Notes under the pieces: model-generated | What the model saw: only the letters and a program-made list of their open reading frames with translations | Databases searched by the model: none | Told to the model about the DNA's origin: nothing | Made by a program: the position numbers and the translations under genes | In this document: positions 1-64,000 of the stretch, one piece after another | Position numbering within the stretch: the stretch's first letter is position 1 | Layout of the letters: each line of letters begins with the position of its first letter | NCBI GenBank assembly: GCA_947169265.1 | Contig: CAMVPC010000003.1 | Coordinates: 1-64,000 of the forward strand | Source: an uncultured Prevotellaceae bacterium | Lineage (GTDB): Bacteria; Bacteroidota; Bacteroidia; Bacteroidales; Muribaculaceae | Direction: 5' to 3' | DNA: 64,000 nt

Positions 1-25
1 TGTTTTACAGCATATTACAACAAAA

Positions 26-57
26 GGGTGCGCCAGAATTATGACACACCCTCTTTT
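26..57 (+). terminator. Rho-independent-like terminator of an upstream gene
   Basis: The arms AGGGTG and CACCCT enclose a 16-base loop and are followed by a T-rich run (CTCTTTTT). It would end a plus-strand gene lying left of the window. It also suggests that the coding remnant that follows is not the continuation of that gene. Confidence 0.5.
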
Positions 58-95
58 TAGCCATAAAATTCCACCATAAGCACACCATCTCAACC

Positions 96-353
96 TTGCG
101 AGCCGACGCGCATACCTCGTTCAAAGCCAGCAGCGGTGAGCTTGTCGACAACGGCAACGGCACATGGACCCTCACCATGCCCGCGACGGGAGAAGACGTC
201 ACTATCAGCATGGACAACATCAAGACCGGTGTCACCGACATCAACGCGGCTAAGCCTCATGGCGGACAACGCTACAACCTGATGGGACAACCCGTCGGTC
301 CCGACTACCGGGGTCTCGTCATCGAGAACGGCAAGAAGCTCATAGTGAAATAA
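96..353 (+). pseudogene. C-terminal remnant of a secreted/surface protein
   Basis: The reading frame is open only from about position 45 (stop TGA at 42-44), and its only usable start is TTG at 96, so I read it as the 3' remnant of a longer gene. The 85 residues begin in mid-domain, have no signal peptide, and end in RYNLMGQPV...GLVIENGKKLIVK-like sequence. That is the form of C-terminal tails on Bacteroidales exported proteins (type IX-like sorting tails). Base composition changes from AT-rich to GC-rich coding sequence near position 95, which looks like a deletion junction. A short intact protein is possible but less likely. Function cannot be assigned. Confidence 0.5.
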
Positions 354-399
354 AACCTAATGACCGATTTGGGATAAAGCATCTCATACTGATTATTCT

Positions 400-435
400 A
401 AAAAAGCTCACCGGACAATCCGGTGAGCTTTTTTT
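400..435. terminator. Strong bidirectional terminator
   Basis: A near-perfect stem (AAGCTCACCGGA / TCCGGTGAGCTT) around a 3-base loop has A-runs on one side and seven Ts on the other. It can end transcription of the remnant on the plus strand and of the CoA-transferase gene on the minus strand. Confidence 0.85.
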
Positions 436-460
436 AGGGGTATGACGGTCAAGGGGCCGG

Positions 461-1969
461 TTAGGCCAGTTTCTCGAGGATTTGCGCGAAGTCGGTCTTG
501 CGCATGTCACCGGTCTTGCCCAGCGTGCTGTGGAAAGCGAGGGCAATGTCGTGGTTCATGAGGATGTGACCGTTCTTCTTGCACAACTTGAGGTATTCGC
601 GCAACAGCGGGCGATACACGGGATGGGCGGCGTGCTCGATAATTTCCTCGGCGCCCTGGATGGGGTCCTTGAAACGGAGGTCGGCCACGCCCTGGTCGGT
701 GACGATGATGTCGACCGAGTGGCCCGTGTGGTCCACATGGCTCACCATGGGCACGATGGTGCTGATGCAGTCGTCCTTCTTAATCGACGGGCACAGGAAG
801 ATGCTGGTGTAAGCGTTGCGCGTGAAGTCACCGCTACCGCCGATGCCATTCATCAGGCGGGTGCCGCTCACGTGCGATGAATTGATGTTACCAAAGAGGT
901 CGGCCTCGATAGCCGTATTCATCGACACGACACCGATGCGGCGAATCACCTCGGGGTTGTTACTGATTTCGCTCGGGCGCATGAGCAGCTTGTCGTGCAA
1001 CTCGGGCTTGCTGAAGAATTCCATCATCGCCTCGCGCGAGAATGTCATCGAGCAGGTGCTGGCAAACTTGCAGTGGCCGCTCTCGAGGAGCTTTAGCACG
1101 CTGTCCTGCACGACCTCGGTATACATCTCGAAGGGAGGAATCTCGTCGCTGTGCTCAAGAGCGTCGAGCACGGCGTTGGCGATGTTGCCCACACCGCTTT
1201 GGATGGGAAGGAACGACTTGGGCATGCGGCCCTGGCGCATCTCGTTGACAAGGAAGTCGCACACGTTCTCGCCAATCTTGCGCGTCACGTCATCAACAGG
1301 GGTGAACTTGCTCACCAGGCCCAGAGGCTCGCTCGTGCGCACCACGCCCAGCACCTTCTTGGGGTCGACATGGGCCGTAGGCTTGCCGGCGCGATCGCTG
1401 GCGCGGTAGATAGGAATCTCGCGGCGCGCGGGAGGATCGAGAGGCACATAGATGTCATGCAGGCCGCGAATCGTGTCGGGAAGCTGGTCGTTGATTTCGA
1501 TAATCACCTTCTCGGCCACTTGCAGCCACGTGGGAGTGTTGCCCACAGCGGTACCCAACAGGAGCTCACCATCGTCGGTAATGCTTTGCACCTCCACGAT
1601 AGCCACGTCCATCTTGCCGTAGTAGCCATAGCGGAATTCCTGCGCCAGCTCGCTCAAGTGGCGGTCGTTGTAGTGCACCTCACCGGCATTGATGTGGTTG
1701 CGGAGCTCGCCCAGCGACTGGTAGGGCGTGCGGTAGTTGAGCGCTTGCGCGCGCGACAGCTCGCCATCGGTGGGGTCGTTGGTCGACGCGCCACTAAAAA
1801 TGTTCACCTTGAACTCGCGTCCTTCCTCATGCTCGCGGCGGGCCTTAGCGGCGATGGCGGCGGGCACTTTCTTGGGACAACCCGGGGCGGTGAAGCCACT
1901 CACGCCCACATTCATTCCATTTTTCACAAACTGCGCGGCCTCTTCGGCCGTAAGAACGGGATAAATCAT
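461..1969 (-). CDS. Succinate/acetyl-CoA CoA-transferase (acetyl-CoA hydrolase family)
   Basis: The 502-residue protein matches the acetyl-CoA hydrolase/transferase family along its length, most like acetyl-CoA:succinate CoA-transferases of anaerobes. These move CoA between acetate, succinate or propionate in the cytosol and serve the succinate-propionate fermentation of Bacteroidales. Visible marks are the N-terminal VSGFTAPGCPKKVP segment, the glycine-rich GVGNIANAV loop near 259-267, and the EMYTEV segment whose Glu285 corresponds to the glutamate that forms the acyl-CoA intermediate. Length is normal for the family. It is a single-gene unit with its own consensus promoter and a strong terminator. 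The exact acyl preference cannot be read from the sequence. Confidence 0.9.
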   Translation of the reverse strand: MIYPVLTAEEAAQFVKNGMNVGVSGFTAPGCPKKVPAAIAAKARREHEEGREFKVNIFSGASTNDPTDGELSRAQALNYRTPYQSLGELRNHINAGEVHYNDRHLSELAQEFRYGYYGKMDVAIVEVQSITDDGELLLGTAVGNTPTWLQVAEKVIIEINDQLPDTIRGLHDIYVPLDPPARREIPIYRASDRAGKPTAHVDPKKVLGVVRTSEPLGLVSKFTPVDDVTRKIGENVCDFLVNEMRQGRMPKSFLPIQSGVGNIANAVLDALEHSDEIPPFEMYTEVVQDSVLKLLESGHCKFASTCSMTFSREAMMEFFSKPELHDKLLMRPSEISNNPEVIRRIGVVSMNTAIEADLFGNINSSHVSGTRLMNGIGGSGDFTRNAYTSIFLCPSIKKDDCISTIVPMVSHVDHTGHSVDIIVTDQGVADLRFKDPIQGAEEIIEHAAHPVYRPLLREYLKLCKKNGHILMNHDIALAFHSTLGKTGDMRKTDFAQILEKLA

Positions 1970-2051
1970 CGTTTTTGTTGATTTGATAGTTATTTTATAG
2001 ATGTTATTGACTTGAATTGCCGTCCCGTCGCGGGGCGGTGCTTGCAGCCTG

Positions 2052-2081
2052 CAAAGTTACACCAACTTCGACAAATATCAA
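2052..2081 (-). promoter_or_regulatory. Bacteroidetes-type promoter of the CoA-transferase gene
   Basis: On the minus strand the -7 box TAACTTTG (2059-2052) lies 19 bases after a TTG -33 element (2081-2079). This is the TTG-N19/20-TAnnTTTG arrangement known for Bacteroidetes. The resulting leader of about 75 bases contains a GC-rich hairpin near 2023-2041. Confidence 0.75.
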
Positions 2082-2129
2082 AATCCGTTGCGCTAAAACC
2101 GCTTGTGGCGCGGCCCTTTTCATACCTTT

Positions 2130-2777
2130 TCATGCATTCGGTGGCCCCACGGCATTTGCGGGAGCGAAGATGGCGGCAGCAGTAGCGCGCGCGGCAGCGA
2201 GTGTCGCGGCGACGTCCTCGCCCCGGGCCTCGGCCACACGAGCGGCAACGGTGGCGATAGTCAAGCCGCTGTCGTCGGTTTCGAGCAACAGACGCGAGCC
2301 GGGCAGGGAGCACGCTGTGGCGGCGTTGAAACGTGGTCCCAGCGTGATGTAAAGGCCCGCGTTGAGCAACTGGCGGGCCAGTTGGGGCTTGCCGCGGAAT
2401 CCGTGCACCACCCAGGGTTGTGCCGGCCGCAAGCGCGCGCGCATGGCGAGTATCACATGGAATGCCTTCACGCAATGGAGTATGAGCGGTTTCGACAACT
2501 CCTCGCTCATGGCGACATGCCGCGCCAGCACTTCTTGCTGCACATCGGGCGACGGACTGCGAAGCGCGTCGAGTCCGGTCTCACCCAGCGCCACCACCTG
2601 TGGCGAGCGTGCCGCCGTGGCAAGCTGTTGCCAGTGCTCGACGGTAACCTCACCGGCCTCCCACGGATGAATTCCCACCGAATAGCACATTCCGGGCACC
2701 GGCGAGAACGCCGCCGGCGACACGTTCACAATGGCACCGCGCGCCGCGTGGTGCGTGTGGCTGTCGGTAATCGTCAT
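2130..2777 (-). CDS. TatD-family metal-dependent hydrolase
   Basis: A 215-residue TatD-type TIM-barrel hydrolase. Metal ligands of the family are visible: the DSHTH start (His7, His9), GETGLD with Glu66, His101 in LILHC, His125 in VVHGF and Asp168 in ETDD. Family members are metal-dependent 3'-5' DNases or related hydrolases in the cytosol. It is shorter than E. coli TatD (about 260) and belongs to the compact Bacteroidetes form. The start codon overlaps the yidD stop by four bases (ATGA), so the two are translationally coupled. The true substrate is unknown. Confidence 0.85.
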
Positions 2778-3028
2778 GGCACGGGGTCGTAGCCGCTACC
2801 ACCCCACGGGTTGCAGCGCGCGATGCGCTTGATGGCGAGCCACATGCCCTTGATGGGGCCGTGCTTCTTGATGGCCTCGATGGCATAATTGCTGCAGGTG
2901 GGGGTGAAGCGGCACATGGGCGGCGTGAGCGGTGAGATACACTTTTGATATATCTTGATGGGAATCAGCAGTAGCCACATCATCAGCCACTTAACAGGAA
3001 AGAGCAGTTTCTTGAGAAGTTCCATCAT
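2774..3028 (-). CDS. yidD: Membrane protein insertion efficiency factor YidD
   Basis: An 84-residue protein with the YidD signature: a hydrophobic N-terminus ([22 protein letters not shown]), then [15 protein letters not shown], then the C-terminal [12 protein letters not shown]. YidD sits at the inner membrane and helps YidC-dependent insertion of membrane proteins. The start was placed at the ATG at 3028, because the longer reading frame upstream runs through rnpA. It overlaps rnpA by 38 bases and tatD by four, the conserved rnpA-yidD order of many bacteria. Confidence 0.93.
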
Positions 3029-3419
3029 GTTCGCTGGCTTGCGCGGCAATGCGCTCGAGCAACTGCCGCATTTTTTCTTCGATGACGCCGTAGTCGCTGA
3101 GCGACGACGACAGGTACACAAAAGCCACGTCCACACGCCTTCCTTTCGCCTCGAGCGCGGGCAAGAGCGCCGCGCGGTTGAGGCGGTAAGCCTCGCGTGT
3201 GCGCCGCCTGATGAGCACGCGGTCGACGGCGTGGCGCAACTTTTTCTTGGGCACCGACACAAGGAATCGCGCCGGGGCCGTGCCGTTCTCTCCATGCGGA
3301 AGAATATTGTACACGGCCCTTAGCGGATAAGCGATGATACTTCGTCCCGAGGCAAAGAGCGCATCGATGCGAGTCAGCCCGCACAATTTCTCGCTCTTAT
3401 AAAGCCTGTTGCCGGTCAT
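2991..3419 (-). CDS. rnpA: Ribonuclease P protein component
   Basis: The 142-residue protein carries the RNase P protein signature [15 protein letters not shown] at residues 67-81, preceded by the [16 protein letters not shown] strand. It binds the RNase P RNA and helps remove tRNA 5' leaders. The C-terminus is longer than in E. coli (119 residues) and overlaps the start of yidD. It lies downstream of serS on the same strand, separated by a short spacer with a degenerate octamer repeat. Confidence 0.93.
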
Positions 3420-3430
3420 GCCTTTTTAAC

Positions 3431-3470
3431 AAGTAGACGAGTAAACGAGTAGACGAATAGACGAGTAAAT
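3431..3470. repeat. Degenerate 8-bp tandem repeat in the serS-rnpA spacer
   Basis: About five copies of a degenerate octamer (AGTAGACG, AGTAAACG, AGTAGACG, AATAGACG, AGTAAAT) fill the spacer. The reverse complement of the same motif (CGTTTACTCGTTTACT) recurs before susD at 28442-28457, so it is a dispersed short intergenic repeat. Confidence 0.6.
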
Positions 3471-3480
3471 TGCTCAAAGC

Positions 3481-4752
3481 TCAATCAATGATATCGAAAC
3501 CCGTGTAGCGGCGCAAGGCCTCGGGGATGACGATACCTTCGGGAGTTTGGTTGTTCTCGAGCAGGGCGGCCACGATGCGTGGCAGAGCCAGGGCGCTACC
3601 GTTGAGTGTGTGGCACAGATGCGTCTTCTTGTCATCGCCACGGTAGCGGCACTTGAGGCGGTTGGCCTGATAGGTCTCAAAGTTTGACACCGAGCTCACC
3701 TCGAGCCAGCGCTGTTGCGCCGCGCTCCACACCTCAAAGTCGAAGGTGATGGCACTCGTGAAGCTCATGTCACCGCCACACAGCCGCAGGATGTGCCACG
3801 GCAACTCGAGTTTTTCGAGCAAGCCCTGCACATGGTCCTTCATCTCCTCGAGAGCGGCATAGGAATCCTCGGGGCGTTCGATGCGCACAATTTCGACCTT
3901 GTCGAACTGATGCAGGCGGTTCAGGCCGCGCACGTCCTTGCCGTAGGAACCCGCCTCGCGGCGGAAGCAGGCGCTATAAGCGCAATTTTTCTTGGGAAGC
4001 TCGTCCTGCGAGAGAATCACATCGCGGTAGATATTGGTCACAGGCACCTCGGCCGTAGGGATGAGGTAGAAGTTATCCACCTGGCAGTGATACATTTGTC
4101 CCTCCTTGTCGGGCAACTGTCCGGTGCCTATTCCCGAAGCCTCGTTGACGACCAGCGGCGGCTCGATTTCGGTGTAACCGGCCTTGCCGGCCTCGTCAAG
4201 GAAGAACTGGATGAGGGCGCGTTGCAGGCGCGCTCCCTTGCCGATGTAGACGGGGAATCCGGCACCGGTGATTTTCACGCCCAGGTCAAAGTCGATGAGG
4301 TTATACTTGCGGGCCAGCTCCCAGTGGGGCAAGGCGTCGGCGGGCAGCTCGGGCATGTGGCCGCCGGTGCGCTCCACCACGTTGTCCTCGGCGGTCTTGC
4401 CCTCGGGCACACCCTCGAAGGGCAGGTTGGGGATAGTGAGCAGCGTTTGAGTGATTTCGTCCTCGATGGTGGCGAGACGCTCGTCGATTTCTTTGTTTGT
4501 CGCCTTGAGCGTGGCCACTTCTTGCTTGGCCTGCTCGGCGCCGGCCTTGTCGCCTTGACGCATCAAGGCACCTATTTGTGCGGCCATTTTGTTGAGTTGC
4601 GCGGCGTTTCCGTCACGCTGGAACTGCGCCGCGCGGCGCTGTTTGTCGAGCTCGACAACGCGCATGACGGGCTCTTGTCCGTCGAATTGCTTGATAGCCA
4701 ACCGCCGAATCACCTCTTCGGGGTTAGCGTTGATTTGTTGTAAAGTTAGCAT
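3481..4752 (-). CDS. serS: Serine--tRNA ligase
   Basis: The 423-residue class II synthetase attaches serine to tRNA-Ser and tRNA-Sec. The N-terminal coiled-coil tRNA-binding arm (about residues 30-105) is followed by the catalytic core. Motif 2 is visible as CFRREAGSYGKDVRGL with the HQFDKVE strand, and motif 3 as LNGSALALPRIVAALLENNQ near the C-terminus. Length is typical. It follows ftsZ in the same direction with a 124-base spacer, so it may be read through from the dcw cluster. Confidence 0.96.
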   Translation of the reverse strand: MLTLQQINANPEEVIRRLAIKQFDGQEPVMRVVELDKQRRAAQFQRDGNAAQLNKMAAQIGALMRQGDKAGAEQAKQEVATLKATNKEIDERLATIEDEITQTLLTIPNLPFEGVPEGKTAEDNVVERTGGHMPELPADALPHWELARKYNLIDFDLGVKITGAGFPVYIGKGARLQRALIQFFLDEAGKAGYTEIEPPLVVNEASGIGTGQLPDKEGQMYHCQVDNFYLIPTAEVPVTNIYRDVILSQDELPKKNCAYSACFRREAGSYGKDVRGLNRLHQFDKVEIVRIERPEDSYAALEEMKDHVQGLLEKLELPWHILRLCGGDMSFTSAITFDFEVWSAAQQRWLEVSSVSNFETYQANRLKCRYRGDDKKTHLCHTLNGSALALPRIVAALLENNQTPEGIVIPEALRRYTGFDIID

Positions 4753-4876
4753 ATATCATTTATTTTAGTATACTCACATATTGCAAGATGACACGGCGGC
4801 GAGTCCGCGCCAGCAGTCGACAAAACCCACAGCCTGTCAAGTCCTTTCAACTTGCGTCACCTTCGTTCCTTGTTTG

Positions 4877-6235
4877 TTAAGCGTCGAACGAGATGGTGCC
4901 CGCGCTGTTGTTGGGAGTTTTCTTGGGGGCCTCGGCCGCCGGCTTGGGCTTAGCGGCGGCATTTTGCAGGTCGTGGATATCGCTCTTGAACTTGGGGTCG
5001 CGCTTGAAGGTGGGCTTTTTCTCGAGCATATCGATAATCTCGTCGTTATCGATGTCGCCCGGGCGCAGCACCAGGTAGCGTGCCTGGGCCGCCTCGAGGC
5101 TCTGGATGTTGATTTTGCGCTCGCCATATTCCGAGGCCACGCGCTGCACCGGGTCAATCTTGGGTGCTGATGCCGCCTGGCGCGTCTCGCCCTTTTCGTC
5201 GGGCACGGTGGCCTCACTCTCAAGCGATACGTTGAAACCGGCGGCGAGGATGGTGATTTTCACCTTGTCCTCGAGGGTGTCGTCGAAAGCCACACCCCAA
5301 ATCACGTCCACCTCGTTGCTGAAGTTGATCATGAACTTGCGCATCTCGTCAATTTCGGCCATCTTGAACGGGTTCTTGGAATTGGGCGAGATGTAGAAGT
5401 TCATCAATATTTTCTTCGAGCCGTACACGTCGCGGTTCTTGAGCAGCGGCGAGTCAAGGGCATCCTTGATGGCCTTGGTGACGCGGTGCTCACCCTCGCC
5501 GTAGCCCGAACTGATGATGGCCACGCCGCCGTTGCGCAACGTGGTGTTCACGTCCTTGAAGTCGAGGTTGATGCGTCCCTCCACGGTAATCAGCTCCGAG
5601 ATGCTGCGCGCGGCCACCGACAGCGTGTCGTCGGCCTTGCCGAAAGCATTGATGAAGTTCAAGTCGGGATAAATCTCGGTGAGGCGCTCGTTGTTGATGA
5701 TGAGCAGCGCGTCGACGTACTTTTGCATCTCGTCGGCGCCCTCAAGTGCCTTGAGGATTTTCTTTTGGCCCTCGAAGAGGAACGGGATGGTGACGATACC
5801 TATCGTGAGCACCCCTTTCTCGCGCGCTATGCGGGCCACCACGGGAGCGGCGCCGGTACCGGTGCCGCCGCCCATGCCGGCGGTGATGAAAGCCATCTGG
5901 GTATCGTCGTCGAAGAGTGCCGCGATGTCGTCGGCACTTTCTTCGGCGGCGCGTTGCGCCACCTCGGGCACGTTGCCGGCACCCAGTCCCTTGGTGGTAT
6001 TGGGCCCGATGAGGAGGCGGTTAGGCACAGGCGAGTTGATGAGTGCCTGCCGGTCAGTGTTGAGCACGACATAAGACACACCGCCAATGTCCTGCACATA
6101 CATGTGGTTGACAGCATTGTTACCACCGCCGCCCACTCCCACGACCTTGATGATGGTAGGCGTGGCTTTCGCTTTACTTTTTTCGTCATATCCGGCCCCC
6201 ATTTCGAGGGTGTCGAAGATGTTATTGTTATCCAT
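4877..6235 (-). CDS. ftsZ: Cell division protein FtsZ
   Basis: The tubulin-like GTPase forms the cytokinetic ring. The GTP-binding signature GGGTGTG is at residues 122-128, GVGGGGNNAVNHM is near 33-45, and the T7-loop region NLDFKDV is present. The 452 residues include a C-terminal extension of about 120. It contains a conserved-looking segment (RYLVLRPGDIDNDEIIDMLEKKP) and then a Pro/Lys/Ala-rich tail ending in GTISFDA. I do not see an E. coli-type FtsA/ZipA-binding tail peptide. It is the last dcw gene, directly after ftsA. Confidence 0.97.
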   Translation of the reverse strand: MDNNNIFDTLEMGAGYDEKSKAKATPTIIKVVGVGGGGNNAVNHMYVQDIGGVSYVVLNTDRQALINSPVPNRLLIGPNTTKGLGAGNVPEVAQRAAEESADDIAALFDDDTQMAFITAGMGGGTGTGAAPVVARIAREKGVLTIGIVTIPFLFEGQKKILKALEGADEMQKYVDALLIINNERLTEIYPDLNFINAFGKADDTLSVAARSISELITVEGRINLDFKDVNTTLRNGGVAIISSGYGEGEHRVTKAIKDALDSPLLKNRDVYGSKKILMNFYISPNSKNPFKMAEIDEMRKFMINFSNEVDVIWGVAFDDTLEDKVKITILAAGFNVSLESEATVPDEKGETRQAASAPKIDPVQRVASEYGERKINIQSLEAAQARYLVLRPGDIDNDEIIDMLEKKPTFKRDPKFKSDIHDLQNAAAKPKPAAEAPKKTPNNSAGTISFDA

Positions 6236-6296
6236 ATCTGCTGGTATTTAATTGTTTCGTGAATAAAAATATATTTGAGCGGGAATAGGTGGACGA

Positions 6297-7616
6297 TTAT
6301 GCCTCGTCGTTCTCGTCGAGCAACGAAGACATGCGGTCGCGCATCCGCCACAGGAAGCCGCGATTCTTTTTCTTTTTCTTGTCGTCATCTTCATCGACGG
6401 GCTCGGCAGGCTTTTCGGGCTGCGCGGGGCGCTCGGGGCGTTCGGGTTGCGAGGTCATCGTGGGGCCGTCCTCATAGTTGTGGCGTTGCACACACGATTG
6501 GTTCTCGGGAATGATTTGCGCGCCCTTGGCCAGCAGCGAGAATATTTGGATATATTCCATGCGGTTGATACTGTGGTCCAGAATGTTGAGCGACTGCGGA
6601 TAAGAACCCATGCGCACCTTGATTTTGGTGGTGTCCTCGATGCGGCGGGCGATGCCCTGCAACTGCGCGCCGCCGCCGATGAGCACAATCTTGTGCAAGT
6701 CGCCGGCGGTGAGCCCAGCGTAGGCTATCTGCTGGTTGATGTTGGCGATGATTTCGCCGGTGCGCGCCTTGATATAGTTGGCGGCGTCGGTGCTTTTGAC
6801 ATCCTCGATGTTGAGCAGCTCCACGTTGTCGTCGAGCGGGTTGTTGATATTCTTTTTCACGCGCTCGGCGGTTTCCTCGAGCACCGCCAGGCCGTTGACG
6901 ATGTCGCGCGTGATGTTGCGGCCGCCCAGCGGCAGCGTAATCAGGTAGATGAGCGCGCCGTCCTTGTAGATCGACACGGTGGTGGTCTCGGCGCCGATGT
7001 CGACGAGCATGCAGCCCAGCGAGAGCTCGGTGTCGTTAAGGATTTCCTCGCCCACGACGAGCGGCGTGACGAGGTAGTTCTTGACGCGGGTGCCCAAGCT
7101 CATGACGCGCTCCAGGTTGAGCTTGATGGTGGGCTTGGCCACAATGTGGTTCACCTTGATGTTGATGCTCGAGCCAAACTGGCCGCTGGGGTTCTTCGTC
7201 TCGTTCTTGTCGACGTAGTAAGCGCAGGGCACCGTTTCGATGATTTCATAGTTGCGGATGGTCTCGCGGGCCGAGTCCTTGACGATTTTATCAAGTATAT
7301 CGTCGGTGATGGCGCGCGTGCTGTCGAGGTTGCGGCTCACTTCGGCGGCCTCGGTGTGCACCGAGCGACCGCTCACGCCCACATAAGCGTCCTTGATGGA
7401 GCCGTCGATGCGGTTTTCCAGTTTCTTGAGGATATTGTTGATGCATCCCTTGGTGCTCTCCACGTTTTGGATACATCCCCAGCGCACACAGTCGAGGAAC
7501 TTCTCTTCCTCGAGGTGTATCACTTGGACATATCCCGAGGGTGATTTCTCGGCGATGGCGCCCACTATCTTGCTGCTGCCAATTTCAATGGCCACGATAT
7601 ATTGAGTACTCTCCAT
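6297..7616 (-). CDS. ftsA: Cell division protein FtsA
   Basis: An actin-like ATPase that tethers FtsZ to the inner membrane. The N-terminal phosphate-1 strand VAIEIGSSKIVGAIAE, the GCMLVDIGAETTTVSIY phosphate-2 segment and the IVLIGGGAQLQGI adenosine motif are visible. After the core comes a Pro/Glu-rich linker (about residues 385-410), a Lys-rich stretch and a final amphipathic helix (RGFLWRMRDRMSSLL), the expected membrane-targeting helix. It lies between ftsQ and ftsZ, 61 bases from the latter. Confidence 0.95.
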   Translation of the reverse strand: MESTQYIVAIEIGSSKIVGAIAEKSPSGYVQVIHLEEEKFLDCVRWGCIQNVESTKGCINNILKKLENRIDGSIKDAYVGVSGRSVHTEAAEVSRNLDSTRAITDDILDKIVKDSARETIRNYEIIETVPCAYYVDKNETKNPSGQFGSSINIKVNHIVAKPTIKLNLERVMSLGTRVKNYLVTPLVVGEEILNDTELSLGCMLVDIGAETTTVSIYKDGALIYLITLPLGGRNITRDIVNGLAVLEETAERVKKNINNPLDDNVELLNIEDVKSTDAANYIKARTGEIIANINQQIAYAGLTAGDLHKIVLIGGGAQLQGIARRIEDTTKIKVRMGSYPQSLNILDHSINRMEYIQIFSLLAKGAQIIPENQSCVQRHNYEDGPTMTSQPERPERPAQPEKPAEPVDEDDDKKKKKNRGFLWRMRDRMSSLLDENDEA

Positions 7617-7676
7617 AACTGTTTTAAATGTTTGAAAAAGTTGGTTTTATTCTTGAGGATGAATGAATGATAAGCG

Positions 7677-8567
7677 TCAGGTGCTCTTTTGCTCGGTTTT
7701 TTTCGCCTCGGCCTCCTCGGGGGGCTTGGGACGCTGCGCCGGCTGCGGAGCCGTGGCGTCGTCGATGGTCATCGTGGCGTGGTCGGGTGCCGGGTCGTCG
7801 TCCTCGGGGTTGTAGACCTCGACGTGCTTTACTTTCTTGTGACGCAACGTGGCCACCACCTGGTAGTTCCACTTGACCGAGATGGTGTCGTAGGTTTCCC
7901 AGCCGCGCGCCGGCATCACCTTGTGGTAGAAGAGCTGCAGCTTCTTGAACTTGTTCTCGAAGCCGGTGGGCGGCCCCAGGTTGACGACATGTCCGGCGAT
8001 GGCGGGCACGATAAAGACGTTGTTGCTGTCGACCACGTTATACATTGTCACGAGCGCCTTGAGCACCGAGTCTTTCTCGACATACTCGACAAGAGGTAAC
8101 AGGCGTGTGACGGGGAACTTCGACGTAAAGTGGCCATTGACGATGGGCACGTCGGCATGGTAAGTGGGCGTGGCGCGCATCGTCTTGCCCTCGCGGTTCA
8201 CATAGTAAGACGTGTTGCCGTCGAACACGCGCAACACGGGCACCAGCTGCCGCACCTTGATGTGCAACGAGCCGTCGTAGCTCAGGAAGCACTCGGTGTC
8301 CTCGACGTAGGGCGAGTGGCGCAGCAGCGTCTCGATGGTGTCGATGTCGATGTCGCCAAAGGCTTTTCCCACGATGGCGATGCCATGGTGGTCAAGCTCC
8401 TCCTTGACAGCCTCGGGGGTGACGAACGGTGTGGTGTGGGTGTTGAGCACATCGACGACGATGGCGTGGCACACTTGGGTGCGGGCCTTGGCCCGTGCCC
8501 ACAAGATACCCCATGCCAGCAAAGCCGTGAGAATGAGCAATATTATGTATTGAACAACCTTTTTCAA
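7677..8567 (-). CDS. ftsQ: Cell division protein FtsQ
   Basis: A bitopic inner-membrane division protein. One N-terminal transmembrane helix (about residues 5-24) is followed by a POTRA-like periplasmic domain starting at VDVLNTHTTPFVTPEAVKEEL and a beta domain with SYYVNREGKTM. The C-terminal tail is rich in Pro, Glu and Lys. The start overlaps the murC stop by four bases. Sequence similarity to proteobacterial FtsQ is weak, as usual in Bacteroidetes. The call rests on the membrane topology, the POTRA-like segment and the murC-ftsQ-ftsA position. Confidence 0.88.
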   Translation of the reverse strand: MKKVVQYIILLILTALLAWGILWARAKARTQVCHAIVVDVLNTHTTPFVTPEAVKEELDHHGIAIVGKAFGDIDIDTIETLLRHSPYVEDTECFLSYDGSLHIKVRQLVPVLRVFDGNTSYYVNREGKTMRATPTYHADVPIVNGHFTSKFPVTRLLPLVEYVEKDSVLKALVTMYNVVDSNNVFIVPAIAGHVVNLGPPTGFENKFKKLQLFYHKVMPARGWETYDTISVKWNYQVVATLRHKKVKHVEVYNPEDDDPAPDHATMTIDDATAPQPAQRPKPPEEAEAKKTEQKST

Positions 8568-9949
8568 CGCTCTTGCTTCTTATATTCGTCGCAGATGGCT
8601 GGGAGCAACTCGGCGATGTCGCCGGCCCCCGCCGTCAATAAGACCTCAAAATTACTGCTTTTTATTGAATTGAGCAATTTTTCTTTGCTATAAACCACTT
8701 TTTTTTCGCTCGTGATGTCGCAAAGTATCATTTCGCTCTCCACACCGGCAATGGGCAATTCCCGAGCAGGATAGATGGGCAGCAATATCACCTCGGGAGC
8801 CAGCGACAACGCCGCGGCAAACTCGGGGGCGAAGTCGCGCGTGCGCGTGTAGAGGTGCGGCTGGAACACCACGGTGAGGCGGCGGTCCGGGTAGAGCGAC
8901 TTCACACTCTCGATGCTGGCGCGCAGCTCGTCGGGATGGTGCGCGTAGTCATCAATCATCACGCGTCCGCGCGGTCCCGGCTCTTTGAGCCAGAACTCGA
9001 AACGGCGCTTGGCGCCCTTGAACGTGGCCATGGCCCGGCGCATGGCGTCGGCCGGCGCGTCGACCAGGCGGCAGGCGGCCATCGCGGCCACGGCATTGTC
9101 GATGTTGATATCGACGGGCACGCCCAGCGTGATGTCGGCAATGGTCTCCCACGGCGTCACCAAGTCGAAGCGTATCGTGCCCTCACCCTTGACCACGCGG
9201 GTGGCGTAGAAGTCGGCGGGGCCGGTGGTCGAATAGGTGAACACGCGCACTCCGGGCGCCACACGCTCGCGCAACTTGAGGCCCGTGTGCTTGATGAGCG
9301 CGCCGCCGGGAGCGATGAGCGACGTGAAGTGGGCAAAGCTCTCCAGGTAGTGCTCCTCGTCGCCGTAGATGTCGAGGTGGTCGGGGTCGGTGCTCGTGAC
9401 CACAGCGATGTAGGGGCTAAGCTGGTGGAACGAGCGGTCAAACTCGTCGGCCTCGATGACCGAATAGGGACTCGTGGCGCTCAGCAGGAAGTTACTGCCA
9501 TAGTTGCGCAACACGCCGCCCAGGAACGCGTTGCAGCCTATGCCGCTCGTCGCCAGAATGTGGGCCGCCATGCTCGACGTCGTCGTCTTGCCATGAGTAC
9601 CGGCAAAGCACAAGCCGCGGCTGGCGCGCGTCACCTCGCCCAGCAGCCGCGCGCGCTTCACCACCTCAAAGCCGTGCTCGCGAAAGTAGCACAGGCCGCG
9701 ATGCTCGGCGGGCACCGCCGGCGTATAAACCACGAGTGTTGTCGCCGGGTCGCGGCAATAGTCGGGAATGAGTGCCGGGTCTTCATCGTAAACGATTTCC
9801 ACGCCCTCGGCCACAAGGGCCGCGGTGAGTTCGCTGGGTGTGCGGTCATAACCGGCAATGCGCTTCCCCTTCGCGAGGAAATATCGCTCGAGGGCGGCCA
9901 TGCCGATTCCTCCGGCCCCCACGAAATAAAGGGATGTAAAGTCTTTCAT
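8564..9949 (-). CDS. murC: UDP-N-acetylmuramate--L-alanine ligase
   Basis: The first Mur ligase adds L-alanine to UDP-MurNAc in the cytosol. The N-terminal nucleotide-binding turn FVGAGGIGMAALE is at residues 9-21, the ATP loop GTHGKTTT at 117-124, the EADEFDRSF segment follows, and IDDYAHHP sits near 330. The 461-residue length is normal. It is translationally coupled to ftsQ. Upstream, where murG would normally follow closely, two RHS-like gene remnants are interposed. Confidence 0.96.
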   Translation of the reverse strand: MKDFTSLYFVGAGGIGMAALERYFLAKGKRIAGYDRTPSELTAALVAEGVEIVYDEDPALIPDYCRDPATTLVVYTPAVPAEHRGLCYFREHGFEVVKRARLLGEVTRASRGLCFAGTHGKTTTSSMAAHILATSGIGCNAFLGGVLRNYGSNFLLSATSPYSVIEADEFDRSFHQLSPYIAVVTSTDPDHLDIYGDEEHYLESFAHFTSLIAPGGALIKHTGLKLRERVAPGVRVFTYSTTGPADFYATRVVKGEGTIRFDLVTPWETIADITLGVPVDINIDNAVAAMAACRLVDAPADAMRRAMATFKGAKRRFEFWLKEPGPRGRVMIDDYAHHPDELRASIESVKSLYPDRRLTVVFQPHLYTRTRDFAPEFAAALSLAPEVILLPIYPARELPIAGVESEMILCDITSEKKVVYSKEKLLNSIKSSNFEVLLTAGAGDIAELLPAICDEYKKQER

Positions 9950-9992
9950 ATCAAGTGTTCTATTTTACAAAAATTCAGGAATTTATCTTCAG

Positions 9993-10247
9993 TTAATATT
10001 GAATTATATCTCCACACGCGGGGCGGCCAAAAGTGGCGATCCGCCCGTCCATGTTCACCATGTCGAAAAGGTCAATGTGCTCGTGGCCCGTGAAGCCCCG
10101 GTCGTGGAGAGGAGCGGCATCGGTGAGCGAGAGATAGTACTCCCACGTGGCAGGGTCGCGCCGCCGCCCCCACGCGTCGTAGCTCAGCTCCTGCGCGTCA
10201 AAGTCGACGACAACAAGCAGTAACCAATATGTGCATTTCTCATTCAT
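9993..10247 (-). pseudogene. Remnant of an RHS-repeat core (3' part)
   Basis: The 84 residues contain the hallmark end of the Bacteroidales RHS-associated core: ELSYDAWGRRRDPATW, then DRGFTGHEHIDLFDMVNMDGR. Intact RHS cores read YD.WG..R.P followed by RGYTGHEH...NMNGR.YDP and continue into a toxin tip. Here the sequence stops just after NMDGR, and the first residues (MNEKCTYWLLLVVVDF) do not match the family. I read it as a decayed fragment, perhaps of the same gene as the adjacent signal-peptide piece, since the two lie in different frames nine bases apart. Confidence 0.65.
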
Positions 10248-10255
10248 TTCAGTAA

Positions 10256-10519
10256 TTAATTAATCAATTTCGCGAGATTTCCAGGTTCGGCTCTCATTGG
10301 CTCATAACCATTGACAATCGTGGTGTCAAGACCGGGATCGGCCAGCGCATCCAATTCGTCATGCAGCACTTCAAGTGTGGCGCGGCGTGTCGCCACGTTG
10401 CCACTATCATCGTAAGTGTAGCGCACCACATACTCACGGTCGCCTGTGTAAGGTTGCTGCGCTAATACCACTAAAGATAGTGCTGCGATTAACAAACTAA
10501 TTGAATGTTTTCTTTTCAT
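10256..10519 (-). pseudogene. Small secreted YD-repeat-like protein, likely 5' remnant of an RHS gene
   Basis: The start was placed at the ATG at 10519 (MKRKHSISLLIAALSLVVLAQ, a clean signal peptide). Earlier in-frame codons belong to murG sequence. The short mature part holds REYVVRYTYDDSGNVATRR, a single YD/RHS-type repeat. The product is 87 residues in total. Because a C-terminal RHS core fragment lies nine bases downstream in another frame, the simplest reading is an RHS gene that lost its middle. An intact small exported protein cannot be excluded. Confidence 0.5.
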
Positions 10520-10547
10520 TCTATCAAAATCTTTGCGACCAAATTCT

Positions 10548-11669
10548 TCAGGGGATGAGGTCGAAAAGGCGGTCGACGATGTGCTCGGCGCTGTCGCGCA
10601 GGGCCATAGCGGCGACGTTGGTCTCGAGCAGGGCAATCTCGTCGGGGTGGGCGATGGTGTCGAGGGTGGTGGCCACAAGGCGCTCGCCGGCCTCGGCGTC
10701 GGGCACCATGAGCGCGGCCTGACGGTTGGCCAGGGCGAGGGCGTTTTTCGTCTGGTGGTCTTCGGCGACGTTGGGCGACGGCACGAGGATAGATGCCTTG
10801 CCCAGCAGCTGGAGCTCGCTGATGGAGCTGGCCCCGGCGCGCGAGATGACGAGTGTGGCGGCGCGGTAGGCCATGTCCATGTTGCTGATGAACGGCATTT
10901 GCACCACGTTTTTGGCGCCCGAGGCCTGGAGCGCCTCGCGGCACTGGCTGTCGTAGAACTTTCCCGTTTGCCAAATCACCTGCACGTCGTTCTCACGCTG
11001 CTTGAAGGTATCGAGGCCGCCGATGATGCTCTCGTTAATGGTGCGTGCCCCCAGGCTGCCGCCGATGACGAGCACCGTGGGCCGCTCGGGCTCGAGGCCA
11101 AAGGCCTTGCGGGCCTCTTGCGGCGTGGCCTCGCAGTGCAGCAGGCTGGCGCGCACGGGGTTACCGGTGAGCAGAATCTTGTCGGCGGGGAAGAAGCGTT
11201 CCATTCCCTCGTAGGCCACACAGATGGCCTGCGCCCCTTTGGCCAGCAGTTTGTTGGTGACGCCGGCATAGGAGTTTTGCTCCTGCAGCAAGGTGGGTAC
11301 CCCGGCCTTTTGGGCCTCTTTGAGCATGGGTCCGCTGGCATATCCTCCCACGCCCACGGCGACGTCGGGCTTGAAGTCGCGCAATATTTCGCGCGCCATT
11401 TTCATGCTGCGCCTCAGGTCGCGCAACACGGCGATGTTGCGCCACAGGCGCTTGCGGTCGAAACCACGCACGGGCAGCCCCTTGATGTCATATCCGGCGG
11501 CCGGCACGCGTTCCATTTCCATGCGTCCCAGAGCCCCCACAAAGAGAATATCGGCGTCGGGGCGGCGGCGCTTCACTTCGTTGGCGATTGAGATGGCGGG
11601 GAAAATGTGTCCTCCCGTTCCGCCACCACTGACGAGCACTCTCAATGCTTTGTTTTGTTGCTGTTCCAT
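10548..11669 (-). CDS. murG: UDP-GlcNAc:undecaprenyl-PP-MurNAc-pentapeptide GlcNAc transferase
   Basis: A GT28-family glycosyltransferase that makes lipid II at the cytosolic face of the membrane. Visible marks are the N-terminal GGTGGHIFPAISIA loop (residues 15-28), the VGVGGYASGP motif, LGARTINESI and the ISRAGASSISELQLLGKASILVP acceptor/donor motif. The 373 residues are standard. It follows ftsW after 19 bases, and is separated from murC by the RHS-like remnants. Confidence 0.96.
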   Translation of the reverse strand: MEQQQNKALRVLVSGGGTGGHIFPAISIANEVKRRRPDADILFVGALGRMEMERVPAAGYDIKGLPVRGFDRKRLWRNIAVLRDLRRSMKMAREILRDFKPDVAVGVGGYASGPMLKEAQKAGVPTLLQEQNSYAGVTNKLLAKGAQAICVAYEGMERFFPADKILLTGNPVRASLLHCEATPQEARKAFGLEPERPTVLVIGGSLGARTINESIIGGLDTFKQRENDVQVIWQTGKFYDSQCREALQASGAKNVVQMPFISNMDMAYRAATLVISRAGASSISELQLLGKASILVPSPNVAEDHQTKNALALANRQAALMVPDAEAGERLVATTLDTIAHPDEIALLETNVAAMALRDSAEHIVDRLFDLIP

Positions 11670-11688
11670 ATCGTTTTAAGTCGTAGTT

Positions 11689-13017
11689 TTATTTCCATTC
11701 GTTTTTGGGCAAGACCTCGGTGGGATTCTCGGCATCGAGGCCGGCCGGCAGCTCTTCGTCGGCCTTAGGCTTGTTTTGCTTGTCTTTGCTGTTGGCTATC
11801 GTGCGGCTCACGCTGAACATCACGCCAAAGGCGATGCTCGTCACGATAATCGACGTGCCACCCTTCGACACCAGCGGCAGGGGCTGCCCCGAAACGGGGA
11901 ACACGCCCGTGTTGATGGCCATGTGACACAAGGCCTGGAACGTGATCATCGACGCCATGCCTATGATGAGCAGGGCCGGCAGCACGCGGTGACACCGCCG
12001 CGCTATCATCGCCGCCCGGGCCAGTAGCCACAGGTACAAGACCATAACGAAGATGCCGCCCACGATGCCCATTTCCTCGAGGATAATCGAGTAGATATAG
12101 TCGCTGAAAGCCAGCGGCAGGCGGCTACACTCGCGCGAGTTGCCTATTCCCACTCCCACGACGCCGCCGTGGGCCTGCGCCATCATCGAGAACATCTCCT
12201 GCTGGTTATAGGCCGTGATGGGGAAATATAGCAGCGAATCGTGCTTGCGCCAGTTCTCGATGCGGCCCTTACGCATGTTGGTGCGGTCCACCTCGCGGGC
12301 GGCCATCTTGGCGCTGTCGGCCGGTGCGGCCTGCTCGATGCGCGTCTGCGCCAGGTTAGCCTCGCGCTCGTCGTTGGCGTTGTTAATGAGCCTGTAGCAG
12401 CCAAAGACGGCGACATAAGCCACAAACACGATTATCAGCTTCTTGGTGCGGGTGCCGCCCACCACCATCATCGTGGCGCTGATGGCCATGATGATAATGG
12501 CGTTTGTGGCACCGCTCACAAACGTCAGCGCGCCAAAGATAGCCGCCACGATGGCGCTCATGGCGATGCCCCAGTTGCTCACGTCCTTCTTGCGCTGCGT
12601 GCGCGCCAGGATGTAAGCAAGCATGGTCACCGCCGAGAGCTTGGCGAGCTCGGCGGGCTGCACGCTCTGCCCCAGAATGCGGAACGAGCGACGGGCACCG
12701 TTGATAAAGTCGCCGGCCACCATCACATAGCCCAGCGCCACCACCGTGAACAGCCACAGCATGGGGATGAGCACAAACATCACCATCTTGTTGTTGTAGT
12801 TGATGCGGTGGAGCACGGCGATTAACGAGGCTCCCAAGCCCAGGAACACGAGTTGTTTGATGAGCGGCTCGTAGATGCCCATTTGCGATATCTCGCGGCT
12901 CGAGGCCGAATAAGACTCGATTATCGACAAGATGACCAGCGTGATATAGATACCCCAAATCCACGGGTCGCCATACTTGCGCGTGATTTCGTTATATAGT
13001 TTCGCTTTATCGCTCAT
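11689..13017 (-). CDS. ftsW: Peptidoglycan glycosyltransferase FtsW (SEDS family)
   Basis: A multi-spanning SEDS polymerase that works with the division PBP in septal synthesis. About ten hydrophobic segments are visible. The family segment with ARRSFRILGQSVQPAELAKL contains the QP.E..K core, and the C-terminal segment GQPLPLVSKGGTSI is the classic FtsW/RodA signature. A long hydrophilic loop (about residues 215-275) is an external loop expansion. It lies between murD and murG, which argues for FtsW rather than RodA. Confidence 0.95.
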   Translation of the reverse strand: MSDKAKLYNEITRKYGDPWIWGIYITLVILSIIESYSASSREISQMGIYEPLIKQLVFLGLGASLIAVLHRINYNNKMVMFVLIPMLWLFTVVALGYVMVAGDFINGARRSFRILGQSVQPAELAKLSAVTMLAYILARTQRKKDVSNWGIAMSAIVAAIFGALTFVSGATNAIIIMAISATMMVVGGTRTKKLIIVFVAYVAVFGCYRLINNANDEREANLAQTRIEQAAPADSAKMAAREVDRTNMRKGRIENWRKHDSLLYFPITAYNQQEMFSMMAQAHGGVVGVGIGNSRECSRLPLAFSDYIYSIILEEMGIVGGIFVMVLYLWLLARAAMIARRCHRVLPALLIIGMASMITFQALCHMAINTGVFPVSGQPLPLVSKGGTSIIVTSIAFGVMFSVSRTIANSKDKQNKPKADEELPAGLDAENPTEVLPKNEWK

Positions 13018-13036
13018 GACTGGTGCGGGCCGAAGA

Positions 13037-14374
13037 TTAGAGTTTATTTACACAATCCTTGAACTGACGGCCACGGTCCTCGTAGCTCTTGAACAAGTCG
13101 AAGCTCGCGCAACACGGCGACAGCAGCACCGTGTCGCCCGCGCTGGCCAGTTCGCGGCAGCGGTCCACACATTCGGCCATCGAGCGCGCGTCGACCACCG
13201 TGGGCACCATGCCGTCGAAGAAACGGTGTAGCTTGTCGTTGTCGACACCCAGGCACACGATAGCCTTCACCTTCTCTTTCACGAAGGGGGCAATCTCGCT
13301 GTAGTCGTTGCCCTTGTCCTTACCGCCGAGCACGAGCACCACAGGCGTGGTCATGCTTTCGAGGGCATACCACGTGCTGTTGACGTTGGTGGCCTTCGAG
13401 TCGTTCACATAGCGCACGCCGTCGAGGGTGCGCACATACTCGAGGCGGTGCTCCACAGCCTCGAACGAGGCCAGGGCACGGCGTATATCGTCGGCCTCGA
13501 TGTGCATCAGCGAGGCGCTGATACCGGCCGCCATCGAGTTATACATGTTGTGCAGCCCCTTGAGCGACAACTCGTCGCGGGGTACCTCCCAATAGGTGCC
13601 GTCGAAGTCGAACTTCATCACGCCATCCTCGATATAGGCGGCGCACTCGGGGTCGGCCTGCGCCGTGAACGGCAACATGCGGGCCTCGGTGTGGCGTTGA
13701 CGCAGTTGCGCGGCGATGATGGGGTCGTCCTGCCAGTAGACAAAGGCGTCGTCGGCCGTGAGGTTCTGCAGGATGCGGAACTTTGCGGCCACATAATTCT
13801 CCATCTTGTGGTCGTAGCGGTCGAGGTGGTCGGGCGTGATGTTGAGCAACACGGCCACGTTGGCCTTGAACTCATACATGTTATCGAGCTGGAAACTGCT
13901 CAGCTCTATCACATACACATCGTGATGCTCGGTGGCCACCTGCAGGGCCAAGCTGCGCCCCACGTTGCCGGCCAGGCCCACATTGAGACCCGCGCTCTTG
14001 AGAATGTGGTAAGTGAGCATGGTGGTGGTGGTCTTGCCGTTGCTGCCGGTGATGCACACCATGCGGGCATCGGTGTATCGTCCCGCCAGCTCTATCTCGC
14101 TGATGATGGGAATGTGCTTTTGCGCGGCTTTCACCATGAGCGGCACCGTGGAGGGCACGCCGGGGCTCTTAACGATTTCGTCGGCGGCGAGCACACGCGT
14201 CTCGGTGTGGTGTCCCTCTTCCCACTCGATGTTCCATTTTTCAAGTATTTCCTTATATTTCGGTGCGATGGTACCCATGTCGGTCAAGAAGACGTCCATG
14301 CCTTTCACTTTTCCCAGCACGGCGGCGCCCACGCCGCTTTCGCCTCCACCGATGATGACTAAATTTTTCTTCAT
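13037..14374 (-). CDS. murD: UDP-N-acetylmuramoyl-L-alanine--D-glutamate ligase
   Basis: The second Mur ligase adds D-glutamate. The N-terminal UDP-binding turn VIIGGGESGVGAA is followed by the ATP loop GSNGKTTTT at residues 110-117, ELSSFQLD, ITPDHLDRY, and the C-terminal LSPCCASFDLFKSYEDRGRQF, a MurD-specific motif. The 445 residues are normal for the family. Spacing to ftsW is 19 bases. Confidence 0.96.
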   Translation of the reverse strand: MKKNLVIIGGGESGVGAAVLGKVKGMDVFLTDMGTIAPKYKEILEKWNIEWEEGHHTETRVLAADEIVKSPGVPSTVPLMVKAAQKHIPIISEIELAGRYTDARMVCITGSNGKTTTTMLTYHILKSAGLNVGLAGNVGRSLALQVATEHHDVYVIELSSFQLDNMYEFKANVAVLLNITPDHLDRYDHKMENYVAAKFRILQNLTADDAFVYWQDDPIIAAQLRQRHTEARMLPFTAQADPECAAYIEDGVMKFDFDGTYWEVPRDELSLKGLHNMYNSMAAGISASLMHIEADDIRRALASFEAVEHRLEYVRTLDGVRYVNDSKATNVNSTWYALESMTTPVVLVLGGKDKGNDYSEIAPFVKEKVKAIVCLGVDNDKLHRFFDGMVPTVVDARSMAECVDRCRELASAGDTVLLSPCCASFDLFKSYEDRGRQFKDCVNKL

Positions 14375-14429
14375 ATTCGTTGTGTTGTGTTTTGATTGAC
14401 AAGCAAATAGTTATTTTTCACTCGCGCTG

Positions 14430-15698
14430 TTAACGGATTTTCAAAGTGACAAAAGTGAGCACCGCCAGCATGATTCCCACCAGGAAGAAACGCATCGTTA
14501 TCTTTTGCTCGGGAATCGCGTTCTTGGGATGGTTCCACAAGCACTTGAACTCATGGCCGTCTTTTTGGAAATGGTGGTGAAGCGGCGACATCTTGAAGAT
14601 GCGACGACCCTCGCCATAACGCTTCTTGGTGTATTTGAAATATCCCGTCTGCAAAATCACGCTCAACGCCTCCACCAGGAAGATGCCACACAGGATGGGG
14701 ATGAGCAACTCCTTGCGGATGAGGATGGCAAACACCGCGATGATACCGCCCAGGCACAAGCTACCCGTGTCGCCCATGAACACCTGGGCCGGATGGCTGT
14801 TATACCACAGGAAGCCCACGGTGGCGCCGATGAAGGCCGCCGCATAAACCACGAGTTCGCTACTGTAAGGGATATACATGATGTCGAGATAGGAGGCATA
14901 CACCACGTTACCGCCCAGGTAGCACATCACGGCGAGGGCCACGCCGATGATGGCCGACGTCCCTGTCGCGAGGCCGTCGATACCATCGGTGAGGTTGGCG
15001 CCGTTACTCACGGCCGCCACCACAAAGATGGTCACCAGAATAAACAATATCCAGCCGCCTGTCTGCGCATAGTCGCCCATCCAGCGGGTGAGATAGGCAT
15101 AGTCGAAGTTGTGGTTCTTGACAAACGGGATGGTGGTTTGGGTCGATTTCACCGCCGTTCCCATGTCGTCGTGATGCTCCACGACTTGCTCGGTGGTTTG
15201 AGGATGTGTCACCACCACGCTGCGGTCCATCACGATGGCCGGACTCAGGTACATCGTCAAGCCCACGATAAGTCCCAAGCCCACTTGCCCGATGATTTTG
15301 AACTTTCCTTTCAGTCCCTGCTTGTTGTGGTGGGCCACCTTGATATAGTCGTCGGCAAAGCCCAGGGCGCCGGTCCACAGCGTGGCCACTATCATCAGTA
15401 TCATGTACACGTTGTCGAGCTTGCCCAGCAGCAGGCACGGCACGAGGATGGAAATGATGATGATGATACCGCCCATGGTGGGCGTGCCCTTTTTGTCGAG
15501 TTGTCCCTCGAGACCCAGGTCGCGCACGATCTCGCCCACCTGCATCTTTTGCAGGCGGTTGATGATGCGACGGCCAAAGACAATGGCGATAAACAACGAC
15601 AGTATCAGTGCGAAACCCGAGCGGAACGTGATGTAGTCGAACAGTCGCGCGCCCGGCACATCAAATTGTTTGAGGTAATGAAATAAATGATATAACAT
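14430..15698 (-). CDS. mraY: Phospho-N-acetylmuramoyl-pentapeptide transferase
   Basis: An inner-membrane enzyme that transfers phospho-MurNAc-pentapeptide to undecaprenyl phosphate, giving lipid I. The motifs GTPTMGG (residues 72-78), [10 protein letters not shown] with the Asp pair, [10 protein letters not shown] and the histidine-rich [12 protein letters not shown] are all present. The 422 residues exceed the E. coli 360, because of an insert with [18 protein letters not shown] between membrane helices, as commonly seen in Bacteroidetes. Confidence 0.97.
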
Positions 15699-15765
15699 GA
15701 TTTGAGCGATTAAGCTTGATAAGTGGGTTGGTTAGATAAATAGCGGAATTGGACTCTTGCTCCTA

Positions 15766-17235
15766 TTAATTGGCGATATTTAATACTTTTCTTATCTCCT
15801 CGCGGTCGTCGAAGTGGTGACGCACGCCCTTCACCTCCTGATAAGGCTCGTGGCCTTTGCCGGCCACCAGCACCACGTCGCCGCGCGTGGCCAGGCGGCA
15901 CGCTGTGGCGATGGCGCTGCGGCGGTCGGCGATGACGAGGGTGTGCGACAGCTGTTCGGCGTCGAGCCCCGCTTTCATCTCGTCGAGAATGGCATCGGGG
16001 TCCTCGTCGCGCGGATTGTCGCTGGTGAGCACCAAGGTATTACTGCGCAACGCGGCCTCGCGCGCCATGATAGGGCGCTTGCCCTTGTCGCGGTTACCGC
16101 CGCATCCACACACGGTGATAATCTTTCCGATCCCGGTGTGCGACAGGATGTCGGCAATCGTGTCGAGCACGTTCACGAGCGCGTCGGGCGTGTGGGCATA
16201 ATCGACGATGGCCGTGAAACCCTGCGGTGCCGCGATGGTCTCGAAACGTCCGTCCACGGGCGTGAGGCGGCTCATGGCCACCATCACCTCGTCGCGGTCG
16301 AGCCCCAACAGGCGTGCCGCGCCATAGACGGCGGTAAGGTTATAGGCGTTGAAACGTCCGGTAAACAGCACGTTGACCTCGGTGCCGTCAAGGTCGAGGA
16401 TAGTGCCGTCGAGTTGTTCCTCGATGACACGGCACTTGAAGTCGGCCACGCCGCGCAACGAATAAGTTTTCACCAGTGCCCGCGTGTTCTGCGTCATGAC
16501 CATGCCCACCTTGTCGTCCACATTGACCAGGGCGAAGGCCGTGGCGGGCAGCAGGTCGAAGAAACGTTTCTTTGCGCGGATATAGTTGTCCACCGTCAGG
16601 TGATAATCGAGGTGGTCGCGAGTGAGATTGGTGAACACGCCGCCGGCAAACGTGAGGCCGTCGATGCGATGCTGGTCGCAGGCGTGCGAGCTCACCTCCA
16701 TGAAGGCATAGTCGCAGCCGGCTTCCACCATCTGGGCCAGCAACGCGTTGAGCGTGAGGTGGTCGGGGGTGGTTTGCACGGCCGGTTCCTCGCGCGTGTC
16801 AATCATGTTGCGCACCGTCGACAGCAGGCCCGCTTTGAAGCCCAGCAAGCGCGCCAGCTCATAGAGCAGCGTGGCCGTGGTGGTCTTGCCGTTGGTGCCG
16901 GTGACACCCACCAGCTTGAGGCGGGCCGACGGGTGGTCATACCATGCGCTGGCCAGGCGCGCGAGCGCCACGTGGCTGTTTTCAACCACGATATAGGTCA
17001 CCCCGGCCACCGGCGTCGCCGGCAGTTGTTCGCACACGATGGCGGCGGCCCCTTTCGCGGCCACATCGTCGAGGAAAGCGTGTCCGTCCACATTCACGCC
17101 ACGCACGGCGACGAAGAGGCATCCCGGGGCCACTTTTCTCGAGTCCTGCACCAAATCGGTTATTGCACGTTGCGCGTCGCCCACGACACGCATCACGTCG
17201 ATATCTTGTAAAAGTTGTTGTAAATCTTTAACCAT
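15766..17235 (-). CDS. murE: UDP-MurNAc-tripeptide synthetase (meso-diaminopimelate ligase)
   Basis: The third Mur ligase. The ATP loop GTNGKTT is at residues 113-119, TTPDHLTLN near 155, and the motif DNPR at 406-409. DNPR is the established marker for meso-diaminopimelate as the added amino acid, rather than lysine. The 489 residues are normal. An AT-rich spacer with a TCTAAAA-type repeat separates it from ftsI. Confidence 0.96.
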   Translation of the reverse strand: MVKDLQQLLQDIDVMRVVGDAQRAITDLVQDSRKVAPGCLFVAVRGVNVDGHAFLDDVAAKGAAAIVCEQLPATPVAGVTYIVVENSHVALARLASAWYDHPSARLKLVGVTGTNGKTTTATLLYELARLLGFKAGLLSTVRNMIDTREEPAVQTTPDHLTLNALLAQMVEAGCDYAFMEVSSHACDQHRIDGLTFAGGVFTNLTRDHLDYHLTVDNYIRAKKRFFDLLPATAFALVNVDDKVGMVMTQNTRALVKTYSLRGVADFKCRVIEEQLDGTILDLDGTEVNVLFTGRFNAYNLTAVYGAARLLGLDRDEVMVAMSRLTPVDGRFETIAAPQGFTAIVDYAHTPDALVNVLDTIADILSHTGIGKIITVCGCGGNRDKGKRPIMAREAALRSNTLVLTSDNPRDEDPDAILDEMKAGLDAEQLSHTLVIADRRSAIATACRLATRGDVVLVAGKGHEPYQEVKGVRHHFDDREEIRKVLNIAN

Positions 17236-17239
17236 AATA

Positions 17240-17280
17240 AAATCTAAAATCTAATTATCTAAAATCTAAGGTCTAATCTA
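17240..17280. repeat. Short AATCTAAAATCTAA-type intergenic repeat
   Basis: Several tandem variants of TCTAAAA/TCTAATT fill the ftsI-murE spacer and include the ftsI stop codon. The same core (TATCTAAAATCTAA, later followed by AATTCCTC) recurs at 31681-31720, so it is a dispersed element. Confidence 0.55.
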
Positions 17281-19338
17281 ATTCCTCAACGTCAGGTTCA
17301 CCACCGTGCCCCGGTTCTCGCGCGAGCCCGCGGCGATGCTTTGTGCCACCACGTGGCCCGTGCCGCTGATGTTCACCCCAAAGCCGGCGCTTTCCATGCT
17401 GGCGACAGCCTCGCGCGCGCTCATTCCCACGACATCGGGCACCCCCTGTGTGGTGGCCGGAGTTTTATACACGCGGTTAGTTGTCGTGCCGGTGCCCTCG
17501 CGCAGGTAATTGGTGGAATTGCGGCGTGAGGCGAAGAACGTGGGGCGGTCCACACGTTGGGCCGGCGGATTGGCGGTGTAATCCGACTGGATGTCGAGCA
17601 AGCCGCGCGCATACATCTTAAGGGCTATATTCTTTAGCACCACGCCGCTACTGGCGCCCGCGCCACGGTCGGCGCCACACAGCACCACGATGCACGAGTA
17701 CTTGGGCGCGTTATAGGGGAAGAAGCCGCAAAACGCCAGGCGCTTGCGATTGGTGTACTGGTTGGTCTTTTCGTCGATGGTGAAAGCCGTGCCCGTCTTG
17801 CCGGCGATTTCCACATTGGGGTCCTGCACCCACTTGCGGGCCGTGCCGCGGTTGCCCCACACCACATCGTGCAGCATGACGCGCAACTTGGCGGCGTTCT
17901 CGGGGCTGCACACCTGATCGCGCACATAGGTGATGGGCACGATACTGTCGGGCTCGCCGGCGCGAGAGAGCTTTTTCACCAGGTGGGGACGCACAAACTT
18001 GCCGTCGTTGGCAATGGCGTTATAGATGGCCACGGTGTAGAGTGGCGGAATCTCGGTGGCATAGCCGTAGCACATGCGCGTGAGCGCCACATGGGCCTCG
18101 GTGTTGTGGGTGGGCATGGGGAAGAACGGCACGCGCTCGCCGCCAATGCCCGAGTTGAAATGGTCAAAGAAGCCCATCTGTGCCAACCGCTCCTTGAATC
18201 CGGCCGGATTCGAATCATATTTCTTGATGATGATGCGCGACATACCCACGTTTGACGACGTTTCGATGATTTGACGCGGTGTGAGCGACGCGCCGCCGTG
18301 CGGGTCGTTGATGTCGCGGCCATAGTAAGTGAAATGCGTGCCTGTGGCTATGGGCGTGTTGATGTCGCCCACCACACCTTCCTCAAGGGCCACCATCATC
18401 GAGATGGGTTTCATCACCGAGCCGGGCTCGATGCCGCGAATGGCGTGGTTCACACCCTCGATATAGTCGCCGGTCTTCTCGCTCCAGTCGAGATTGGAAA
18501 TGGCTTTTATCTCGCCGGTGGCCACCTCCATGAGGATGCAGGTACCCCACTGCGAACCGGTCTCGACACACATTTTGTAGAGTTCCTCGTCGACGATGTC
18601 TTGCAGCGACACGTTGATGGTGGTGGTGATGTCATAGCCCGGGATGGCCGGCTTGCTCTCCCAGTCGACAATGTTCGACGTGAGCTGGATGCGTTTCTTC
18701 ACGCCCGGCACGCCGTAGAGCAGCGAATCGAGGGCATACTCGAGGCCCGTGAGGCCGCGCATCGACACCACGCCGTCGATGAGCGAGTCGCGCGTGTTAC
18801 CTATGCTTCGCGCCGCCATCGCGCCGTAAGGCCTGATGCGTTTCACGTTGCTTTCGCTATAGAACGCCTTGTTCCCTTTGAGGAAAGGGAATTCCTTGAG
18901 CCGCTCCAGCTCGGAGTGGGTGAGCTTGGAGGCGATGCGGTAGGAGCGGTTCTTGCGGCTTTCGGCCTGCGCGCGGAATTCTTTTTTCCAGTCTTCGGTG
19001 CTCTTGGTGCCGTTGAAGGCGTGTAGGCTGTCGGCCAGCGCGTTGATATACTTCTCGAGGCTGTCTTTTTTTATCGCGGGCGATGCCCAGTCGATGCGCG
19101 CCGTGTAATAGTACAAGTTGGCGGCGAGCACGGTGCCGCTGTCGCTCAAAATTTTTCCCCGTTCGGGCACCAGGGGCCGCTCGCTGGTGAGCAGCGAATC
19201 GGCTTTTTTATTCCATGCTCCAGCGTGAACCACACCGGTTTTCAACATATTGAAAACGATTAAGCCCGAGAGGAGCAGCATTACAGCAATCACCAGCGAA
19301 TAGCGCCAGAGGATTCTTTTCTTGTTGGTCTCTTTCAT
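17278..19338 (-). CDS. ftsI: Division-specific penicillin-binding protein (FtsI-type transpeptidase) with PASTA domain
   Basis: A class B high-molecular-weight PBP that crosslinks septal peptidoglycan with FtsW. One N-terminal transmembrane helix (about residues 12-32) is followed by the PBP dimer domain and the transpeptidase. Catalytic motifs are SVMK (Ser307, Lys310), SSN at 361-363 and KTG at 514-516. About 60 C-terminal residues (GVPDVVGMSAREAVASMESAGFGV...) form one PASTA domain, which is usual for this gene in Bacteroidetes. It lies between ftsL and murE. Confidence 0.95.
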   Translation of the reverse strand: MKETNKKRILWRYSLVIAVMLLLSGLIVFNMLKTGVVHAGAWNKKADSLLTSERPLVPERGKILSDSGTVLAANLYYYTARIDWASPAIKKDSLEKYINALADSLHAFNGTKSTEDWKKEFRAQAESRKNRSYRIASKLTHSELERLKEFPFLKGNKAFYSESNVKRIRPYGAMAARSIGNTRDSLIDGVVSMRGLTGLEYALDSLLYGVPGVKKRIQLTSNIVDWESKPAIPGYDITTTINVSLQDIVDEELYKMCVETGSQWGTCILMEVATGEIKAISNLDWSEKTGDYIEGVNHAIRGIEPGSVMKPISMMVALEEGVVGDINTPIATGTHFTYYGRDINDPHGGASLTPRQIIETSSNVGMSRIIIKKYDSNPAGFKERLAQMGFFDHFNSGIGGERVPFFPMPTHNTEAHVALTRMCYGYATEIPPLYTVAIYNAIANDGKFVRPHLVKKLSRAGEPDSIVPITYVRDQVCSPENAAKLRVMLHDVVWGNRGTARKWVQDPNVEIAGKTGTAFTIDEKTNQYTNRKRLAFCGFFPYNAPKYSCIVVLCGADRGAGASSGVVLKNIALKMYARGLLDIQSDYTANPPAQRVDRPTFFASRRNSTNYLREGTGTTTNRVYKTPATTQGVPDVVGMSAREAVASMESAGFGVNISGTGHVVAQSIAAGSRENRGTVVNLTLRN

Positions 19339-19374
19339 TTTTTCTTGTGCGGATATTAGGTTAAAAATAACTGG

Positions 19375-19758
19375 TTAATTCTCGGTAAGACGATAAGGCG
19401 GAAGATCGGGACTCGTGAGGTCGATGCGCAACGAATCGACGAGCTCCTTCATGTGGCTTTCCACGATCATGGAATTATAGCGCGCGCTGGCGTCGACACA
19501 GTCGGTGGTGGCGTTGTTGAGCTCTTTCTTGAGACTGCCCACGCGCTCGAGATTGTCGAGATAGGTATATTTGTTGGCAATGTACATGAGCACCATGATT
19601 GTGGCCGACAGCACATACAGCCAATTGCGCTTGAAAAAGTCAAGCGTCAAGAACAAGCGACCTTGCAGGAAACTTTTGAGTATTCTCACCGGGTTTAAGG
19701 TAATCGTACGGTCGGCCCGCTCACTTTTGTTTATCTTATTTTTTTTCTTCTTTGCCAT
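19375..19758 (-). CDS. ftsL: FtsL-like division protein
   Basis: A 127-residue bitopic protein with a basic N-terminus (KKKKNKINKSER), one transmembrane helix near residues 45-62 (NWLYVLSATIMVLMYIANKY) and a short periplasmic coiled-coil-like segment (LERVGSLKKELNNATTD). Sequence identity in this family is low. The call rests on size, topology and the invariant rsmH-ftsL-ftsI position. FtsL bridges FtsQ and FtsB-like partners and the FtsW/FtsI synthase. Confidence 0.85.
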   Translation of the reverse strand: MAKKKKNKINKSERADRTITLNPVRILKSFLQGRLFLTLDFFKRNWLYVLSATIMVLMYIANKYTYLDNLERVGSLKKELNNATTDCVDASARYNSMIVESHMKELVDSLRIDLTSPDLPPYRLTEN

Positions 19759-19786
19759 TTATTGAAGTGAATGGATAATCGTTGAC

Positions 19787-20704
19787 TTATATCTTTTCGC
19801 CTACGCGCAACTTGGCGCTACGCGAGCGCGGATTGCGCGACACCTCTTCGGCCGTGGCCACTATCACCTTGCGGTTCACGGCACGCATGGGCGCCACAAC
19901 GCGGCCGTAGAAATCTTTCTCCACCTTGCCCTCCACGTTGCCGCTGCGCATGAAATTCTTTACCATGCGGTCTTCGAGCGAGTGGTAGGCCAGCACCACG
20001 AGGCGTCCGCCGGGCTTGAGCAAGTCTATCGACTGGCGCAGCAAAGCCTCCAAGGCGTCCATCTCATGATTGACCTCAATGCGCAACGCCTGGAACACTT
20101 GCGAGAGCTCTTTCTTTTCTTGCGCCGGATTGATGAACGGCTTCACGGCCTCGACAAGCGCGCCGGTGGTGGCGATGGCGGCCGTGGCGCGACGCTTGAC
20201 GATGGCGGCCGCCATGCGACGCGCCTGACGCAACTCACCATAAACGGTGAACAGGCGCGTCAAGGCTTGCTCGTCGTAGCCGGCCACGATGTGTGCCGCC
20301 GTGAGGCGCGCACCGCTATTCATGCGCATGTCGAGTGGCGCGTCACCGCGAAACGAGAAACCGCGCGAGGCCTCGTCGAAGTGGTGGAACGACACCCCCA
20401 AGTCGGCGAGAATACCGTCCACTTGCCCCATGTCGTAGTAACGCGCGAAATTGGCCACGTAGGCAAAATTGCCGTGTGCAAACGTAAATCTCTCGTCGGC
20501 AAGGGTGTTGGCGTAGGCATCCATGTCCTGGTCCATCCCCATGAGGCGACCCTTCGCGCCCAATTTTTCCATAATGGCACGACTGTGTCCGCCACCTCCA
20601 AAGGTCACGTCAATGTAGTGTCCATCGGGCTTGATGCACAATCCTTCGATACACTCTCCGAGGAGCGCCGGCACATGATATTCTATGGGTGTCTCGCCTT
20701 TCAT
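19787..20704 (-). CDS. rsmH: 16S rRNA (cytosine1402-N4)-methyltransferase
   Basis: The SAM-dependent methyltransferase (MraW) acts on C1402 of 16S rRNA. The SAM-binding DVTFGGGGHSRAIM (residues 28-41), the DGILADLGVSFHHFDEASRGFSF motif and the VLAYHSLEDRMVKNFM segment are family hallmarks. The 305 residues are normal. It is the first gene of the dcw cluster here. No mraZ precedes it, and the 324 bases upstream are non-coding. Confidence 0.96.
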   Translation of the reverse strand: MKGETPIEYHVPALLGECIEGLCIKPDGHYIDVTFGGGGHSRAIMEKLGAKGRLMGMDQDMDAYANTLADERFTFAHGNFAYVANFARYYDMGQVDGILADLGVSFHHFDEASRGFSFRGDAPLDMRMNSGARLTAAHIVAGYDEQALTRLFTVYGELRQARRMAAAIVKRRATAAIATTGALVEAVKPFINPAQEKKELSQVFQALRIEVNHEMDALEALLRQSIDLLKPGGRLVVLAYHSLEDRMVKNFMRSGNVEGKVEKDFYGRVVAPMRAVNRKVIVATAEEVSRNPRSRSAKLRVGEKI

Positions 20705-21028
20705 TTTCTCATTTTTAAATTGAGCGTGTAAAATTACAAATAATTCCCTTAAAATTTACAATTCCAAACTCTATTTTTTTCAACAATCCGCAAAAAAGTT
20801 ATTAACAATCAACCCAAACCACCTTTACTACGGCTTATTTACCCTTGTGAACAACTTCCCGCGAGAATTTTCGCCCGTAAATTTTCACACGCCTTCAAGG
20901 TAATAGGGACAGGGTGTCGTCGACGACGACACCGGTGCCGCGATTTTATCATCGGGACATAAAATAAGCCGGCGGGCCTATGACCTGGATTCGGCCATGT
21001 GCCCGCCGGCTCGAGCTTTCGTGAGTGT
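20705..21028. other. Intergenic region upstream of the dcw cluster
   Basis: No gene is seen. The part next to rsmH is AT-rich and must hold the dcw promoter, but I find no perfect TAnnTTTG box. At 20913-20933 there is a perfect 21-base inverted repeat (GGTGTCGTCG-A-CGACGACACC), a possible operator or hairpin. The left-transcribed neighbour's terminator lies at 20958-21014. Confidence 0.5.
20958..21014 (-). terminator. Terminator of the 699-residue secreted protein gene
   Basis: The 11-base perfect arms AGCCGGCGGGC (20967-20977) and GCCCGCCGGCT (21001-21011) are followed on the minus strand by TTATTTTAT. The loop is 23 bases. It lies just after the stop codon at 21029. Confidence 0.7.
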
Positions 21029-23128
21029 TTAGTAGAGTTGCCTGAAACGGCGCAGGTAGTCGCACTTCGAGACGTAGGAGGCCGTTTGCCCGGCGTGTGT
21101 CGTGGCGAAGCGGCTCAGCTCGAGCATGGCGTCGTAGTTGGGCATGTCGCGTCGCAGGTGCCACACGTCCTTGTCGTTGGCCCAGTCGTGCTCGGCATAG
21201 ATACAACCCTCTCCCAGCGGTCCCTGGGTGATGAAGGCGTAGGCATAGAGCGTCTTTTGTTGCAACTCGAAGTTTGTGCTGCGCTTGGCCTCGGTGAGGT
21301 AAACGCGTGCCACGGCCACAAAGTCGAGCTCATATTCCTGTGCCTCGTCGTTAACGCTGTTGCTGTAGTGCGTCAGGTACCAGCAGTCGCCGCGGTAGCT
21401 TGCTTGATAGTAGCGCGAGGCGAGCGTGTAAGCCAGCCGGTAGCGTTGCTCGCCGGTGGCTTTGTCATATCGAGCGAGCAGGTCCACCATGTCGCGGCAA
21501 TAGAGCAGCTTGGCGTTTTGCTTGACGGTGGCTGTGGCGTTGCTTGCCCATTCGTCCCAGTTGCGGTCCACCACCTGGCGGCCAAACCAGCGGTCACGCT
21601 TGAAGTCGCGTGCCGCGGCATAGCGGCTGATAGCCTGCTGCGACAGGTAGGACAGCGGCACTTTCTCAAGATAGGGGATAGCGGCGGCGAAGTTACTCTC
21701 GCGCAGATACTTGGTGCCCACGAGGTCGTTAAGTTCGTCGGGGGCGGTGGGTTTCATGCCGGAGTGAATCATGCGCTCGAAGGCGTTGGTGGGCGCGGCG
21801 TCGAAGTAGTTCTTGTAAGCGAGCATTTGTGCGGCGGTAAGTCCCTCGATGGCGTTGCTGTAGTCGCCATCGTAGTCCTCATATTCGTTGTCGCGGGCCC
21901 ATGCCAGCAGCGCGGTGGCCATCGTGGCCTTTCCGGCGTTGCGCAGCCGCGGCTCGAGTTCGTCGTAGATGAGGCGTTGCATCACCTCGCGGTAATGCGG
22001 GTCGTCGTCGCTGATTTTCGACTTGAGCCAAGCGATTTCGCCGGCTATGTTGTTGTAGAACGTGTCGTCGAGGGCCGGGGCGTGGGCGGCGGCTATGACC
22101 GCGCAGGCGCGCGCGTTGTCTTTCATGCGCGGGGTGCCGGCCATGCCTTGTGCCTCGGTGAGCATGGTTAAGGCGAGCTCATTGTTCCCTTTGAAATAGT
22201 GCAGGAAGCCGGCGGCGCTGTGCCACAGGGCCGGCGTGGTGGTCTTTCCCTCGGCCTCAACCTTTTTCGCGAACTCGATGAAGCCGTTGATTTCGTTGTC
22301 GTAGATGCCGGTGGCTTCAATCCACCTCATGCTCTCGGGGTCGTTGTTGTGGTCGCGCGTCTCCTGCGCGTTGTTCACGAAGTCCTGCACGAGGAACAAG
22401 AGGGTGGGCGAATTGGGGTCGGAGGCATATTCTTCTTTGATTCCCTTGAGATTGCGCTTATCGCGCACACACCACTTGATGGACTGCATGTCGCCCAACT
22501 CAGCATACATTTTGCAGGCCATGTCGCGCGAACCCGTGTGGTAGAGCGCGCCAGCATAGATGCCTTTCATCATGTCTTTGTAAACGCTCTCGGGCAGCTT
22601 GCCGGCGGTTTCCATCCAGTATTGCTTAATCGAGGCGTAGCTTTGCTGGAGCATGAAGGTGCGCATCACCAGCAGCGCGTACTGCGGACGAAAGCGGTAG
22701 CCCGTGTAGGCCAGCGCCGCCGCGCGTATCGTGGCCAGGTCGCGGCCACGCTCGGCGAGTTCCTCGCGCGTGGGGTATTCCCAGTCCTCGCCTTGCACTC
22801 CGTTAGAGATGTGGAGGTATCTCACGAGCAACTTGAGGTAAGCGATGGCCTCATTGTCGCGCTTCTTGAGTGCAGTCTTGATAATCAGGTTGTTGCTCTT
22901 GGCAAAGTCGTCGGGGTCGGCATAGGCGAGCGACGACACGTCCCATCGCGCCTCGTCGTTGCCGGTGTAGTCAATCCAAAACCGGTTCACACGGGCATCG
23001 TAGGTGGCTCCCATCTGGTCGCGGTTGAAGACGCTGAACACGTAGTAATGGTGGCGTCCCAAGTAAACACAAGGCCATGCCGGTAAAGCGAGGCACAGCA
23101 GCAGGCTAACGATTAAAAACTTTTTCAT
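21029..23128 (-). CDS. Secreted helical-repeat protein of unknown function
   Basis: A 699-residue exported protein with signal peptide MKKFLIVSLLLCLALPAWP. The rest is helix-rich, with repeated Tyr/Ala/Leu patterns and segments such as LWHSAAGFLHYFKGNNELALTMLTEA and RACAVIAAAHAPA that look like tetratricopeptide-type repeats, so it is probably an alpha-solenoid. I do not recognise a named family or catalytic motif. Its start overlaps the end of the upstream gene (23106-24137) by 23 bases, so the two exported proteins are made together. A periplasmic or surface scaffolding role is only a guess. Confidence 0.75.
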   Translation of the reverse strand: MKKFLIVSLLLCLALPAWPCVYLGRHHYYVFSVFNRDQMGATYDARVNRFWIDYTGNDEARWDVSSLAYADPDDFAKSNNLIIKTALKKRDNEAIAYLKLLVRYLHISNGVQGEDWEYPTREELAERGRDLATIRAAALAYTGYRFRPQYALLVMRTFMLQQSYASIKQYWMETAGKLPESVYKDMMKGIYAGALYHTGSRDMACKMYAELGDMQSIKWCVRDKRNLKGIKEEYASDPNSPTLLFLVQDFVNNAQETRDHNNDPESMRWIEATGIYDNEINGFIEFAKKVEAEGKTTTPALWHSAAGFLHYFKGNNELALTMLTEAQGMAGTPRMKDNARACAVIAAAHAPALDDTFYNNIAGEIAWLKSKISDDDPHYREVMQRLIYDELEPRLRNAGKATMATALLAWARDNEYEDYDGDYSNAIEGLTAAQMLAYKNYFDAAPTNAFERMIHSGMKPTAPDELNDLVGTKYLRESNFAAAIPYLEKVPLSYLSQQAISRYAAARDFKRDRWFGRQVVDRNWDEWASNATATVKQNAKLLYCRDMVDLLARYDKATGEQRYRLAYTLASRYYQASYRGDCWYLTHYSNSVNDEAQEYELDFVAVARVYLTEAKRSTNFELQQKTLYAYAFITQGPLGEGCIYAEHDWANDKDVWHLRRDMPNYDAMLELSRFATTHAGQTASYVSKCDYLRRFRQLY

Positions 23129-24137
23129 AATAGGAGGAATTGTAGTTATTGAGGCTCTTGCTGTCTAAGCTGTAAAGTATTACCCGGTTGTTGATTGTGG
23201 CGCGGTGGCGCTCCAGCGTGCGCCGCACGGCCAGAATATCGGCGGCGGCGGGTTGCCGATGTATCACGCTGTCGCCGGCGTGCAAAAAGAGGACCTCGGC
23301 GTCGGGCGAGGCAAACTGCGGCAAGTCGCGGTCTTGCACCACGACCCACTTGCCGTCGCCGGCCGCCGCAAAGAGGCTCGCGTCGTCGAACCGCGCATCG
23401 TAGAGGATATCTTGGAACTCGTCGCCACGATAGAGCAAGTCCCAACCGAAGCACGGATAGGCGGCACACAGCGGCAGGTCGTAAGCGTCTACATATTTGA
23501 GGTACGGCTTCACGTCGTCGGGGTTGAGGATGGGGTCGCCGCCGTCTTTTTTCGTGATGTCGCCCGTGTTGTAGACCATGAGCACGCCATAGTCGGCGGG
23601 CGGCGAAGGCATCGCCAGCTGGTGCAGGCGCACCGTCACGCTCAGCTTCATGCCGTGTTCGGCGAGCTGCCGGCGCACGATGGCGAGGAAACGGTAATAA
23701 TCGGCACGCGACGTGGCCGTCCAGTCGCAGTCGATTTGCAGCTCGTCGGCCACCGGAACGCCGTGTGTCTCGCTGATTTGCCTCACGCGCGACACGAGCA
23801 ACGGCGCCACGCTGTCGAGGTTGTGGCGCAGGCAGTTCTCAACGATAAACACCGTGGGAACCACTTTCACGCCGGCGGGCACGCTGTCGCGAAACTTGAT
23901 GGTGGCGTTGGGCTTGACACGCCCCTCGCGGGTGACCACCACATCGAAGTAGCGCATATAAATCGTCGTCACGCCGTGGCGCGCGAGGAAATCGCGCTCC
24001 ACGCTGTCGAGCGCGAAGGTCGTGCGCCAGTAGTACACGGCGGGCTGCGACCGCTCGACCCCTGGTTTGGGGACAAACACCACAGCCAGGGCCACCACGG
24101 CCAGCAGCAGGGTCAATGCCACTATCGCCTTTTTCAT
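23106..24137 (-). CDS. Exported TIM-barrel-like protein of unknown function
   Basis: 343 residues with an N-terminal signal/anchor (residues 4-22). The body contains YYWRTTFALDSVERDFLARHGVTTIYMRYFDV, then ELQIDCDWT and YGVLMVYNTGDI. That is the strand-by-strand pattern of a glycoside-hydrolase-like TIM barrel, with acidic residues at strand ends (QIDCDW). I recognise the type from Bacteroidales genomes but know no assigned reaction. It is translationally coupled to the 699-residue secreted protein downstream. A glycosidase-like role is an inference from fold pattern only. Confidence 0.7.
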   Translation of the reverse strand: MKKAIVALTLLLAVVALAVVFVPKPGVERSQPAVYYWRTTFALDSVERDFLARHGVTTIYMRYFDVVVTREGRVKPNATIKFRDSVPAGVKVVPTVFIVENCLRHNLDSVAPLLVSRVRQISETHGVPVADELQIDCDWTATSRADYYRFLAIVRRQLAEHGMKLSVTVRLHQLAMPSPPADYGVLMVYNTGDITKKDGGDPILNPDDVKPYLKYVDAYDLPLCAAYPCFGWDLLYRGDEFQDILYDARFDDASLFAAAGDGKWVVVQDRDLPQFASPDAEVLFLHAGDSVIHRQPAAADILAVRRTLERHRATINNRVILYSLDSKSLNNYNSSYYEKVFNR

Positions 24138-24238
24138 GTCGCAGTAAGTGAGTTAAGCGGTGAGTCAATGTCGCGGTTTTCGCGCTATGTAGTATAAGAC
24201 CCGATGACGCGCCCGCGGTTTAATCACGCCGCGACGGT

Positions 24239-25435
24239 TTACCGCAGCTTGGCAAGCGCGGCCTTGATGCGCGCGAGGGCCTCCACCAGGTTCTCGTCGC
24301 TCGTGGCGTAGCTCATGCGCAGGTAGCCGGGGCAGCAGAATGCCGTACCGCCCACCGTGGCCACGTGGGCCTCGTTGAGCAAGTACATGGCCAGGTCGAG
24401 GTCGTCGCCTATCACCGTGTCGCCGCAACGCTTGCCATAGAAGGCCGTCACCTGCGGGAACACGTAGAAGGCGCCGTGAGGCTCGTTAATCGACATGCCG
24501 GGAATGTCGCGCACCAGCTTCACCACCAGGTCGCGGCGGCGCTCAAAGGCTTGGCGCATCTCTTCCACGCAGTTCTGCGGGCCGCGGTAAGCGGCCTCAG
24601 CGGCTTTCTGCGCTATCGACGAGGCGCCGCTGGTATATTGTCCCTGCAGCTTGTTCACGGCCTTGGCGAGCCACAGCGGTGCGGCCACATAGCCGATGCG
24701 CCAGCCCGTCATGGCATAGGCTTTCGACACACCATTGATGATGGCCACGCGGTCGCGCAGCTCGTCGAACTGAGCGATTGACTCGTGGTGGCCCACATAG
24801 TTGATGTGCTCATATATCTCGTCGGCAATCACCATCACTTGGGGGTGACGGGCGAGTACCGCGGCAAGCGACGACAATTCCTCGCGCGAATAAACGGCGC
24901 CGCTGGGGTTGCTGGGCGAGCAGATGAGTACCACCTTGGTGCGAGGCGTGATTGCCGCCTCGAGTTGCTCGGCGGTCACCTTAAAGTCCTGCTCGATGCC
25001 GGCCGGCACGAGCACGCTGCGGCCGCCACACAGGTTCACCATCTGCACATAGCTCACCCATGCCGGCGTGGGAATCACCACCTCGTCGCCCTCGTTGACC
25101 AGCGCCAGGATGGTATTGCACAGCGCCTGCTTGGCACCGTTGCCCACCACGATTTGCTCGGGCTTGAACGTCAAGCCGTTTTCGCGCTCTAATTTCTCGC
25201 ACACCGCCTGGCGCAGCGACAGGTAGCCCGGCACCGGCGAGTAGAACGAGAAGTTATTGTCGATAGCCTCATGGGCCGCACGCTTGATGTGGTCGGGGGT
25301 GAAAAAGTCGGGCTCACCCACACTAAGGTTTATCACGTCCACGCCCTGAGCCTTAAGCTCGGCGCTCTTTTGCGACATGGCAAGGGTAGCGCTGGGTTCC
25401 AGCGCATTCACGCGTTGAGAAATTTCGTTGTTCAT
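24239..25435 (-). CDS. Pyridoxal-phosphate aminotransferase, aspartate type
   Basis: A 398-residue fold-type I aminotransferase of the class I/II family, most like aspartate aminotransferase AspB/AspC. It would exchange amino groups between aspartate and 2-oxoglutarate. Visible are NLSVGEPDFFTP near residues 36-47, the SNPSGAVYS turn, ADEIYEHI with the cofactor-binding Asp, Lys238 in NGVSKAY (Schiff base) and Arg246 in GWRIGY. The 398 residues are normal. A consensus promoter at 25471-25500 overlaps a repeat element. Confidence 0.92.
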   Translation of the reverse strand: MNNEISQRVNALEPSATLAMSQKSAELKAQGVDVINLSVGEPDFFTPDHIKRAAHEAIDNNFSFYSPVPGYLSLRQAVCEKLERENGLTFKPEQIVVGNGAKQALCNTILALVNEGDEVVIPTPAWVSYVQMVNLCGGRSVLVPAGIEQDFKVTAEQLEAAITPRTKVVLICSPSNPSGAVYSREELSSLAAVLARHPQVMVIADEIYEHINYVGHHESIAQFDELRDRVAIINGVSKAYAMTGWRIGYVAAPLWLAKAVNKLQGQYTSGASSIAQKAAEAAYRGPQNCVEEMRQAFERRRDLVVKLVRDIPGMSINEPHGAFYVFPQVTAFYGKRCGDTVIGDDLDLAMYLLNEAHVATVGGTAFCCPGYLRMSYATSDENLVEALARIKAALAKLR

Positions 25436-25470
25436 TATGGATATAAAATAGGTTTATTAGTTTCGTTTTG

Positions 25471-25500
25471 CAAAATTAGTGCAAGTTGAGCGCAATGCAA
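25471..25500 (-). promoter_or_regulatory. Promoter of the aminotransferase gene, overlapping a repeat
   Basis: On the minus strand, -7 TAATTTTG (25478-25471) lies 19 bases after TTG (25500-25498). The -33 element sits inside the hairpin arm of the first palindromic repeat copy. Confidence 0.65.
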
Positions 25501-25633
25501 AATGAAAAACAAAGTTTTTTAAATTTTGCATTGCCGAAACGCCGCCTAATTTGCGCGATGCGAACATTAGTGCAAGTTGAGCGCAAAAACAAAGTTTACT
25601 TTGGTTTTTGCCGAAACGCCGCCTAATTTGCGC
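25475..25633. repeat. Two tandem copies of a palindromic intergenic repeat
   Basis: Copy 1 (25475-25556) and copy 2 (25566-25633) share ATTAGTGCAAGTTGAGCGCAA at the left and TTGCCGAAACGCCGCCTAAT, followed by TTGCGC, at the right. The inner arms differ: copy 1 has GCAATGCAAAAT paired to ATTTTGCATTGC, copy 2 GCAAAAACAAAG paired to CTTTGGTTTTTGC. Both therefore keep a hairpin although its sequence changed. Similar TGCAAGTYGAGCGCAA elements occur between genes in other Bacteroidales (from memory). Confidence 0.8.
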
Positions 25634-25686
25634 CGCGTTGGGTCAAATTTGTGAAGCGGGTGGGAGGATATGTGAAAACATTTCGT

Positions 25687-25694
25687 TAACTTTG
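25687..25694 (+). promoter_or_regulatory. -7 box for the susC/susD operon
   Basis: TAACTTTG matches TAnnTTTG and lies 43 bases before the chosen susC start. No TTG at the ideal -33 spacing was found. Confidence 0.5.
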
Positions 25695-25736
25695 TGGCTC
25701 GCTTCAACACCTTATCACATAATAACCGACTGTTTC

Positions 25737-28424
25737 ATGAAACAACGACTCACAGCAACAGCAATAGCGCTCGCGGCATGCCTGGCGGCTCTCGCCGGCG
25801 AAGACTCGCCCACCGCCGTCGACAGCGTGGCGCCCGACACCCCTAACCTGATTACCGAGAAAATGATGAACGACAAGCAGGTGACCAATCCGCTCGAAGC
25901 CATCAACGGACGCGTGGCGGGACTCACCATCACGCGCGGCAACAACGGTGTGGCCGCCATGCAGGCCGTGCGCGTGCGCGGCACCACGTCGCTCACCGGC
26001 GGCAACGACCCGCTCATCATCATCGACGGCGTGATGGGAGACCTGCGAACCCTCTCGAGCGTCTACCCGGCCGACATCGAGAGCTTCAACGTGCTCAAAG
26101 ACGCCACCCAAACCGCACAATATGGCTCGCGGGGCGCCAGCGGCGTCATCGAGGTGACCACCAAGAAAGGCGCCACGGGGCGCGCCACGGTGACCTACAA
26201 CGGCAGCTACGGCTTCTCCCGCGTGGCCAAGAACCTGAAAATGCTCGACGCCGACGGATACCGGCGCGCTGTGGACGAGCGCGGCTTGATGCTCATCGAC
26301 CTGGGCGCGAACACCAACTGGCAGCGCGTGCTTGAACAAACCGGCTGGCAACACGACCACCACCTGGCCTTTGCCGGCGGCGGCAAGGACAACGGCTACC
26401 GTGTGGCTCTCGGTTTCATGGACCACAACGGTGTCATCGTGCACGAGAAAATGCGCAACTTCACGTCGAACATGAGTATGTACCAAAACATGTTCCACGA
26501 ACGCCTCAAGGTGGAGCTGGGCATGTTTGGCAACGTGCTCAAGGAAAATACCGCCATCTACGACACGCAAAAAACATTCTACTCGGCGGCCGCCTTCAAT
26601 CCCACCTTCCCGGCAGCGAAAAACGCCACCGGTGGCTACGACGGCTTCACCTATGCCAACCAAATCAACCACCCCCTCGCCTTGATGGACAGCCGCACCG
26701 CCGACAAGACAACCCACCTGAGCACCCACGCGCGACTCACCTTCAACGCCGGACACGGACTGAGTGTGAGCGCTTTCGGAGCCTACAGCCACAACGAGGT
26801 GCAACGCGACCAGTACCTGCCCACCACCATCTGGGCCAACGGGCAGGCCTACCGCGGCACCGACAAGACCGAGTCGCTGCTGGGAAACATCACCCTCAAC
26901 TATAAGGTTACCACCGGCCTACACAACGTGGACCTGCTCGCGCTCGCCGAGGCGCAGCGCGACACCTACTCGGGATTTTGCACCACTACCACCAATTTCA
27001 ACAACAACGACCTGGGATTCTATACCATCCAGGCCGGCGCACTGAGCCTGTGGGAGGGAACACGCAGCTACCGCCACCGCCCCACGATGACAGCCTTCAT
27101 GGGACGCGCCACATGGGAATATGCCGGCCGCTACGCCATCACCGCCACTGCGCGCGCCGACGGCTCCTCGAAGTTCGCCGCCAGCCACAAGTGGGGATTC
27201 TTCCCCTCCATCTCGGGCGCCTGGACCCTCTCGCGCGAGGCCTTCATGCGTCGCGCCACCTGGCTCGACAACCTCAAGCTCACCGCCGGCGTGGGCCTGG
27301 CCGGCAACCAGGGCGGCATCGACAACTACGCCTCGATGTACATGGTGCAGCCCATGGGCGTCGTACCCGTGGGTGTGAACATGGCCGTAGCGCTGGCCGA
27401 AGCACGTAACGCCAACCCATACCTCAAGTGGGAAGTGAGACGCACCTTCAACGTGGGCCTCGAAGCCTCGCTACTCAAGGGACGGTTGCTGGCCAACGTC
27501 ACCTACTACACGAGCAAGACCCGCGACATGCTCTATAACTACACGGTGCCCACACCACCCTTCACTTACGGCACGCTGCTGGCCAACCTGGGCGCGATGA
27601 GCAACAGCGGCGCCGAGTTCTCGCTCGGCATCACGCCGGTGGCCACCCGCGACTGGGAACTGAACATCAACGCCAACCTCACTTACCAGCACAACAAACT
27701 CCTCTCGCTCAGCGGCAACTACCACGGCTACGACATCACCGCGCCGCAATATGTGGCCATCGCTTCGCTCAACGGCGCCGGTTTCCACGGCGGCAACAAC
27801 AACATCGTGTATCAAATCGTGGGGCAGCCCCTTGGTGTCTTTTACCTGCCCCACTGCACGGGACTCGTCGACGACGGTAACGGCAACCTCGAATATGCCA
27901 TCGCCGACCTCGACGGCAACGGCGTCATCGACATCGAGGACGGCAAGGACCGGCGCGTGTGCGGACAAGCCGTGCCCAAACTGTTACTCGGCTCCAACAT
28001 CAGCCTGCGCTTCCGTCAATGGGACCTCTCGGTGCAAATCAACGGCGCTTTCGGCCACAAGGTGTATAACGGCACGGCCCTCACCTACATGAACATGGAA
28101 TCGCTGCCCGGATACAACGTGCTCGCCGAGGCACCACGGCATCGCATCGCCGACCAAACCGCCACCGACTACTGGCTCGAGCGCGGCGACTACGCCAACA
28201 TCGACTACGTCACCATCGGGTGGAACGTGCCACTACCCAAAGGAAAAGCCGTGAGCCGACTGCGGCTCTCGCTCACCGTCAACAACCTGGCAACCATCAC
28301 CGGCTACTCGGGCCTCACGCCCATGATCAACAGCAGCAACGTCAACGCCACGCTGGGCGTCGACGACAAGCGCTCCTACCCCGTGTCGCGCTCCTGCGCG
28401 CTGGGCGTCGCCATAACCTTTTAA
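25737..28424 (+). CDS. SusC/RagA-family TonB-dependent outer-membrane transporter
   Basis: An 895-residue TonB-dependent receptor of the SusC type. The start was put at ATG 25737, where a signal peptide (MKQRLTATAIALAACLAALAG) begins; the longer frame would cross the promoter. The plug follows at once: KQVTNPLEAINGRVAGLTI, RVRGTTSLTGGNDPLIIIDG, LKDATQTAQYGSRGASGVIEVTTK. These are SusC hallmarks. The usual N-terminal carboxypeptidase-regulatory-like (CarboxypepD_reg) domain is missing, so it is a short form. It ends in an aromatic residue (AITF), as outer-membrane barrels do. It is paired with susD, and no glycoside hydrolase or sensor is adjacent. Confidence 0.93.
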   Translation: MKQRLTATAIALAACLAALAGEDSPTAVDSVAPDTPNLITEKMMNDKQVTNPLEAINGRVAGLTITRGNNGVAAMQAVRVRGTTSLTGGNDPLIIIDGVMGDLRTLSSVYPADIESFNVLKDATQTAQYGSRGASGVIEVTTKKGATGRATVTYNGSYGFSRVAKNLKMLDADGYRRAVDERGLMLIDLGANTNWQRVLEQTGWQHDHHLAFAGGGKDNGYRVALGFMDHNGVIVHEKMRNFTSNMSMYQNMFHERLKVELGMFGNVLKENTAIYDTQKTFYSAAAFNPTFPAAKNATGGYDGFTYANQINHPLALMDSRTADKTTHLSTHARLTFNAGHGLSVSAFGAYSHNEVQRDQYLPTTIWANGQAYRGTDKTESLLGNITLNYKVTTGLHNVDLLALAEAQRDTYSGFCTTTTNFNNNDLGFYTIQAGALSLWEGTRSYRHRPTMTAFMGRATWEYAGRYAITATARADGSSKFAASHKWGFFPSISGAWTLSREAFMRRATWLDNLKLTAGVGLAGNQGGIDNYASMYMVQPMGVVPVGVNMAVALAEARNANPYLKWEVRRTFNVGLEASLLKGRLLANVTYYTSKTRDMLYNYTVPTPPFTYGTLLANLGAMSNSGAEFSLGITPVATRDWELNINANLTYQHNKLLSLSGNYHGYDITAPQYVAIASLNGAGFHGGNNNIVYQIVGQPLGVFYLPHCTGLVDDGNGNLEYAIADLDGNGVIDIEDGKDRRVCGQAVPKLLLGSNISLRFRQWDLSVQINGAFGHKVYNGTALTYMNMESLPGYNVLAEAPRHRIADQTATDYWLERGDYANIDYVTIGWNVPLPKGKAVSRLRLSLTVNNLATITGYSGLTPMINSSNVNATLGVDDKRSYPVSRSCALGVAITF

Positions 28425-28461
28425 CACAAAACTCAACACCCGTTTACTCGTTTACTAAAAA

Positions 28462-30084
28462 ATGAAACCATATCACTTTTTCTTTTTACTGATGGGGGCC
28501 TTGACGCTCACCTCGTGCAACGAATTCCTCAAGGAGGACCCCAAAGAAATCCTGCCCGCCAGCGACACCTTTGAGAACGACAACGACCTCTACCTCAACG
28601 GCGTGGCCGCTCTTTACCTGAACGTGGGCGGCTTCAACGACAGCGAGGGCCTGCAGGGCACCCGCCGCGGCGTGTGGGACCTCAACACGTTCACCACCGA
28701 CGAGGCCATCGTGCCCACACGCGGCACCGACTGGCTCGACGGAGGGTTTTGGCAAGGACTCTTCACCCACAACTGGGGCACCGAGAACAGCGCCATCAAC
28801 GACACCTGGAGCTACCTGTACCGCAGCATACTGCGCTGCAACGTGTCGCTCGAGCGCATGAAAAACTACACCGAGACCACCGGCACCGACGTGAGCGGCT
28901 ACCGCGACGAGGTGCGCGCCCTGCGCGCCTTGTTCTACTTCTATGCCCTGGACCTCTACGGACGCGTGCCCGTTTTCACCTCGCCCGACCCCGACAACGA
29001 CCAGCTCTCGCCGCGACCCCGCAGCGAAGTCTTCGACTTCGTGCGCCGCGAGCTGCTTGAGACGGTGCCACGCCTCGCGCGCGACCGCAGCAACCACGTG
29101 GGCACCTACTATAGCCGCATGACACAAGGCGTGGGCTACTTCCTGCTCGCCAAGCTCGCCCTCAACGCCGAAGTCTACTGCCACGACAACTGGACGTCGA
29201 CACCGCGCCCCGACGGCAAGCAAATCATTTGGCACATCGGCGACACCACGTGCGACACCTGGCAGGCCGTGAGCTATTTTTGCGACCGCCTCTACCAACT
29301 CGGCTACCGCCTCGAGGACCACTTCGAGAACAATTTCCTCGTCAAGAACGAGAACTCCATCGAGAACGTGTTCACCATACCCATGGACAAACAACTCTAT
29401 ACCAACCAGTTCACTAACATGTTCCGCTCGCGGCACTACAACCACGCAGCCGCCATCGGACTCAACGGCGAGAACGGGCCATGCGCCACCATCGAGGCTC
29501 TCAAGGCCTTCGGGCTCGGCACCCAAGCGCAAGACGCGCGCTTCAACCTCACTTACTACGCCGGACCCGTCAACGACCTCAAAGGAAACCCGGTGCTGCT
29601 CGACGACGGCACGCCGCTCATCTACGAGCCCTGGCAGGTGAAACTCGACTTGAGCAGCTCACCCTACGAGAAAACAGCCGGAGCACGCATGAAAAAATAT
29701 GCCATCGACCTGGTGGCCACTAAAGACGGCAATCAAAGCGACAACGACATCGTCCTGTTCCGCTATGCCGACGCCCTGCTCATGCAGGCCGAGGCACTGC
29801 TGCGCGACATGGGACCCAACGAAACCTCGACGGCCCTCGTCAACCAAGTGAGGACACGCGCCGGCATGCCCGCCCTCGACAACGTCACCCTCGACGACCT
29901 GCTCGACGAGCGACTGCGCGAGCTCGCCTGGGAAGGATGGCGACGCAACGACATGGTGCGCTACGGCACATTCAATCGCGCTTACACCGACCACCCCGCC
30001 GACCCCGACAACCACACCATCGTCTTCCCCATCCCCGCCATCTTCCTCAACCTCACCGCCGCCCCCCAAAACCCCGGCTACTAA
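28462..30084 (+). CDS. SusD/RagB-family nutrient-binding lipoprotein
   Basis: A 540-residue surface lipoprotein with lipobox LTSC (Cys about residue 19), followed by NEFLKEDPKEILP. The N-terminal SusD helices and the C-terminal SusD motif FRYADALLMQAEALLR, LDDLLDERLRELAWEGWRRNDMVRYG are clear. It caps the SusC channel and binds the ligand at the surface. It starts 37 bases after susC, in the same operon. The final residues (PQNPGY) are the common SusD end. The substrate cannot be told without neighbouring enzymes. Confidence 0.95.
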   Translation: MKPYHFFFLLMGALTLTSCNEFLKEDPKEILPASDTFENDNDLYLNGVAALYLNVGGFNDSEGLQGTRRGVWDLNTFTTDEAIVPTRGTDWLDGGFWQGLFTHNWGTENSAINDTWSYLYRSILRCNVSLERMKNYTETTGTDVSGYRDEVRALRALFYFYALDLYGRVPVFTSPDPDNDQLSPRPRSEVFDFVRRELLETVPRLARDRSNHVGTYYSRMTQGVGYFLLAKLALNAEVYCHDNWTSTPRPDGKQIIWHIGDTTCDTWQAVSYFCDRLYQLGYRLEDHFENNFLVKNENSIENVFTIPMDKQLYTNQFTNMFRSRHYNHAAAIGLNGENGPCATIEALKAFGLGTQAQDARFNLTYYAGPVNDLKGNPVLLDDGTPLIYEPWQVKLDLSSSPYEKTAGARMKKYAIDLVATKDGNQSDNDIVLFRYADALLMQAEALLRDMGPNETSTALVNQVRTRAGMPALDNVTLDDLLDERLRELAWEGWRRNDMVRYGTFNRAYTDHPADPDNHTIVFPIPAIFLNLTAAPQNPGY

Positions 30085-30099
30085 TCCCCCGCCCCCGCC

Positions 30100-30134
30100 G
30101 GTCCCCCGTGCCGCGGCTCCGCCGCGGCCCCCGG
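30100..30134 (+). repeat. REP-like GC-rich palindromic repeat, copy A
   Basis: The unit starts GGTCCCCCGTG, then CCGCGGC-TCC-GCCGCGG (a 7-base stem with 3-base loop), then CCCCC. Copy B, 40 bases on, is identical over 34 bases. Outer GCCGG/CCGGC can close the structure. It begins shortly after the susD stop. Confidence 0.8.
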
Positions 30135-30139
30135 CCAGC

Positions 30140-30173
30140 GGTCCCCCGTGCCGCGGCTCCGCCGCGGCCCCCG
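30140..30173 (+). repeat. REP-like GC-rich palindromic repeat, copy B
   Basis: Identical to copy A over 34 bases and in the same orientation. It ends about 58 bases before the transposase start codon. Confidence 0.8.
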
Positions 30174-30196
30174 CCGGCCATTTTTCCCAAAAATCC

Positions 30197-30227
30197 TTGT
30201 CCCTCCCGGCTTTTTCCCTTATCTTTG
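30197..30227 (+). promoter_or_regulatory. Consensus promoter of the transposase gene; mRNA probably leaderless
   Basis: TTG (30197-30199), 20 bases, then TATCTTTG (30220-30227) is an exact Bacteroidetes promoter. The ATG at 30232 lies only five bases after the -7 box, so the transcript should begin at or within a few bases of the start codon. Confidence 0.75.
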
Positions 30228-30231
30228 CGCT

Positions 30232-31200
30232 ATGGACTGGGAACAATACCGAGCAAAGAAACCCTGGGCCGGCGAGGCCAAGCCCTCCATGAAACGTCGG
30301 CGCGTGGGCCACGACTACCACGGCCGTTGCATCTATATGCTCACCCTCACCGTCAAGCAACGGCGCCCCCTCTTTGGCCACATCCCCGGCAATGGTGACG
30401 AAGAGCCCGCCGTCATGCACCTCACGCCTCTGGGGCAGGCCGTCAGCGATGCCGTCCAAGGCCTTCCCGGCTATTACCCCGCCATAGAAATCCTCGCCTG
30501 CCAACTCATGCCCGACCACCTCCATGTCGTCATCTTCGTGCACAACCGCCTCCCCGTCCACCTCGGCCAGGTCATCAGCGGCTTCAAGGCCGGCTGCAAT
30601 CGCGCCTACCGCAACCTCGGCCTCAACACCTCCATCCCCACCCTCTGGGAAGAAGGCTTCAACGACACCATCCTCGATGGCGATGGCCAGCTACAGCGAA
30701 TGATAGACTACGTCAGTGACAACCCGCGCCGTTACGCCATCAAGCGCGCCCACCCCGACCTCTTCCGCGTCCGGCGCCATGTCACCGTGGGTGAGCACAC
30801 CTTTGCCGCAATGGGTAACATTTTCCTGCTCGACGCCCCACAACTCATCCAAGTGCAATGCTCACGCAAAATCACCCCCGGGCAACTCGCCGCGCAGCGC
30901 GACCACTGCCTGCAACAAGCCCGCAACGGTGCCGTCGCCGTCTCGCCCGCCATCAGCCCGGGCGAGAAAGACATCATGCGAGCCATCTTCGACGCCGGCT
31001 TCCCCGCCATCATCCTGCGCGAAAACGGCTTCGCACCACTCGCCAAGCCCGGCGGACAACGCTTCAACGCCTGCGCCGAGGGACGCCTCCTGCTCCTCGC
31101 CCCCTGGCAGCACCACAACCGCCGCATCGCCATCCGGCGCCACCAGTGCCTCTCCCTCAACCAAATGGCCCAAGCCATCTGCAACCGCCCCCACCCATAA
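30232..31200 (+). CDS. REP-associated tyrosine (Y1/HUH) transposase with DprA/SLOG-like C-terminal domain
   Basis: The protein has 322 residues. Residues about 25-175 form a Y1 transposase domain: YMLTLTVKQRRPLFG, the HUH motif MPDHLHVVIF (His96, His98) and IDYVSDNPRRY with candidate nucleophile Tyr160. RAYT proteins of this class nick single-stranded REP hairpins. Residues about 205-316 are extra. The run VQCSRKITPGQLAAQRDHCL, then GAVAVSPAISPGEKDIMRAI and AIILRENGF, lines up with the Rossmann core of DprA (VGSRKATPYG..., SGLARGIDAAAH, TIAVLGCG). FNACAEGRLLLLAPW and RRHQCLSLNQMAQAI match the later strands. The domain call is my reading, not a search result. REP-like repeats flank it on both sides. 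Confidence 0.8.
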   Translation: MDWEQYRAKKPWAGEAKPSMKRRRVGHDYHGRCIYMLTLTVKQRRPLFGHIPGNGDEEPAVMHLTPLGQAVSDAVQGLPGYYPAIEILACQLMPDHLHVVIFVHNRLPVHLGQVISGFKAGCNRAYRNLGLNTSIPTLWEEGFNDTILDGDGQLQRMIDYVSDNPRRYAIKRAHPDLFRVRRHVTVGEHTFAAMGNIFLLDAPQLIQVQCSRKITPGQLAAQRDHCLQQARNGAVAVSPAISPGEKDIMRAIFDAGFPAIILRENGFAPLAKPGGQRFNACAEGRLLLLAPWQHHNRRIAIRRHQCLSLNQMAQAICNRPHP

Positions 31201-31220
31201 CAAAGCCGCCCCCAGCCGCC

Positions 31221-31254
31221 GGTCCCCCGTGCCGCCGCTCCGCCGCGGCCCCCT
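31221..31254 (+). repeat. REP-like GC-rich palindromic repeat, copy C
   Basis: The same 34-base unit as copies A and B with two visible differences, one in the left palindrome arm (CCGCCGC for CCGCGGC) and one near the 3' end (CCCCCT for CCCCCG). It lies 20 bases after the transposase stop in the same orientation, so the gene is bracketed by direct repeats. Confidence 0.75.
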
Positions 31255-31367
31255 CGCCGGCAACGAAAGGGCGGAATCAAGCCTCTACGTGCTCAATTCC
31301 GCCTCTTGAGGGTGCTTTGCGGTATTCTTTCAGGTGAGAATGTCGCGTGCCCAAAGCGCCTGATGCG

Positions 31368-31604
31368 TCAATGGCCCGTGCCGCCACAGTCGGGGCAAGT
31401 CATCTTGCCGGAGCCTTTACGGCCTCCCATGGGAGGATAATTGGGAAGGTCGGGATAACCCACATATCCGCTGCCACCACAGCCGGAGCAACCAATAGGT
31501 GAGTCACCTCCAAAATAAAATCCCCTTCCTCCGCATTTGGTGCACTTCACCTTGCCGGTGCCGTTGCAGGTGGGGCAGATGGAGCCCTCGAGGGTGACTT
31601 TCAC
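31368..31604 (-). CDS. Small CxxCxGxG zinc-finger-like protein, possibly 5'-truncated
   Basis: 78 residues with four DnaJ-type knuckles: CPTCNGTGKV, CTKCGGRGF, CSGCGGSG and CPDCGGTG, the pattern that binds two zinc ions in DnaJ. There is no J domain. The only start is GTG at 31604. The frame stays open upstream to a TAG at 31677-31679, with plausible coding residues (GDIVLSCDTVKTE) but no start codon. The gene may thus have lost its 5' end, and a TCTAAAATCTAA repeat lies right at the break. If intact it would be a small cytosolic zinc protein of unknown role. Confidence 0.5.
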   Translation of the reverse strand: MKVTLEGSICPTCNGTGKVKCTKCGGRGFYFGGDSPIGCSGCGGSGYVGYPDLPNYPPMGGRKGSGKMTCPDCGGTGH

Positions 31605-31677
31605 CTCGGTCTTGACGGTGTCGCACGAGAGAACGATGTCGCCATTGGCACCTTGTCCTTGGCTGTGAGTCTTTAGC

Positions 31678-31700
31678 TAAATATCTAAAATCTAACATCT
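31678..31700. repeat. Second copy of the TATCTAAAATCTAA-type intergenic repeat
   Basis: Shares TATCTAAAATCTAA with the ftsI-murE spacer and is followed, as there, by AATTCCTC within about 25 bases. It abuts the broken 5' end of the zinc-finger gene. Confidence 0.45.
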
Positions 31701-31724
31701 TGGCTCAAAGCCAATTCCTCATCC

Positions 31725-32954
31725 CTAATTAAGCAACAGGTTGTAGAGGGCGGTGACATCGCTGCCGCTCACCACGTTGTCGCCGTTCACGTCGCCAGGG
31801 TTATAGACAAAGATGGCACACCACCCCGTTTCGCCGCTTGTCGTGGTGACCGTGATGGCAGTCATACCAGCCTTAAGAGCCGTCACGAGACCATTTTCGT
31901 CCACCGTGGCCACGGTGGAGTCGCTGGAGGTCCAAGTGGCATCCTCCACGCCTTCGGCCACAACCTGCAACGTGTCGCCAGGTTTCATCTTCTCCATCCT
32001 CGTGGTGAGGCTAAAGGGAGAGGGAGGTGTCGGCGGCGTGCCGCCCTCCTGGGTCACGGTGCAACTGCTGTTCGGCAACTGGTGCTCGGTGCCGTCCACC
32101 TCACCGGCGATGATGTTGGAGATTTGGATAGTCTTCGGGCCACTGAATGAGTCGTCGGCAATGATGTTGAACACCACCAGTGCGCCGCTGTTGCCGCTGA
32201 TGGTCTTCACGTTTTGCGATGCGATGAGGATGCGGATGGCGCCCGATGAGAGCATCTGGCTCGAAATCGTGTGGTTGCGATTCTTGCGGTCGGTGAGCTC
32301 AAAGATATAGTCACCGTCTTCCTGCTCGACGGTCAGGCCCTCGGGCAGGGTGAGCTCTGCCTGGATGGCGGTGTAGGTGTACTCGTTGTCGAGCATGATT
32401 TCCACTTCCTTGGTCTCACCGGGGGCGATGGTGAAGTCGTTGATGTAGAAGCGGTCGTTGTCGCCCGCAGGCGGCACATATCCCTCTTGTGTCACCTTGC
32501 AACTGCTGTTCGGCAACTGGTGCTCAGTGCCGTCCACCTCACCGGCGATGATGTTGGCGATTTGGATAGTCTTCGCGCCACTGAACGAGTCGTCGGCAAT
32601 GATGTTGAACACCACCAGTGCGCCGCTGTTGCCGCTGATGGTCTTCACGTTTTGCGATGCGATGAGGATGCGGATGGCGCCCGATGAGAGCATCTGGCTC
32701 GAAATCGTGTGGTTGCGATTCTTGCGGTCGGTGAGCTCAAAGATATAGTCACCGTCTTCCTGCTCGACGGTCAGGCCCTCGGGCAGGGTGAGCTCTGCCT
32801 GGATGGCGGTGTAGGTGTACTCGTTGTCGAGCATGATTTCCACTTCCTTGGTCTCACCGGGGGCGATGGTGAAGTCGTTGATGTAAAAACGGTCTTGTGC
32901 GGTGGCAGCGAGGGCTGCCACCGTGCACAAGAATAATAAAATTGACTTTTTCAT
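31725..32954 (-). CDS. Secreted protein with two cohesin-like modules, a Big2 domain and a terminal half-dockerin
   Basis: The 409-residue exported protein has signal peptide MKKSILLFLCTVAALAATAQ. Two almost identical modules of about 146 residues follow, each DRFYINDFTIAPGETKEVEIML...LPNSSC.VTQEG, a beta-rich pattern like cohesin domains. Next is a bacterial Ig-like Big2 domain (DATWTSSDSTVATVDENGLVTALKAG), then one F-hand calcium repeat, GDVNGDNVVSGSDVTALYNLLLN, at the very C-terminus. Dockerins normally have two such repeats. It starts seven bases after the 1480-residue GLUG gene and is probably co-transcribed. Likely a surface adhesion or assembly protein. Confidence 0.8.
   Translation of the reverse strand: MKKSILLFLCTVAALAATAQDRFYINDFTIAPGETKEVEIMLDNEYTYTAIQAELTLPEGLTVEQEDGDYIFELTDRKNRNHTISSQMLSSGAIRILIASQNVKTISGNSGALVVFNIIADDSFSGAKTIQIANIIAGEVDGTEHQLPNSSCKVTQEGYVPPAGDNDRFYINDFTIAPGETKEVEIMLDNEYTYTAIQAELTLPEGLTVEQEDGDYIFELTDRKNRNHTISSQMLSSGAIRILIASQNVKTISGNSGALVVFNIIADDSFSGPKTIQISNIIAGEVDGTEHQLPNSSCTVTQEGGTPPTPPSPFSLTTRMEKMKPGDTLQVVAEGVEDATWTSSDSTVATVDENGLVTALKAGMTAITVTTTSGETGWCAIFVYNPGDVNGDNVVSGSDVTALYNLLLN
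32060..32936. repeat. 438-bp in-frame tandem duplication within the cohesin-like gene
   Basis: The two module copies (about 32060-32497 and 32498-32936) are offset by exactly 438 bases, or 146 codons, and differ at only about a dozen positions over roughly 410 bases. Long stretches such as that from about 32160 to 32440 are practically identical. The duplication is recent or kept uniform by gene conversion. Confidence 0.85.
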
Positions 32955-32961
32955 ATTTAAC

Positions 32962-35900
32962 TTAGAATTTGAGTTTTACTGCATTGTTGTTGGCTTTCAC
33001 AATCACGACACCAGTGGCTGGAGCGCTGAAGACGTTGCGTCCCGGTTCTACCCTCACCATGGTGTACTTGCCATTGGGCAGGACAATTTGTACCATGCCG
33101 GCACAGGGCGAGACAATCACGATGTTGCCGCCCTGGGCAAAGATACTACAATCGCTTGCCAGCTTGCTGATGCCGGTGGTGGAGAAGTCCAACGAGAGGT
33201 CGTCGAGGCGATAACTCTCGCCGCGCGGTGTTGCCAACTCGATACCACTCATGGTGGCTATGCCGTTGGCGCGGCCGTCAAGGATGAGCGTAAGCATAGT
33301 GCCCTCGCTGCCAATGAATGCCTTGCAGGCGGCCGAGGCGGCGAGCAGACGATAGCTTCCATTGGCGCGTACCACGTAGTTCAGTTCATGCGAACTCGTG
33401 GCGCGGTCGCCGAGCGTGGCACCCGTCATCGTCATGCCGGCGGGCAACTGCAGGTCGAGCTGCAGTGCAGTGAGATCCACGTCATTGTCAAGCGTGAGGG
33501 CAACTTCGTAGCGGTTGTTGCCAATAGCGGTCACATTGGCGTTCATTGCCACATTACCGCCATGATGCGGTGCGGCAGCAATTTGTCGCGGAGCGGCCTC
33601 ATAGGTGAGCACCATTGTGGCCACGTGAATCAGGTCACCCACAGTGATGTCGCCATTGCCGTCGAAGTCAGCCGCAGCGACTACAAATGGCTGCGGATTC
33701 TGCTCGAGGATATACCGTGCCGTGGCGATATAGTCGCTCACATTAATCTTGCTGTCGCCGTTCACGTCGCCAAGCATGAAGTCAGGCTCCTCGACCAATG
33801 CTTGCAAGTAGGGATAACCTTGGCCCTCCTCAATACCCCAAACCTCAGTAAAGTCCCAGCCCTGGGCGGTGTAGGTGGTTGCGCTCATCAACGCCGCATT
33901 ATCTATTGCTGTACCCTCCAACGGGTCATCATACACAATTTTAGTCACATTGTTCACGCTTACAACCATCGTATTTAATGCATAATTCGAGCGGTCGGGT
34001 TCTGAGGCTCCATTGCGAAAACCGCCTATCATACGCATGCCAATACCACCTGCCTCACTTACTATAATCTTATTATTTGCAGCAAAGCAGTTAGTCACAG
34101 TTGCACCACTGCCTTCATTATAACCAGCAATGCCCGCTCCCCACTTTTCAGCGGTAACATTGCCTGAAGCATAACATTTATCAATTGTTCCAGTGTTGAC
34201 ACCGACAATTCCTGCACCATATTCGGCACTCGTCACCTCGGCAGTTGTGTAGCTATTTCTAATAACGCCTTGATTCTGGCCTGCTATGCCACCAGCGTAG
34301 CAATTGTTGCTTTCGGTAGCTGTTGCTGTAACAGTTCCCTTAGAATAAGTTTCAGTAATCAGCGAAGACGAAGTAGAGTTTGAGCCAACGATGCCACCAA
34401 CGAAGTCTTTACCAACGACAGTTGCATCTACTTTACACATATTTATGGTTCGCGAACATGACGGTGTGATACCTCCCACATATCTTGTACCGGTTATTGA
34501 ACCGGAAACCTGGCATAATGTGAATGAATTTGTGGTGTTATTACCACCAGAAATTCCTCCAACGTTTTCAAGGCCAGTTATAGTGCCGTTGTAACTACAG
34601 TTGCTATAATTACCGCTCACAGAATAGCCACTTATTCCACCAGTCCAGCCACTGCTTGTGATTGTTGATTCAACGCGACAATTCTCAAAAGTATTTGATT
34701 GGCCATAACCGACTACACCACCCAGATAGTCACCTCCATTTATATTGCCAGAAACAACAATATTTGTAAATGTAGTGTTCTCTGATTTTCCGACAAGGAT
34801 AGCCGAGTTCGAGCCAACCTTAGAATTCCTTGACAGGTTTATTGTTAAGTCCTTAATGATCGCTTCGTTCGTTGTAGATATCAAACCATAATAGTTTGTG
34901 GTTGAATTTGTCCAAAAACCTGAAATGGTTTTGCCATTGCCGTCAAGTTGTTTCATTGAGACACCGCTGTTCATGCCAATAGGTATCCACCCTGTTGTTG
35001 GGCTATTTGATGCAATCCAGCTTGACACATCTATGTCATTCATTATCTTGTAATATGAATAGCTGTTAATGTTCGCAAGGTCATTGGCCGTGTATATTAG
35101 ATATGGATCTTCTTCTGTGCCACTGCCTGCAAATCCAACTATACCAGTCGTATAATAGGATTGCATTAAACCAGTTTTAGTTGCACAAACTTTAACAATA
35201 TCACCAGATTGCAATCCTTCAGGAATATTTATAGTCCACTGGTTGCCAGAGACAGTAGAAGTATATGACCCGTTCCCTGTAAAAAGAATAACAGTTCCGC
35301 CATCAATACTTTGTCCTAAAACAGACGTTGCACCAGAAATCAATTGACTTGTAATCTTTGGAGGGGCACATTGTGAAACCTTATAAGGAAAGCACTCTGT
35401 TTCTTGGATTTTCCAATAATCATCAAAATTCCAACCCATACCAACATAATTGGCCTTGGTGCGTAACGTCGAAGCGCCCACATTTGTTCCATGCTGCGGA
35501 CAGTCGTCAAGAACTACTGTTGAACCCGCCGAAGTGACTTTTGCGGTTACAAGCCCTTTATTGGCACTTGTAGTCCCAGTCGTGCCAACACTAACTCCGT
35601 CCCCAATTGCTCCATAGATGCGACCCGTGTTACCACTAACACCTACTATCACTTCATTCGCTGCAACGCAAGATGAAATATTAGCCGACGTTGGGCCATC
35701 ACTCTTATCAGCAAATCCTACAATGCCGCCAACATTTTGATTGGCACGTATTTTCCCGGAAGAATAACTTGTGCTTATATTTGCATCACTACATCCTCCT
35801 ACCAGTCCTCCCACATAATCAACTCCTGTTATGTCGCCTGAAAAGTAACTATTAGATATAGTTGGACAATACTTGGAATCAGATAAAATGTATTGAGTAT

Positions 35901-37404
35901 CAATAGTGGAGGTCGCTTTATCACTTAAAGTCCCGTGAAACAATCCTTCGCTCGAAAAAGTAAGTCCCGGGAAATCTGCCTCGGTATAGTTTTTTTTTGA
36001 ATAATAGGTATTACCATTTATTATGTATTTGTAAACTGCATTTGAAGCATTCCAGGTTGAGGAGCTTTTAAATGTAGTATATAGATCATAATCACTAAGA
36101 AGACATCGCCAATACCGAGTAATTCTACGTGCGTTGGCGGAGCCCATAAGACCTCCGACGTAAATTCCAGCAGAAATAACATCCCCAACAGAATAGCAAT
36201 TTTCAAGTTTTACTGGTATGATTAGACTCTCAGGCTCTTGGAGATTGGTTAAATAATATTTATCACTTGACATAGTTGCGCTTCCAATGCCTCCCGAAAC
36301 ATAGTTGCCACCACTAGTAACATTGCCAATATGTCCACAACCTTCAATGGTATAAGACAAAGAGGTCTGGCCAACAAAACCGCCAACATAATCACCGGAT
36401 GCAGTTATTTTGCCGTCGTGGAAAACAGCATTGGCACTGATTGATCTATAGTTAATACCGGCTATTCCACCTATACGTCTGTCGCCTATTATGTCGCCAT
36501 AAACTTTTGAATTGCTGACACTGAGGTAACCATGAACATCGCCGATTACACCTCCAGTATTAGATTGCCCATTAAGGTTGCCTTTTGAGCTGACATTGTT
36601 GATTGTTAGCCTGCTACTGAGATTTGTACATCCCACACATAGACCACTATAATCGCCTGTGGCAGTCACATTGGCAGTGACGGTCACTCCCTGAATGGAT
36701 GAGGTTCCATCTCCTCCACCTGCGATACCGCCAACATACTCTGTTCCCGAAATATCACCAATATGGGTTCCGCTCGAAATGGTTGTTCCATCAAACCAAG
36801 ACACAACTCCACCGGTGTATTTTCCTGAACTACTTATGCTTCCGGAATGTGAAAAGTTTTGCAACTCTCCGCCTTCAATCAAACCGCACAGGCCACCAAC
36901 ATAATATGTGCCTTCAACATTCATGGTTACAGATATATTATTTGCTGTTCCACCTTTCATATAACCCACAAAGGAACCAACATACTCACCTCCCTTGGTT
37001 GTGAAGCCTTGAATAGTAAGATTGTTTATTGTTGCATTGTTGGTTGAGCCAAAAAAGCCAACGCGAGCCATTGAGCTGCGATTGATATGCACGCCTTTGA
37101 TTTCCTTGCCGTTTCCAAGAAAAGTCCCGCTAAACGGCTGCGCCTCGGTGCCGATTGGTAACCATCCGTTGGTGGGATTGTTGTCGGCAAGCCATGATGT
37201 TAAATCCACGTCTTGCATCATTTTGAACACTACACCTTCCTGCCCTATGAAATTGTGCACTTCGTTGAGGTGAACGGGGTTGTAAATCAAATATGGATCT
37301 GACATGGTTCCAGAACCCGAGCCGCTGAACGACTGCGCTGCTGTTGGAAACGCTAATAACAATAGCGACTGCAACATTAGGAATTTGGTTAATTTTAGTT
37401 TCAT
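32962..37404 (-). CDS. Giant GLUG-motif surface protein with dockerin and cohesin-like C-terminus
   Basis: A 1480-residue exported protein (signal MKLKLTKFLMLQSLLLLAFPTAAQ). Two GLUG blocks each start GSGT..DPYLIY and contain many repeats of the form G..YVGGIAG and NCYS.G.V. The first spans roughly residues 28-690, the second 770-1180. Then come two dockerin-type calcium repeats (GDVNGDSKINVSDYIATARYIL, FDGNGDITVGDLIHVATMVL), a cohesin-like segment (YEVALTLDNDVDLTALQLDLQLPAGM) and a C-terminal beta tail ending VKANNNAVKLKF, like type IX sorting tails. GLUG proteins are adhesin-like surface proteins. The GLUG part is clearly more AT-rich than its neighbours. Confidence 0.85.
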   Translation of the reverse strand: MKLKLTKFLMLQSLLLLAFPTAAQSFSGSGSGTMSDPYLIYNPVHLNEVHNFIGQEGVVFKMMQDVDLTSWLADNNPTNGWLPIGTEAQPFSGTFLGNGKEIKGVHINRSSMARVGFFGSTNNATINNLTIQGFTTKGGEYVGSFVGYMKGGTANNISVTMNVEGTYYVGGLCGLIEGGELQNFSHSGSISSSGKYTGGVVSWFDGTTISSGTHIGDISGTEYVGGIAGGGDGTSSIQGVTVTANVTATGDYSGLCVGCTNLSSRLTINNVSSKGNLNGQSNTGGVIGDVHGYLSVSNSKVYGDIIGDRRIGGIAGINYRSISANAVFHDGKITASGDYVGGFVGQTSLSYTIEGCGHIGNVTSGGNYVSGGIGSATMSSDKYYLTNLQEPESLIIPVKLENCYSVGDVISAGIYVGGLMGSANARRITRYWRCLLSDYDLYTTFKSSSTWNASNAVYKYIINGNTYYSKKNYTEADFPGLTFSSEGLFHGTLSDKATSTIDTQYILSDSKYCPTISNSYFSGDITGVDYVGGLVGGCSDANISTSYSSGKIRANQNVGGIVGFADKSDGPTSANISSCVAANEVIVGVSGNTGRIYGAIGDGVSVGTTGTTSANKGLVTAKVTSAGSTVVLDDCPQHGTNVGASTLRTKANYVGMGWNFDDYWKIQETECFPYKVSQCAPPKITSQLISGATSVLGQSIDGGTVILFTGNGSYTSTVSGNQWTINIPEGLQSGDIVKVCATKTGLMQSYYTTGIVGFAGSGTEEDPYLIYTANDLANINSYSYYKIMNDIDVSSWIASNSPTTGWIPIGMNSGVSMKQLDGNGKTISGFWTNSTTNYYGLISTTNEAIIKDLTINLSRNSKVGSNSAILVGKSENTTFTNIVVSGNINGGDYLGGVVGYGQSNTFENCRVESTITSSGWTGGISGYSVSGNYSNCSYNGTITGLENVGGISGGNNTTNSFTLCQVSGSITGTRYVGGITPSCSRTINMCKVDATVVGKDFVGGIVGSNSTSSSLITETYSKGTVTATATESNNCYAGGIAGQNQGVIRNSYTTAEVTSAEYGAGIVGVNTGTIDKCYASGNVTAEKWGAGIAGYNEGSGATVTNCFAANNKIIVSEAGGIGMRMIGGFRNGASEPDRSNYALNTMVVSVNNVTKIVYDDPLEGTAIDNAALMSATTYTAQGWDFTEVWGIEEGQGYPYLQALVEEPDFMLGDVNGDSKINVSDYIATARYILEQNPQPFVVAAADFDGNGDITVGDLIHVATMVLTYEAAPRQIAAAPHHGGNVAMNANVTAIGNNRYEVALTLDNDVDLTALQLDLQLPAGMTMTGATLGDRATSSHELNYVVRANGSYRLLAASAACKAFIGSEGTMLTLILDGRANGIATMSGIELATPRGESYRLDDLSLDFSTTGISKLASDCSIFAQGGNIVIVSPCAGMVQIVLPNGKYTMVRVEPGRNVFSAPATGVVIVKANNNAVKLKF

Positions 37405-37927
37405 ACGCTTTTTTGTTTGATTATTGTTAATTTAACCTTAAATCCGCACCACTTTTGTTAATTATTTTTATAATATTCTGAGGAACAAAAAGTTCCTCAG
37501 GATTTTGCCATGTCGAGAATTTCACCTAATTTAGTGGTGCAAAAAAACTGAGAGAAATCTCATCGACAAGACAAATAGATATGGCAAAGGTCCTTAATTT
37601 AAAATAACAGCCTACTCTGTTGCAGGATTTTCGACATCCTCCTTTGTTGGTGGCAAAGATAGTATAAATGGGGTGAAAGTGTGTATTTCATTGGATTTCT
37701 TGTTTTTAGCGTTTTGTTTTAAATAATTTCTTTTAAGATTTATTTACGCAATTGGTGTAATTTTAACTTCTATTAACGTGGAGGGTGGAGCGTAAGCATC
37801 ATTTTTTAACTAATTTTGCATAGCATTATCGAGTAGCGAGATTCTCGTTCTATAGCTCTTTGCTAAATATTAGTAATAAATAACGGGAATTATCATTGAT
37901 TAAATAACAATTTAAGGCTTTATCTTT
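37405..37927. promoter_or_regulatory. AT-rich divergent intergenic region
   Basis: No gene is seen in these 523 bases. A perfect hairpin, CTGAGGAAC-AAAAA-GTTCCTCAG, is at 37478-37500. A minus-strand -7 box TATCTTTG at 37661-37654 would give the GLUG gene a leader of about 250 bases that contains this hairpin. A plus-strand -7 box TAATTTTG at 37811-37818 may serve the 196-residue regulator. Neither has a well-spaced TTG. Confidence 0.45.
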
Positions 37928-38518
37928 ATGACTAACGAGAACGAGGGGATGGCGGCGATGAGGGCCGCGGTGGAGAAGCGGCTGGGGTTTGGCGTGAACA
38001 CGCCGGGCGAGTTCAAGTTGCTGGCTGGCGACATCAAGGCTGTCACGGGCCGCAAGATGAGCGAGAGCACGCTGATGCGGCTGTGGGGCTATGTGAGGAG
38101 CGATATGACGCCCAACACGACCACCCTCGACACGCTGGCGCTCTATGTGGGCTACCACGACTGGGATTCGTTTGCCCGTGGAGGCGGAGAAGGAAAAGGG
38201 GATGGTAGCCATGCCGTGCTCTCTGCCCACTTGAACGTGGATGCCGAACTGTCGCCGCGCGACCACGTGATACTGCGATGGCCGCCGGGACGCGAGTGCC
38301 TGGTGCGCTACCTGGGCGACGGCCAGTTTGTGGTGGAACGCAGCGAGCAATCGAAGCTCAAGGTGGGCGACACATTCACCTGTCACCTCATCGTGGAAGG
38401 GCATCCGCTCTACCTCGACAACCTGGTGCATGAGGCGCAGGCACCACGCTGCTATGTGTGCGGCCACCACAACGGCGTGCACTACGAGGTAATCAAGGCC
38501 AAGAGCGAGAATTCGTAA
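37928..38518 (+). CDS. Putative DNA-binding regulator, Bacteroidales family
   Basis: The 196-residue soluble protein has two parts. The N-terminal 85 residues (GRKMSESTLMRLWGYVRSDMTPNTTTLDTLALYVGYHDWDSFA) look like a helix-turn-helix segment. The C-terminal part (HVILRWPPGRECLVRYLGDGQFVVERSEQSKLKVGDTF..., PLYLDNLV, YVCGHHNGVHYEVI) is a beta-rich domain. I recognise the type as common in Bacteroidales but uncharacterised. A Ser/Thr kinase gene with its own promoter follows after 86 bases, suggesting that the two act together. The DNA-binding role is inferred. Confidence 0.65.
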   Translation: MTNENEGMAAMRAAVEKRLGFGVNTPGEFKLLAGDIKAVTGRKMSESTLMRLWGYVRSDMTPNTTTLDTLALYVGYHDWDSFARGGGEGKGDGSHAVLSAHLNVDAELSPRDHVILRWPPGRECLVRYLGDGQFVVERSEQSKLKVGDTFTCHLIVEGHPLYLDNLVHEAQAPRCYVCGHHNGVHYEVIKAKSENS

Positions 38519-38542
38519 ATCGTGAATCGATGGGGCGCAGAC

Positions 38543-38573
38543 TTGGCAGATAAGGATATTTGGCTTATCTTTG
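38543..38573 (+). promoter_or_regulatory. Consensus promoter of the receptor kinase gene
   Basis: TTG (38543-38545), 20 bases, then TATCTTTG (38566-38573). Its position inside the nominal reading frame excludes the upstream ATG at 38560 as the start of the kinase and supports the TTG codon at 38605. Confidence 0.75.
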
Positions 38574-38604
38574 CACCCACAATCAACAACGCGATTTAAA
38601 ACAA

Positions 38605-39900
38605 TTGGAAGAGTTGTCATCATCGGGATTTGTGGTTGACTCGTTTGAGGGCGTCAACGACCACTTCACCTCGCTCGAGCAGATGGGGACGCACGGCCAC
38701 AACCGGCTGGCGCGCGCCAAGCGCTACGGCCGCTGGTACCTGCTCAAGGGACTGGGCGACGAAGAGGCCCCCCAACAGGCCTACCACGAGATGCTCGCCA
38801 AGGAATTCGACATCATGATGCGGCTGCAACACCCGGGCGTGGCACAGGCCGTGGGCCTCGAGGACGTGCCATCGATGGGCAAGTGCATCGTCATGGAATG
38901 GGTGGAGGGGGTCACCCTCGCCCGGTGGCTCAAGACCGGCCCGTCGCGCGACACGCGCCGCGACGTGGCACGCCAGCTCATGGAGGCCCTGGCCCACATC
39001 CACCGGCAAGGTGTGGTGCACCGCGACATCAAGCCTTCCAACATCATGGTCACCACCGACGGGCAGGTGAAAATCATCGACTTCGGGCTCGCCGATACCC
39101 ATGCTCACGCTACCCTCAAGCAGGCGGGCGGCACCACCGGCTATATGGCGCCCGAGCAGGCCGCGGGCACGATGCCCGACCCGCGCAACGACATCTACAG
39201 CCTGGGGCTCGTGCTCGAAGAGATGCAGCTGGGAAGCCTCTACCGCAGGCCCATCGCGCGGTGCCTGCAGCCCATTGCCAAGCGCTATAGCAGCGTGGAG
39301 GAACTCATGAGCGACCTGCAACGCCGACGCACGCGCCGTCACTACGCCGCCATCGCAGCGTTTGCCGTGGGCCTATCGCTCATCGTGGCCGCCATTATGC
39401 TGGGGATAGGTTACTACGGCAAAAAGAAGCTGGAAAGTCCATCGGGGCAATATAGGTTTGAACACGACGATTTCGCTTACACTAATTGGACCGGAGGAAG
39501 CACCAATTGTGTTTCGGCACAATATGTGGGCGAAGGCGCCCCGCACCTCGTCGTGAGATATAGCGTGGCCGAGAATAGTAATATATGGATAGTGGAAGAG
39601 TTGGGGTTCGGCTGTTTCCGAGATGTCACTAAAATGGAAAGTTTGACGATTGAGGCCTCACATTTCGCCATACAAAAGCACGCTTTTACCGGTTGCACCA
39701 ATCTCAAGGAGATTTCAATGCCGCGCATCACCAAAGTGCCATCAATTGGCAATGGCGGGTGGCAAACGGTGATTGACTCGGTGTTCGAGCCTTACCATTA
39801 CGAGCAAGTGACCCTCTATGTCCCCGACGTGGAAATGATGCGCGCCGATACTTCCTGGTGCCGCTTTAAACACATTGAGAAATACAAAAACAACGAATAG
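38605..39900 (+). CDS. Transmembrane Ser/Thr protein kinase with external leucine-rich-repeat-like domain
   Basis: About 431 residues from TTG 38605, the first in-frame start after the promoter (an ATG at 38683 is the alternative). A Hanks-type kinase domain shows YLLKGLGDE, HRDIKPSN near residue 139, DFG near 159, GYMAPEQAAG and DIYSLGLVLEEM. A single membrane helix (about 247-271, AAIAAFAVGLSLIVAAIMLGI) leads to an outer part with FAIQKHAFTGCTNLKEISMP, the BspA-type leucine-rich repeat pattern, and YVPDVEMM. It looks like a receptor kinase sensing something outside the inner membrane. Its likely partner is the regulator upstream. Confidence 0.85.
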   Translation: MEELSSSGFVVDSFEGVNDHFTSLEQMGTHGHNRLARAKRYGRWYLLKGLGDEEAPQQAYHEMLAKEFDIMMRLQHPGVAQAVGLEDVPSMGKCIVMEWVEGVTLARWLKTGPSRDTRRDVARQLMEALAHIHRQGVVHRDIKPSNIMVTTDGQVKIIDFGLADTHAHATLKQAGGTTGYMAPEQAAGTMPDPRNDIYSLGLVLEEMQLGSLYRRPIARCLQPIAKRYSSVEELMSDLQRRRTRRHYAAIAAFAVGLSLIVAAIMLGIGYYGKKKLESPSGQYRFEHDDFAYTNWTGGSTNCVSAQYVGEGAPHLVVRYSVAENSNIWIVEELGFGCFRDVTKMESLTIEASHFAIQKHAFTGCTNLKEISMPRITKVPSIGNGGWQTVIDSVFEPYHYEQVTLYVPDVEMMRADTSWCRFKHIEKYKNNE

Positions 39901-39994
39901 TTACTGACGTAGAGATTAGTGTTTTTTAGAATTTATAAAACCGTCTATTTCTCAGTCGTGTAAAAAGTTGAGTTTTGCAATTATTTGGGTGGAA

Positions 39995-40028
39995 TTTGTG
40001 GTGGTTTTGCATAAATATGCTATCTTTA
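39995..40028 (+). promoter_or_regulatory. Probable promoter of the 1280-residue surface protein
   Basis: TTTG (39995-39998), 22 bases, then TATCTTTA (40021-40028), one base off the -7 consensus. The ATG at 40081 follows after 52 AT-rich bases. Confidence 0.4.
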
Positions 40029-40080
40029 CGGCGGAAAAAATCCACATAACCAATTATTTAATTTTAACCACTACTAATTT

Positions 40081-43000
40081 ATGTATCGAAAACTATTACT
40101 CTTGGTAGCCCTCATGGCGGCTGCCGGGGCAGCGGCGACGGCGCAGATTGCGGTAAGTGCCGAGAGCCCCACCGTGAGCCAGAACTTCGACTCGATGTGG
40201 GACGCCGGCACGCAGGAAGCCCTGCTGGCGATGCCCCAGGGATGGCGCGTTGACCGCAACATTACCGCGCCACGGCAGGTGAACGCGTGGACCGACGCCG
40301 CCACCGAAGTGATGTACACCGGCGGCCAGAACCTGGCCTCGAACGCCAAGAACGGCACCTGGAACTGGGGTGCCAGCGACAACAACGGCGACCGCGCCGT
40401 GGGCGGACTGACCACGGGCGTGAGCGGCGGCACGCGCGGCTTCAGCATGATGACGCGGCTGAGCAACAGCGACGCCAACGCCATCGACAAACTCACGCTG
40501 AGCTACGACATCGAGAAGTACCGCTACGGCTCGAACGCCGCCGGCTTCGACGTGCAACTCTACTATTCGACCGACGGCATCTCGTGGACGAGCGCCGGCG
40601 ACGACTTCAAGACGCACTTCGAGCCCGACGCCTCGACCATCGGCGCCGACGTGGTGCCCATCAGCGTCACCGCTGTCACCGCCAAGTCGATGCGACTGGC
40701 CGTGGAGCCCGGTGCCGACATCTATCTGGCTTGGAACGTGAGCGTGGCCAGCGGCACGGCGGCCGCCAGCGCCATGGGCCTGGCGATTGACAACGTGAGC
40801 GTCACCGCCACGTTTGCCGGTAGCGGCCCCGAGACTATCGCCGTCTTTGTCGAGGACGTGACACGCTGGAATAGCCTCACCATGGCTGTCGACGGCGACT
40901 CGCCCAAGAGCGCCGACGGCAGCGCCACGGTGAACGGCGTGGCCTACAAGTTCTTCGAAATGGAGAAGGACGACGCGGCCCACACGCTCATTTTCTCGAA
41001 CGGCGCGGCTACCGTCAACTATAACATCGTGGCCGACGGCGACAAATATGTGTGCCTGACGGCTACCGAGGCCACCGCTATCACCCACCCCGAGAGTTAC
41101 ACCGGATGGGTCGACCCGTCGCGCCCGCCCTTTGTGGCTTCGGGCATCTATCTGCGCGGCGAGGTTAACAGCTGGGGCGCCGACGCCGCCTGGGAGTTCA
41201 GCGACGAGGGCAACGGCATGTATGTGCTCTACGACAAAACGCTCAACGGCCAGTTTAAGGTGGCCGACGCCGCCTGGAGCAGCGCCTGCAACTACGGCAG
41301 CAACGGCAGCAGCGTGACCCTCGACACGCCCTACGCGCTCGTGGCGGGCACTAACGACAACATCTCGTGCGGCGGCAACACCTTCGTCACCAAGCGCATC
41401 GTGCTCACCATCAACGACAACGGCGCCACCCTGCTGCTCGAGAGCGACGACAACCCCGCGGGCCTCACCAGCGTCTATATCATTGGCGACCTCAACGGCT
41501 GGAACTACATGGACACCAGCGGCGAACTCAAGCTCAACGACGAGAGCGGACTCTTTGAAGGGCAAGTGACACTCGCCGCCGGCGACGACAACTTGAGCCA
41601 CTGGAGACTGTACCAGCGCCTGGGCATGGTGGGCGTGTGGGGCGCGCAAGGCGGTGAAGACCTCACCGCGAGCGTCACCGCCGGCACCCTCGAGAAAGGC
41701 AGCACGGGACGCATGGCCACCGAGCCGGGCACTTACCGCGCCACCTTCGACATCAACACGGGCGAGTTCAGCCTCGAGTCGCTGGGCAGTGTGCCCACCA
41801 CGCTGACGCTCGAGCCTGCCGCCACCATCCTCGTGCCCACGTTGCCCGAGCAGGTGAAAGTGCTCTCGCTCAACAACAGCCTCATCCACTACAACGACCA
41901 GGACGCGGTGTTTAACGGCATCGCCGCCGCCATGGGCAAGAACGCCACATGGAAAAAACACTCGTTGCTGGGCAAAACACTCAACGCACACTGGAACGAG
42001 GGCGACGGACTGGCCGAAGACGGCACGCCGGGCGCCAAGATGCTCGTGCGCGGCGACGCCTGGAGCCACATCATCCTGCAAGAGCAGAGCGGCCTGCCCC
42101 GCACCGACTATGAGACCTTCCGCGCCAACGTCAAGCGCTGGGTGGACTACATCCGTGAATACTGCCCCAACCCCAACGCCATCATCATCCTGCCCGTTAA
42201 CTGGGCTTACAGCGGCGACTGGGAGAACTTCACCGCGTTCAACAAGACCTTCGAGAACAACTACCTGGCCTTGGCGCGCGAGCTCGGCGTCACGCTGTGC
42301 CCCGTGGGCGAGGCTTACGAACGCCAGTTTGAGCAAGGCGGCGCCGAATCGCTCGCCAGCTGGTTCCAAGACGACCGCCACCCCACCGACAAGTCGACCT
42401 ATATGGCCGCCTGCATGGAGTACGCCCTCATCTTCGGCGAAAACCCCAACGCCATCACCTGGGCTCCCGACGCCGTGAGCACCGCCGACGCGCAAGCCAT
42501 GCGCGAGATTGCCGCTCAAGCGATGGCCAACTTCCACAACGTAGTTGACCACCCCGCCGGCACGATATCCTATAAAGTGACCGTGCGCGACCAGTTCGGC
42601 ATGGAAATCGCGGCCCCCGACGACATCGTCATGACGCTGAGCGGCGGCGGCGCGATTGAAGACGGACAATTTGTGTCGAACGGTGAAACGGGCCAATTCA
42701 ATGTCAACGTCACGTGCGGCGAATTCAGCGCGGCAGCCACCATCACCGTGGCCGCGCCTGTGACCGAGGTTATCACCTACCCCGCCATCGAGCTGAACGA
42801 AGACGCGCTCACCGCCGGCGAGGACTTCAACACCATGGGCAGTGAGGCCACGGCAACGATGCCACTGGCATGGCGCATCGCCCGCAACACCGAGGCACCC
42901 CGCCTCGTGGGACGCTGGGACGAGGCCGACGAGCAAACGATGAACGCCGGTGGCGTGAACCTGCCGTCGAACGCCAAGAACGGTACCTGGAACTTTGGCG

Positions 43001-43923
43001 ACAATAGCGGCGACGACCGCGCCGTGGGCGGCATCTCAACCGGAGTGAGCGGAGGCACGCGCGGCACCAACGTCTACGCCCACCTGCTCAACACGGGCAA
43101 GAAACGCCTCGTCAACGCCATCGTGAGCTACAATGTGGAGAAATACCGCAAAGGCTCGAACGCCGCCGGCTTCGACGTGCAACTCTACTACTCGATTGAC
43201 GGACGCAACTGGACGAGCGCCGGCGACCGCTTCAAGACACACTTCGACCCCGACAGCGAAACGGCAGGATATGCCGAAGTGCCCGGCCAAACCGTCGCCG
43301 TGAGCGACACACTGCCCGTGGAGCTGCAGCCCGGCGTTGACCTGTATTTGGCATGGAACATCAGTGTGGCCAGCGGAACGGCGGCCGCCAGCGCCATGGC
43401 CCTCGCAATCGACGACTTTGCCATCAGCTGCGAGTTGCCCAAGATTCCCGCCGCGCAACACTATATCTATGCCGAGGATAAGACCGGATGGGACGCTCTG
43501 GGCCTCTACGCTTGGGGCGACAGCGAACTCTTCGGCGCATGGCCCGGCGAGGCTGTCGTGGGCGAGAAGACCATCAACGGCATCAACTACAAGGTGTTCC
43601 TGCTTGACACCGAGGGCGGTAACTACCACCTCATCTTCAACAACTGGAACAACGGCAGCCAGCTTCCCGACTACGACATCGTGGCCAACCGCGACTACTA
43701 CTTCACGCTCAGCGACACCGCCGCCACCGAAGTCGACCCCGCCACCTACGGCGTGACCCCCGGCGACGTGAACGGCGACGGCATCGTGAGCGGCGCCGAC
43801 GTCACAGCGCTCTACAACGTGCTGCTCGACGGTGCCACGCCCGCCGGCAACGCCGACGTGAACGGCGACGACGTGGTGAGCGGCGCCGACGTAACGGCAC
43901 TTTACAACCTGTTGCTTAATTAA
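40081..43923 (+). CDS. Multidomain surface protein: SGNH hydrolase with starch-binding-like modules and dockerin
   Basis: A 1280-residue exported protein with signal peptide MYRKLLLLVALMAAAGAAATAQ. The order is: beta module A (about 25-245), two to three carbohydrate-binding-like modules (250-585, with IYLRGEVNSWGADAAWEF and VYIIGDLNGW), an SGNH/DUF4886-type hydrolase (about 590-850; NNSLIHYND with Ser600, HIILQEQS, DDRHPT with His767), an Ig-like module, module A again (about 905-1120), a CBM26-type starch-binding module (YIYAEDKTGWDALGLYAWGD, near 1126) and a two-repeat dockerin ending DVTALYNLLLN. The usual GNS of the SGNH serine motif reads NNS here. Likely a surface esterase or glycan-binding protein. 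Confidence 0.8.
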   Translation: MYRKLLLLVALMAAAGAAATAQIAVSAESPTVSQNFDSMWDAGTQEALLAMPQGWRVDRNITAPRQVNAWTDAATEVMYTGGQNLASNAKNGTWNWGASDNNGDRAVGGLTTGVSGGTRGFSMMTRLSNSDANAIDKLTLSYDIEKYRYGSNAAGFDVQLYYSTDGISWTSAGDDFKTHFEPDASTIGADVVPISVTAVTAKSMRLAVEPGADIYLAWNVSVASGTAAASAMGLAIDNVSVTATFAGSGPETIAVFVEDVTRWNSLTMAVDGDSPKSADGSATVNGVAYKFFEMEKDDAAHTLIFSNGAATVNYNIVADGDKYVCLTATEATAITHPESYTGWVDPSRPPFVASGIYLRGEVNSWGADAAWEFSDEGNGMYVLYDKTLNGQFKVADAAWSSACNYGSNGSSVTLDTPYALVAGTNDNISCGGNTFVTKRIVLTINDNGATLLLESDDNPAGLTSVYIIGDLNGWNYMDTSGELKLNDESGLFEGQVTLAAGDDNLSHWRLYQRLGMVGVWGAQGGEDLTASVTAGTLEKGSTGRMATEPGTYRATFDINTGEFSLESLGSVPTTLTLEPAATILVPTLPEQVKVLSLNNSLIHYNDQDAVFNGIAAAMGKNATWKKHSLLGKTLNAHWNEGDGLAEDGTPGAKMLVRGDAWSHIILQEQSGLPRTDYETFRANVKRWVDYIREYCPNPNAIIILPVNWAYSGDWENFTAFNKTFENNYLALARELGVTLCPVGEAYERQFEQGGAESLASWFQDDRHPTDKSTYMAACMEYALIFGENPNAITWAPDAVSTADAQAMREIAAQAMANFHNVVDHPAGTISYKVTVRDQFGMEIAAPDDIVMTLSGGGAIEDGQFVSNGETGQFNVNVTCGEFSAAATITVAAPVTEVITYPAIELNEDALTAGEDFNTMGSEATATMPLAWRIARNTEAPRLVGRWDEADEQTMNAGGVNLPSNAKNGTWNFGDNSGDDRAVGGISTGVSGGTRGTNVYAHLLNTGKKRLVNAIVSYNVEKYRKGSNAAGFDVQLYYSIDGRNWTSAGDRFKTHFDPDSETAGYAEVPGQTVAVSDTLPVELQPGVDLYLAWNISVASGTAAASAMALAIDDFAISCELPKIPAAQHYIYAEDKTGWDALGLYAWGDSELFGAWPGEAVVGEKTINGINYKVFLLDTEGGNYHLIFNNWNNGSQLPDYDIVANRDYYFTLSDTAATEVDPATYGVTPGDVNGDGIVSGADVTALYNVLLDGATPAGNADVNGDDVVSGADVTALYNLLLN

Positions 43924-43944
43924 CTTTGCGCATCACTATAGCAC

Positions 43945-43982
43945 AGCCCCGCAGACCTATTGTGGCCGCGGGGCTTGTTTTT
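43945..43982 (+). terminator. Terminator of the SGNH/CBM26 surface protein gene
   Basis: Arms AGCCCCGC (43945-43952) and GCGGGGCT (43968-43975) are followed by TGTTTTT, right after the stop codon and before the convergent acyltransferase gene. Confidence 0.75.
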
Positions 43983-43986
43983 GGAT

Positions 43987-45015
43987 TTAGGAGCTTTTGC
44001 CCAGCACCCAGCGGGCGTGGCGGTCGATAAACCAAGCCACGGGGTAGATGCAGGCCATGACGAGGAGCGCCACGGCCAGCTTGAGCCATGGCTGGTCAAC
44101 GAACAATCCGTGCCCCATCAAGCGCGCGAATGCGGCAATAAAGTAGTTTTGCAACGCCAGATAGACGGTGCCGCTCACCACGATAAGCTCCACCACCTTG
44201 TTGCGCCCCAGCCAAGCGGCCACCACTTTGCCCAAACACAAATAGGCCGGAATAACCATGAGGCCCGCCACTATTCTTATAGCCAGGAAAAGACCCGCCC
44301 ACAGTTGACGTGAATTGTCGCGCATCCAGTACACCTCGCCCATCACGGTCATCGACACCGCGGCCAGCGCAACCAGCACGAGCGAGCGTGTCACACCACC
44401 CTTGAACGAAAGGCGGGCGAAATGCTCGCGAAAGCTATTGCCGGCAGCGTAGAACGGCAAGAAAAGCAGTGCGTCTTCCACGCGCCACACACGCAGGTAG
44501 TCGCCCAGGTTCACATCATCGGGAATAAGGTAGCCCAGCGCGATGTAGCCGCCGGCCAGCACGGCGCATGCGGCCATCGTGGCCCACCCCCGCCTTGCCA
44601 CCCGCAGGATGAAGTAGTAGATGATCTGCATCGAGAACAAGCACGTGATGTACCAGAACGGCTGGCACACCGTGGCAGGGTCGCCCTTCACAATTTCAAC
44701 AAGGGGCCGCAGCAAGTCTTTGCCGGCGGGATGCAGCCACTGCCACAGCAGCCACACGGCATAGAACGCGAGCGAAAAGATGAAATAAGGCACGAGGATT
44801 TGGCGCGCGCGATGTTTCAGGAACGTGAGGAATCCACGGTATTTCACCTCGTTGAACAAGAAACCCGAGACGCAAAAGAACACCGGCATGCGCAGGTTCA
44901 GCACCACCGCCTCGTCGAGCAGCGGGATGCGTGGCGGTGTGTGATAGAGCACCACCAGGAAGATGCTCATCACCCTCACGTAGTCTAACCAAGCCTCGCG
45001 TCGCTGTGCCATCAC
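43987..45015 (-). CDS. Acyltransferase-3 family membrane protein (1)
   Basis: 342 residues with about ten membrane helices and the acyltransferase-3 N-terminus (WLDYVRVMSIFLVVLYHTPP, with His21 as the family's likely catalytic histidine). MPVFFCVSGFLF is the second conserved block. Family members O-acetylate or O-acylate surface glycans or lipids at the inner membrane. Six bases separate it from the small secreted protein upstream on the same strand. The substrate is unknown. Confidence 0.85.
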   Translation of the reverse strand: MMAQRREAWLDYVRVMSIFLVVLYHTPPRIPLLDEAVVLNLRMPVFFCVSGFLFNEVKYRGFLTFLKHRARQILVPYFIFSLAFYAVWLLWQWLHPAGKDLLRPLVEIVKGDPATVCQPFWYITCLFSMQIIYYFILRVARRGWATMAACAVLAGGYIALGYLIPDDVNLGDYLRVWRVEDALLFLPFYAAGNSFREHFARLSFKGGVTRSLVLVALAAVSMTVMGEVYWMRDNSRQLWAGLFLAIRIVAGLMVIPAYLCLGKVVAAWLGRNKVVELIVVSGTVYLALQNYFIAAFARLMGHGLFVDQPWLKLAVALLVMACIYPVAWFIDRHARWVLGKSS

Positions 45016-45021
45016 ACTTTT

Positions 45022-45582
45022 TTAGAGGTCATCGAGCCTATTTGACTTGTTCTCGCTCTCGGCCACCGTGTCGAAGTAGTCGAGATGGAGATTATAATAC
45101 TTCTTGGAATGGATAATATAGTCGGCTTCGGCCTCGCGAATAAACAGGTCAATGCGGCCCAACGCGGTAAAAACCTGGCTACTTTTGAATCCCAAATCAT
45201 CGATAGATGGCGGGGTGATGACCGCTTCGGCACTATATTTTTCTTGATACATCGCATAGAATTCGTCGAACAACTGCTCAATCATTACCTTGTCAGGACG
45301 CTCTATCACCGCTTTAGCGCGATAGACCTTCTTCGATGTCGAATCGTAATAGATATAGAATGACGCCTTTTGCCCGGCAAACATGCCACTATACATTCGT
45401 GTGCCGTTCAACATATATTTCGACAAATCGTCATATTTCACCCCCTTGGCGGTCAGACGGTTTTGGAACGTGCTGATGGTGATGCCCATGGGAATACCCA
45501 TGAACTTCATGTGCTCTTTAGTCTGCCCCGCCGCGGCAAGCGTCATGACCACGGCCAGCAAGAAAAAAATCGTTTTTTTCAT
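45022..45582 (-). CDS. Small secreted protein of unknown function
   Basis: 186 residues with signal peptide MKKTIFFLLAVVMTLAAAGQ. The mature part begins KEHMKFMGIPMGITISTFQNRLTAKGVKY and contains MYSGMFAGQKASFYIYYD and VYRAKAVIE. I know similar Bacteroidales exported proteins without assigned function. No catalytic motif is seen. A -7-like box TATTTTTG lies at 45618-45611, and a 12-base direct repeat CATAGCGTGAAA flanks the leader. It precedes an acyltransferase gene by six bases and is probably co-transcribed with it. Confidence 0.7.
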   Translation of the reverse strand: MKKTIFFLLAVVMTLAAAGQTKEHMKFMGIPMGITISTFQNRLTAKGVKYDDLSKYMLNGTRMYSGMFAGQKASFYIYYDSTSKKVYRAKAVIERPDKVMIEQLFDEFYAMYQEKYSAEAVITPPSIDDLGFKSSQVFTALGRIDLFIREAEADYIIHSKKYYNLHLDYFDTVAESENKSNRLDDL

Positions 45583-45761
45583 AGCGTGAAAGTGTTAATT
45601 ATGATTTTTGCAAAAATACAACTTTTTCGGCACATAGCGTGAAAACGCCTCGGTTTTTCCTCAGCATTCCTCAAAATCAGCCACCTCACCACGCTAAGCC
45701 AGATTACATTTCAACGCTAACACGGTGGATAGCATAATCCAAAACCGGTCATTACATCAGG

Positions 45762-46754
45762 TTATTTTTGATTTCTTTTTATGGCAAGGCGGGAAGAGAG
45801 GCGGGCGGTGACGGGTTTGAGAATGAGGTCGAAGAGGACCACAAGAAGGCCGGTGACAACGAGGCACAGGGCGAGTTTCGCTATTTGCGGCACGGCGGAA
45901 TATTGCTTGAGAACGGGGGCCAGACACTGGTACACGAAGTCGTGAATCAGGTAGATGAGTAGCGACTGGCGCCCCAACAAGTTGATGGCCGGCGTGAGCC
46001 GCAGTTTGTCGGCCACCTTGCCCGTGAGGGCTATCGCCGTCACAAAGGTGGGAATACCCAGAGCCAGCAACGGATAGACGAAGAAATTGGTGCCGTTAGG
46101 GCGGAACATCGTGTGGAACAAGCAGTAACATAACACCAGCACCACCGCGCCAAGGCCATGCCGCCGCCACGACAACGTGCGGTCGTCGAGCGCGAACACC
46201 ATGCCCCACACAAACACCGGCAATCGCGCCACCGTGCCCAGCATGAATTCGGTAAAATACCCTTCGGGCAACGGCACCTGCGTGATAGCCATCGAGAGCG
46301 CCGTCACCGTCATGGCCACGTCAGCGGCACGCCCGCCGCTACCCATCGCGCGGTAAAGGAATGGGCACAAGAAATAGATAGCCAGCACCGTGGGTATATA
46401 CCACATGTCGAAGCTGATGAGCGCCGGCCACACCCCCTCGTCGAGCCTTCCCATGCCCGTGGCCAGGTGAAACACCGTCTTGGCCACGCCCACCAGCAAG
46501 CACGCCGGCAGCAGGCGCACGAGGCGGTTGCGGTAGAACCGCCGCACCACGTTCTTGCGCAACGAGTACACGCACCCAAAGCCTCCCACAAACAGGAAAA
46601 TGTCGACACCCCACCACCCGAAGTTGTGAAACCACTTGAGCAACGGTATATCGCGGTAAGGGCTGTGGAACAGCACCACGAAGATGGTGGCCACACCCAT
46701 GATAAAGGTGCGGCGACGCGTCGTCAATGAGGTGACCGAGGGTAACGATACCAT
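45762..46754 (-). CDS. Acyltransferase-3 family membrane protein (2)
   Basis: 330 residues with multiple membrane helices, an N-terminal RRTFIMGVATIFVVLFHSPYRD (histidine in the first helix) and WWGVDIFLFVGGFG, the expected second block. It fits the acyltransferase-3 fold, but its motifs are more diverged than in the three sister genes nearby. It starts eight bases after the ABC permease stop, so it belongs to that operon. The acylated substrate is unknown. Confidence 0.78.
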   Translation of the reverse strand: MVSLPSVTSLTTRRRTFIMGVATIFVVLFHSPYRDIPLLKWFHNFGWWGVDIFLFVGGFGCVYSLRKNVVRRFYRNRLVRLLPACLLVGVAKTVFHLATGMGRLDEGVWPALISFDMWYIPTVLAIYFLCPFLYRAMGSGGRAADVAMTVTALSMAITQVPLPEGYFTEFMLGTVARLPVFVWGMVFALDDRTLSWRRHGLGAVVLVLCYCLFHTMFRPNGTNFFVYPLLALGIPTFVTAIALTGKVADKLRLTPAINLLGRQSLLIYLIHDFVYQCLAPVLKQYSAVPQIAKLALCLVVTGLLVVLFDLILKPVTARLSSRLAIKRNQK

Positions 46755-46762
46755 GGGTCAGC

Positions 46763-48094
46763 TTATTTGTTGAGCACCCACTTGAAAAGGTCCTTGAATG
46801 AGCGTTTCTTGCCATAGAGCAAGATGCCCGTGCGATAAATGCGGGCCGCAAACCAAGTCACGGCAAGCGCCGTGGCAAAGAGCAACACCACGCTGAGTGC
46901 TTGCTGCCACAGCGGCACGTCGTAAGGCAGGCGCACCATCATCACCACCGGCGAGGTGAACGGTATCATCGAGCACCACACCGCCATGGGACCGTTAGGA
47001 TTGGTCGCGCAGGCGATACCGGCATAGAGCGCTATCATCATGAACAGGATGATGGGCGTGGTGAACTGCGAGGCGTCGCTGGCCTGGTCCACAGCACTGC
47101 CGAATGCCGCGAAGAGCGAGCCGTAGAGCAGGTACCCACCTATGAAATAGAGCACGAAATTAACAAGCAGCGAACCGTAGTTAACGCCGCCGAACGCCAT
47201 CAGCATGGTTTGTAAGCCTGAACCGTCGACCGACGAGGGCGCCGTGGCGGCGGCTTCCATCGCGGCCGGTTGTGCCGCCGCAATCGAGCTAAGTCCTATC
47301 ATCGACAGGATAGTGCCTCCCACACCCAGGATAACGACCCAAATGGCAAACTGGGTGATACCCACGAGCCCCACGCCGATGATTTTGCCGAACATGAGTT
47401 CGACGGGTCGGCAGCTACTCACCACCACCTCCACGATGCGGTTTGTTTTTTCCTCGACCACGCTGTTCATGATCATGGCGCCGTACATGAGCACGAAGGT
47501 GTAGATTATCATCGCCAAAATCATGCCCAGGATCATCGACAACTCGGTGCTGGTAGCCTGTTCATTACCCTCTTCGTCCCACTTGATGCTATTAACCGTC
47601 ACGTTCACTTTTACTTCGTCAATAATCTGCTCAAGATTGTCGATATTGTGCGAGGCGAGACGGCACGCGGCAATGGTGTCGCCCAGACATCTGTTGATAT
47701 ATTCTTTGGTGCTCACGTCAATGGTCTGCTCGCTATAGATGGTTACGTTGGCCGTTTTCTCCACGTCCTCGGGAATGACGACAACGGCTGTGATGCCGTC
47801 GCCGGTTTTCTTGTAGAAGTCGCGTGCGGCTGTTTCGGGCGCGCCGGCGGCATTGATGGGAATAAACTTGTATTTATCGGTGGGGACGAGTGCGCCGGCC
47901 AGTCCGTTGCTCTTGTCGAGGACGGCGATTTGCTCCACGTTACTGTCGGCCTGCTCGTTCACATAGGCGATGAGCACGGGCACGGCCCCCGCGATGACGA
48001 TAAGGAACGGAATGAGCAAAGTCATGATGATGAACGATTTTTTGCCCACTATCATCATGTACTCGTGGGCTATTATCAGGCGAAGTCGTTTCAT
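46763..48094 (-). CDS. ABC-2 type transporter permease (NatB-like)
   Basis: 443 residues. One N-terminal helix (residues 19-40, SFIIMTLLIPFLIVIAGAVPVLI) is followed by a long extracytoplasmic domain (about 40-185), then five or more helices starting MILGMILAMIIYTFVLMYGAMIMNSVVEEKTNRIVEV. This E-K-rich motif is typical of NatB/ABC-2 permeases. It overlaps the ATP-binding subunit gene by four bases. Family members export sodium, drugs or small molecules, and the substrate here is not evident. Confidence 0.9.
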   Translation of the reverse strand: MKRLRLIIAHEYMMIVGKKSFIIMTLLIPFLIVIAGAVPVLIAYVNEQADSNVEQIAVLDKSNGLAGALVPTDKYKFIPINAAGAPETAARDFYKKTGDGITAVVVIPEDVEKTANVTIYSEQTIDVSTKEYINRCLGDTIAACRLASHNIDNLEQIIDEVKVNVTVNSIKWDEEGNEQATSTELSMILGMILAMIIYTFVLMYGAMIMNSVVEEKTNRIVEVVVSSCRPVELMFGKIIGVGLVGITQFAIWVVILGVGGTILSMIGLSSIAAAQPAAMEAAATAPSSVDGSGLQTMLMAFGGVNYGSLLVNFVLYFIGGYLLYGSLFAAFGSAVDQASDASQFTTPIILFMMIALYAGIACATNPNGPMAVWCSMIPFTSPVVMMVRLPYDVPLWQQALSVVLLFATALAVTWFAARIYRTGILLYGKKRSFKDLFKWVLNK

Positions 48095-49005
48095 GCGGTA
48101 GCCTCCTGTTGTGGTTGAGTCACAGTTTCAATAAAAATCTCGTGCATCGAGGGCAACAGCTCGGTGACGCCCGTGAGCTGATAACGCTCGTTAAGGAACG
48201 TGATGGCGTCGCGCATCTCCACACCTTTCGCGAGGTGGATGACGGCACTGCCCGGCGTGGCCACGTCGATATCGAACACTTGTGGGGCGGCTTCGAGCGT
48301 TACATCGTGGTCAAAGGTGACGCTGAGCTTGTTTTTCTTGTGGTTGCGCTTCACTTCCTTGACCGACCCCTCGAGTGCCACGCGCGACTTGTTGATGAGC
48401 GTGATGCGCTCGCACACGTCCTCCACACTGCCCATGTTGTGGGTAGAGAAAAGGATGGTGGCACCCTCGTCGCGCAACCGCAGTATCTCGCCCTTGAGCT
48501 GCTCGGCGTTCACCGGGTCAAAACCCGAGAAGGGTTCGTCGAAGATTAGCAGGCGGGGACGATGGAGCACTGTGGCGATGAACTGCACCTTTTGCTGCAT
48601 GCCCTTCGACAGTTCCTCCACTTTGCGGGAGCGCCACTCGGTGAGGTCGAAGCGCTCGAGCCACTCGTGCATGGCCTTGACGGCGGCATCGCGCTCCATG
48701 CCCTTGAGCCGCGCCAAATAGACGATTTGGTCGCCCACTTTCATTTTCTTGTACAGGCCGCGCTCTTCGGGCAAGTAGCCGATTTGCTCCACATGGGCCT
48801 CACGCAGGGGCTCGCCGTTGAGCAGCACTTCGCCGGCGTCGGCGCGCGTGATCATGTTCAGGATGCGAATGAGCGACGTCTTGCCGGCTCCGTTAGGGCC
48901 GAGCAAGCCGTAGATGCATCCCTCGGGCACGTTCATGCTCACGCCGTCGAGGGCGCGGTGCCCGCTATATTGCTTCACTACGTCTTTTACGGTTATAAAA
49001 TCCAT
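48091..49005 (-). CDS. ABC transporter ATP-binding protein (NatA-like)
   Basis: The 304-residue ATPase has Walker A GPNGAGKTS (residues 35-43), signature LSKGMQQKV, Walker B LLIFDEPFSGFDP and the H-loop STHN. A C-terminal extension of about 85 residues (KNKLSVTFDHDVTLEAAPQVF...) is the DUF4162-type domain of NatA-like subunits. It drives the permease encoded by the overlapping downstream gene. Upstream and downstream lie acyltransferase genes on the same strand. Confidence 0.93.
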   Translation of the reverse strand: MDFITVKDVVKQYSGHRALDGVSMNVPEGCIYGLLGPNGAGKTSLIRILNMITRADAGEVLLNGEPLREAHVEQIGYLPEERGLYKKMKVGDQIVYLARLKGMERDAAVKAMHEWLERFDLTEWRSRKVEELSKGMQQKVQFIATVLHRPRLLIFDEPFSGFDPVNAEQLKGEILRLRDEGATILFSTHNMGSVEDVCERITLINKSRVALEGSVKEVKRNHKKNKLSVTFDHDVTLEAAPQVFDIDVATPGSAVIHLAKGVEMRDAITFLNERYQLTGVTELLPSMHEIFIETVTQPQQEATA

Positions 49006-49021
49006 ATTTATAATAATATAC

Positions 49022-50146
49022 TTATTGTTTCGGCTTTTTCTTTTTCACGCCAAGCAGATAGTAAGCCAAGAAGTCGCTGCTGCGAATTATCTCGCTCACC
49101 ACCATGCACAAGGCCACAATACACACCGCCAACACAAGCGGTGTGACCACCTGTAGCAACACGTTGCCTTCGAGCAACGGCGCCAGCCCGTGCAAGTTGG
49201 GCACGAAGAAATAGTGTAACAGATAGATGTCGAGCGTGCGCCGCCCGATGAACACCAGTGTGCGCGCCAAGCGCGAATTACCCTCGAAAAACGCCTCCTT
49301 GCGGCGGAAGAAGGTGAACACTATCAGCAAGCCGGCCCAGCACGTTACACAATAGTTGAGGATGCGTGTCACCCACACGTTGAAGTACTGGTGACCGCTC
49401 TTGCTCACGCCCATGAGGTGGAAGCGGTGGAAGATGTCGTAAATCCAGCCGTCCACATTGATTTCCTTATAATATATCACGATAGGTATGGTGACGGCGA
49501 AGATTACTACCACGGCGGCGGTGAACCACTTGTTGGCAATGGCGCGCATGAACGCGCCGTTATACTTGCGGCACAACACCCCGATGACAAAGAACTGGAA
49601 ATGTTTCAGCAACAAGTTGAAGCGCAGCTGCATGGCCCATGGCTTGAGCTTGAAATTGAAGAATATTATCAAAAACACCACCACGATGGCAACGAGCAGC
49701 AAGTCGTGCGTCACACTACCGGCACGCCCCAGGCGCCGCGTGAGCCACGACACCGCGTAGTAAATCACAAACATGTAGAACAACACATAAGTGAACCAGT
49801 AGCGACCCAGGTTGAAGTGTTCTATGGTGAAAAACTCACGGAACCCCACCCCCGAATCGGGAAATATCAGTTCCCATATCGCTAAAAACACGGTGGCCGG
49901 AATAAGTTGCACGATGGCTTTACCACGCAGACGCTTGAGGGTGAAACCCGTTGTCCACGCCTCGCGCGCCTTGAAGGCGATGTAGCCGCTGATGAAGAAG
50001 AAGGTGGGCATGCGCATTGTCTCAAGCACGTCGGTGAACGGCGACACCGTGTCGAGCCCGAAGATGGAGCAATGCCACATCACCACGAGCAACATGGTGA
50101 AGCCGCGCAATGCGTCTATATATCTTATGCGGCCCGTTTTATCCAT
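49022..50146 (-). CDS. Acyltransferase-3 family membrane protein (3)
   Basis: 374 residues with the clear family start RIRYIDALRGFTMLLVVMWHCS (catalytic-type histidine, R..D..RG motif) and RMPTFFFISGYIAF. About ten membrane helices follow, ending with a Lys-rich tail (GVKKKKPKQ). It is a close paralogue of the next gene upstream: both share IRYIDA.RGFT, MRMPTFFFISG/FRMPTFFFISG, GRRTLDIYLLH and VVSEIIRSSD. The genes overlap by eight bases, so this is a tandem duplication. The substrate is unknown. Confidence 0.88.
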   Translation of the reverse strand: MDKTGRIRYIDALRGFTMLLVVMWHCSIFGLDTVSPFTDVLETMRMPTFFFISGYIAFKAREAWTTGFTLKRLRGKAIVQLIPATVFLAIWELIFPDSGVGFREFFTIEHFNLGRYWFTYVLFYMFVIYYAVSWLTRRLGRAGSVTHDLLLVAIVVVFLIIFFNFKLKPWAMQLRFNLLLKHFQFFVIGVLCRKYNGAFMRAIANKWFTAAVVVIFAVTIPIVIYYKEINVDGWIYDIFHRFHLMGVSKSGHQYFNVWVTRILNYCVTCWAGLLIVFTFFRRKEAFFEGNSRLARTLVFIGRRTLDIYLLHYFFVPNLHGLAPLLEGNVLLQVVTPLVLAVCIVALCMVVSEIIRSSDFLAYYLLGVKKKKPKQ

Positions 50147-51191
50147 TGTTTTTATCTTCTCGTTTTTTGGTAACGCCCAGTAACCAGTGGGCCAACAAGT
50201 CGCTACTGCGGATTATCTCGCTCACTATCATGCACAGTGTCACCACCACGGCAGCCAGCACGGCACTCACGCCCCACTGCAGCAGCGCGTTTTGCCCGCC
50301 CTCTATAAACGGTCTCATCCATTCCATGGGCGGCAGGAAAAAGAAGTGCAGCAGATAGATGTCGAGCGTGCGGCGCCCGATGAACACCATCACGCGCGCC
50401 AGGCGCGAATTGCTGTTGAAAAACTCCTCCTTGCGCTTGAAAAAGGTGAATAATATCATTATTCCCAACCAGCACCCCAGGCAATAGTGGATAAAGAAGA
50501 AACCTGGCACATAGCGCTTATCATTCATGCAAATATAAGCGCACACAAACATGAGCACTATCACCACCGCGTTGAACCACCGGTTCTTGATAATAGCGAA
50601 AAAATTGTCTTTATACTTGCGCGCCAGCACGCCCATGGTGAAAAACTGTATTGTCCACATCAAGTCGTCGACGTGCAGGTTGCGCACTACACTTGGATTG
50701 GGGAAACGGTGACACACATAGACCGTAGCCGTTACCACCGAAACCACTATCATTCCTATCACCATTATCCTCTCGTTGTTGAACCGATGGGCTACCCACG
50801 AGAGCGCATAGTAAATCACGAACATGGCGAAAAGCGCAAACGTGAACCAGTAATAAAGAATATAGTCGCCCACATGAGTGAAGTATTCAAGCAACGGCTC
50901 AGGTTTCATCCAAGCCTGATAAAACACAGTGAAAATGAGCGCGGGGATGATTTGCACAAAGGCCTTTTTGCGCATCTGCCGGCCATAGTGCGACGTGGTC
51001 CACACCTCAAGCGGCTTGTAGGCGATGAATCCGCTTATAAAGAAGAAAGTGGGCATCCTGAAAAATTGCAACAAATGAATGGAAATGGGTATAAATTTCA
51101 TCGAATTGCTCACCACGTGCAGCATCACCACAAGAAACATGGTGAAGCCGCGCATCGCGTCGATATACCTTATTCTATTTTTGGTTTCCAC
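50139..51191 (-). CDS. Acyltransferase-3 family membrane protein (4)
   Basis: 350 residues with family motifs RIRYIDAMRGFTMFLVVMLHVV and RMPTFFFISGFIAYKPLEVWTT, FIGRRTLDIYLLHFF near the C-terminus, and about ten membrane helices. It is the first gene of the minus-strand acyltransferase/ABC run and has a -7 box (TACCTTTG, 51221-51214) 23 bases before its start. It is a tandem paralogue of the gene it overlaps. Likely acylates a surface glycan or lipid. Confidence 0.88.
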   Translation of the reverse strand: METKNRIRYIDAMRGFTMFLVVMLHVVSNSMKFIPISIHLLQFFRMPTFFFISGFIAYKPLEVWTTSHYGRQMRKKAFVQIIPALIFTVFYQAWMKPEPLLEYFTHVGDYILYYWFTFALFAMFVIYYALSWVAHRFNNERIMVIGMIVVSVVTATVYVCHRFPNPSVVRNLHVDDLMWTIQFFTMGVLARKYKDNFFAIIKNRWFNAVVIVLMFVCAYICMNDKRYVPGFFFIHYCLGCWLGIMILFTFFKRKEEFFNSNSRLARVMVFIGRRTLDIYLLHFFFLPPMEWMRPFIEGGQNALLQWGVSAVLAAVVVTLCMIVSEIIRSSDLLAHWLLGVTKKREDKNNG

Positions 51192-51213
51192 CTTTTTTTT
51201 TCAAAATGCCCTG

Positions 51214-51250
51214 CAAAGGTACGCAGTTATTTTGATATTTTGTAATTTTG
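51214..51250. promoter_or_regulatory. Divergent -7 boxes between acyltransferase 4 and the LAB_N gene
   Basis: TACCTTTG on the minus strand (51221-51214) faces the acyltransferase gene. TAATTTTG on the plus strand (51243-51250) faces the LAB_N gene, whose ATG is only 10 bases downstream. The two promoters are back to back within 40 bases. Confidence 0.6.
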
Positions 51251-51260
51251 CACCACAAAG

Positions 51261-51905
51261 ATGAACACCTTCATTCTCATCATAGGATTACTCTCGCAAG
51301 TGTGCTACGGCGCGCGACAGCTCGTGCAGTGGCTCATGACTGAGCGGCTCAAGCGCGTGGTGTCGCCCACCGGCTACTGGGCCTTCTCGCTCGCCGGGTG
51401 TTGTTTCATGCTGTGGTACGGTTGGTTGCGCGAGGATATTGTCATCCTCGTAGGTCAAATTTTATCGTTCTACGTCTATGTGCTCAACCTCGACTATAAG
51501 GGCGCGTGGAAACGCATTCCTCTTGTGTTGCGTGTCGCCCTCTATCTTGTGCCTATAGTAGCTTTAATAGCCACTATAGTGGCCGCTCCCGTGCTCATCG
51601 ACCGTTTCATCCACAACCCGCTCATTCCGCTGTGGCTCATGATTTACGGCACATGTGCCCACCTTATTTTCCTCAGCCGTTACGTTTACCAAGTAGTGGT
51701 GAGCGTCAAGCACCACGAGTCGCTGCTGCCGCCGCCTTTCTGGGTCATCAGCATCGTGGGCGCCGCGTTGATTTTCATCTATGGCCTGTATCGCCTCGAC
51801 CCCATCCTGCTTATGGGACAAAGTGTAGCTATCGCCATCTTCTCGCGCAACTTGTGGTTTGGCCTCACCCACCGCGATAAGGGTTGTTCAAAACCCTGTG
51901 AATAA
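51261..51905 (+). CDS. Membrane protein with two lipid-A-disaccharide-synthase N-terminal-like (LAB_N) units
   Basis: 214 residues with about six membrane helices in two similar halves. The first half contains GLLSQVCYGARQLVQWLMTERLKRVVSPTGYWAFSLAGCCFMLWYGWLREDIVILVGQ. The second has LIFLSRYVYQVVVSVKHHESLLPPPFWVISIVGAALIFIYGLYRLDPILLMGQ. This is the LAB_N domain found fused to LpxB in some bacteria and free-standing in Bacteroidales. A role in lipid A or envelope lipid metabolism is suggested by that association only. Confidence 0.8.
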   Translation: MNTFILIIGLLSQVCYGARQLVQWLMTERLKRVVSPTGYWAFSLAGCCFMLWYGWLREDIVILVGQILSFYVYVLNLDYKGAWKRIPLVLRVALYLVPIVALIATIVAAPVLIDRFIHNPLIPLWLMIYGTCAHLIFLSRYVYQVVVSVKHHESLLPPPFWVISIVGAALIFIYGLYRLDPILLMGQSVAIAIFSRNLWFGLTHRDKGCSKPCE

Positions 51906-52307
51906 CCGCCCGCCCTTGTTAAAAACCGGCACAAAAAGTGGTGAAAAAATAAAGGCTAAAAAATTTGCATTTCATCGAAAAGTGCGGCTTATCATTTTTT
52001 TTCAAAAAACCACGTTGATAACCCTTCAATTTTTATCGATTCTTTCCACACTTATTTTGACCGTTTTTGTGACTATTCACAAACTTATTTATTAACTTTG
52101 CAGGTTGTAAACAACCTGTGTACAAGTGAGAGAAAACATTAATTATCAATCATTAGACTTGTTAATATCCTATTCAAAAAACTTGCTTTTCATTTAACAA
52201 TTTAAAAAACAAGAAAATGGGCGAAAAGTTTTCCCCACTTTGCACAGCCTATTATCAGCAGTATAAAGATTTAAAATTAATTTTAAAATAAATATTTATA
52301 TCTAATT
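51906..52307 (+). promoter_or_regulatory. Long AT-rich nadA upstream region with promoter, palindrome and small ORF
   Basis: No annotated gene lies here. A -7 box TAACTTTG (52093-52100) is followed at once by the palindrome CAGGTTGTAAACAACCTG (52101-52118), which would form the 5' end of the transcript or an operator. The leader is about 200 bases. A 24-codon reading frame (ATG at 52217, TAA at 52289-52291) ends 16 bases before nadA. The region before the promoter is AT-rich with nothing else I can name. Confidence 0.55.
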
Positions 52308-53297
52308 ATGGTGAACTTGGATAAGGGGTACGTCGACGCGCCCATCCCCGAAGGAATTGACCTCAAAGAAGAAATATTGCGGCTCAAGAAAGAGCGCCAT
52401 GCCGTCATCATGGCCCATTACTATCAGCGCGAGGAAATTCAGCAGCTTGCCGACCACATTGGCGATAGCCTCGCCTTGGCACAGCTTGCGGCTAAAGTCG
52501 AAGAGCCGGTGATAGTGCTGTGCGGCGTCCATTTCATGGGCGAGACTGCCAAGATACTGTGTCCCGAGAAAACGGTCATAGTACCCGATATCAACGCCGG
52601 TTGCTCGCTCGCCGACAGCTGCCCGGCACCCGAATTCAAGAAATTTGTGGAAGCGCACCCGGGTCACACTGTGGTGAGCTATGTCAACACCAGCGCCGCC
52701 GTGAAGGCCGTCACCGATGTGGTAGTGACGTCGGGCAACGCGCGCGAGATAATAGGCGCGCTCCCCGAGGACGAGAAAATAATCTTTGGCCCTGACCGCA
52801 ACCTGGGCAACTATATAAACGGACTCACCGGCCGCCACATGGTACTTTGGGACGGTGCTTGCCACGTGCACGAGCAGTTCTCTATCGAGAAATTGCTGCA
52901 GCTCAAGAAAGAGAATGGTGACGCGCAAATTCTTGTCCATCCCGAGTGCCCCAAGCCCATACGAATGATTGCCGACAAGGTGGGCAGCACGCAGGCCCTT
53001 TTAAACTATGCCGTGGAGAGCGACTGCGACAAGTTCATTGTGGCCACCGAGAGCGGCATACTGTTCAAAATGCGTGAGAAATGCCCCGGCAAAACGTTCA
53101 TTCCGGCGCCGCCCGAAGATGGCAAATGTGCCTGCAACGAGTGTAACTTCATGAAACTTATCACGCTCGAAAAACTATACAACTCGCTGCGCTATATGCA
53201 GCCCGAAATCACTGTCGACAAGCGGGTGGCTAAGGCCGCCGTCAAGCCCATTGAGCGTATGCTAACCATGAGCCGCGACTTGGGACTCATCAAGTAG
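52308..53297 (+). CDS. nadA: Quinolinate synthase
   Basis: The 329-residue iron-sulfur enzyme condenses iminoaspartate with dihydroxyacetone phosphate to quinolinate, for NAD synthesis. Family motifs are MAHYYQREEIQQLADHIGDSL (residues 30-50), GVHFMGETAKILCPEKTV, GCSLADSC, YVNTSA and the C-terminal CNECNFMKLITLEKLY. Cysteines suited to a 4Fe-4S cluster are present. The partners nadB and nadC are not in the window. A strong terminator follows the stop. Confidence 0.95.
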   Translation: MVNLDKGYVDAPIPEGIDLKEEILRLKKERHAVIMAHYYQREEIQQLADHIGDSLALAQLAAKVEEPVIVLCGVHFMGETAKILCPEKTVIVPDINAGCSLADSCPAPEFKKFVEAHPGHTVVSYVNTSAAVKAVTDVVVTSGNAREIIGALPEDEKIIFGPDRNLGNYINGLTGRHMVLWDGACHVHEQFSIEKLLQLKKENGDAQILVHPECPKPIRMIADKVGSTQALLNYAVESDCDKFIVATESGILFKMREKCPGKTFIPAPPEDGKCACNECNFMKLITLEKLYNSLRYMQPEITVDKRVAKAAVKPIERMLTMSRDLGLIK

Positions 53298-53337
53298 TTT
53301 GGCAAGTTTACATCTTGCTCACTGAATAGAGAATAGC

Positions 53338-53373
53338 AGCGCCTGCCACGAAATGCGGCAGGCGCTGTTTTTA
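53338..53373 (+). terminator. Terminator of nadA
   Basis: Ten-base perfect arms AGCGCCTGCC and GGCAGGCGCT with a 9-base loop are followed by GTTTTTA, 41 bases after the nadA stop. Confidence 0.85.
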
Positions 53374-53413
53374 GTAGAGAGAGAAGAGAGTGCTGTAATA
53401 AAAAAGTGGAGGA

Positions 53414-54130
53414 TTATTCAGCGTCCTTGTTGCAAGGCTCCACTATCTTCCAGATGATAGCGGCAAGTGCACCACCCACAAACGGACCTACGATGAAAAT
53501 CCAAAGGTTCTTGAGTGCTTCGACACCAGCTTCGCCACCAGCGAAGATAGCGGGACCAATCGAACGGGCGGGGTTCACGCTCGTGCCGGTGAAGTGAATA
53601 CCCACCAAGTGGATGAGGACGAGCGAAAGACCGATGGCAAGGCCGGCAAAGTTGCCGGTGCCCAGGTTAGCCTTGGCGGTAGTGCCGAGCACCACGAGCA
53701 CGAAGAGTGCGGTGAGCACGATTTCGGCCACAAGGCCGGTGGTAACGCTCACTTGACCTTTTCCTATTTCCTCAAGATTTTGCAGATTGTTGGCACCGAG
53801 ACTGCTATCACAACCGTACATGTAGCAAAGCAGACAGCCGGCGAGGATGGCACCGATGACTTGGAAGACCATGTACATGGCGCAATCCTTGAAATTGATG
53901 CGCTTGGTCAAGAAGCAGCCGAGGGTGATGGCAGGGTTGATGTGGCAGCCGCTGATGCCGCCAATGGTGTAAGCCATAGCTACCACAGCGAGACCAAAGG
54001 CAAGCGCAGTGCCCACCACGGCGGGAGTGCCCGCAATGTGGGCAGTGTCACAGCCCAGACTCACGGCAGCGCCGCAACCGAGGAAAGTAAGCACGAAAGT
54101 GCCCACAAGTTCAGCTAAATATTTCTTCAT
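53414..54130 (-). CDS. aqpZ: Aquaporin (MIP family)
   Basis: A 238-residue channel with six membrane helices and the two NPA boxes, HINPAIT and SVNPARS. The spacing, the short loops and the ELVGTFVLTFLGCG start fit a water channel of the AqpZ group rather than a glycerol facilitator, which would have an Asp after the second NPAR. The selectivity call is an inference. A -7 box TACTTTTG lies at 54192-54185, 55 bases before the start. Confidence 0.88.
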   Translation of the reverse strand: MKKYLAELVGTFVLTFLGCGAAVSLGCDTAHIAGTPAVVGTALAFGLAVVAMAYTIGGISGCHINPAITLGCFLTKRINFKDCAMYMVFQVIGAILAGCLLCYMYGCDSSLGANNLQNLEEIGKGQVSVTTGLVAEIVLTALFVLVVLGTTAKANLGTGNFAGLAIGLSLVLIHLVGIHFTGTSVNPARSIGPAIFAGGEAGVEALKNLWIFIVGPFVGGALAAIIWKIVEPCNKDAE

Positions 54131-54329
54131 AAGCTTAAAAATTTAATAATTAGTATAATAATTAAAAGATTAGTTTTAGTCCCACAAAAGTAAGAAAAAT
54201 TCACAACTTTTTAAAAAATATCTCCACTTTTATAACTAATAAGTGATAATTTTATTATGAACTTTCGGGATATTGCGGATTTAGGAAACAACGCTTTTAC
54301 TGCATGTAAGCATAGTGGAGATTAGCGGC
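54131..54329. other. Spacer between murF and the aquaporin gene
   Basis: The 199 AT-rich bases hold the likely -7 box of the aquaporin gene. I see no gene and no clear terminator for murF. Confidence 0.4.
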
Positions 54330-55661
54330 TTACAGTTCGTCGGGGAGCAGGAAAAGGCGGGTACCGTTCGACCCCTTGATGAGGATGTGGTAACCGGTGG
54401 GACGGTCGCCGGCGGCAAGGGCGGCGCGCACTTGTTCCACGTCGTCAAATTTGCGGTAATCGCAGTCGATATCGGCAAATTCGCGGCCCACAAGCCACAC
54501 GGTGTCGAGACCGCACTGCGCCACTTGCTCTACGAGGCGGCGGTGCTCGTCGCGGCTGCCGGGTCCCAGTTCGCGCATCTCGCCCAGGATGGCCATCTTG
54601 GGCGACACATTCATGGCCGCGAAGTTGTCGAGGGCGGCGCGCATCGAGGTGGGATTGGCGTTATAGGCGTCGACGATGAGGCGGTTGTGGGGCGTGACAA
54701 CGAGTTGCGAGCGGTTGTTGGTGGGCTGATAGCCCTCAATGGCGTTCACAATCTGCTTGGGTTCCACCCCGAAGTGGAGACCCACAGCGATGGCCGCCAG
54801 CACATTGTCGAGGTTATAGCCACCGATGAGGCTCGTGCTCACCTCGTGCCACGGCGAATGGGGCGCTTCGTTGTCGCGCCAGCGCAGCCGCAAGAAGGGG
54901 CTGCAATCGACGATTTGGCCCACGACGCGTGCCGCCGTGTTGTCGTCGCGCCGCGTGTAGCGCAGAGTAGCCGTGCCGGCCGGCACGATGGCGGTGAGAT
55001 ACTCGTTGTCGTCGTTCACAAAGATGAGGCTGCCGGGGCGCGTGGCCAGCGCGTCGTAGAGTTCGCCCTTGGTGTGTATAACGCCCTCAAAGGAGCCGAA
55101 GCCCAGCAGGTGGGCTTTGCCCACGTTGGTGATAAGTCCGCAGGTGGGCTCGGCGGTGCGCGCCAGCGTGGCGATGTCGCCCGGGTGGCTGGCGCCCATC
55201 TCGACAACGGCGATTTCGTCTTCCTCGTTGAGTCGCAGCAATGTCTTGGGCACGCCCACGTCGTTGTTAAAGTTGTCCTCGGTGGCCATCACGCGATACC
55301 GCTGGGCGAGCACGGCGCGCACGAGTTCCTTGGTCGTCGTCTTGCCGTTAGTGCCCGTGATGCCTATCACCGGGATGTCGAAGCGGCGGCGGTGCTCTCG
55401 CGCAAGGTCCTTGAAGGTTTGCAGCACGTCGTCGACGAGCAGCATGCGCGTGGCGCCCGTGGCGGCATAACGGTTATAGATGTCGCTGTCGTCGACCACG
55501 GCGAGCGCGCATCCTTTCTCGAGGGCGGCGGCGGCAAAGCGGTTTCCGTCGAAACTTTCGCCCTTGAGCGCAAAAAAGATGCTGCCGGCCGGGCAGTCGC
55601 GGCTGTCGGTGGTGTAAACGGGGTGTTGCCTGTAGAGGTCGTAGAGTTGTTTAATGTCCAT
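54330..55661 (-). CDS. murF: UDP-N-acetylmuramoyl-tripeptide--D-alanyl-D-alanine ligase
   Basis: The fourth Mur ligase adds D-Ala-D-Ala to the muramoyl tripeptide. The ATP loop GTNGKTTT is at residues 103-110, with EMGASHPGDIATLA, LITNVGKAHLLGFGS and VDAYNANPTSMRAAL as family motifs. The 443 residues are standard. It is not in the dcw cluster, as is usual in this lineage, and is a single gene with a -7 box TAACTTTG at 55698-55691. Its dipeptide substrate comes from the ddl gene at 62684. Confidence 0.95.
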   Translation of the reverse strand: MDIKQLYDLYRQHPVYTTDSRDCPAGSIFFALKGESFDGNRFAAAALEKGCALAVVDDSDIYNRYAATGATRMLLVDDVLQTFKDLAREHRRRFDIPVIGITGTNGKTTTKELVRAVLAQRYRVMATEDNFNNDVGVPKTLLRLNEEDEIAVVEMGASHPGDIATLARTAEPTCGLITNVGKAHLLGFGSFEGVIHTKGELYDALATRPGSLIFVNDDNEYLTAIVPAGTATLRYTRRDDNTAARVVGQIVDCSPFLRLRWRDNEAPHSPWHEVSTSLIGGYNLDNVLAAIAVGLHFGVEPKQIVNAIEGYQPTNNRSQLVVTPHNRLIVDAYNANPTSMRAALDNFAAMNVSPKMAILGEMRELGPGSRDEHRRLVEQVAQCGLDTVWLVGREFADIDCDYRKFDDVEQVRAALAAGDRPTGYHILIKGSNGTRLFLLPDEL

Positions 55662-55690
55662 ATATTGTTATGTAATTAATTCTAAGACCA

Positions 55691-55698
55691 CAAAGTTA
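55691..55698 (-). promoter_or_regulatory. -7 box of murF
   Basis: TAACTTTG on the minus strand, 30 bases before the murF ATG. No good -33 element at the expected spacing. Confidence 0.5.
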
Positions 55699-56007
55699 CA
55701 CATTATTGGCGGGAATTGACCCCGCTCTGCCCCTAAATTTATAAAAATTAGCCCGCAACCGATAAATATGGTTCCTTTTAGATGCCTTAGCGTTTTTTGA
55801 AGTTAGACGCAATATATAGTGGGCTACACCCCTGCCTACTATCTGCCGCCCCTGGCGGGGTTATTTAGCTGCGATGATTAATTTTGAAAATCAGCTATGT
55901 GATCGAGTGAACATCATTCTCTCTATAAACAACTGATTTCTCTGAAATGAACCGGATAAGCGCCAAATCAGCCATTAGGCCGGGTTTGTGTATTATTTTG
56001 AATAGTT
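55699..56007. other. Non-coding stretch upstream of the candidate structured RNA
   Basis: No open frame of note. A plus-strand -7 box TAATTTTG is at 55879-55886. CTGATTT (55932-55938) can pair with AAATCAG (55965-55971). It may be the promoter and 5' part of the RNA that follows. Confidence 0.4.
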
Positions 56008-56185
56008 GAACGCGTTTGAACCCGCGTCAAAGGGAAAAACGCCCGGAGGGCGTCCTCGTGAGTAACCCTTCGGGTGGCCATCACTTTCATGGTCACCGGG
56101 AACTTCAACGTTCCTAATTACCATGCTATTCTCATTACAAAAGGAACTGTAATGCACAAGGTTTTGCAGGTGACCCCCTTTTTTT
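56008..56185 (+). ncRNA. Candidate structured non-coding RNA
   Basis: Successive perfect stems are visible on the plus strand: ACGCG/CGCGT (56010-56027), ACGCCC/GGGCGT (56039-56053), GTGA...TCAC (56058-56084) enclosing ACCC/GGGT, and a long-range stem GGTCACC (56091-56097) with GGTGACC (56169-56175). The last encloses GGAAC/GTTCC and CATTACA/TGTAATG, and the structure ends in CCC and seven Ts. The loop of the last hairpin contains GGAAC, which can pair with GTTCC and so allows a pseudoknot or switch. I recognise no family: it is not tmRNA, SRP RNA or RNase P RNA by their conserved cores. The 5' end may lie near 55890. Confidence 0.6.
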
Positions 56186-56224
56186 AACGGTTAGTTAAGA
56201 TTGTCTTTTTATTGTGTAAGCAAA

Positions 56225-56248
56225 AAAAGTCGGCTTAAGCCGACTTTT
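56225..56248. terminator. Bidirectional terminator downstream of miaB
   Basis: A perfect 24-base palindrome (AAAAGTCGGCTT and its complement) is followed by seven Ts on the minus strand, 43 bases past the miaB stop. It can also act on plus-strand transcripts. Confidence 0.8.
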
Positions 56249-56290
56249 GTATGGACCTAACTTTTGTGAGATTATCAGGTGACAAGGTGG

Positions 56291-57658
56291 TCACCGGTCG
56301 AGGCGACGGCCGATGAGCGTGGCGCTGGTTGCCCGCTCGACGAGGCATAACACGCGGTCGCCCACGCGCGTGTCGCCGGCCGGGAAGACGATGACTTTGT
56401 TTTGCGGCGTGCGGCCGAACATGTCGTCGCGCGAACGCTTGCTATAACCCTCCACGAGCACCTCGAATGTTTTTCCCACATCGCGCTTGTTGCTGCATGC
56501 CGAGAGTTCGTTTTGCAAGGCTATCATGCGGTTGAGGCGGTCGATTTTCACGTCTTCGGGCACATTGTCGGGCAGGTGCTTGGCGGCAAAGGTGCCGGGG
56601 CGCTCGCTGTACTTGAACATAAATGCCGAGTCGAAACCCACCTCGCGCATGAGACTGAGGGTGAGTTGGAAGTCTTCTTCGGTCTCGTCGTGGAAACCGG
56701 TGAAGACGTCGGTCGAGATGCCGCAGTCGGGCATGCGGCGCCTGATGGCGGCGATGCGGTCGAGGTACCAGGCTCGGGTGTACTTGCGGTTCATGAGTTT
56801 GAGCACATGGTCGCTGCCGTTTTGCACCGGCAGGTGGATGTGATTGCAGATGTTGTCATGCGCGGCCATCACGTCGAGAATGGCGTCGCTCAAGTCCTCG
56901 GGGTTGCTGGTGGTGAAACGCACGCGCATCGTGGGTGCCGCGGTGGCCACCATGGCCAGGAGGGCGGCAAGGTCGACGGGCGCACCGCCATCTTGTGGTT
57001 TATAGAGGTAGGAGTTGACGTTTTGTCCCAGCAGGGTAACTTCTTTGAACCCCCTGTCGCGCAGGTCGGCGAGTTCGTTGAGGATACTTTGTGGCTCGCG
57101 ACTGCGCTCGCGTCCGCGCGTGTAAGGCACGATGCAGTAGGTGCAAAAGTTGTTGCAGCCGCGCATGATGGAGATGAAACCCGACACGCCGTTGCCGCCC
57201 AACCGCGTGGGGATGACATCGCGGTAGGTCTCGGTGCGGCTCAGCTCCACGTCGATGGCTTTCTCGCCGCGCTCGGCGGCGGCGAGCAGCTCGGGCAGTT
57301 GCAGGTAGCTGTCGGGGCCGGCGACGAGGTCCACGTCGTGCTCGTGTAGCAGCACGTCCTTGAGTCGCTCGGCCATGCACCCTATCACGCCCACGATGAG
57401 GCGCCGGCGACGCCGGCGGCGCAGCGCGTTGAGGGTGCCCAGGCGCGCGAAGATGCGTTGCTCGGCGTTGTCGCGCACCGAGCATGTGTTGATAAAGATG
57501 GCGTCGGCCTCATCGAGGCTTGTGGTGGTGCCGTATCCGGCCATTTTCACAACGCTGGCCACGACTTCGCTGTCGGCCACGTTCATTTGGCAGCCATAAG
57601 TCTCGAGCAGCAATTTCTTGGGAAATTCACCGCTGGCTGGAGAATAAGTAAGTTGCAT
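56291..57658 (-). CDS. miaB: tRNA-2-methylthio-N6-dimethylallyladenosine synthase
   Basis: A radical-SAM methylthiotransferase that modifies A37 of tRNAs. The start was set at ATG 57658, because the longer frame overlaps pfkA; this gives 455 residues. The N-terminal domain carries Cys23, Cys59 and Cys94 (YGCQMN, NTCSVR, IGCMAE) for one 4Fe-4S cluster. The radical-SAM motif CNNFCTYC is at 168-175, and the C-terminal TRAM domain (FEVLVEGYSKRSRDDMFGRT) binds RNA. It lies 17 bases after pfkA on the same strand. Confidence 0.95.
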   Translation of the reverse strand: MQLTYSPASGEFPKKLLLETYGCQMNVADSEVVASVVKMAGYGTTTSLDEADAIFINTCSVRDNAEQRIFARLGTLNALRRRRRRRLIVGVIGCMAERLKDVLLHEHDVDLVAGPDSYLQLPELLAAAERGEKAIDVELSRTETYRDVIPTRLGGNGVSGFISIMRGCNNFCTYCIVPYTRGRERSREPQSILNELADLRDRGFKEVTLLGQNVNSYLYKPQDGGAPVDLAALLAMVATAAPTMRVRFTTSNPEDLSDAILDVMAAHDNICNHIHLPVQNGSDHVLKLMNRKYTRAWYLDRIAAIRRRMPDCGISTDVFTGFHDETEEDFQLTLSLMREVGFDSAFMFKYSERPGTFAAKHLPDNVPEDVKIDRLNRMIALQNELSACSNKRDVGKTFEVLVEGYSKRSRDDMFGRTPQNKVIVFPAGDTRVGDRVLCLVERATSATLIGRRLDR

Positions 57659-57674
57659 AAGAGATGTGACGGGG

Positions 57675-58652
57675 TTATATCGAGAGTCGGCGCAGTGTCT
57701 TGAGGAGCTCGCGGTCGATGGGTTTATCGTTTTTGATGGCCTTGTTGAACGGGACGTAGACAATCTCGTCGTTGCGGTCACCAATCATGATGTTGCGCTG
57801 GCCCTCGAGCAGGGCGTCGACGGCCGCGGCCCCCATGCGCGAGGCCAAGATGCGGTCTTGGGCCGTGGGCGAGCCGCCGCGTTGCAGGTGACCCAAGATG
57901 GTGACGCGGGTGTCGTATTGTGGATACTCGTTGCGCACGCGCTCAGCGAGTCCCATGGCGCCGCCGGTGACGGGGCTTTCGGCCACGAGCACTATCGAGG
58001 AGTTCTTGCTCTTGCGGAATCCGTTCTGGATGAGTTCGGCAAGCTGGTCGACTTCGGTCGAAATCTCGGGGATGATAGCGGCCTCGGCGCCGCTGGCGAT
58101 GGCTCCGTTAAGGGCCAGGAAGCCGGCGTTGCGTCCCATCACCTCGATAAAGAAGAGGCGCTCGTGGGAGCTGGCCGTGTCGCGGATGCGGTCCACGCAC
58201 CACATGATGGTGTTCAAGGCCGTGTCGTAACCTATGGTGTGGTCGGTGCCGAACAGGTCGTTGTCGATGGTGCCGGGCAAGCCCACGATGGGCACGTCAA
58301 ACTCGCTGGCAAACTGGCGTGCGCCCGTGAGCGAGCCGTCGCCGCCAATGACCACGAGCGCGTCGATTTCGTGTTTTTTCATCACCTCGAAGGCGCGCTT
58401 GCGGCCGTCCTCGGTGGTGAACTCCTTGCAGCGTGCCGTCTTGAGGATGGTGCCGCCTTGCTGGATGATGTTCGACACGTTTTGTGTCTTGAAGTCGGCC
58501 ACCTCATCGTCGATGAGGCCGCGATAGCCGCGATAAATGCCTTTCACGCTAAAACCGCTGAAGATGGCGCTACGGGTGACCGAGCGTATCGCCGCATTCA
58601 TTCCCGGCGCGTCACCGCCACTGGTAAGAATACCTATTGTTTTGATTTGCAT
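57675..58652 (-). CDS. pfkA: 6-phosphofructokinase (ATP-dependent)
   Basis: A 325-residue glycolytic kinase that phosphorylates fructose 6-phosphate. The motifs [14 protein letters not shown] (residues 10-23), [18 protein letters not shown] with the catalytic Asp, [11 protein letters not shown] and [15 protein letters not shown] are all present. The GGDG form favours ATP rather than pyrophosphate as phosphate donor. It lies between the GYF_2 gene and miaB. Confidence 0.95.
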
Positions 58653-58679
58653 TGTTCTATAAATCTTTTATAAAGTGAG

Positions 58680-59426
58680 TTACGCGGCATCGGCCAGCCA
58701 CGCGAAATAAGTCATAATGGTCCAGAACACGCCGCCGGCGATGAGGCCTATTTTGAGCCACAACTGGGTCTTTTTTGACAATTCCTTAGCGAGCTCGGTG
58801 TCGCCGGCTTCCTCGGCCTTTTTCGTCTGCATACTGAAGTAAATAGACACGGCGCCCACCGGCAGGCAGCACAGGATGGTGAGGACTATCGATTGCCACA
58901 TCCACGAGTAGGTGAGCGATGGCTTGTAAGTGCCTTCTTCCTTGCTGTCGTCGCTCGAGGTTGTGGAAGCGCTTGTAGTAGCAGTCGTGTTGGTGGCGGG
59001 CACCACGCCGGTATTGCCGGCCTGCACAGGCTGCGATGGCTGTGACGGGCTGGCTGGCTGCGACGTTACCCTGCTCACCGGCGCGGCGGGCGCGGCGGTG
59101 CCGGGAACTTTCACGCCACGGAACATGGCGTTGCCGCCGCCGGGCTGTGGCGCGCGGGCTGCCGGTTGCGGCGCTGCTTGCGGGACCTGAGCCGGAATGG
59201 GTGGCGGCGCGGTGACACCTCCCAGGGTCACTTGCGCGGGAATGGGCGGCGGGGTGGCGCCGCGCAGGATGGGTGCCAGTTCGGGCACCTGCGAGGCGGG
59301 GCGCCAAGTGGGCCATCCTGAGGCCCACACGAGGGTGTCGGGGGTGATGCCTGCCGTGGCCATGGCCTCGTAAGCGATGGGGCCCGACTGCTGGTTGCCG
59401 ATAGCGACGTAATATTCCATAGTCAA
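58680..59426 (-). CDS. GYF_2 and CD225/dispanin-like membrane protein
   Basis: 248 residues. The first 50 (YYVAIGNQQSGPIAYEAMATAGITPDTLVWASGWPTWRPA) are a GYF_2 domain. A Pro/Ala/Gln/Ser-rich linker of about 100 residues follows. The end has two membrane helices with SWMWQSIVLTILCCLPVGAVSIYFSMQTKKAEEAGD, the CD225/dispanin pattern. Such proteins are common in Bacteroidales with no assigned role. The start may also be the second ATG at 59420. It lies three bases from the Sel1 protein gene. Confidence 0.85.
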   Translation of the reverse strand: MTMEYYVAIGNQQSGPIAYEAMATAGITPDTLVWASGWPTWRPASQVPELAPILRGATPPPIPAQVTLGGVTAPPPIPAQVPQAAPQPAARAPQPGGGNAMFRGVKVPGTAAPAAPVSRVTSQPASPSQPSQPVQAGNTGVVPATNTTATTSASTTSSDDSKEEGTYKPSLTYSWMWQSIVLTILCCLPVGAVSIYFSMQTKKAEEAGDTELAKELSKKTQLWLKIGLIAGGVFWTIMTYFAWLADAA

Positions 59427-59429
59427 AAT

Positions 59430-60176
59430 TTAGTAGCGGTTAGGATAATATTTGTGGAGTAGCTTGGTGAGCGGGGCGGCCTTCATGGGCTGGCCCGTGG
59501 CCTTGTAGTAGTTGATGAGGCAGTGGCAGGGCTCGGGGCAGTCGCCGGCAAAGCGGCGCTCGCTCTCGAGGGCCGCGGCCTGCATGAGGCTCACGCCCTG
59601 GGCCTCGTTTTTCTCGTAGCCGTGGGTGCCCTCAAAGGTGTACAGGCCCACGTAGGCCTTACCGTCGAGGTGCCCCTGGTCGTAGGCGCGACGGATGTAG
59701 TAGAAAGCGGTGTCGGCGGCGGGCTCCACATAGTATTCTCCGGTGGCAAACGAGCGGATGCCGTCGGTGTAGATGCGGTAAAGCTCGGCACTCGCCTGGC
59801 CGTTGCCCAAGTCGCTGGCCTGCTTGATGAGGTCGATGCCTTTCATGCGCTCCTCGCGCGTGTCGACGCTCATGGCATACATGGCGAAGCCTTTGCGCTC
59901 CATGGCGTAAGTCGACCCTTGGGCGATGCACTCGTCAAACATCTGGATGGCCTTGTTGCGGTCCATGCTGTAAGATGGCGCTTGCATGAGGAACACCATC
60001 CATGCCAGGCGCACCTTGCTGTCGATGTCGCCGGCTGCCGTGGCGCGCTTCAGGTAGGGGAGCGCCTTGCCGTAGTCTTCGGCCTCAAACCATTTCTTGC
60101 CCAGCTCGGCATCGGTCTGGGCCATTGAGCAAACACAGGTGGCCAAAGCCACCATGAGCCACATTATCTTTTTCAT
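59430..60176 (-). CDS. Secreted Sel1-like repeat protein
   Basis: 248 residues with signal peptide MKKIMWLMVALATCVCSMAQ. The mature part has Sel1/tetratricopeptide-like units such as GKKWFEAEDYGKALPYLKRATAAGDIDSKVRLAWMV, NKAIQMFDECIAQGSTYAMERKGFAMY and AFYYIRRAYDQGHLDGKAYVGLY. Sel1 repeats mediate protein contacts in the periplasm. It is coupled to the GYF_2/CD225 gene three bases downstream, suggesting a shared envelope role. No catalytic motif is seen. Confidence 0.82.
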   Translation of the reverse strand: MKKIMWLMVALATCVCSMAQTDAELGKKWFEAEDYGKALPYLKRATAAGDIDSKVRLAWMVFLMQAPSYSMDRNKAIQMFDECIAQGSTYAMERKGFAMYAMSVDTREERMKGIDLIKQASDLGNGQASAELYRIYTDGIRSFATGEYYVEPAADTAFYYIRRAYDQGHLDGKAYVGLYTFEGTHGYEKNEAQGVSLMQAAALESERRFAGDCPEPCHCLINYYKATGQPMKAAPLTKLLHKYYPNRY

Positions 60177-60319
60177 AATTAAACGTTTTTTTGCGTTGTG
60201 GTTAATAAGTTATTTTTATTTTAACTTACAAAGATGAGAAAAATTTTCCACATTTGAGCCAACTGTGCCCAAAAAACTATCGGCTTACCGTTTTTAGCTT
60301 GAAATTTTTAGCTTGAAAT

Positions 60320-61021
60320 TCAGGCCAACGGCAACAGTTTTTCGCGCAACAGGTCTATGCCGTTGACGGCGGTGGTCTTGATGTGGTCGAAGCCGCGTAG
60401 CCGTGTCGGGTCGAAGTCGCCCGGGTCGAGGATGAACGACGGCGTACCCGGCGCGACGGCCTCGGTGAGGTTGGCGGCCGGATAAACCGCGAGCGAGGTA
60501 CCGATAACGACAAAGATATCCGCCAATCGCACTATCTTCATGGCCGGCAGCATGTTGGGAACCCCCTCGCCAAACAGCACGATGAAGGGCCGCAGCTGCG
60601 AGCCGTCGGCGGCCTTGTCGCCAATCTTGATGGGCACGTTGAGCGGCAACTCTTTGATGCAACGCTCGTCGTTAGGGTTCATCGAGCCGGTCACCTTGGC
60701 CAGCTCGCCGTGCAGGTGCAGCACGTGGCTCGAGCCGGCACGCTCGTGCAGGTTGTCGACATTTTGCGTGACGATGACCACGTTAAAATGGCGCTCCAGC
60801 TCCACGAGCACGCGGTGGGCATGGTTAGGCTCGACGGTGAGCAGGTTCTCGCGGCGCGCGTTGTAAAAATCGAGCACGCGCTCGCGATTTTTCCTGTAGC
60901 CTTGAATGCTCGCCAGTTCCATGGCGTCGTAGTTCTGCCACAAGCCATTCTTGTCGCGGAACGTTGATAGCCCGCTTTCGGCCGAAATTCCAGCCCCTGT
61001 CAAAACAACCAGGTTTTTCAT
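60320..61021 (-). CDS. NAD-dependent protein deacylase, sirtuin family
   Basis: About 233 residues from ATG 61021 (MKNLVVLTGAGISAESGL, the usual sirtuin start); an ATG six codons upstream is possible. NAD-binding GAGISAESG, TQNVDNLHERAG and catalytic His104 in HLHGEL are clear, as is GTSLAVYPAANL. The four zinc cysteines of classical sirtuins are not kept in the segment after HGEL, as in the short bacterial CobB-like forms. It would remove acyl groups from protein lysines. It lies 25 bases after metK in the same direction. Confidence 0.9.
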   Translation of the reverse strand: MKNLVVLTGAGISAESGLSTFRDKNGLWQNYDAMELASIQGYRKNRERVLDFYNARRENLLTVEPNHAHRVLVELERHFNVVIVTQNVDNLHERAGSSHVLHLHGELAKVTGSMNPNDERCIKELPLNVPIKIGDKAADGSQLRPFIVLFGEGVPNMLPAMKIVRLADIFVVIGTSLAVYPAANLTEAVAPGTPSFILDPGDFDPTRLRGFDHIKTTAVNGIDLLREKLLPLA

Positions 61022-61046
61022 TTCAGGAAGGGGGAGCATGAATGTT

Positions 61047-62354
61047 TTAAGCGTGAATGTCGAAAGCCTCGCGCAGCGTGTCGACGTAGTCGAGTTTCTC
61101 CCACGTGAAAAGTTCTACTTGCAGCGTTTTCTCGCCCTCGTAGTGCGACTTGAAGTGCTTGGTGATCACTTGCGGAGCGCGGCCCATGTGGCCGTAGGCC
61201 GCTGTTTCCCGATAGATGGGGTTGCGCAGCTTGAGGCGTTGCTCAATGGCGTAAGGGCGCATGTCGAAGAGGCCGGCGAGTTTCGAGGCTATCTCGCTGT
61301 CGCTCATCGCCACGTGGCTCGTGCCGCGCGTGTCCACAAAGAGGCTCACCGGCTCGGCCACACCGATGGCGTAGGCCACCTGCACGAGCATCTCGTCGGC
61401 CACGCCCGCGGCCACCGCGTTCTTGGCGATATGGCGTGCGGCGTAGGCCGCACTGCGGTCCACCTTGCTGGGGTCTTTGCCGCTGAAGGCGCCGCCGCCG
61501 TGGGCGCCGCGTCCGCCGTAGGTGTCGACGATGATTTTGCGTCCCGTCAGGCCGGTGTCGCCGTGGGGGCCGCCGATGACGAATTTGCCGGTGGGATTGA
61601 CGTGGAGGATGAGGCGGTCGTCGAAGAGTTGTCGCACCTGGGCAGGCATTTTTTCAATGACGCGTGGCAGCAACACCGTCTTGATGTCGTCACCTATGCG
61701 CTCGAGCATCAGGCGGTCGGCCTCGGCTTGTGTGAGTTTGCCGTCGGGGCGGATGAAGTCGTCGTGTTGCGTGCTCACCACGATGGTGTGGACGCGCACC
61801 GGCCGGCGCGTGGCACGGTCATATTCCACCGTCACCTGGCTCTTGGCGTCGGGACGCAGGTAGGGAAGCACGCGGCCCTTGCGCAACGTAGCGAGTTCGC
61901 GGAGAATGGTGTGGGCCAAGTCGAGGGTGAGGGGCATGAACGAGGGTGTTTCGTTGCAGGCGTAGCCGAACATCATGCCCTGGTCGCCGGCGCCCTGCTC
62001 CTCGCTGGTGGCGCGCTCCACGCCGCGGTTGATGTCTTCGCTCTGCTCATGCAGCGCGCTGAGCACGCCGCAGGCGTCGGCGTCAAACTTGAGTTCGCTT
62101 CTGTTGTAGCCTATGCCGCTAATCACTTGTCGCGTGACGTCCATCAGGTCGATATAGGCTTCGCTTTTCACCTCGCCGGCGATGACCACCTGTCCGGTGG
62201 TCACGAGGGTCTCGCACGCCACCTTGCTCTGCGGGTCGAAAGCCAGGAACTGGTCGAGGATAGCGTCGCTGATTTGGTCGGCGACTTTGTCGGGATGCCC
62301 TTCACTCACGCTTTCGCTCGTGAAGAGGTAGTGGTTGGGGTTTAATTCTTTCAT
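61047..62354 (-). CDS. metK: S-adenosylmethionine synthetase
   Basis: The 435-residue enzyme makes SAM from methionine and ATP. The motifs [21 protein letters not shown] (residues 12-32), [34 protein letters not shown] and [16 protein letters not shown] are all present. It is longer than the E. coli enzyme (384), as usual in Bacteroidetes. The leader carries a SAM-II-type riboswitch, so the gene is probably repressed when SAM is abundant. Confidence 0.97.
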
Positions 62355-62399
62355 TGTGTCAATTTATTTTTTGTTAATAAAACGCACAATGTGGGGCAG

Positions 62400-62456
62400 A
62401 ATTGCGATTTTAGCATTTCTTTAGAGTGGTTGCAAGCAGCACAAATCCCCACTATG
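62400..62456 (-). promoter_or_regulatory. SAM-II-type riboswitch in the metK leader
   Basis: Read on the minus strand: P1 AGTGG (62453-62449) pairs with CCACT (62429-62425). The enclosed loop reads GGATTTGTGCTGCTTGCAA, matching the SAM-II core GAUUU...UUGCA, and is followed by CTAAAGAAATGCTAAAA, matching the conserved GCUAAA tail. TTGTG in the loop can pair with CGCAA (62406-62402), the expected pseudoknot. SAM-II riboswitches are known from Alphaproteobacteria and Bacteroidetes before methionine and SAM genes. Confidence 0.85.
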
Positions 62457-62485
62457 TGTTGTAGGTTGAGTTATTTTTCGCGCCG

Positions 62486-62493
62486 CAAAGTTA
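62486..62493 (-). promoter_or_regulatory. -7 box of metK
   Basis: TAACTTTG on the minus strand, about 30 bases before the riboswitch. The transcript would start near 62480 and include the whole aptamer. Confidence 0.6.
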
Positions 62494-62575
62494 CGCTTTT
62501 TCGAGCGAATAATCGCTATTTTTTTGATTTTTTCGAACGAATAATTATCGCAGGGTTACACTTTTTCGAGCGAAC
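62490..62575. repeat. Repeated TTTTTCGAGCGAA motifs in the metK-ddl spacer
   Basis: GTTACRCTTTTTCGAGCGAA occurs at 62490-62509 and 62555-62574, with a variant TTTTTCGAACGAA at about 62528-62541 and a partial copy TTTTCGAGCAC at 62581-62591. The first copy overlaps the metK -7 box. Confidence 0.65.
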
Positions 62576-62597
62576 CCCAGTTTTCGAGCACTAAAAT

Positions 62598-62629
62598 TTT
62601 GGCGTTTCGTCGCTTTCGCCTTATCTTTG
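62598..62629 (+). promoter_or_regulatory. Consensus promoter of ddl
   Basis: TTTG (62598-62601), 20 bases, then TATCTTTG (62622-62629), an exact Bacteroidetes promoter. The leader to the ATG at 62684 is about 50 bases. Confidence 0.75.
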
Positions 62630-62683
62630 CAGGCTGAAATCGCGGCGCGTGCCGCATGACAAAAAGAATTACACAGATTAACA

Positions 62684-63697
62684 ATGAAAACAAGCACTGA
62701 TAAAAAAACGATAGCTATCGTGTGTGGTGGCGATTCGTCGGAGCATGAGGTGTCGATGCGTTCGGCGCAAGGGCTCTACGGCTTTTTTGACCACGACAGG
62801 TACGAAATCTATATCGTTGTGATGCGTGGCAGCGACTGGCATGTGTGCCTCGCCGATGGCGCTACGGCACCCATCGACCGCAACGACTTCTCGTTTGCCG
62901 GCGACAAGGGCCGCGTCACTTTTGATTACGCCTATATCACCATCCACGGCACGCCGGGCGAGAACGGTGTGCTACAAGGATACTTCGACATGCTGGGTAT
63001 CCCCTACTCCACTTGCAATGTGCTCGTCGAGGCGCTCACGTTCGACAAATATGTGCTCAACAACTTCTTGCGCTCCTTTGGCGTGAATGTGCCGCAAAGC
63101 GTGATGTTGCGACGCGGCAAGCCGCGCCGGCTCACCGACGAGCAAATCGTCGCGCGGCTGGGATTGCCGTGCTTCGTCAAGCCTACGGCCGACGGATCGA
63201 GCTTCGGCGTGACCAAGGTGAAACGTCTCGACCAGCTGAGCGCCGCGCTGGCTTCGGCCTTCGAGCTGTGTGGCAGCGTGATGGTGGAGCAATATGTGGA
63301 AGGCACCGAGGTCACCGTGGGTTGCTACAAGACACGCGACAAGAGCGTGGTGTTCCCTGTGACCGAGGTGGTGACAGACAACGAGTTTTTCGACTACGAT
63401 GCCAAGTACAACGGCCAGGTGGACGAAATCACGCCGGCACGCATCTCGGCCGAACTCACGGCATCGCTGCAGGCGCTCACGTCGCACCTCTACGACTTGC
63501 TCGACTGCAACGGCATCATTCGCGTGGACTATATCGTCTCGCGCGAGGCCGACGGCAGCGACCGCATCAACCTCATCGAAATCAACACTACGCCCGGCAT
63601 GACGGCCACCAGCTTCATTCCGCAGCAGGTGCGTGCCGCCGGACTTGAGATGCGCGACGTGCTCACCGACATCGTCGAGAACCAGCTCAACAAGTAA
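62684..63697 (+). CDS. ddl: D-alanine--D-alanine ligase
   Basis: A 337-residue ATP-grasp ligase that makes the D-Ala-D-Ala dipeptide used by MurF. Visible are CGGDSSEHEVSMRSA at the N-terminus (residues 14-28), ITIHGTPGENGVLQGYFDMLGIPY, CFVKPTADGSSFGVTKV with the ATP-grasp loop, and RVDYIVSREADG...NLIEINTTPGMTATSFIPQQ with the metal-binding glutamate and asparagine. It is transcribed divergently from metK. Confidence 0.96.
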   Translation: MKTSTDKKTIAIVCGGDSSEHEVSMRSAQGLYGFFDHDRYEIYIVVMRGSDWHVCLADGATAPIDRNDFSFAGDKGRVTFDYAYITIHGTPGENGVLQGYFDMLGIPYSTCNVLVEALTFDKYVLNNFLRSFGVNVPQSVMLRRGKPRRLTDEQIVARLGLPCFVKPTADGSSFGVTKVKRLDQLSAALASAFELCGSVMVEQYVEGTEVTVGCYKTRDKSVVFPVTEVVTDNEFFDYDAKYNGQVDEITPARISAELTASLQALTSHLYDLLDCNGIIRVDYIVSREADGSDRINLIEINTTPGMTATSFIPQQVRAAGLEMRDVLTDIVENQLNK

Positions 63698-63729
63698 CGG
63701 CAAGCCTTGAAAATAAAGGTACAGTGGGT

Positions 63730-63743
63730 CGAGACATGTCTCG
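63730..63743. terminator. Possible terminator between ddl and the methyltransferase gene
   Basis: The perfect 14-base palindrome CGAGACATGTCTCG, with flanking GG/CC and CTTTCTT, lies between convergent genes. The T-run is poor, so the call is weak. Confidence 0.35.
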
Positions 63744-63756
63744 GCCTTTCTTGTTA

Positions 63757-64000
63757 CTACGAGCGCAGGAGGTTGAAGAAGTGCCACATCACGATGGCGG
63801 CGGTGCACGCCACGTTGAGGGAGTGCTTCGTGCCGCATTGCGGCAGCTCGAGGCACGAGTGGCACGCGTCGACGACTTCCTGCGCCACGCCTTTCACCTC
63901 GTTGCCCAGCACAAGGGCCACGCGTGCGGCGGGCGGTGTCGTCACCTGCTCGAGGCTCACGCTGCCGTGCACTTGTTCGACGGCCGCCACATGATAGCCG
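63757..64000 (-). CDS. SpoU/TrmH-family RNA 2'-O-methyltransferase, partial
   Basis: Only the C-terminal 80 or so residues are in the window; the 5' part lies beyond position 64000. The frame is open to the edge (GYHVAAVEQ...). The knotted SAM-binding motifs are plain: VALVLGNEVKGVAQEVVDACHSCLELPQCGTKHSLNVACTAAIVMWHFF. These match SpoU motifs 2 and 3 (GNE..G, IP..G...SLNV). Family members methylate the ribose of tRNA or 23S rRNA; the target cannot be told from this part. Confidence 0.88.
   Translation of the reverse strand, partial: GYHVAAVEQVHGSVSLEQVTTPPAARVALVLGNEVKGVAQEVVDACHSCLELPQCGTKHSLNVACTAAIVMWHFFNLLRS

Follow-up and report, generated by a model that had tools for sequence, protein, structure and literature searches.

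In the window, by which we mean the whole 64,000-nucleotide stretch of DNA that was analysed, one gene almost certainly encodes a REP-associated Y1/HUH nuclease joined to a truncated DprA-like domain. The open reading frame (ORF) starts with an ATG at 30232, has its last coding nucleotide at 31197 and closes with a stop at 31198-31200 (Table 1). An earlier note on this DNA had correctly placed the ORF, the HLH at residues 96-98 and Tyr160 in IDYVSDNPRR, and had proposed that a RAYT is fused to a DprA/SLOG domain. This architecture is upheld by the intact HUH motifs, by profile similarity and by the predicted fold. The description of the added part as the DprA core needs amending: the homology stands, and the retained part is truncated, lacks GxAxGID and is nearer to a family of small standalone DprA-like proteins than to full DprA.

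Table 1. Coordinates of the gene, its domains and its flanking elements in the window
Feature	Position	Strand	Remark
REP-like hairpin copy 1, 23 nt (CCGT foot, 8-bp stem, TCC loop)	30106..30128	+	
REP-like hairpin copy 2	30146..30168	+	
TATCTTTG, fits the -7 promoter box TAnnTTTG	30220..30227	+	box start 12 nt before the ATG
Fusion CDS, 322 aa, stop included	30232..31200	+	start region aligned in relatives
Y1/HUH REP-transposase domain, residues ~20-180	30289..30771	+	
HUH motif codons H96-L97-H98	30517..30525	+	H96 and H98 invariant in relatives
Catalytic tyrosine Y160 of the Y---NP signature	30709..30711	+	invariant in relatives
DprA/SLOG-like C-terminal domain, residues 195-318	30814..31185	+	profile and fold comparison
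REP-like hairpin copy 3, one stem mismatch	31227..31249	+	

The nuclease half and its place among RAYTs

The N-terminal half matched the NCBIfam model REP_Tyr_transpos over residues 85-167 (E 8.8e-11, 41.9 bits, under the 80-bit cut-off) and Pfam Y1_Tnp over residues 85-163 (E 8e-4, 19.9 bits, under the cut-off of 23). We assessed conservation in a diverse alignment of 28 members (A1) and in a second alignment of 43 rows (A3). The residues H96, H98, Y160, N164 and P165 are invariant in both (28/28 and 43/43 rows). All 28 members of A1 matched the REP_Tyr model at E ≤ 1 (best 3.6e-14), and 25 of them matched Y1_Tnp at E ≤ 10 (best 4.7e-8). Among 121 distinct fused ORFs, [ND]HxH was found in 117 and the Y...NP pattern in 120. 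Two features that define RAYT class 2 were found here: the protein has the HUH motif and a single catalytic tyrosine with Y---NP, and REP-type hairpins flank the gene.

Class 2 RAYTs, as described in PMC6006769, likewise have a Y1/HUH core with Y---NP, short hairpins flanking the gene and few, divergent full-length copies per genome. The genome of the window holds four full-length copies, counting that of the window, and the other three are 44-49% identical to it. An IS200/IS605 transposase was ruled out by this low identity of the full-length copies and by Y---NP instead of Y---Q. A fifth copy in the same genome (L005 / L006, contig 32 of G000) carries an insertion between residues ~131 and 136, at the place where Prevotella genes carry REP DNA. 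By eye, the DHLH and WE of the window protein are the motifs given for subclass 2.2 in Table 1 of PMC6006769, whereas its YVSDNP differs from the YIHYNP of that subclass. All three differ from those of subclass 2.4, which are NH[IFV]H, WQ and YIxNNP (PMC6006769). The window gene further departs from class 2, as that paper presents it, in its DprA-like C-terminal domain and in a hairpin foot of C[CT]GT, not GTAG. C-terminal domains are reported for other Y1 subclasses (HTH/DnaA-like in 2.1 and a domain of its own in 2.3), and the words DprA, Rossmann and fused do not occur in the main text (PMC6006769).

The C-terminal domain and its relation to DprA

The C-terminal half alone had no Pfam or NCBIfam match at E ≤ 1, so its resemblance to DprA had to come from profile and fold comparison. 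When the A1 rows were scanned against Pfam one by one, DNA_processg_A was matched in 1 of 28 (E 0.11) and an unrelated Fascin model in one (0.0019); single sequences therefore do not settle the DprA identity. We searched the A1 profile against PDB sequences and detected HUH transposases (6e-5) and the H. pylori DprA chains 5mll, 4ljr and 4ljk (E ~0.008). With a profile of the C-terminal domain (A4), the same DprA chains were detected at E ~0.1, followed by ribosomal protein S3 at 0.42. Searched in 296 Bacteroidota genomes, A4 gave matches at E ≤ 1e-3 in seven, namely its own genome and six others, and all six non-self proteins match Pfam DNA_processg_A. Four of these lie above the cut-off of 29.6 bits (L144 and L147 with 158, L148 with 232 and L149 with 70), L148 having the DprA winged helix in addition, and two lie under it (L145 with 24.2 and L146 with 27.7). 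The standalone protein of the window's own genome (L141) reaches 29.7 bits, barely above the cut-off. Conversely, a search with a single small DprA-like protein, that from L146, as the query retrieved the window's domain at E 1.2e-4. The proteins L212, L213, L214 and L217, retrieved with the same query at E 1.1e-4 to 7.4e-4, are DNA_processg_A proteins with 99-103 bits.

We compared the profiles directly with hhalign, using ten small standalone DprA-like proteins (A6) and the 14 DNA_processg_A rows of the order (A5). A4 aligned with A6 over 121 columns (score 77.5, P 8.9e-13, probability 97.8%) and with A5, the DprA profile, over 109 columns (score 30.1, P 4e-4, probability only 34%); the alignment of A6 with A5 had P 2.9e-6 (88%). 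The best of 100 column shuffles scored 21.4 in each of the two comparisons, for which the observed scores are 77.5 and 30.1, and the further controls scored 13.2 and 17.4 (reversed targets) and 17.9 (HUH part). Pairings that had previously been drawn by eye were reproduced by hhalign: CSRKIT with SRKAT, the VSPAISPGEK stretch with that of VSGLAxGID, AIILRENGF with TIAVLGCG, and the LNQMA helix with the RNRIIAGL helix.

The AlphaFold2 model, computed with 43 rows, has a pLDDT of 86.3 and a pTM of 0.79. The modelled tail comprises strand 205-207, helix 216-231, strand 235-238, helix 243-254, strand 259-262, helices 268-271 and 276-282, strand 286-290 and helix 303-317. We searched the model against the PDB with Foldseek. 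Among the best 50 of 847 matches, ranks 1-44 are 30 HUH transposase rows, including the REP transposase 4er8, and 14 DprA/ShosA rows, all with probability 1.00; ShosA 8zva is the top non-HUH fold match among the matches listed. Ranks 45-50 are other proteins (probability 0.07-0.91, E 0.02-0.04), the value of 0.91 belonging to a designed ferredoxin fold. The earlier note had made its reading depend on a significant profile match to DprA-like families and on a Rossmann/SLOG fold of the tail. The A4 and A6 profiles provide such matches, and the tail model is Rossmann-like and matches DprA/ShosA.

It is scarcely credible that the resemblance to DprA is a chance likeness of an unrelated Rossmann-like tail. 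Such a reading could appeal to the lack of a Pfam or NCBIfam match for the tail alone and to the low probability of its direct hhalign comparison with DprA, but it is contradicted already by the control comparisons, and the profile searches in both directions, hhalign with its controls, Foldseek and the DNA_processg_A matches all agree. On the evidence of profiles and model, residues ~195-318 are a homologue of the front part of the DprA/SLOG Rossmann domain.

Like DprA (Pfam DNA_processg_A; 4ljk/5mll; S. pneumoniae 3uqz), the added domain has a collinear Rossmann core from GN..LL to the RNRIIAGL-type helix. The homology begins at GN..LL (G195, N196), which corresponds to GD..LLD of H. pylori and GN.dLL of S. 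pneumoniae DprA, and both the homology and the protein end after the RNRIIAGL-equivalent helix. Unlike DprA, the fusion lacks the last Rossmann strands and all other DprA domains, is joined to a nuclease and has no GxAxGID. This motif is replaced by SPxISxxEK, which is similar to SGFHSxIEK of the small DprA-like family, and the conserved S238, S242, E245 and K246 occupy its position. The motifs of the C-terminal domain are GN..LL.xP..V.CSR, S-P-x-I-S-x-x-E-K, KPxG, GRLLL.APW and LNxLA, and its invariant residues in the A1 rows are N196, S238, E245, P273, C281 and N310.

Single-strand DNA binding by DprA of H. pylori J99 needs R48, R49, K133 and R139 (PMC4489622). Of these pocket residues, R48 corresponds to R212 in the fusion (R in 24/28 rows of A1 and 41/43 of A3), R49 to position 213, which varies (no more than 12/28 A1 rows have R or K there), and R139 to L309 of the window protein, and K133 has no certain counterpart in the alignment. 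Other conserved basic residues are K272 (27/28; 43/43) and R303 (27/28; 41/43).

The best profile match of the added domain (P 9e-13) is to the small DprA-like proteins that occur unfused in Bacteroidota (L141, L145 and L146; about 150-160 aa), with which it has the motifs CSRK, S-xxxS-xxE-K and GRLL.xP[FW] in common. These proteins are encoded by separate genes, and both the RN arginine and a final strand (LADEIxI), missing from the fusion, are retained in them. The gene of this kind in the window's genome (L141, 1447-1902, minus strand) adjoins a minus-strand neighbour at 1913-3379, whose 488-aa product has Schlafen AlbA_2 and RecG C-terminal-like domains. In L146, from a distant Bacteroidota genome, the standalone DprA-like gene (1435-1920) precedes a separate REP-type HUH transposase gene (2483-2974) on the same strand by about 600 bp, and the transposase has a repeat-like insert. 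Both halves of the fusion are neighbours there, possibly by chance.

Distribution, descent and REP-like hairpins

We surveyed the family, in which P0001 matched in 95 of 198 genomes. The fusion is present in at least 59 of the 198, its own genome included, counting matches that extend into the C-terminal domain (in a few genomes only through a match with a reported internal stop). In the order survey, A1 matched in 155 of 295 genomes, mostly through the HUH part; the rows reaching the C-terminal domain, among the matches listed, come from the window's family and from f69, f91, f105, f130, f150 and f160. Among 589 candidate stretches on species-level genome contigs, at least 573 are relatives of some part of the protein. 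The best 80 relatives by similarity belong to Muribaculaceae, Prevotella/Prevotellaceae, Bacteroidaceae, Porphyromonadaceae, Bacteroides and other Bacteroidales, and are mostly gut and rumen MAGs. The DprA-like RAYT fusion is common in gut and rumen Bacteroidales. The survey of this order, which had been proposed in advance, shows it to be widespread and not peculiar to the window. Outside Bacteroidales, the A4 search of 296 Bacteroidota genomes, a thin sampling, revealed no fusion.

We built a tree of the HUH domain from 98 rows, of which 79 are fused and 19 non-fused, taking every fourth of L055-L115 and the best-scoring fetched non-fused ones. All 79 fused rows and L168 fall on one side of a 100/99 branch, in a tree for which the program warned of long branches meeting (L164 with non-fused rows). 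L168 was counted as non-fused, yet its C-terminal domain is present in another frame, and because it sits in the fused clade the fused label needs two changes on the tree. Several separate fusions are unsupported, as there is one clade whose sole exception, L168, has the domain in another frame. In these sequences, a single fusion event is apparently the simplest reading.

Selection was assessed in 15 pairs, some with a locus in common, three of which were unusable for the C-terminal domain (two saturated, one almost unchanged). The dN/dS of the C-terminal domain is 0.04-0.20 in 11 of the 12 usable pairs, and that of the HUH domain is 0.06-0.21 in the same 12. The exception is the window gene against L007, with 0.48 for the C-terminal domain; L007 has a reported stop at its extreme C-terminal end, and both of its domains are whole. 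These rates point to purifying selection on the added domain that is about as strong as on the nuclease. A plasmid origin was rejected, the search of plasmids having found one HUH-only record, as was a phage origin, since viral contigs gave 1 of 47 candidate stretches, with the HUH part only. In PHROGs, the fusion had a weak transposase match (E 0.086).

The flanking repeats to which the earlier note had referred are real. They form three 49-nt units (30084-30132, 30124-30172 and 31205-31253), each with an 8-bp stem and a 3-nt loop, and the DNA fold z-scores of hairpin copies 1, 2 and 3 are -2.33, -2.78 and -1.65 (modest). The window hairpin has the same layout as the REP of the Stenotrophomonas maltophilia group 3 REPtron, which has 23 nt, a perfect 8-bp palindrome and a 3-nt loop, and unlike it the foot is CCGT and not GTAG (PMC8266576). 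Allowing up to three mismatches, we found the hairpin in the window genome in three copies only, all at the gene, and this confinement gives no sign of REP dispersal in that genome. The 49-nt repeat was accordingly rejected as a dispersed REP family of the window genome. Within the genus, a degenerate hairpin pattern is present in 16 of 61 genomes with 1-6 copies (reversed control 0 in all 61), and G193 has six copies on six contigs.

Hairpins with a C[CT]GT foot, a loop starting with TC and changed stems occur at least once in 14 of the 24 relatives' loci examined (L007, L009, L011, L038-L045, L047, L048 and L051, two of which repeat a gene fetched twice). On inspection by eye another three rows are spurious, and the hairpins of the window itself escaped the filter; this survey therefore describes a pattern and is not a statistic. 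In the hairpin set, 4 of 8 pairs changed on both sides, which we do not count as proof of covariation because the hairpins were picked for pairing. Among 107 loci, 35 have ≥13 nt in common between the upstream and downstream flanks, as compared with 1.7% of 3000 swapped pairs. L031 among these is a run of N, L070 is an edge artefact and four repeat the same gene, which leaves 29, and not every stretch common to both flanks forms a stem by itself.

The hairpin of the Prevotella branch, with the core GTTGCGTTGNCAACGCAAC or GTTGCTGTGNCACAGCAAC, is not that of the window. It sits in frame within the gene, between HUH and the tyrosine, and also beside the gene; in L067, L075 and L103 it lies on both sides of the gene. 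In-frame REP insertion at this place is reported for RAYT subclass 2.4 (PMC6006769), to which the Prevotella branch is alike in this respect, and the window gene has no in-frame REP between HUH and the tyrosine. We compared the insert with some 50 control windows per locus from elsewhere in the gene, and at 21 loci out of 73 it has more sequence in common with the gene's own flanks than these have (p<0.05), where chance would give some 3-4. Exact sharing extends over 17-39 nt at 13 of these 21 loci, and no tabulated control window exceeds 12. The 58 loci from L053 on account for all 21, and the 15 in L037-L052 contribute none. We counted the core in the 13 Prevotella-branch genomes behind the exact-sharing loci: 12 have 2-18 copies, of which some may belong to paralogous genes, against 0 for the reversed control, and in 10 of the 13 the copies are spread over at least two contigs. 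G795 and G796 have only two copies, about 500 bp apart, and G800 has none. In L053, L062 and L080, the linker between HUH and the tyrosine is built of in-frame tandem DNA repeats, which have perhaps expanded from REP DNA.

The hairpin counts and the interruptions in some relatives bear on whether the window gene could be an inactive relic of an ancient REPtron, with the flanking hairpins as leftovers. A relic would agree with the low copy number of the hairpin in the genome (three, one of them mismatched in the stem) and with interrupted relatives such as L026 and L168. The ORF is open with all catalytic residues intact, the two nuclease motifs are kept in nearly all of the 121 distinct fused ORFs and dN/dS is low in most pairs, all of which argue against it, and we consider a relic quite improbable.

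Upstream of the gene, the candidate promoter element fits TAnnTTTG, which we take to be the consensus of the Bacteroidetes -7 promoter box. Of 100 distinct upstream regions taken from relatives, 51 have the pattern in the 40 nt before the ATG picked by script, compared with 1.5% of 40-nt locus pieces, and its commonest start is exactly 12 nt before the ATG (18 occurrences). With the box starting 12 nt before the ATG, the mRNA would be leaderless or nearly so. Two ORFs directly upstream in the window (25608-30084) read by eye as a SusC/SusD-like pair, and the first hairpin starts about 20 nt past the end of the second. Beyond the gene, the minus-strand ORF 31725-32954 contains two 300-nt copies (32044-32343 and 32482-32781) that are 97% identical; by eye, it has a duplicated domain with a dockerin-like end.

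Possible roles of the added domain

The REP enzymes of E. coli and Stenotrophomonas recognise and cut single-stranded REP hairpins. Because of REP transposase biochemistry (PMC8266576), the HUH domain of the fusion would be expected to recognise and cut single-stranded REP near the hairpin with Y160. The fusion enzyme is reasonably likely to be active in REP cutting.

The earlier note had suggested that the added module could guide or control REP mobilisation, which would be one conceivable use of it. The overall explanation to which we give a slight preference combines a class 2 RAYT that cuts REPs with a DprA front part that acts on single-stranded DNA. In an ancestor of this Bacteroidales lineage, and apparently on one occasion only, a class 2 RAYT would have acquired the front part of a DprA/SLOG-type Rossmann domain. 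The DprA-like domain would bind neighbouring single-stranded DNA without sequence preference, or would pair two enzyme molecules on it. This might keep the cut ends together and the nuclease in place where DNA is exposed as a single strand, for instance at the lagging-strand template. DprA Rossmann domains bind single-stranded DNA and dimerise, and their dimerisation is tied to DNA binding (PMC4489622, PMC12386762). By analogy with DprA, we regard single-strand DNA binding or docking by the added domain as an evenly balanced proposition. RecA loading by the fusion appears unlikely, because nothing of DprA beyond the front part of its Rossmann domain is retained.

The main rival to this DNA-holding role is suggested by the DprA-like antitoxins. 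The C-terminal domain may be a SLOG-type ligand sensor, in which a nucleotide or a similar small molecule would switch the HUH nuclease. PsyrA is a DprA-domain antitoxin, and the partner proteins of ShosA and PsyrA differ from that of the fusion. Some of the nearest relatives of the added domain match PADLOC PsyrA (the small gene of L141 with E 3e-13, that of L146 with 3.9e-12), and L141 also matches PADLOC ShosA (0.0032). ShosA itself is weakly similar to the small family (chain 8zva with E 0.57; chain 9vzo, a 'DprA-like antitoxin' by its PDB name, with 0.62), and the fusion has in common with ShosA and PsyrA a DprA-type fold, with 8zva as its best non-HUH fold match among the matches listed. 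The conserved S238, S242, E245 and K246 at the GxAxGID position would also suit a sensor. The glycine-rich phosphate loop, however, is not kept, and unlike its small relatives the fusion itself matches neither PADLOC model at E ≤ 1. We consider ligand sensing somewhat unlikely.

The domain could instead be purely structural, a platform for dimerisation or for docking of proteins (e.g. replication or recombination proteins) that contacts neither ligand nor DNA. DprA Rossmann domains do dimerise (PMC4489622), and the retained part is truncated with the DprA pocket partly lost. The conservation of the domain, with N196, S238, E245, P273, C281 and N310 invariant and K272 and R303 each in 27/28 rows, exceeds what a scaffold would appear to need, and dimerisation of DprA is itself linked to DNA binding (PMC4489622, PMC12386762). 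We consider a purely structural role unlikely, a little more so than ligand sensing.

Returning to the DNA-holding role, we tentatively propose that a domesticated RAYT lineage took up a DprA-family module, so that REP cutting and the capture or protection of single strands would be combined in one polypeptide. This may couple the spread of REPs, including their insertion into the transposase gene, to single-stranded DNA at forks or during DNA uptake.

We found no description of a RAYT/HUH fusion with DprA/SLOG in the full text of open-licence PMC papers. With the caution that this scope calls for, a RAYT with a DprA-type domain is apparently an undescribed variant of the REP transposases. The fusion adds a nuclease to the partners of DprA/SLOG domains, beside the antitoxin-type ones. 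For the questions of how REPs are mobilised and why bacteria keep RAYTs, the large group of Bacteroidales RAYTs with a conserved DprA module offers a concrete handle: a defined domain, cognate 23-nt hairpins and relatives with REP copies in frame inside the transposase gene.
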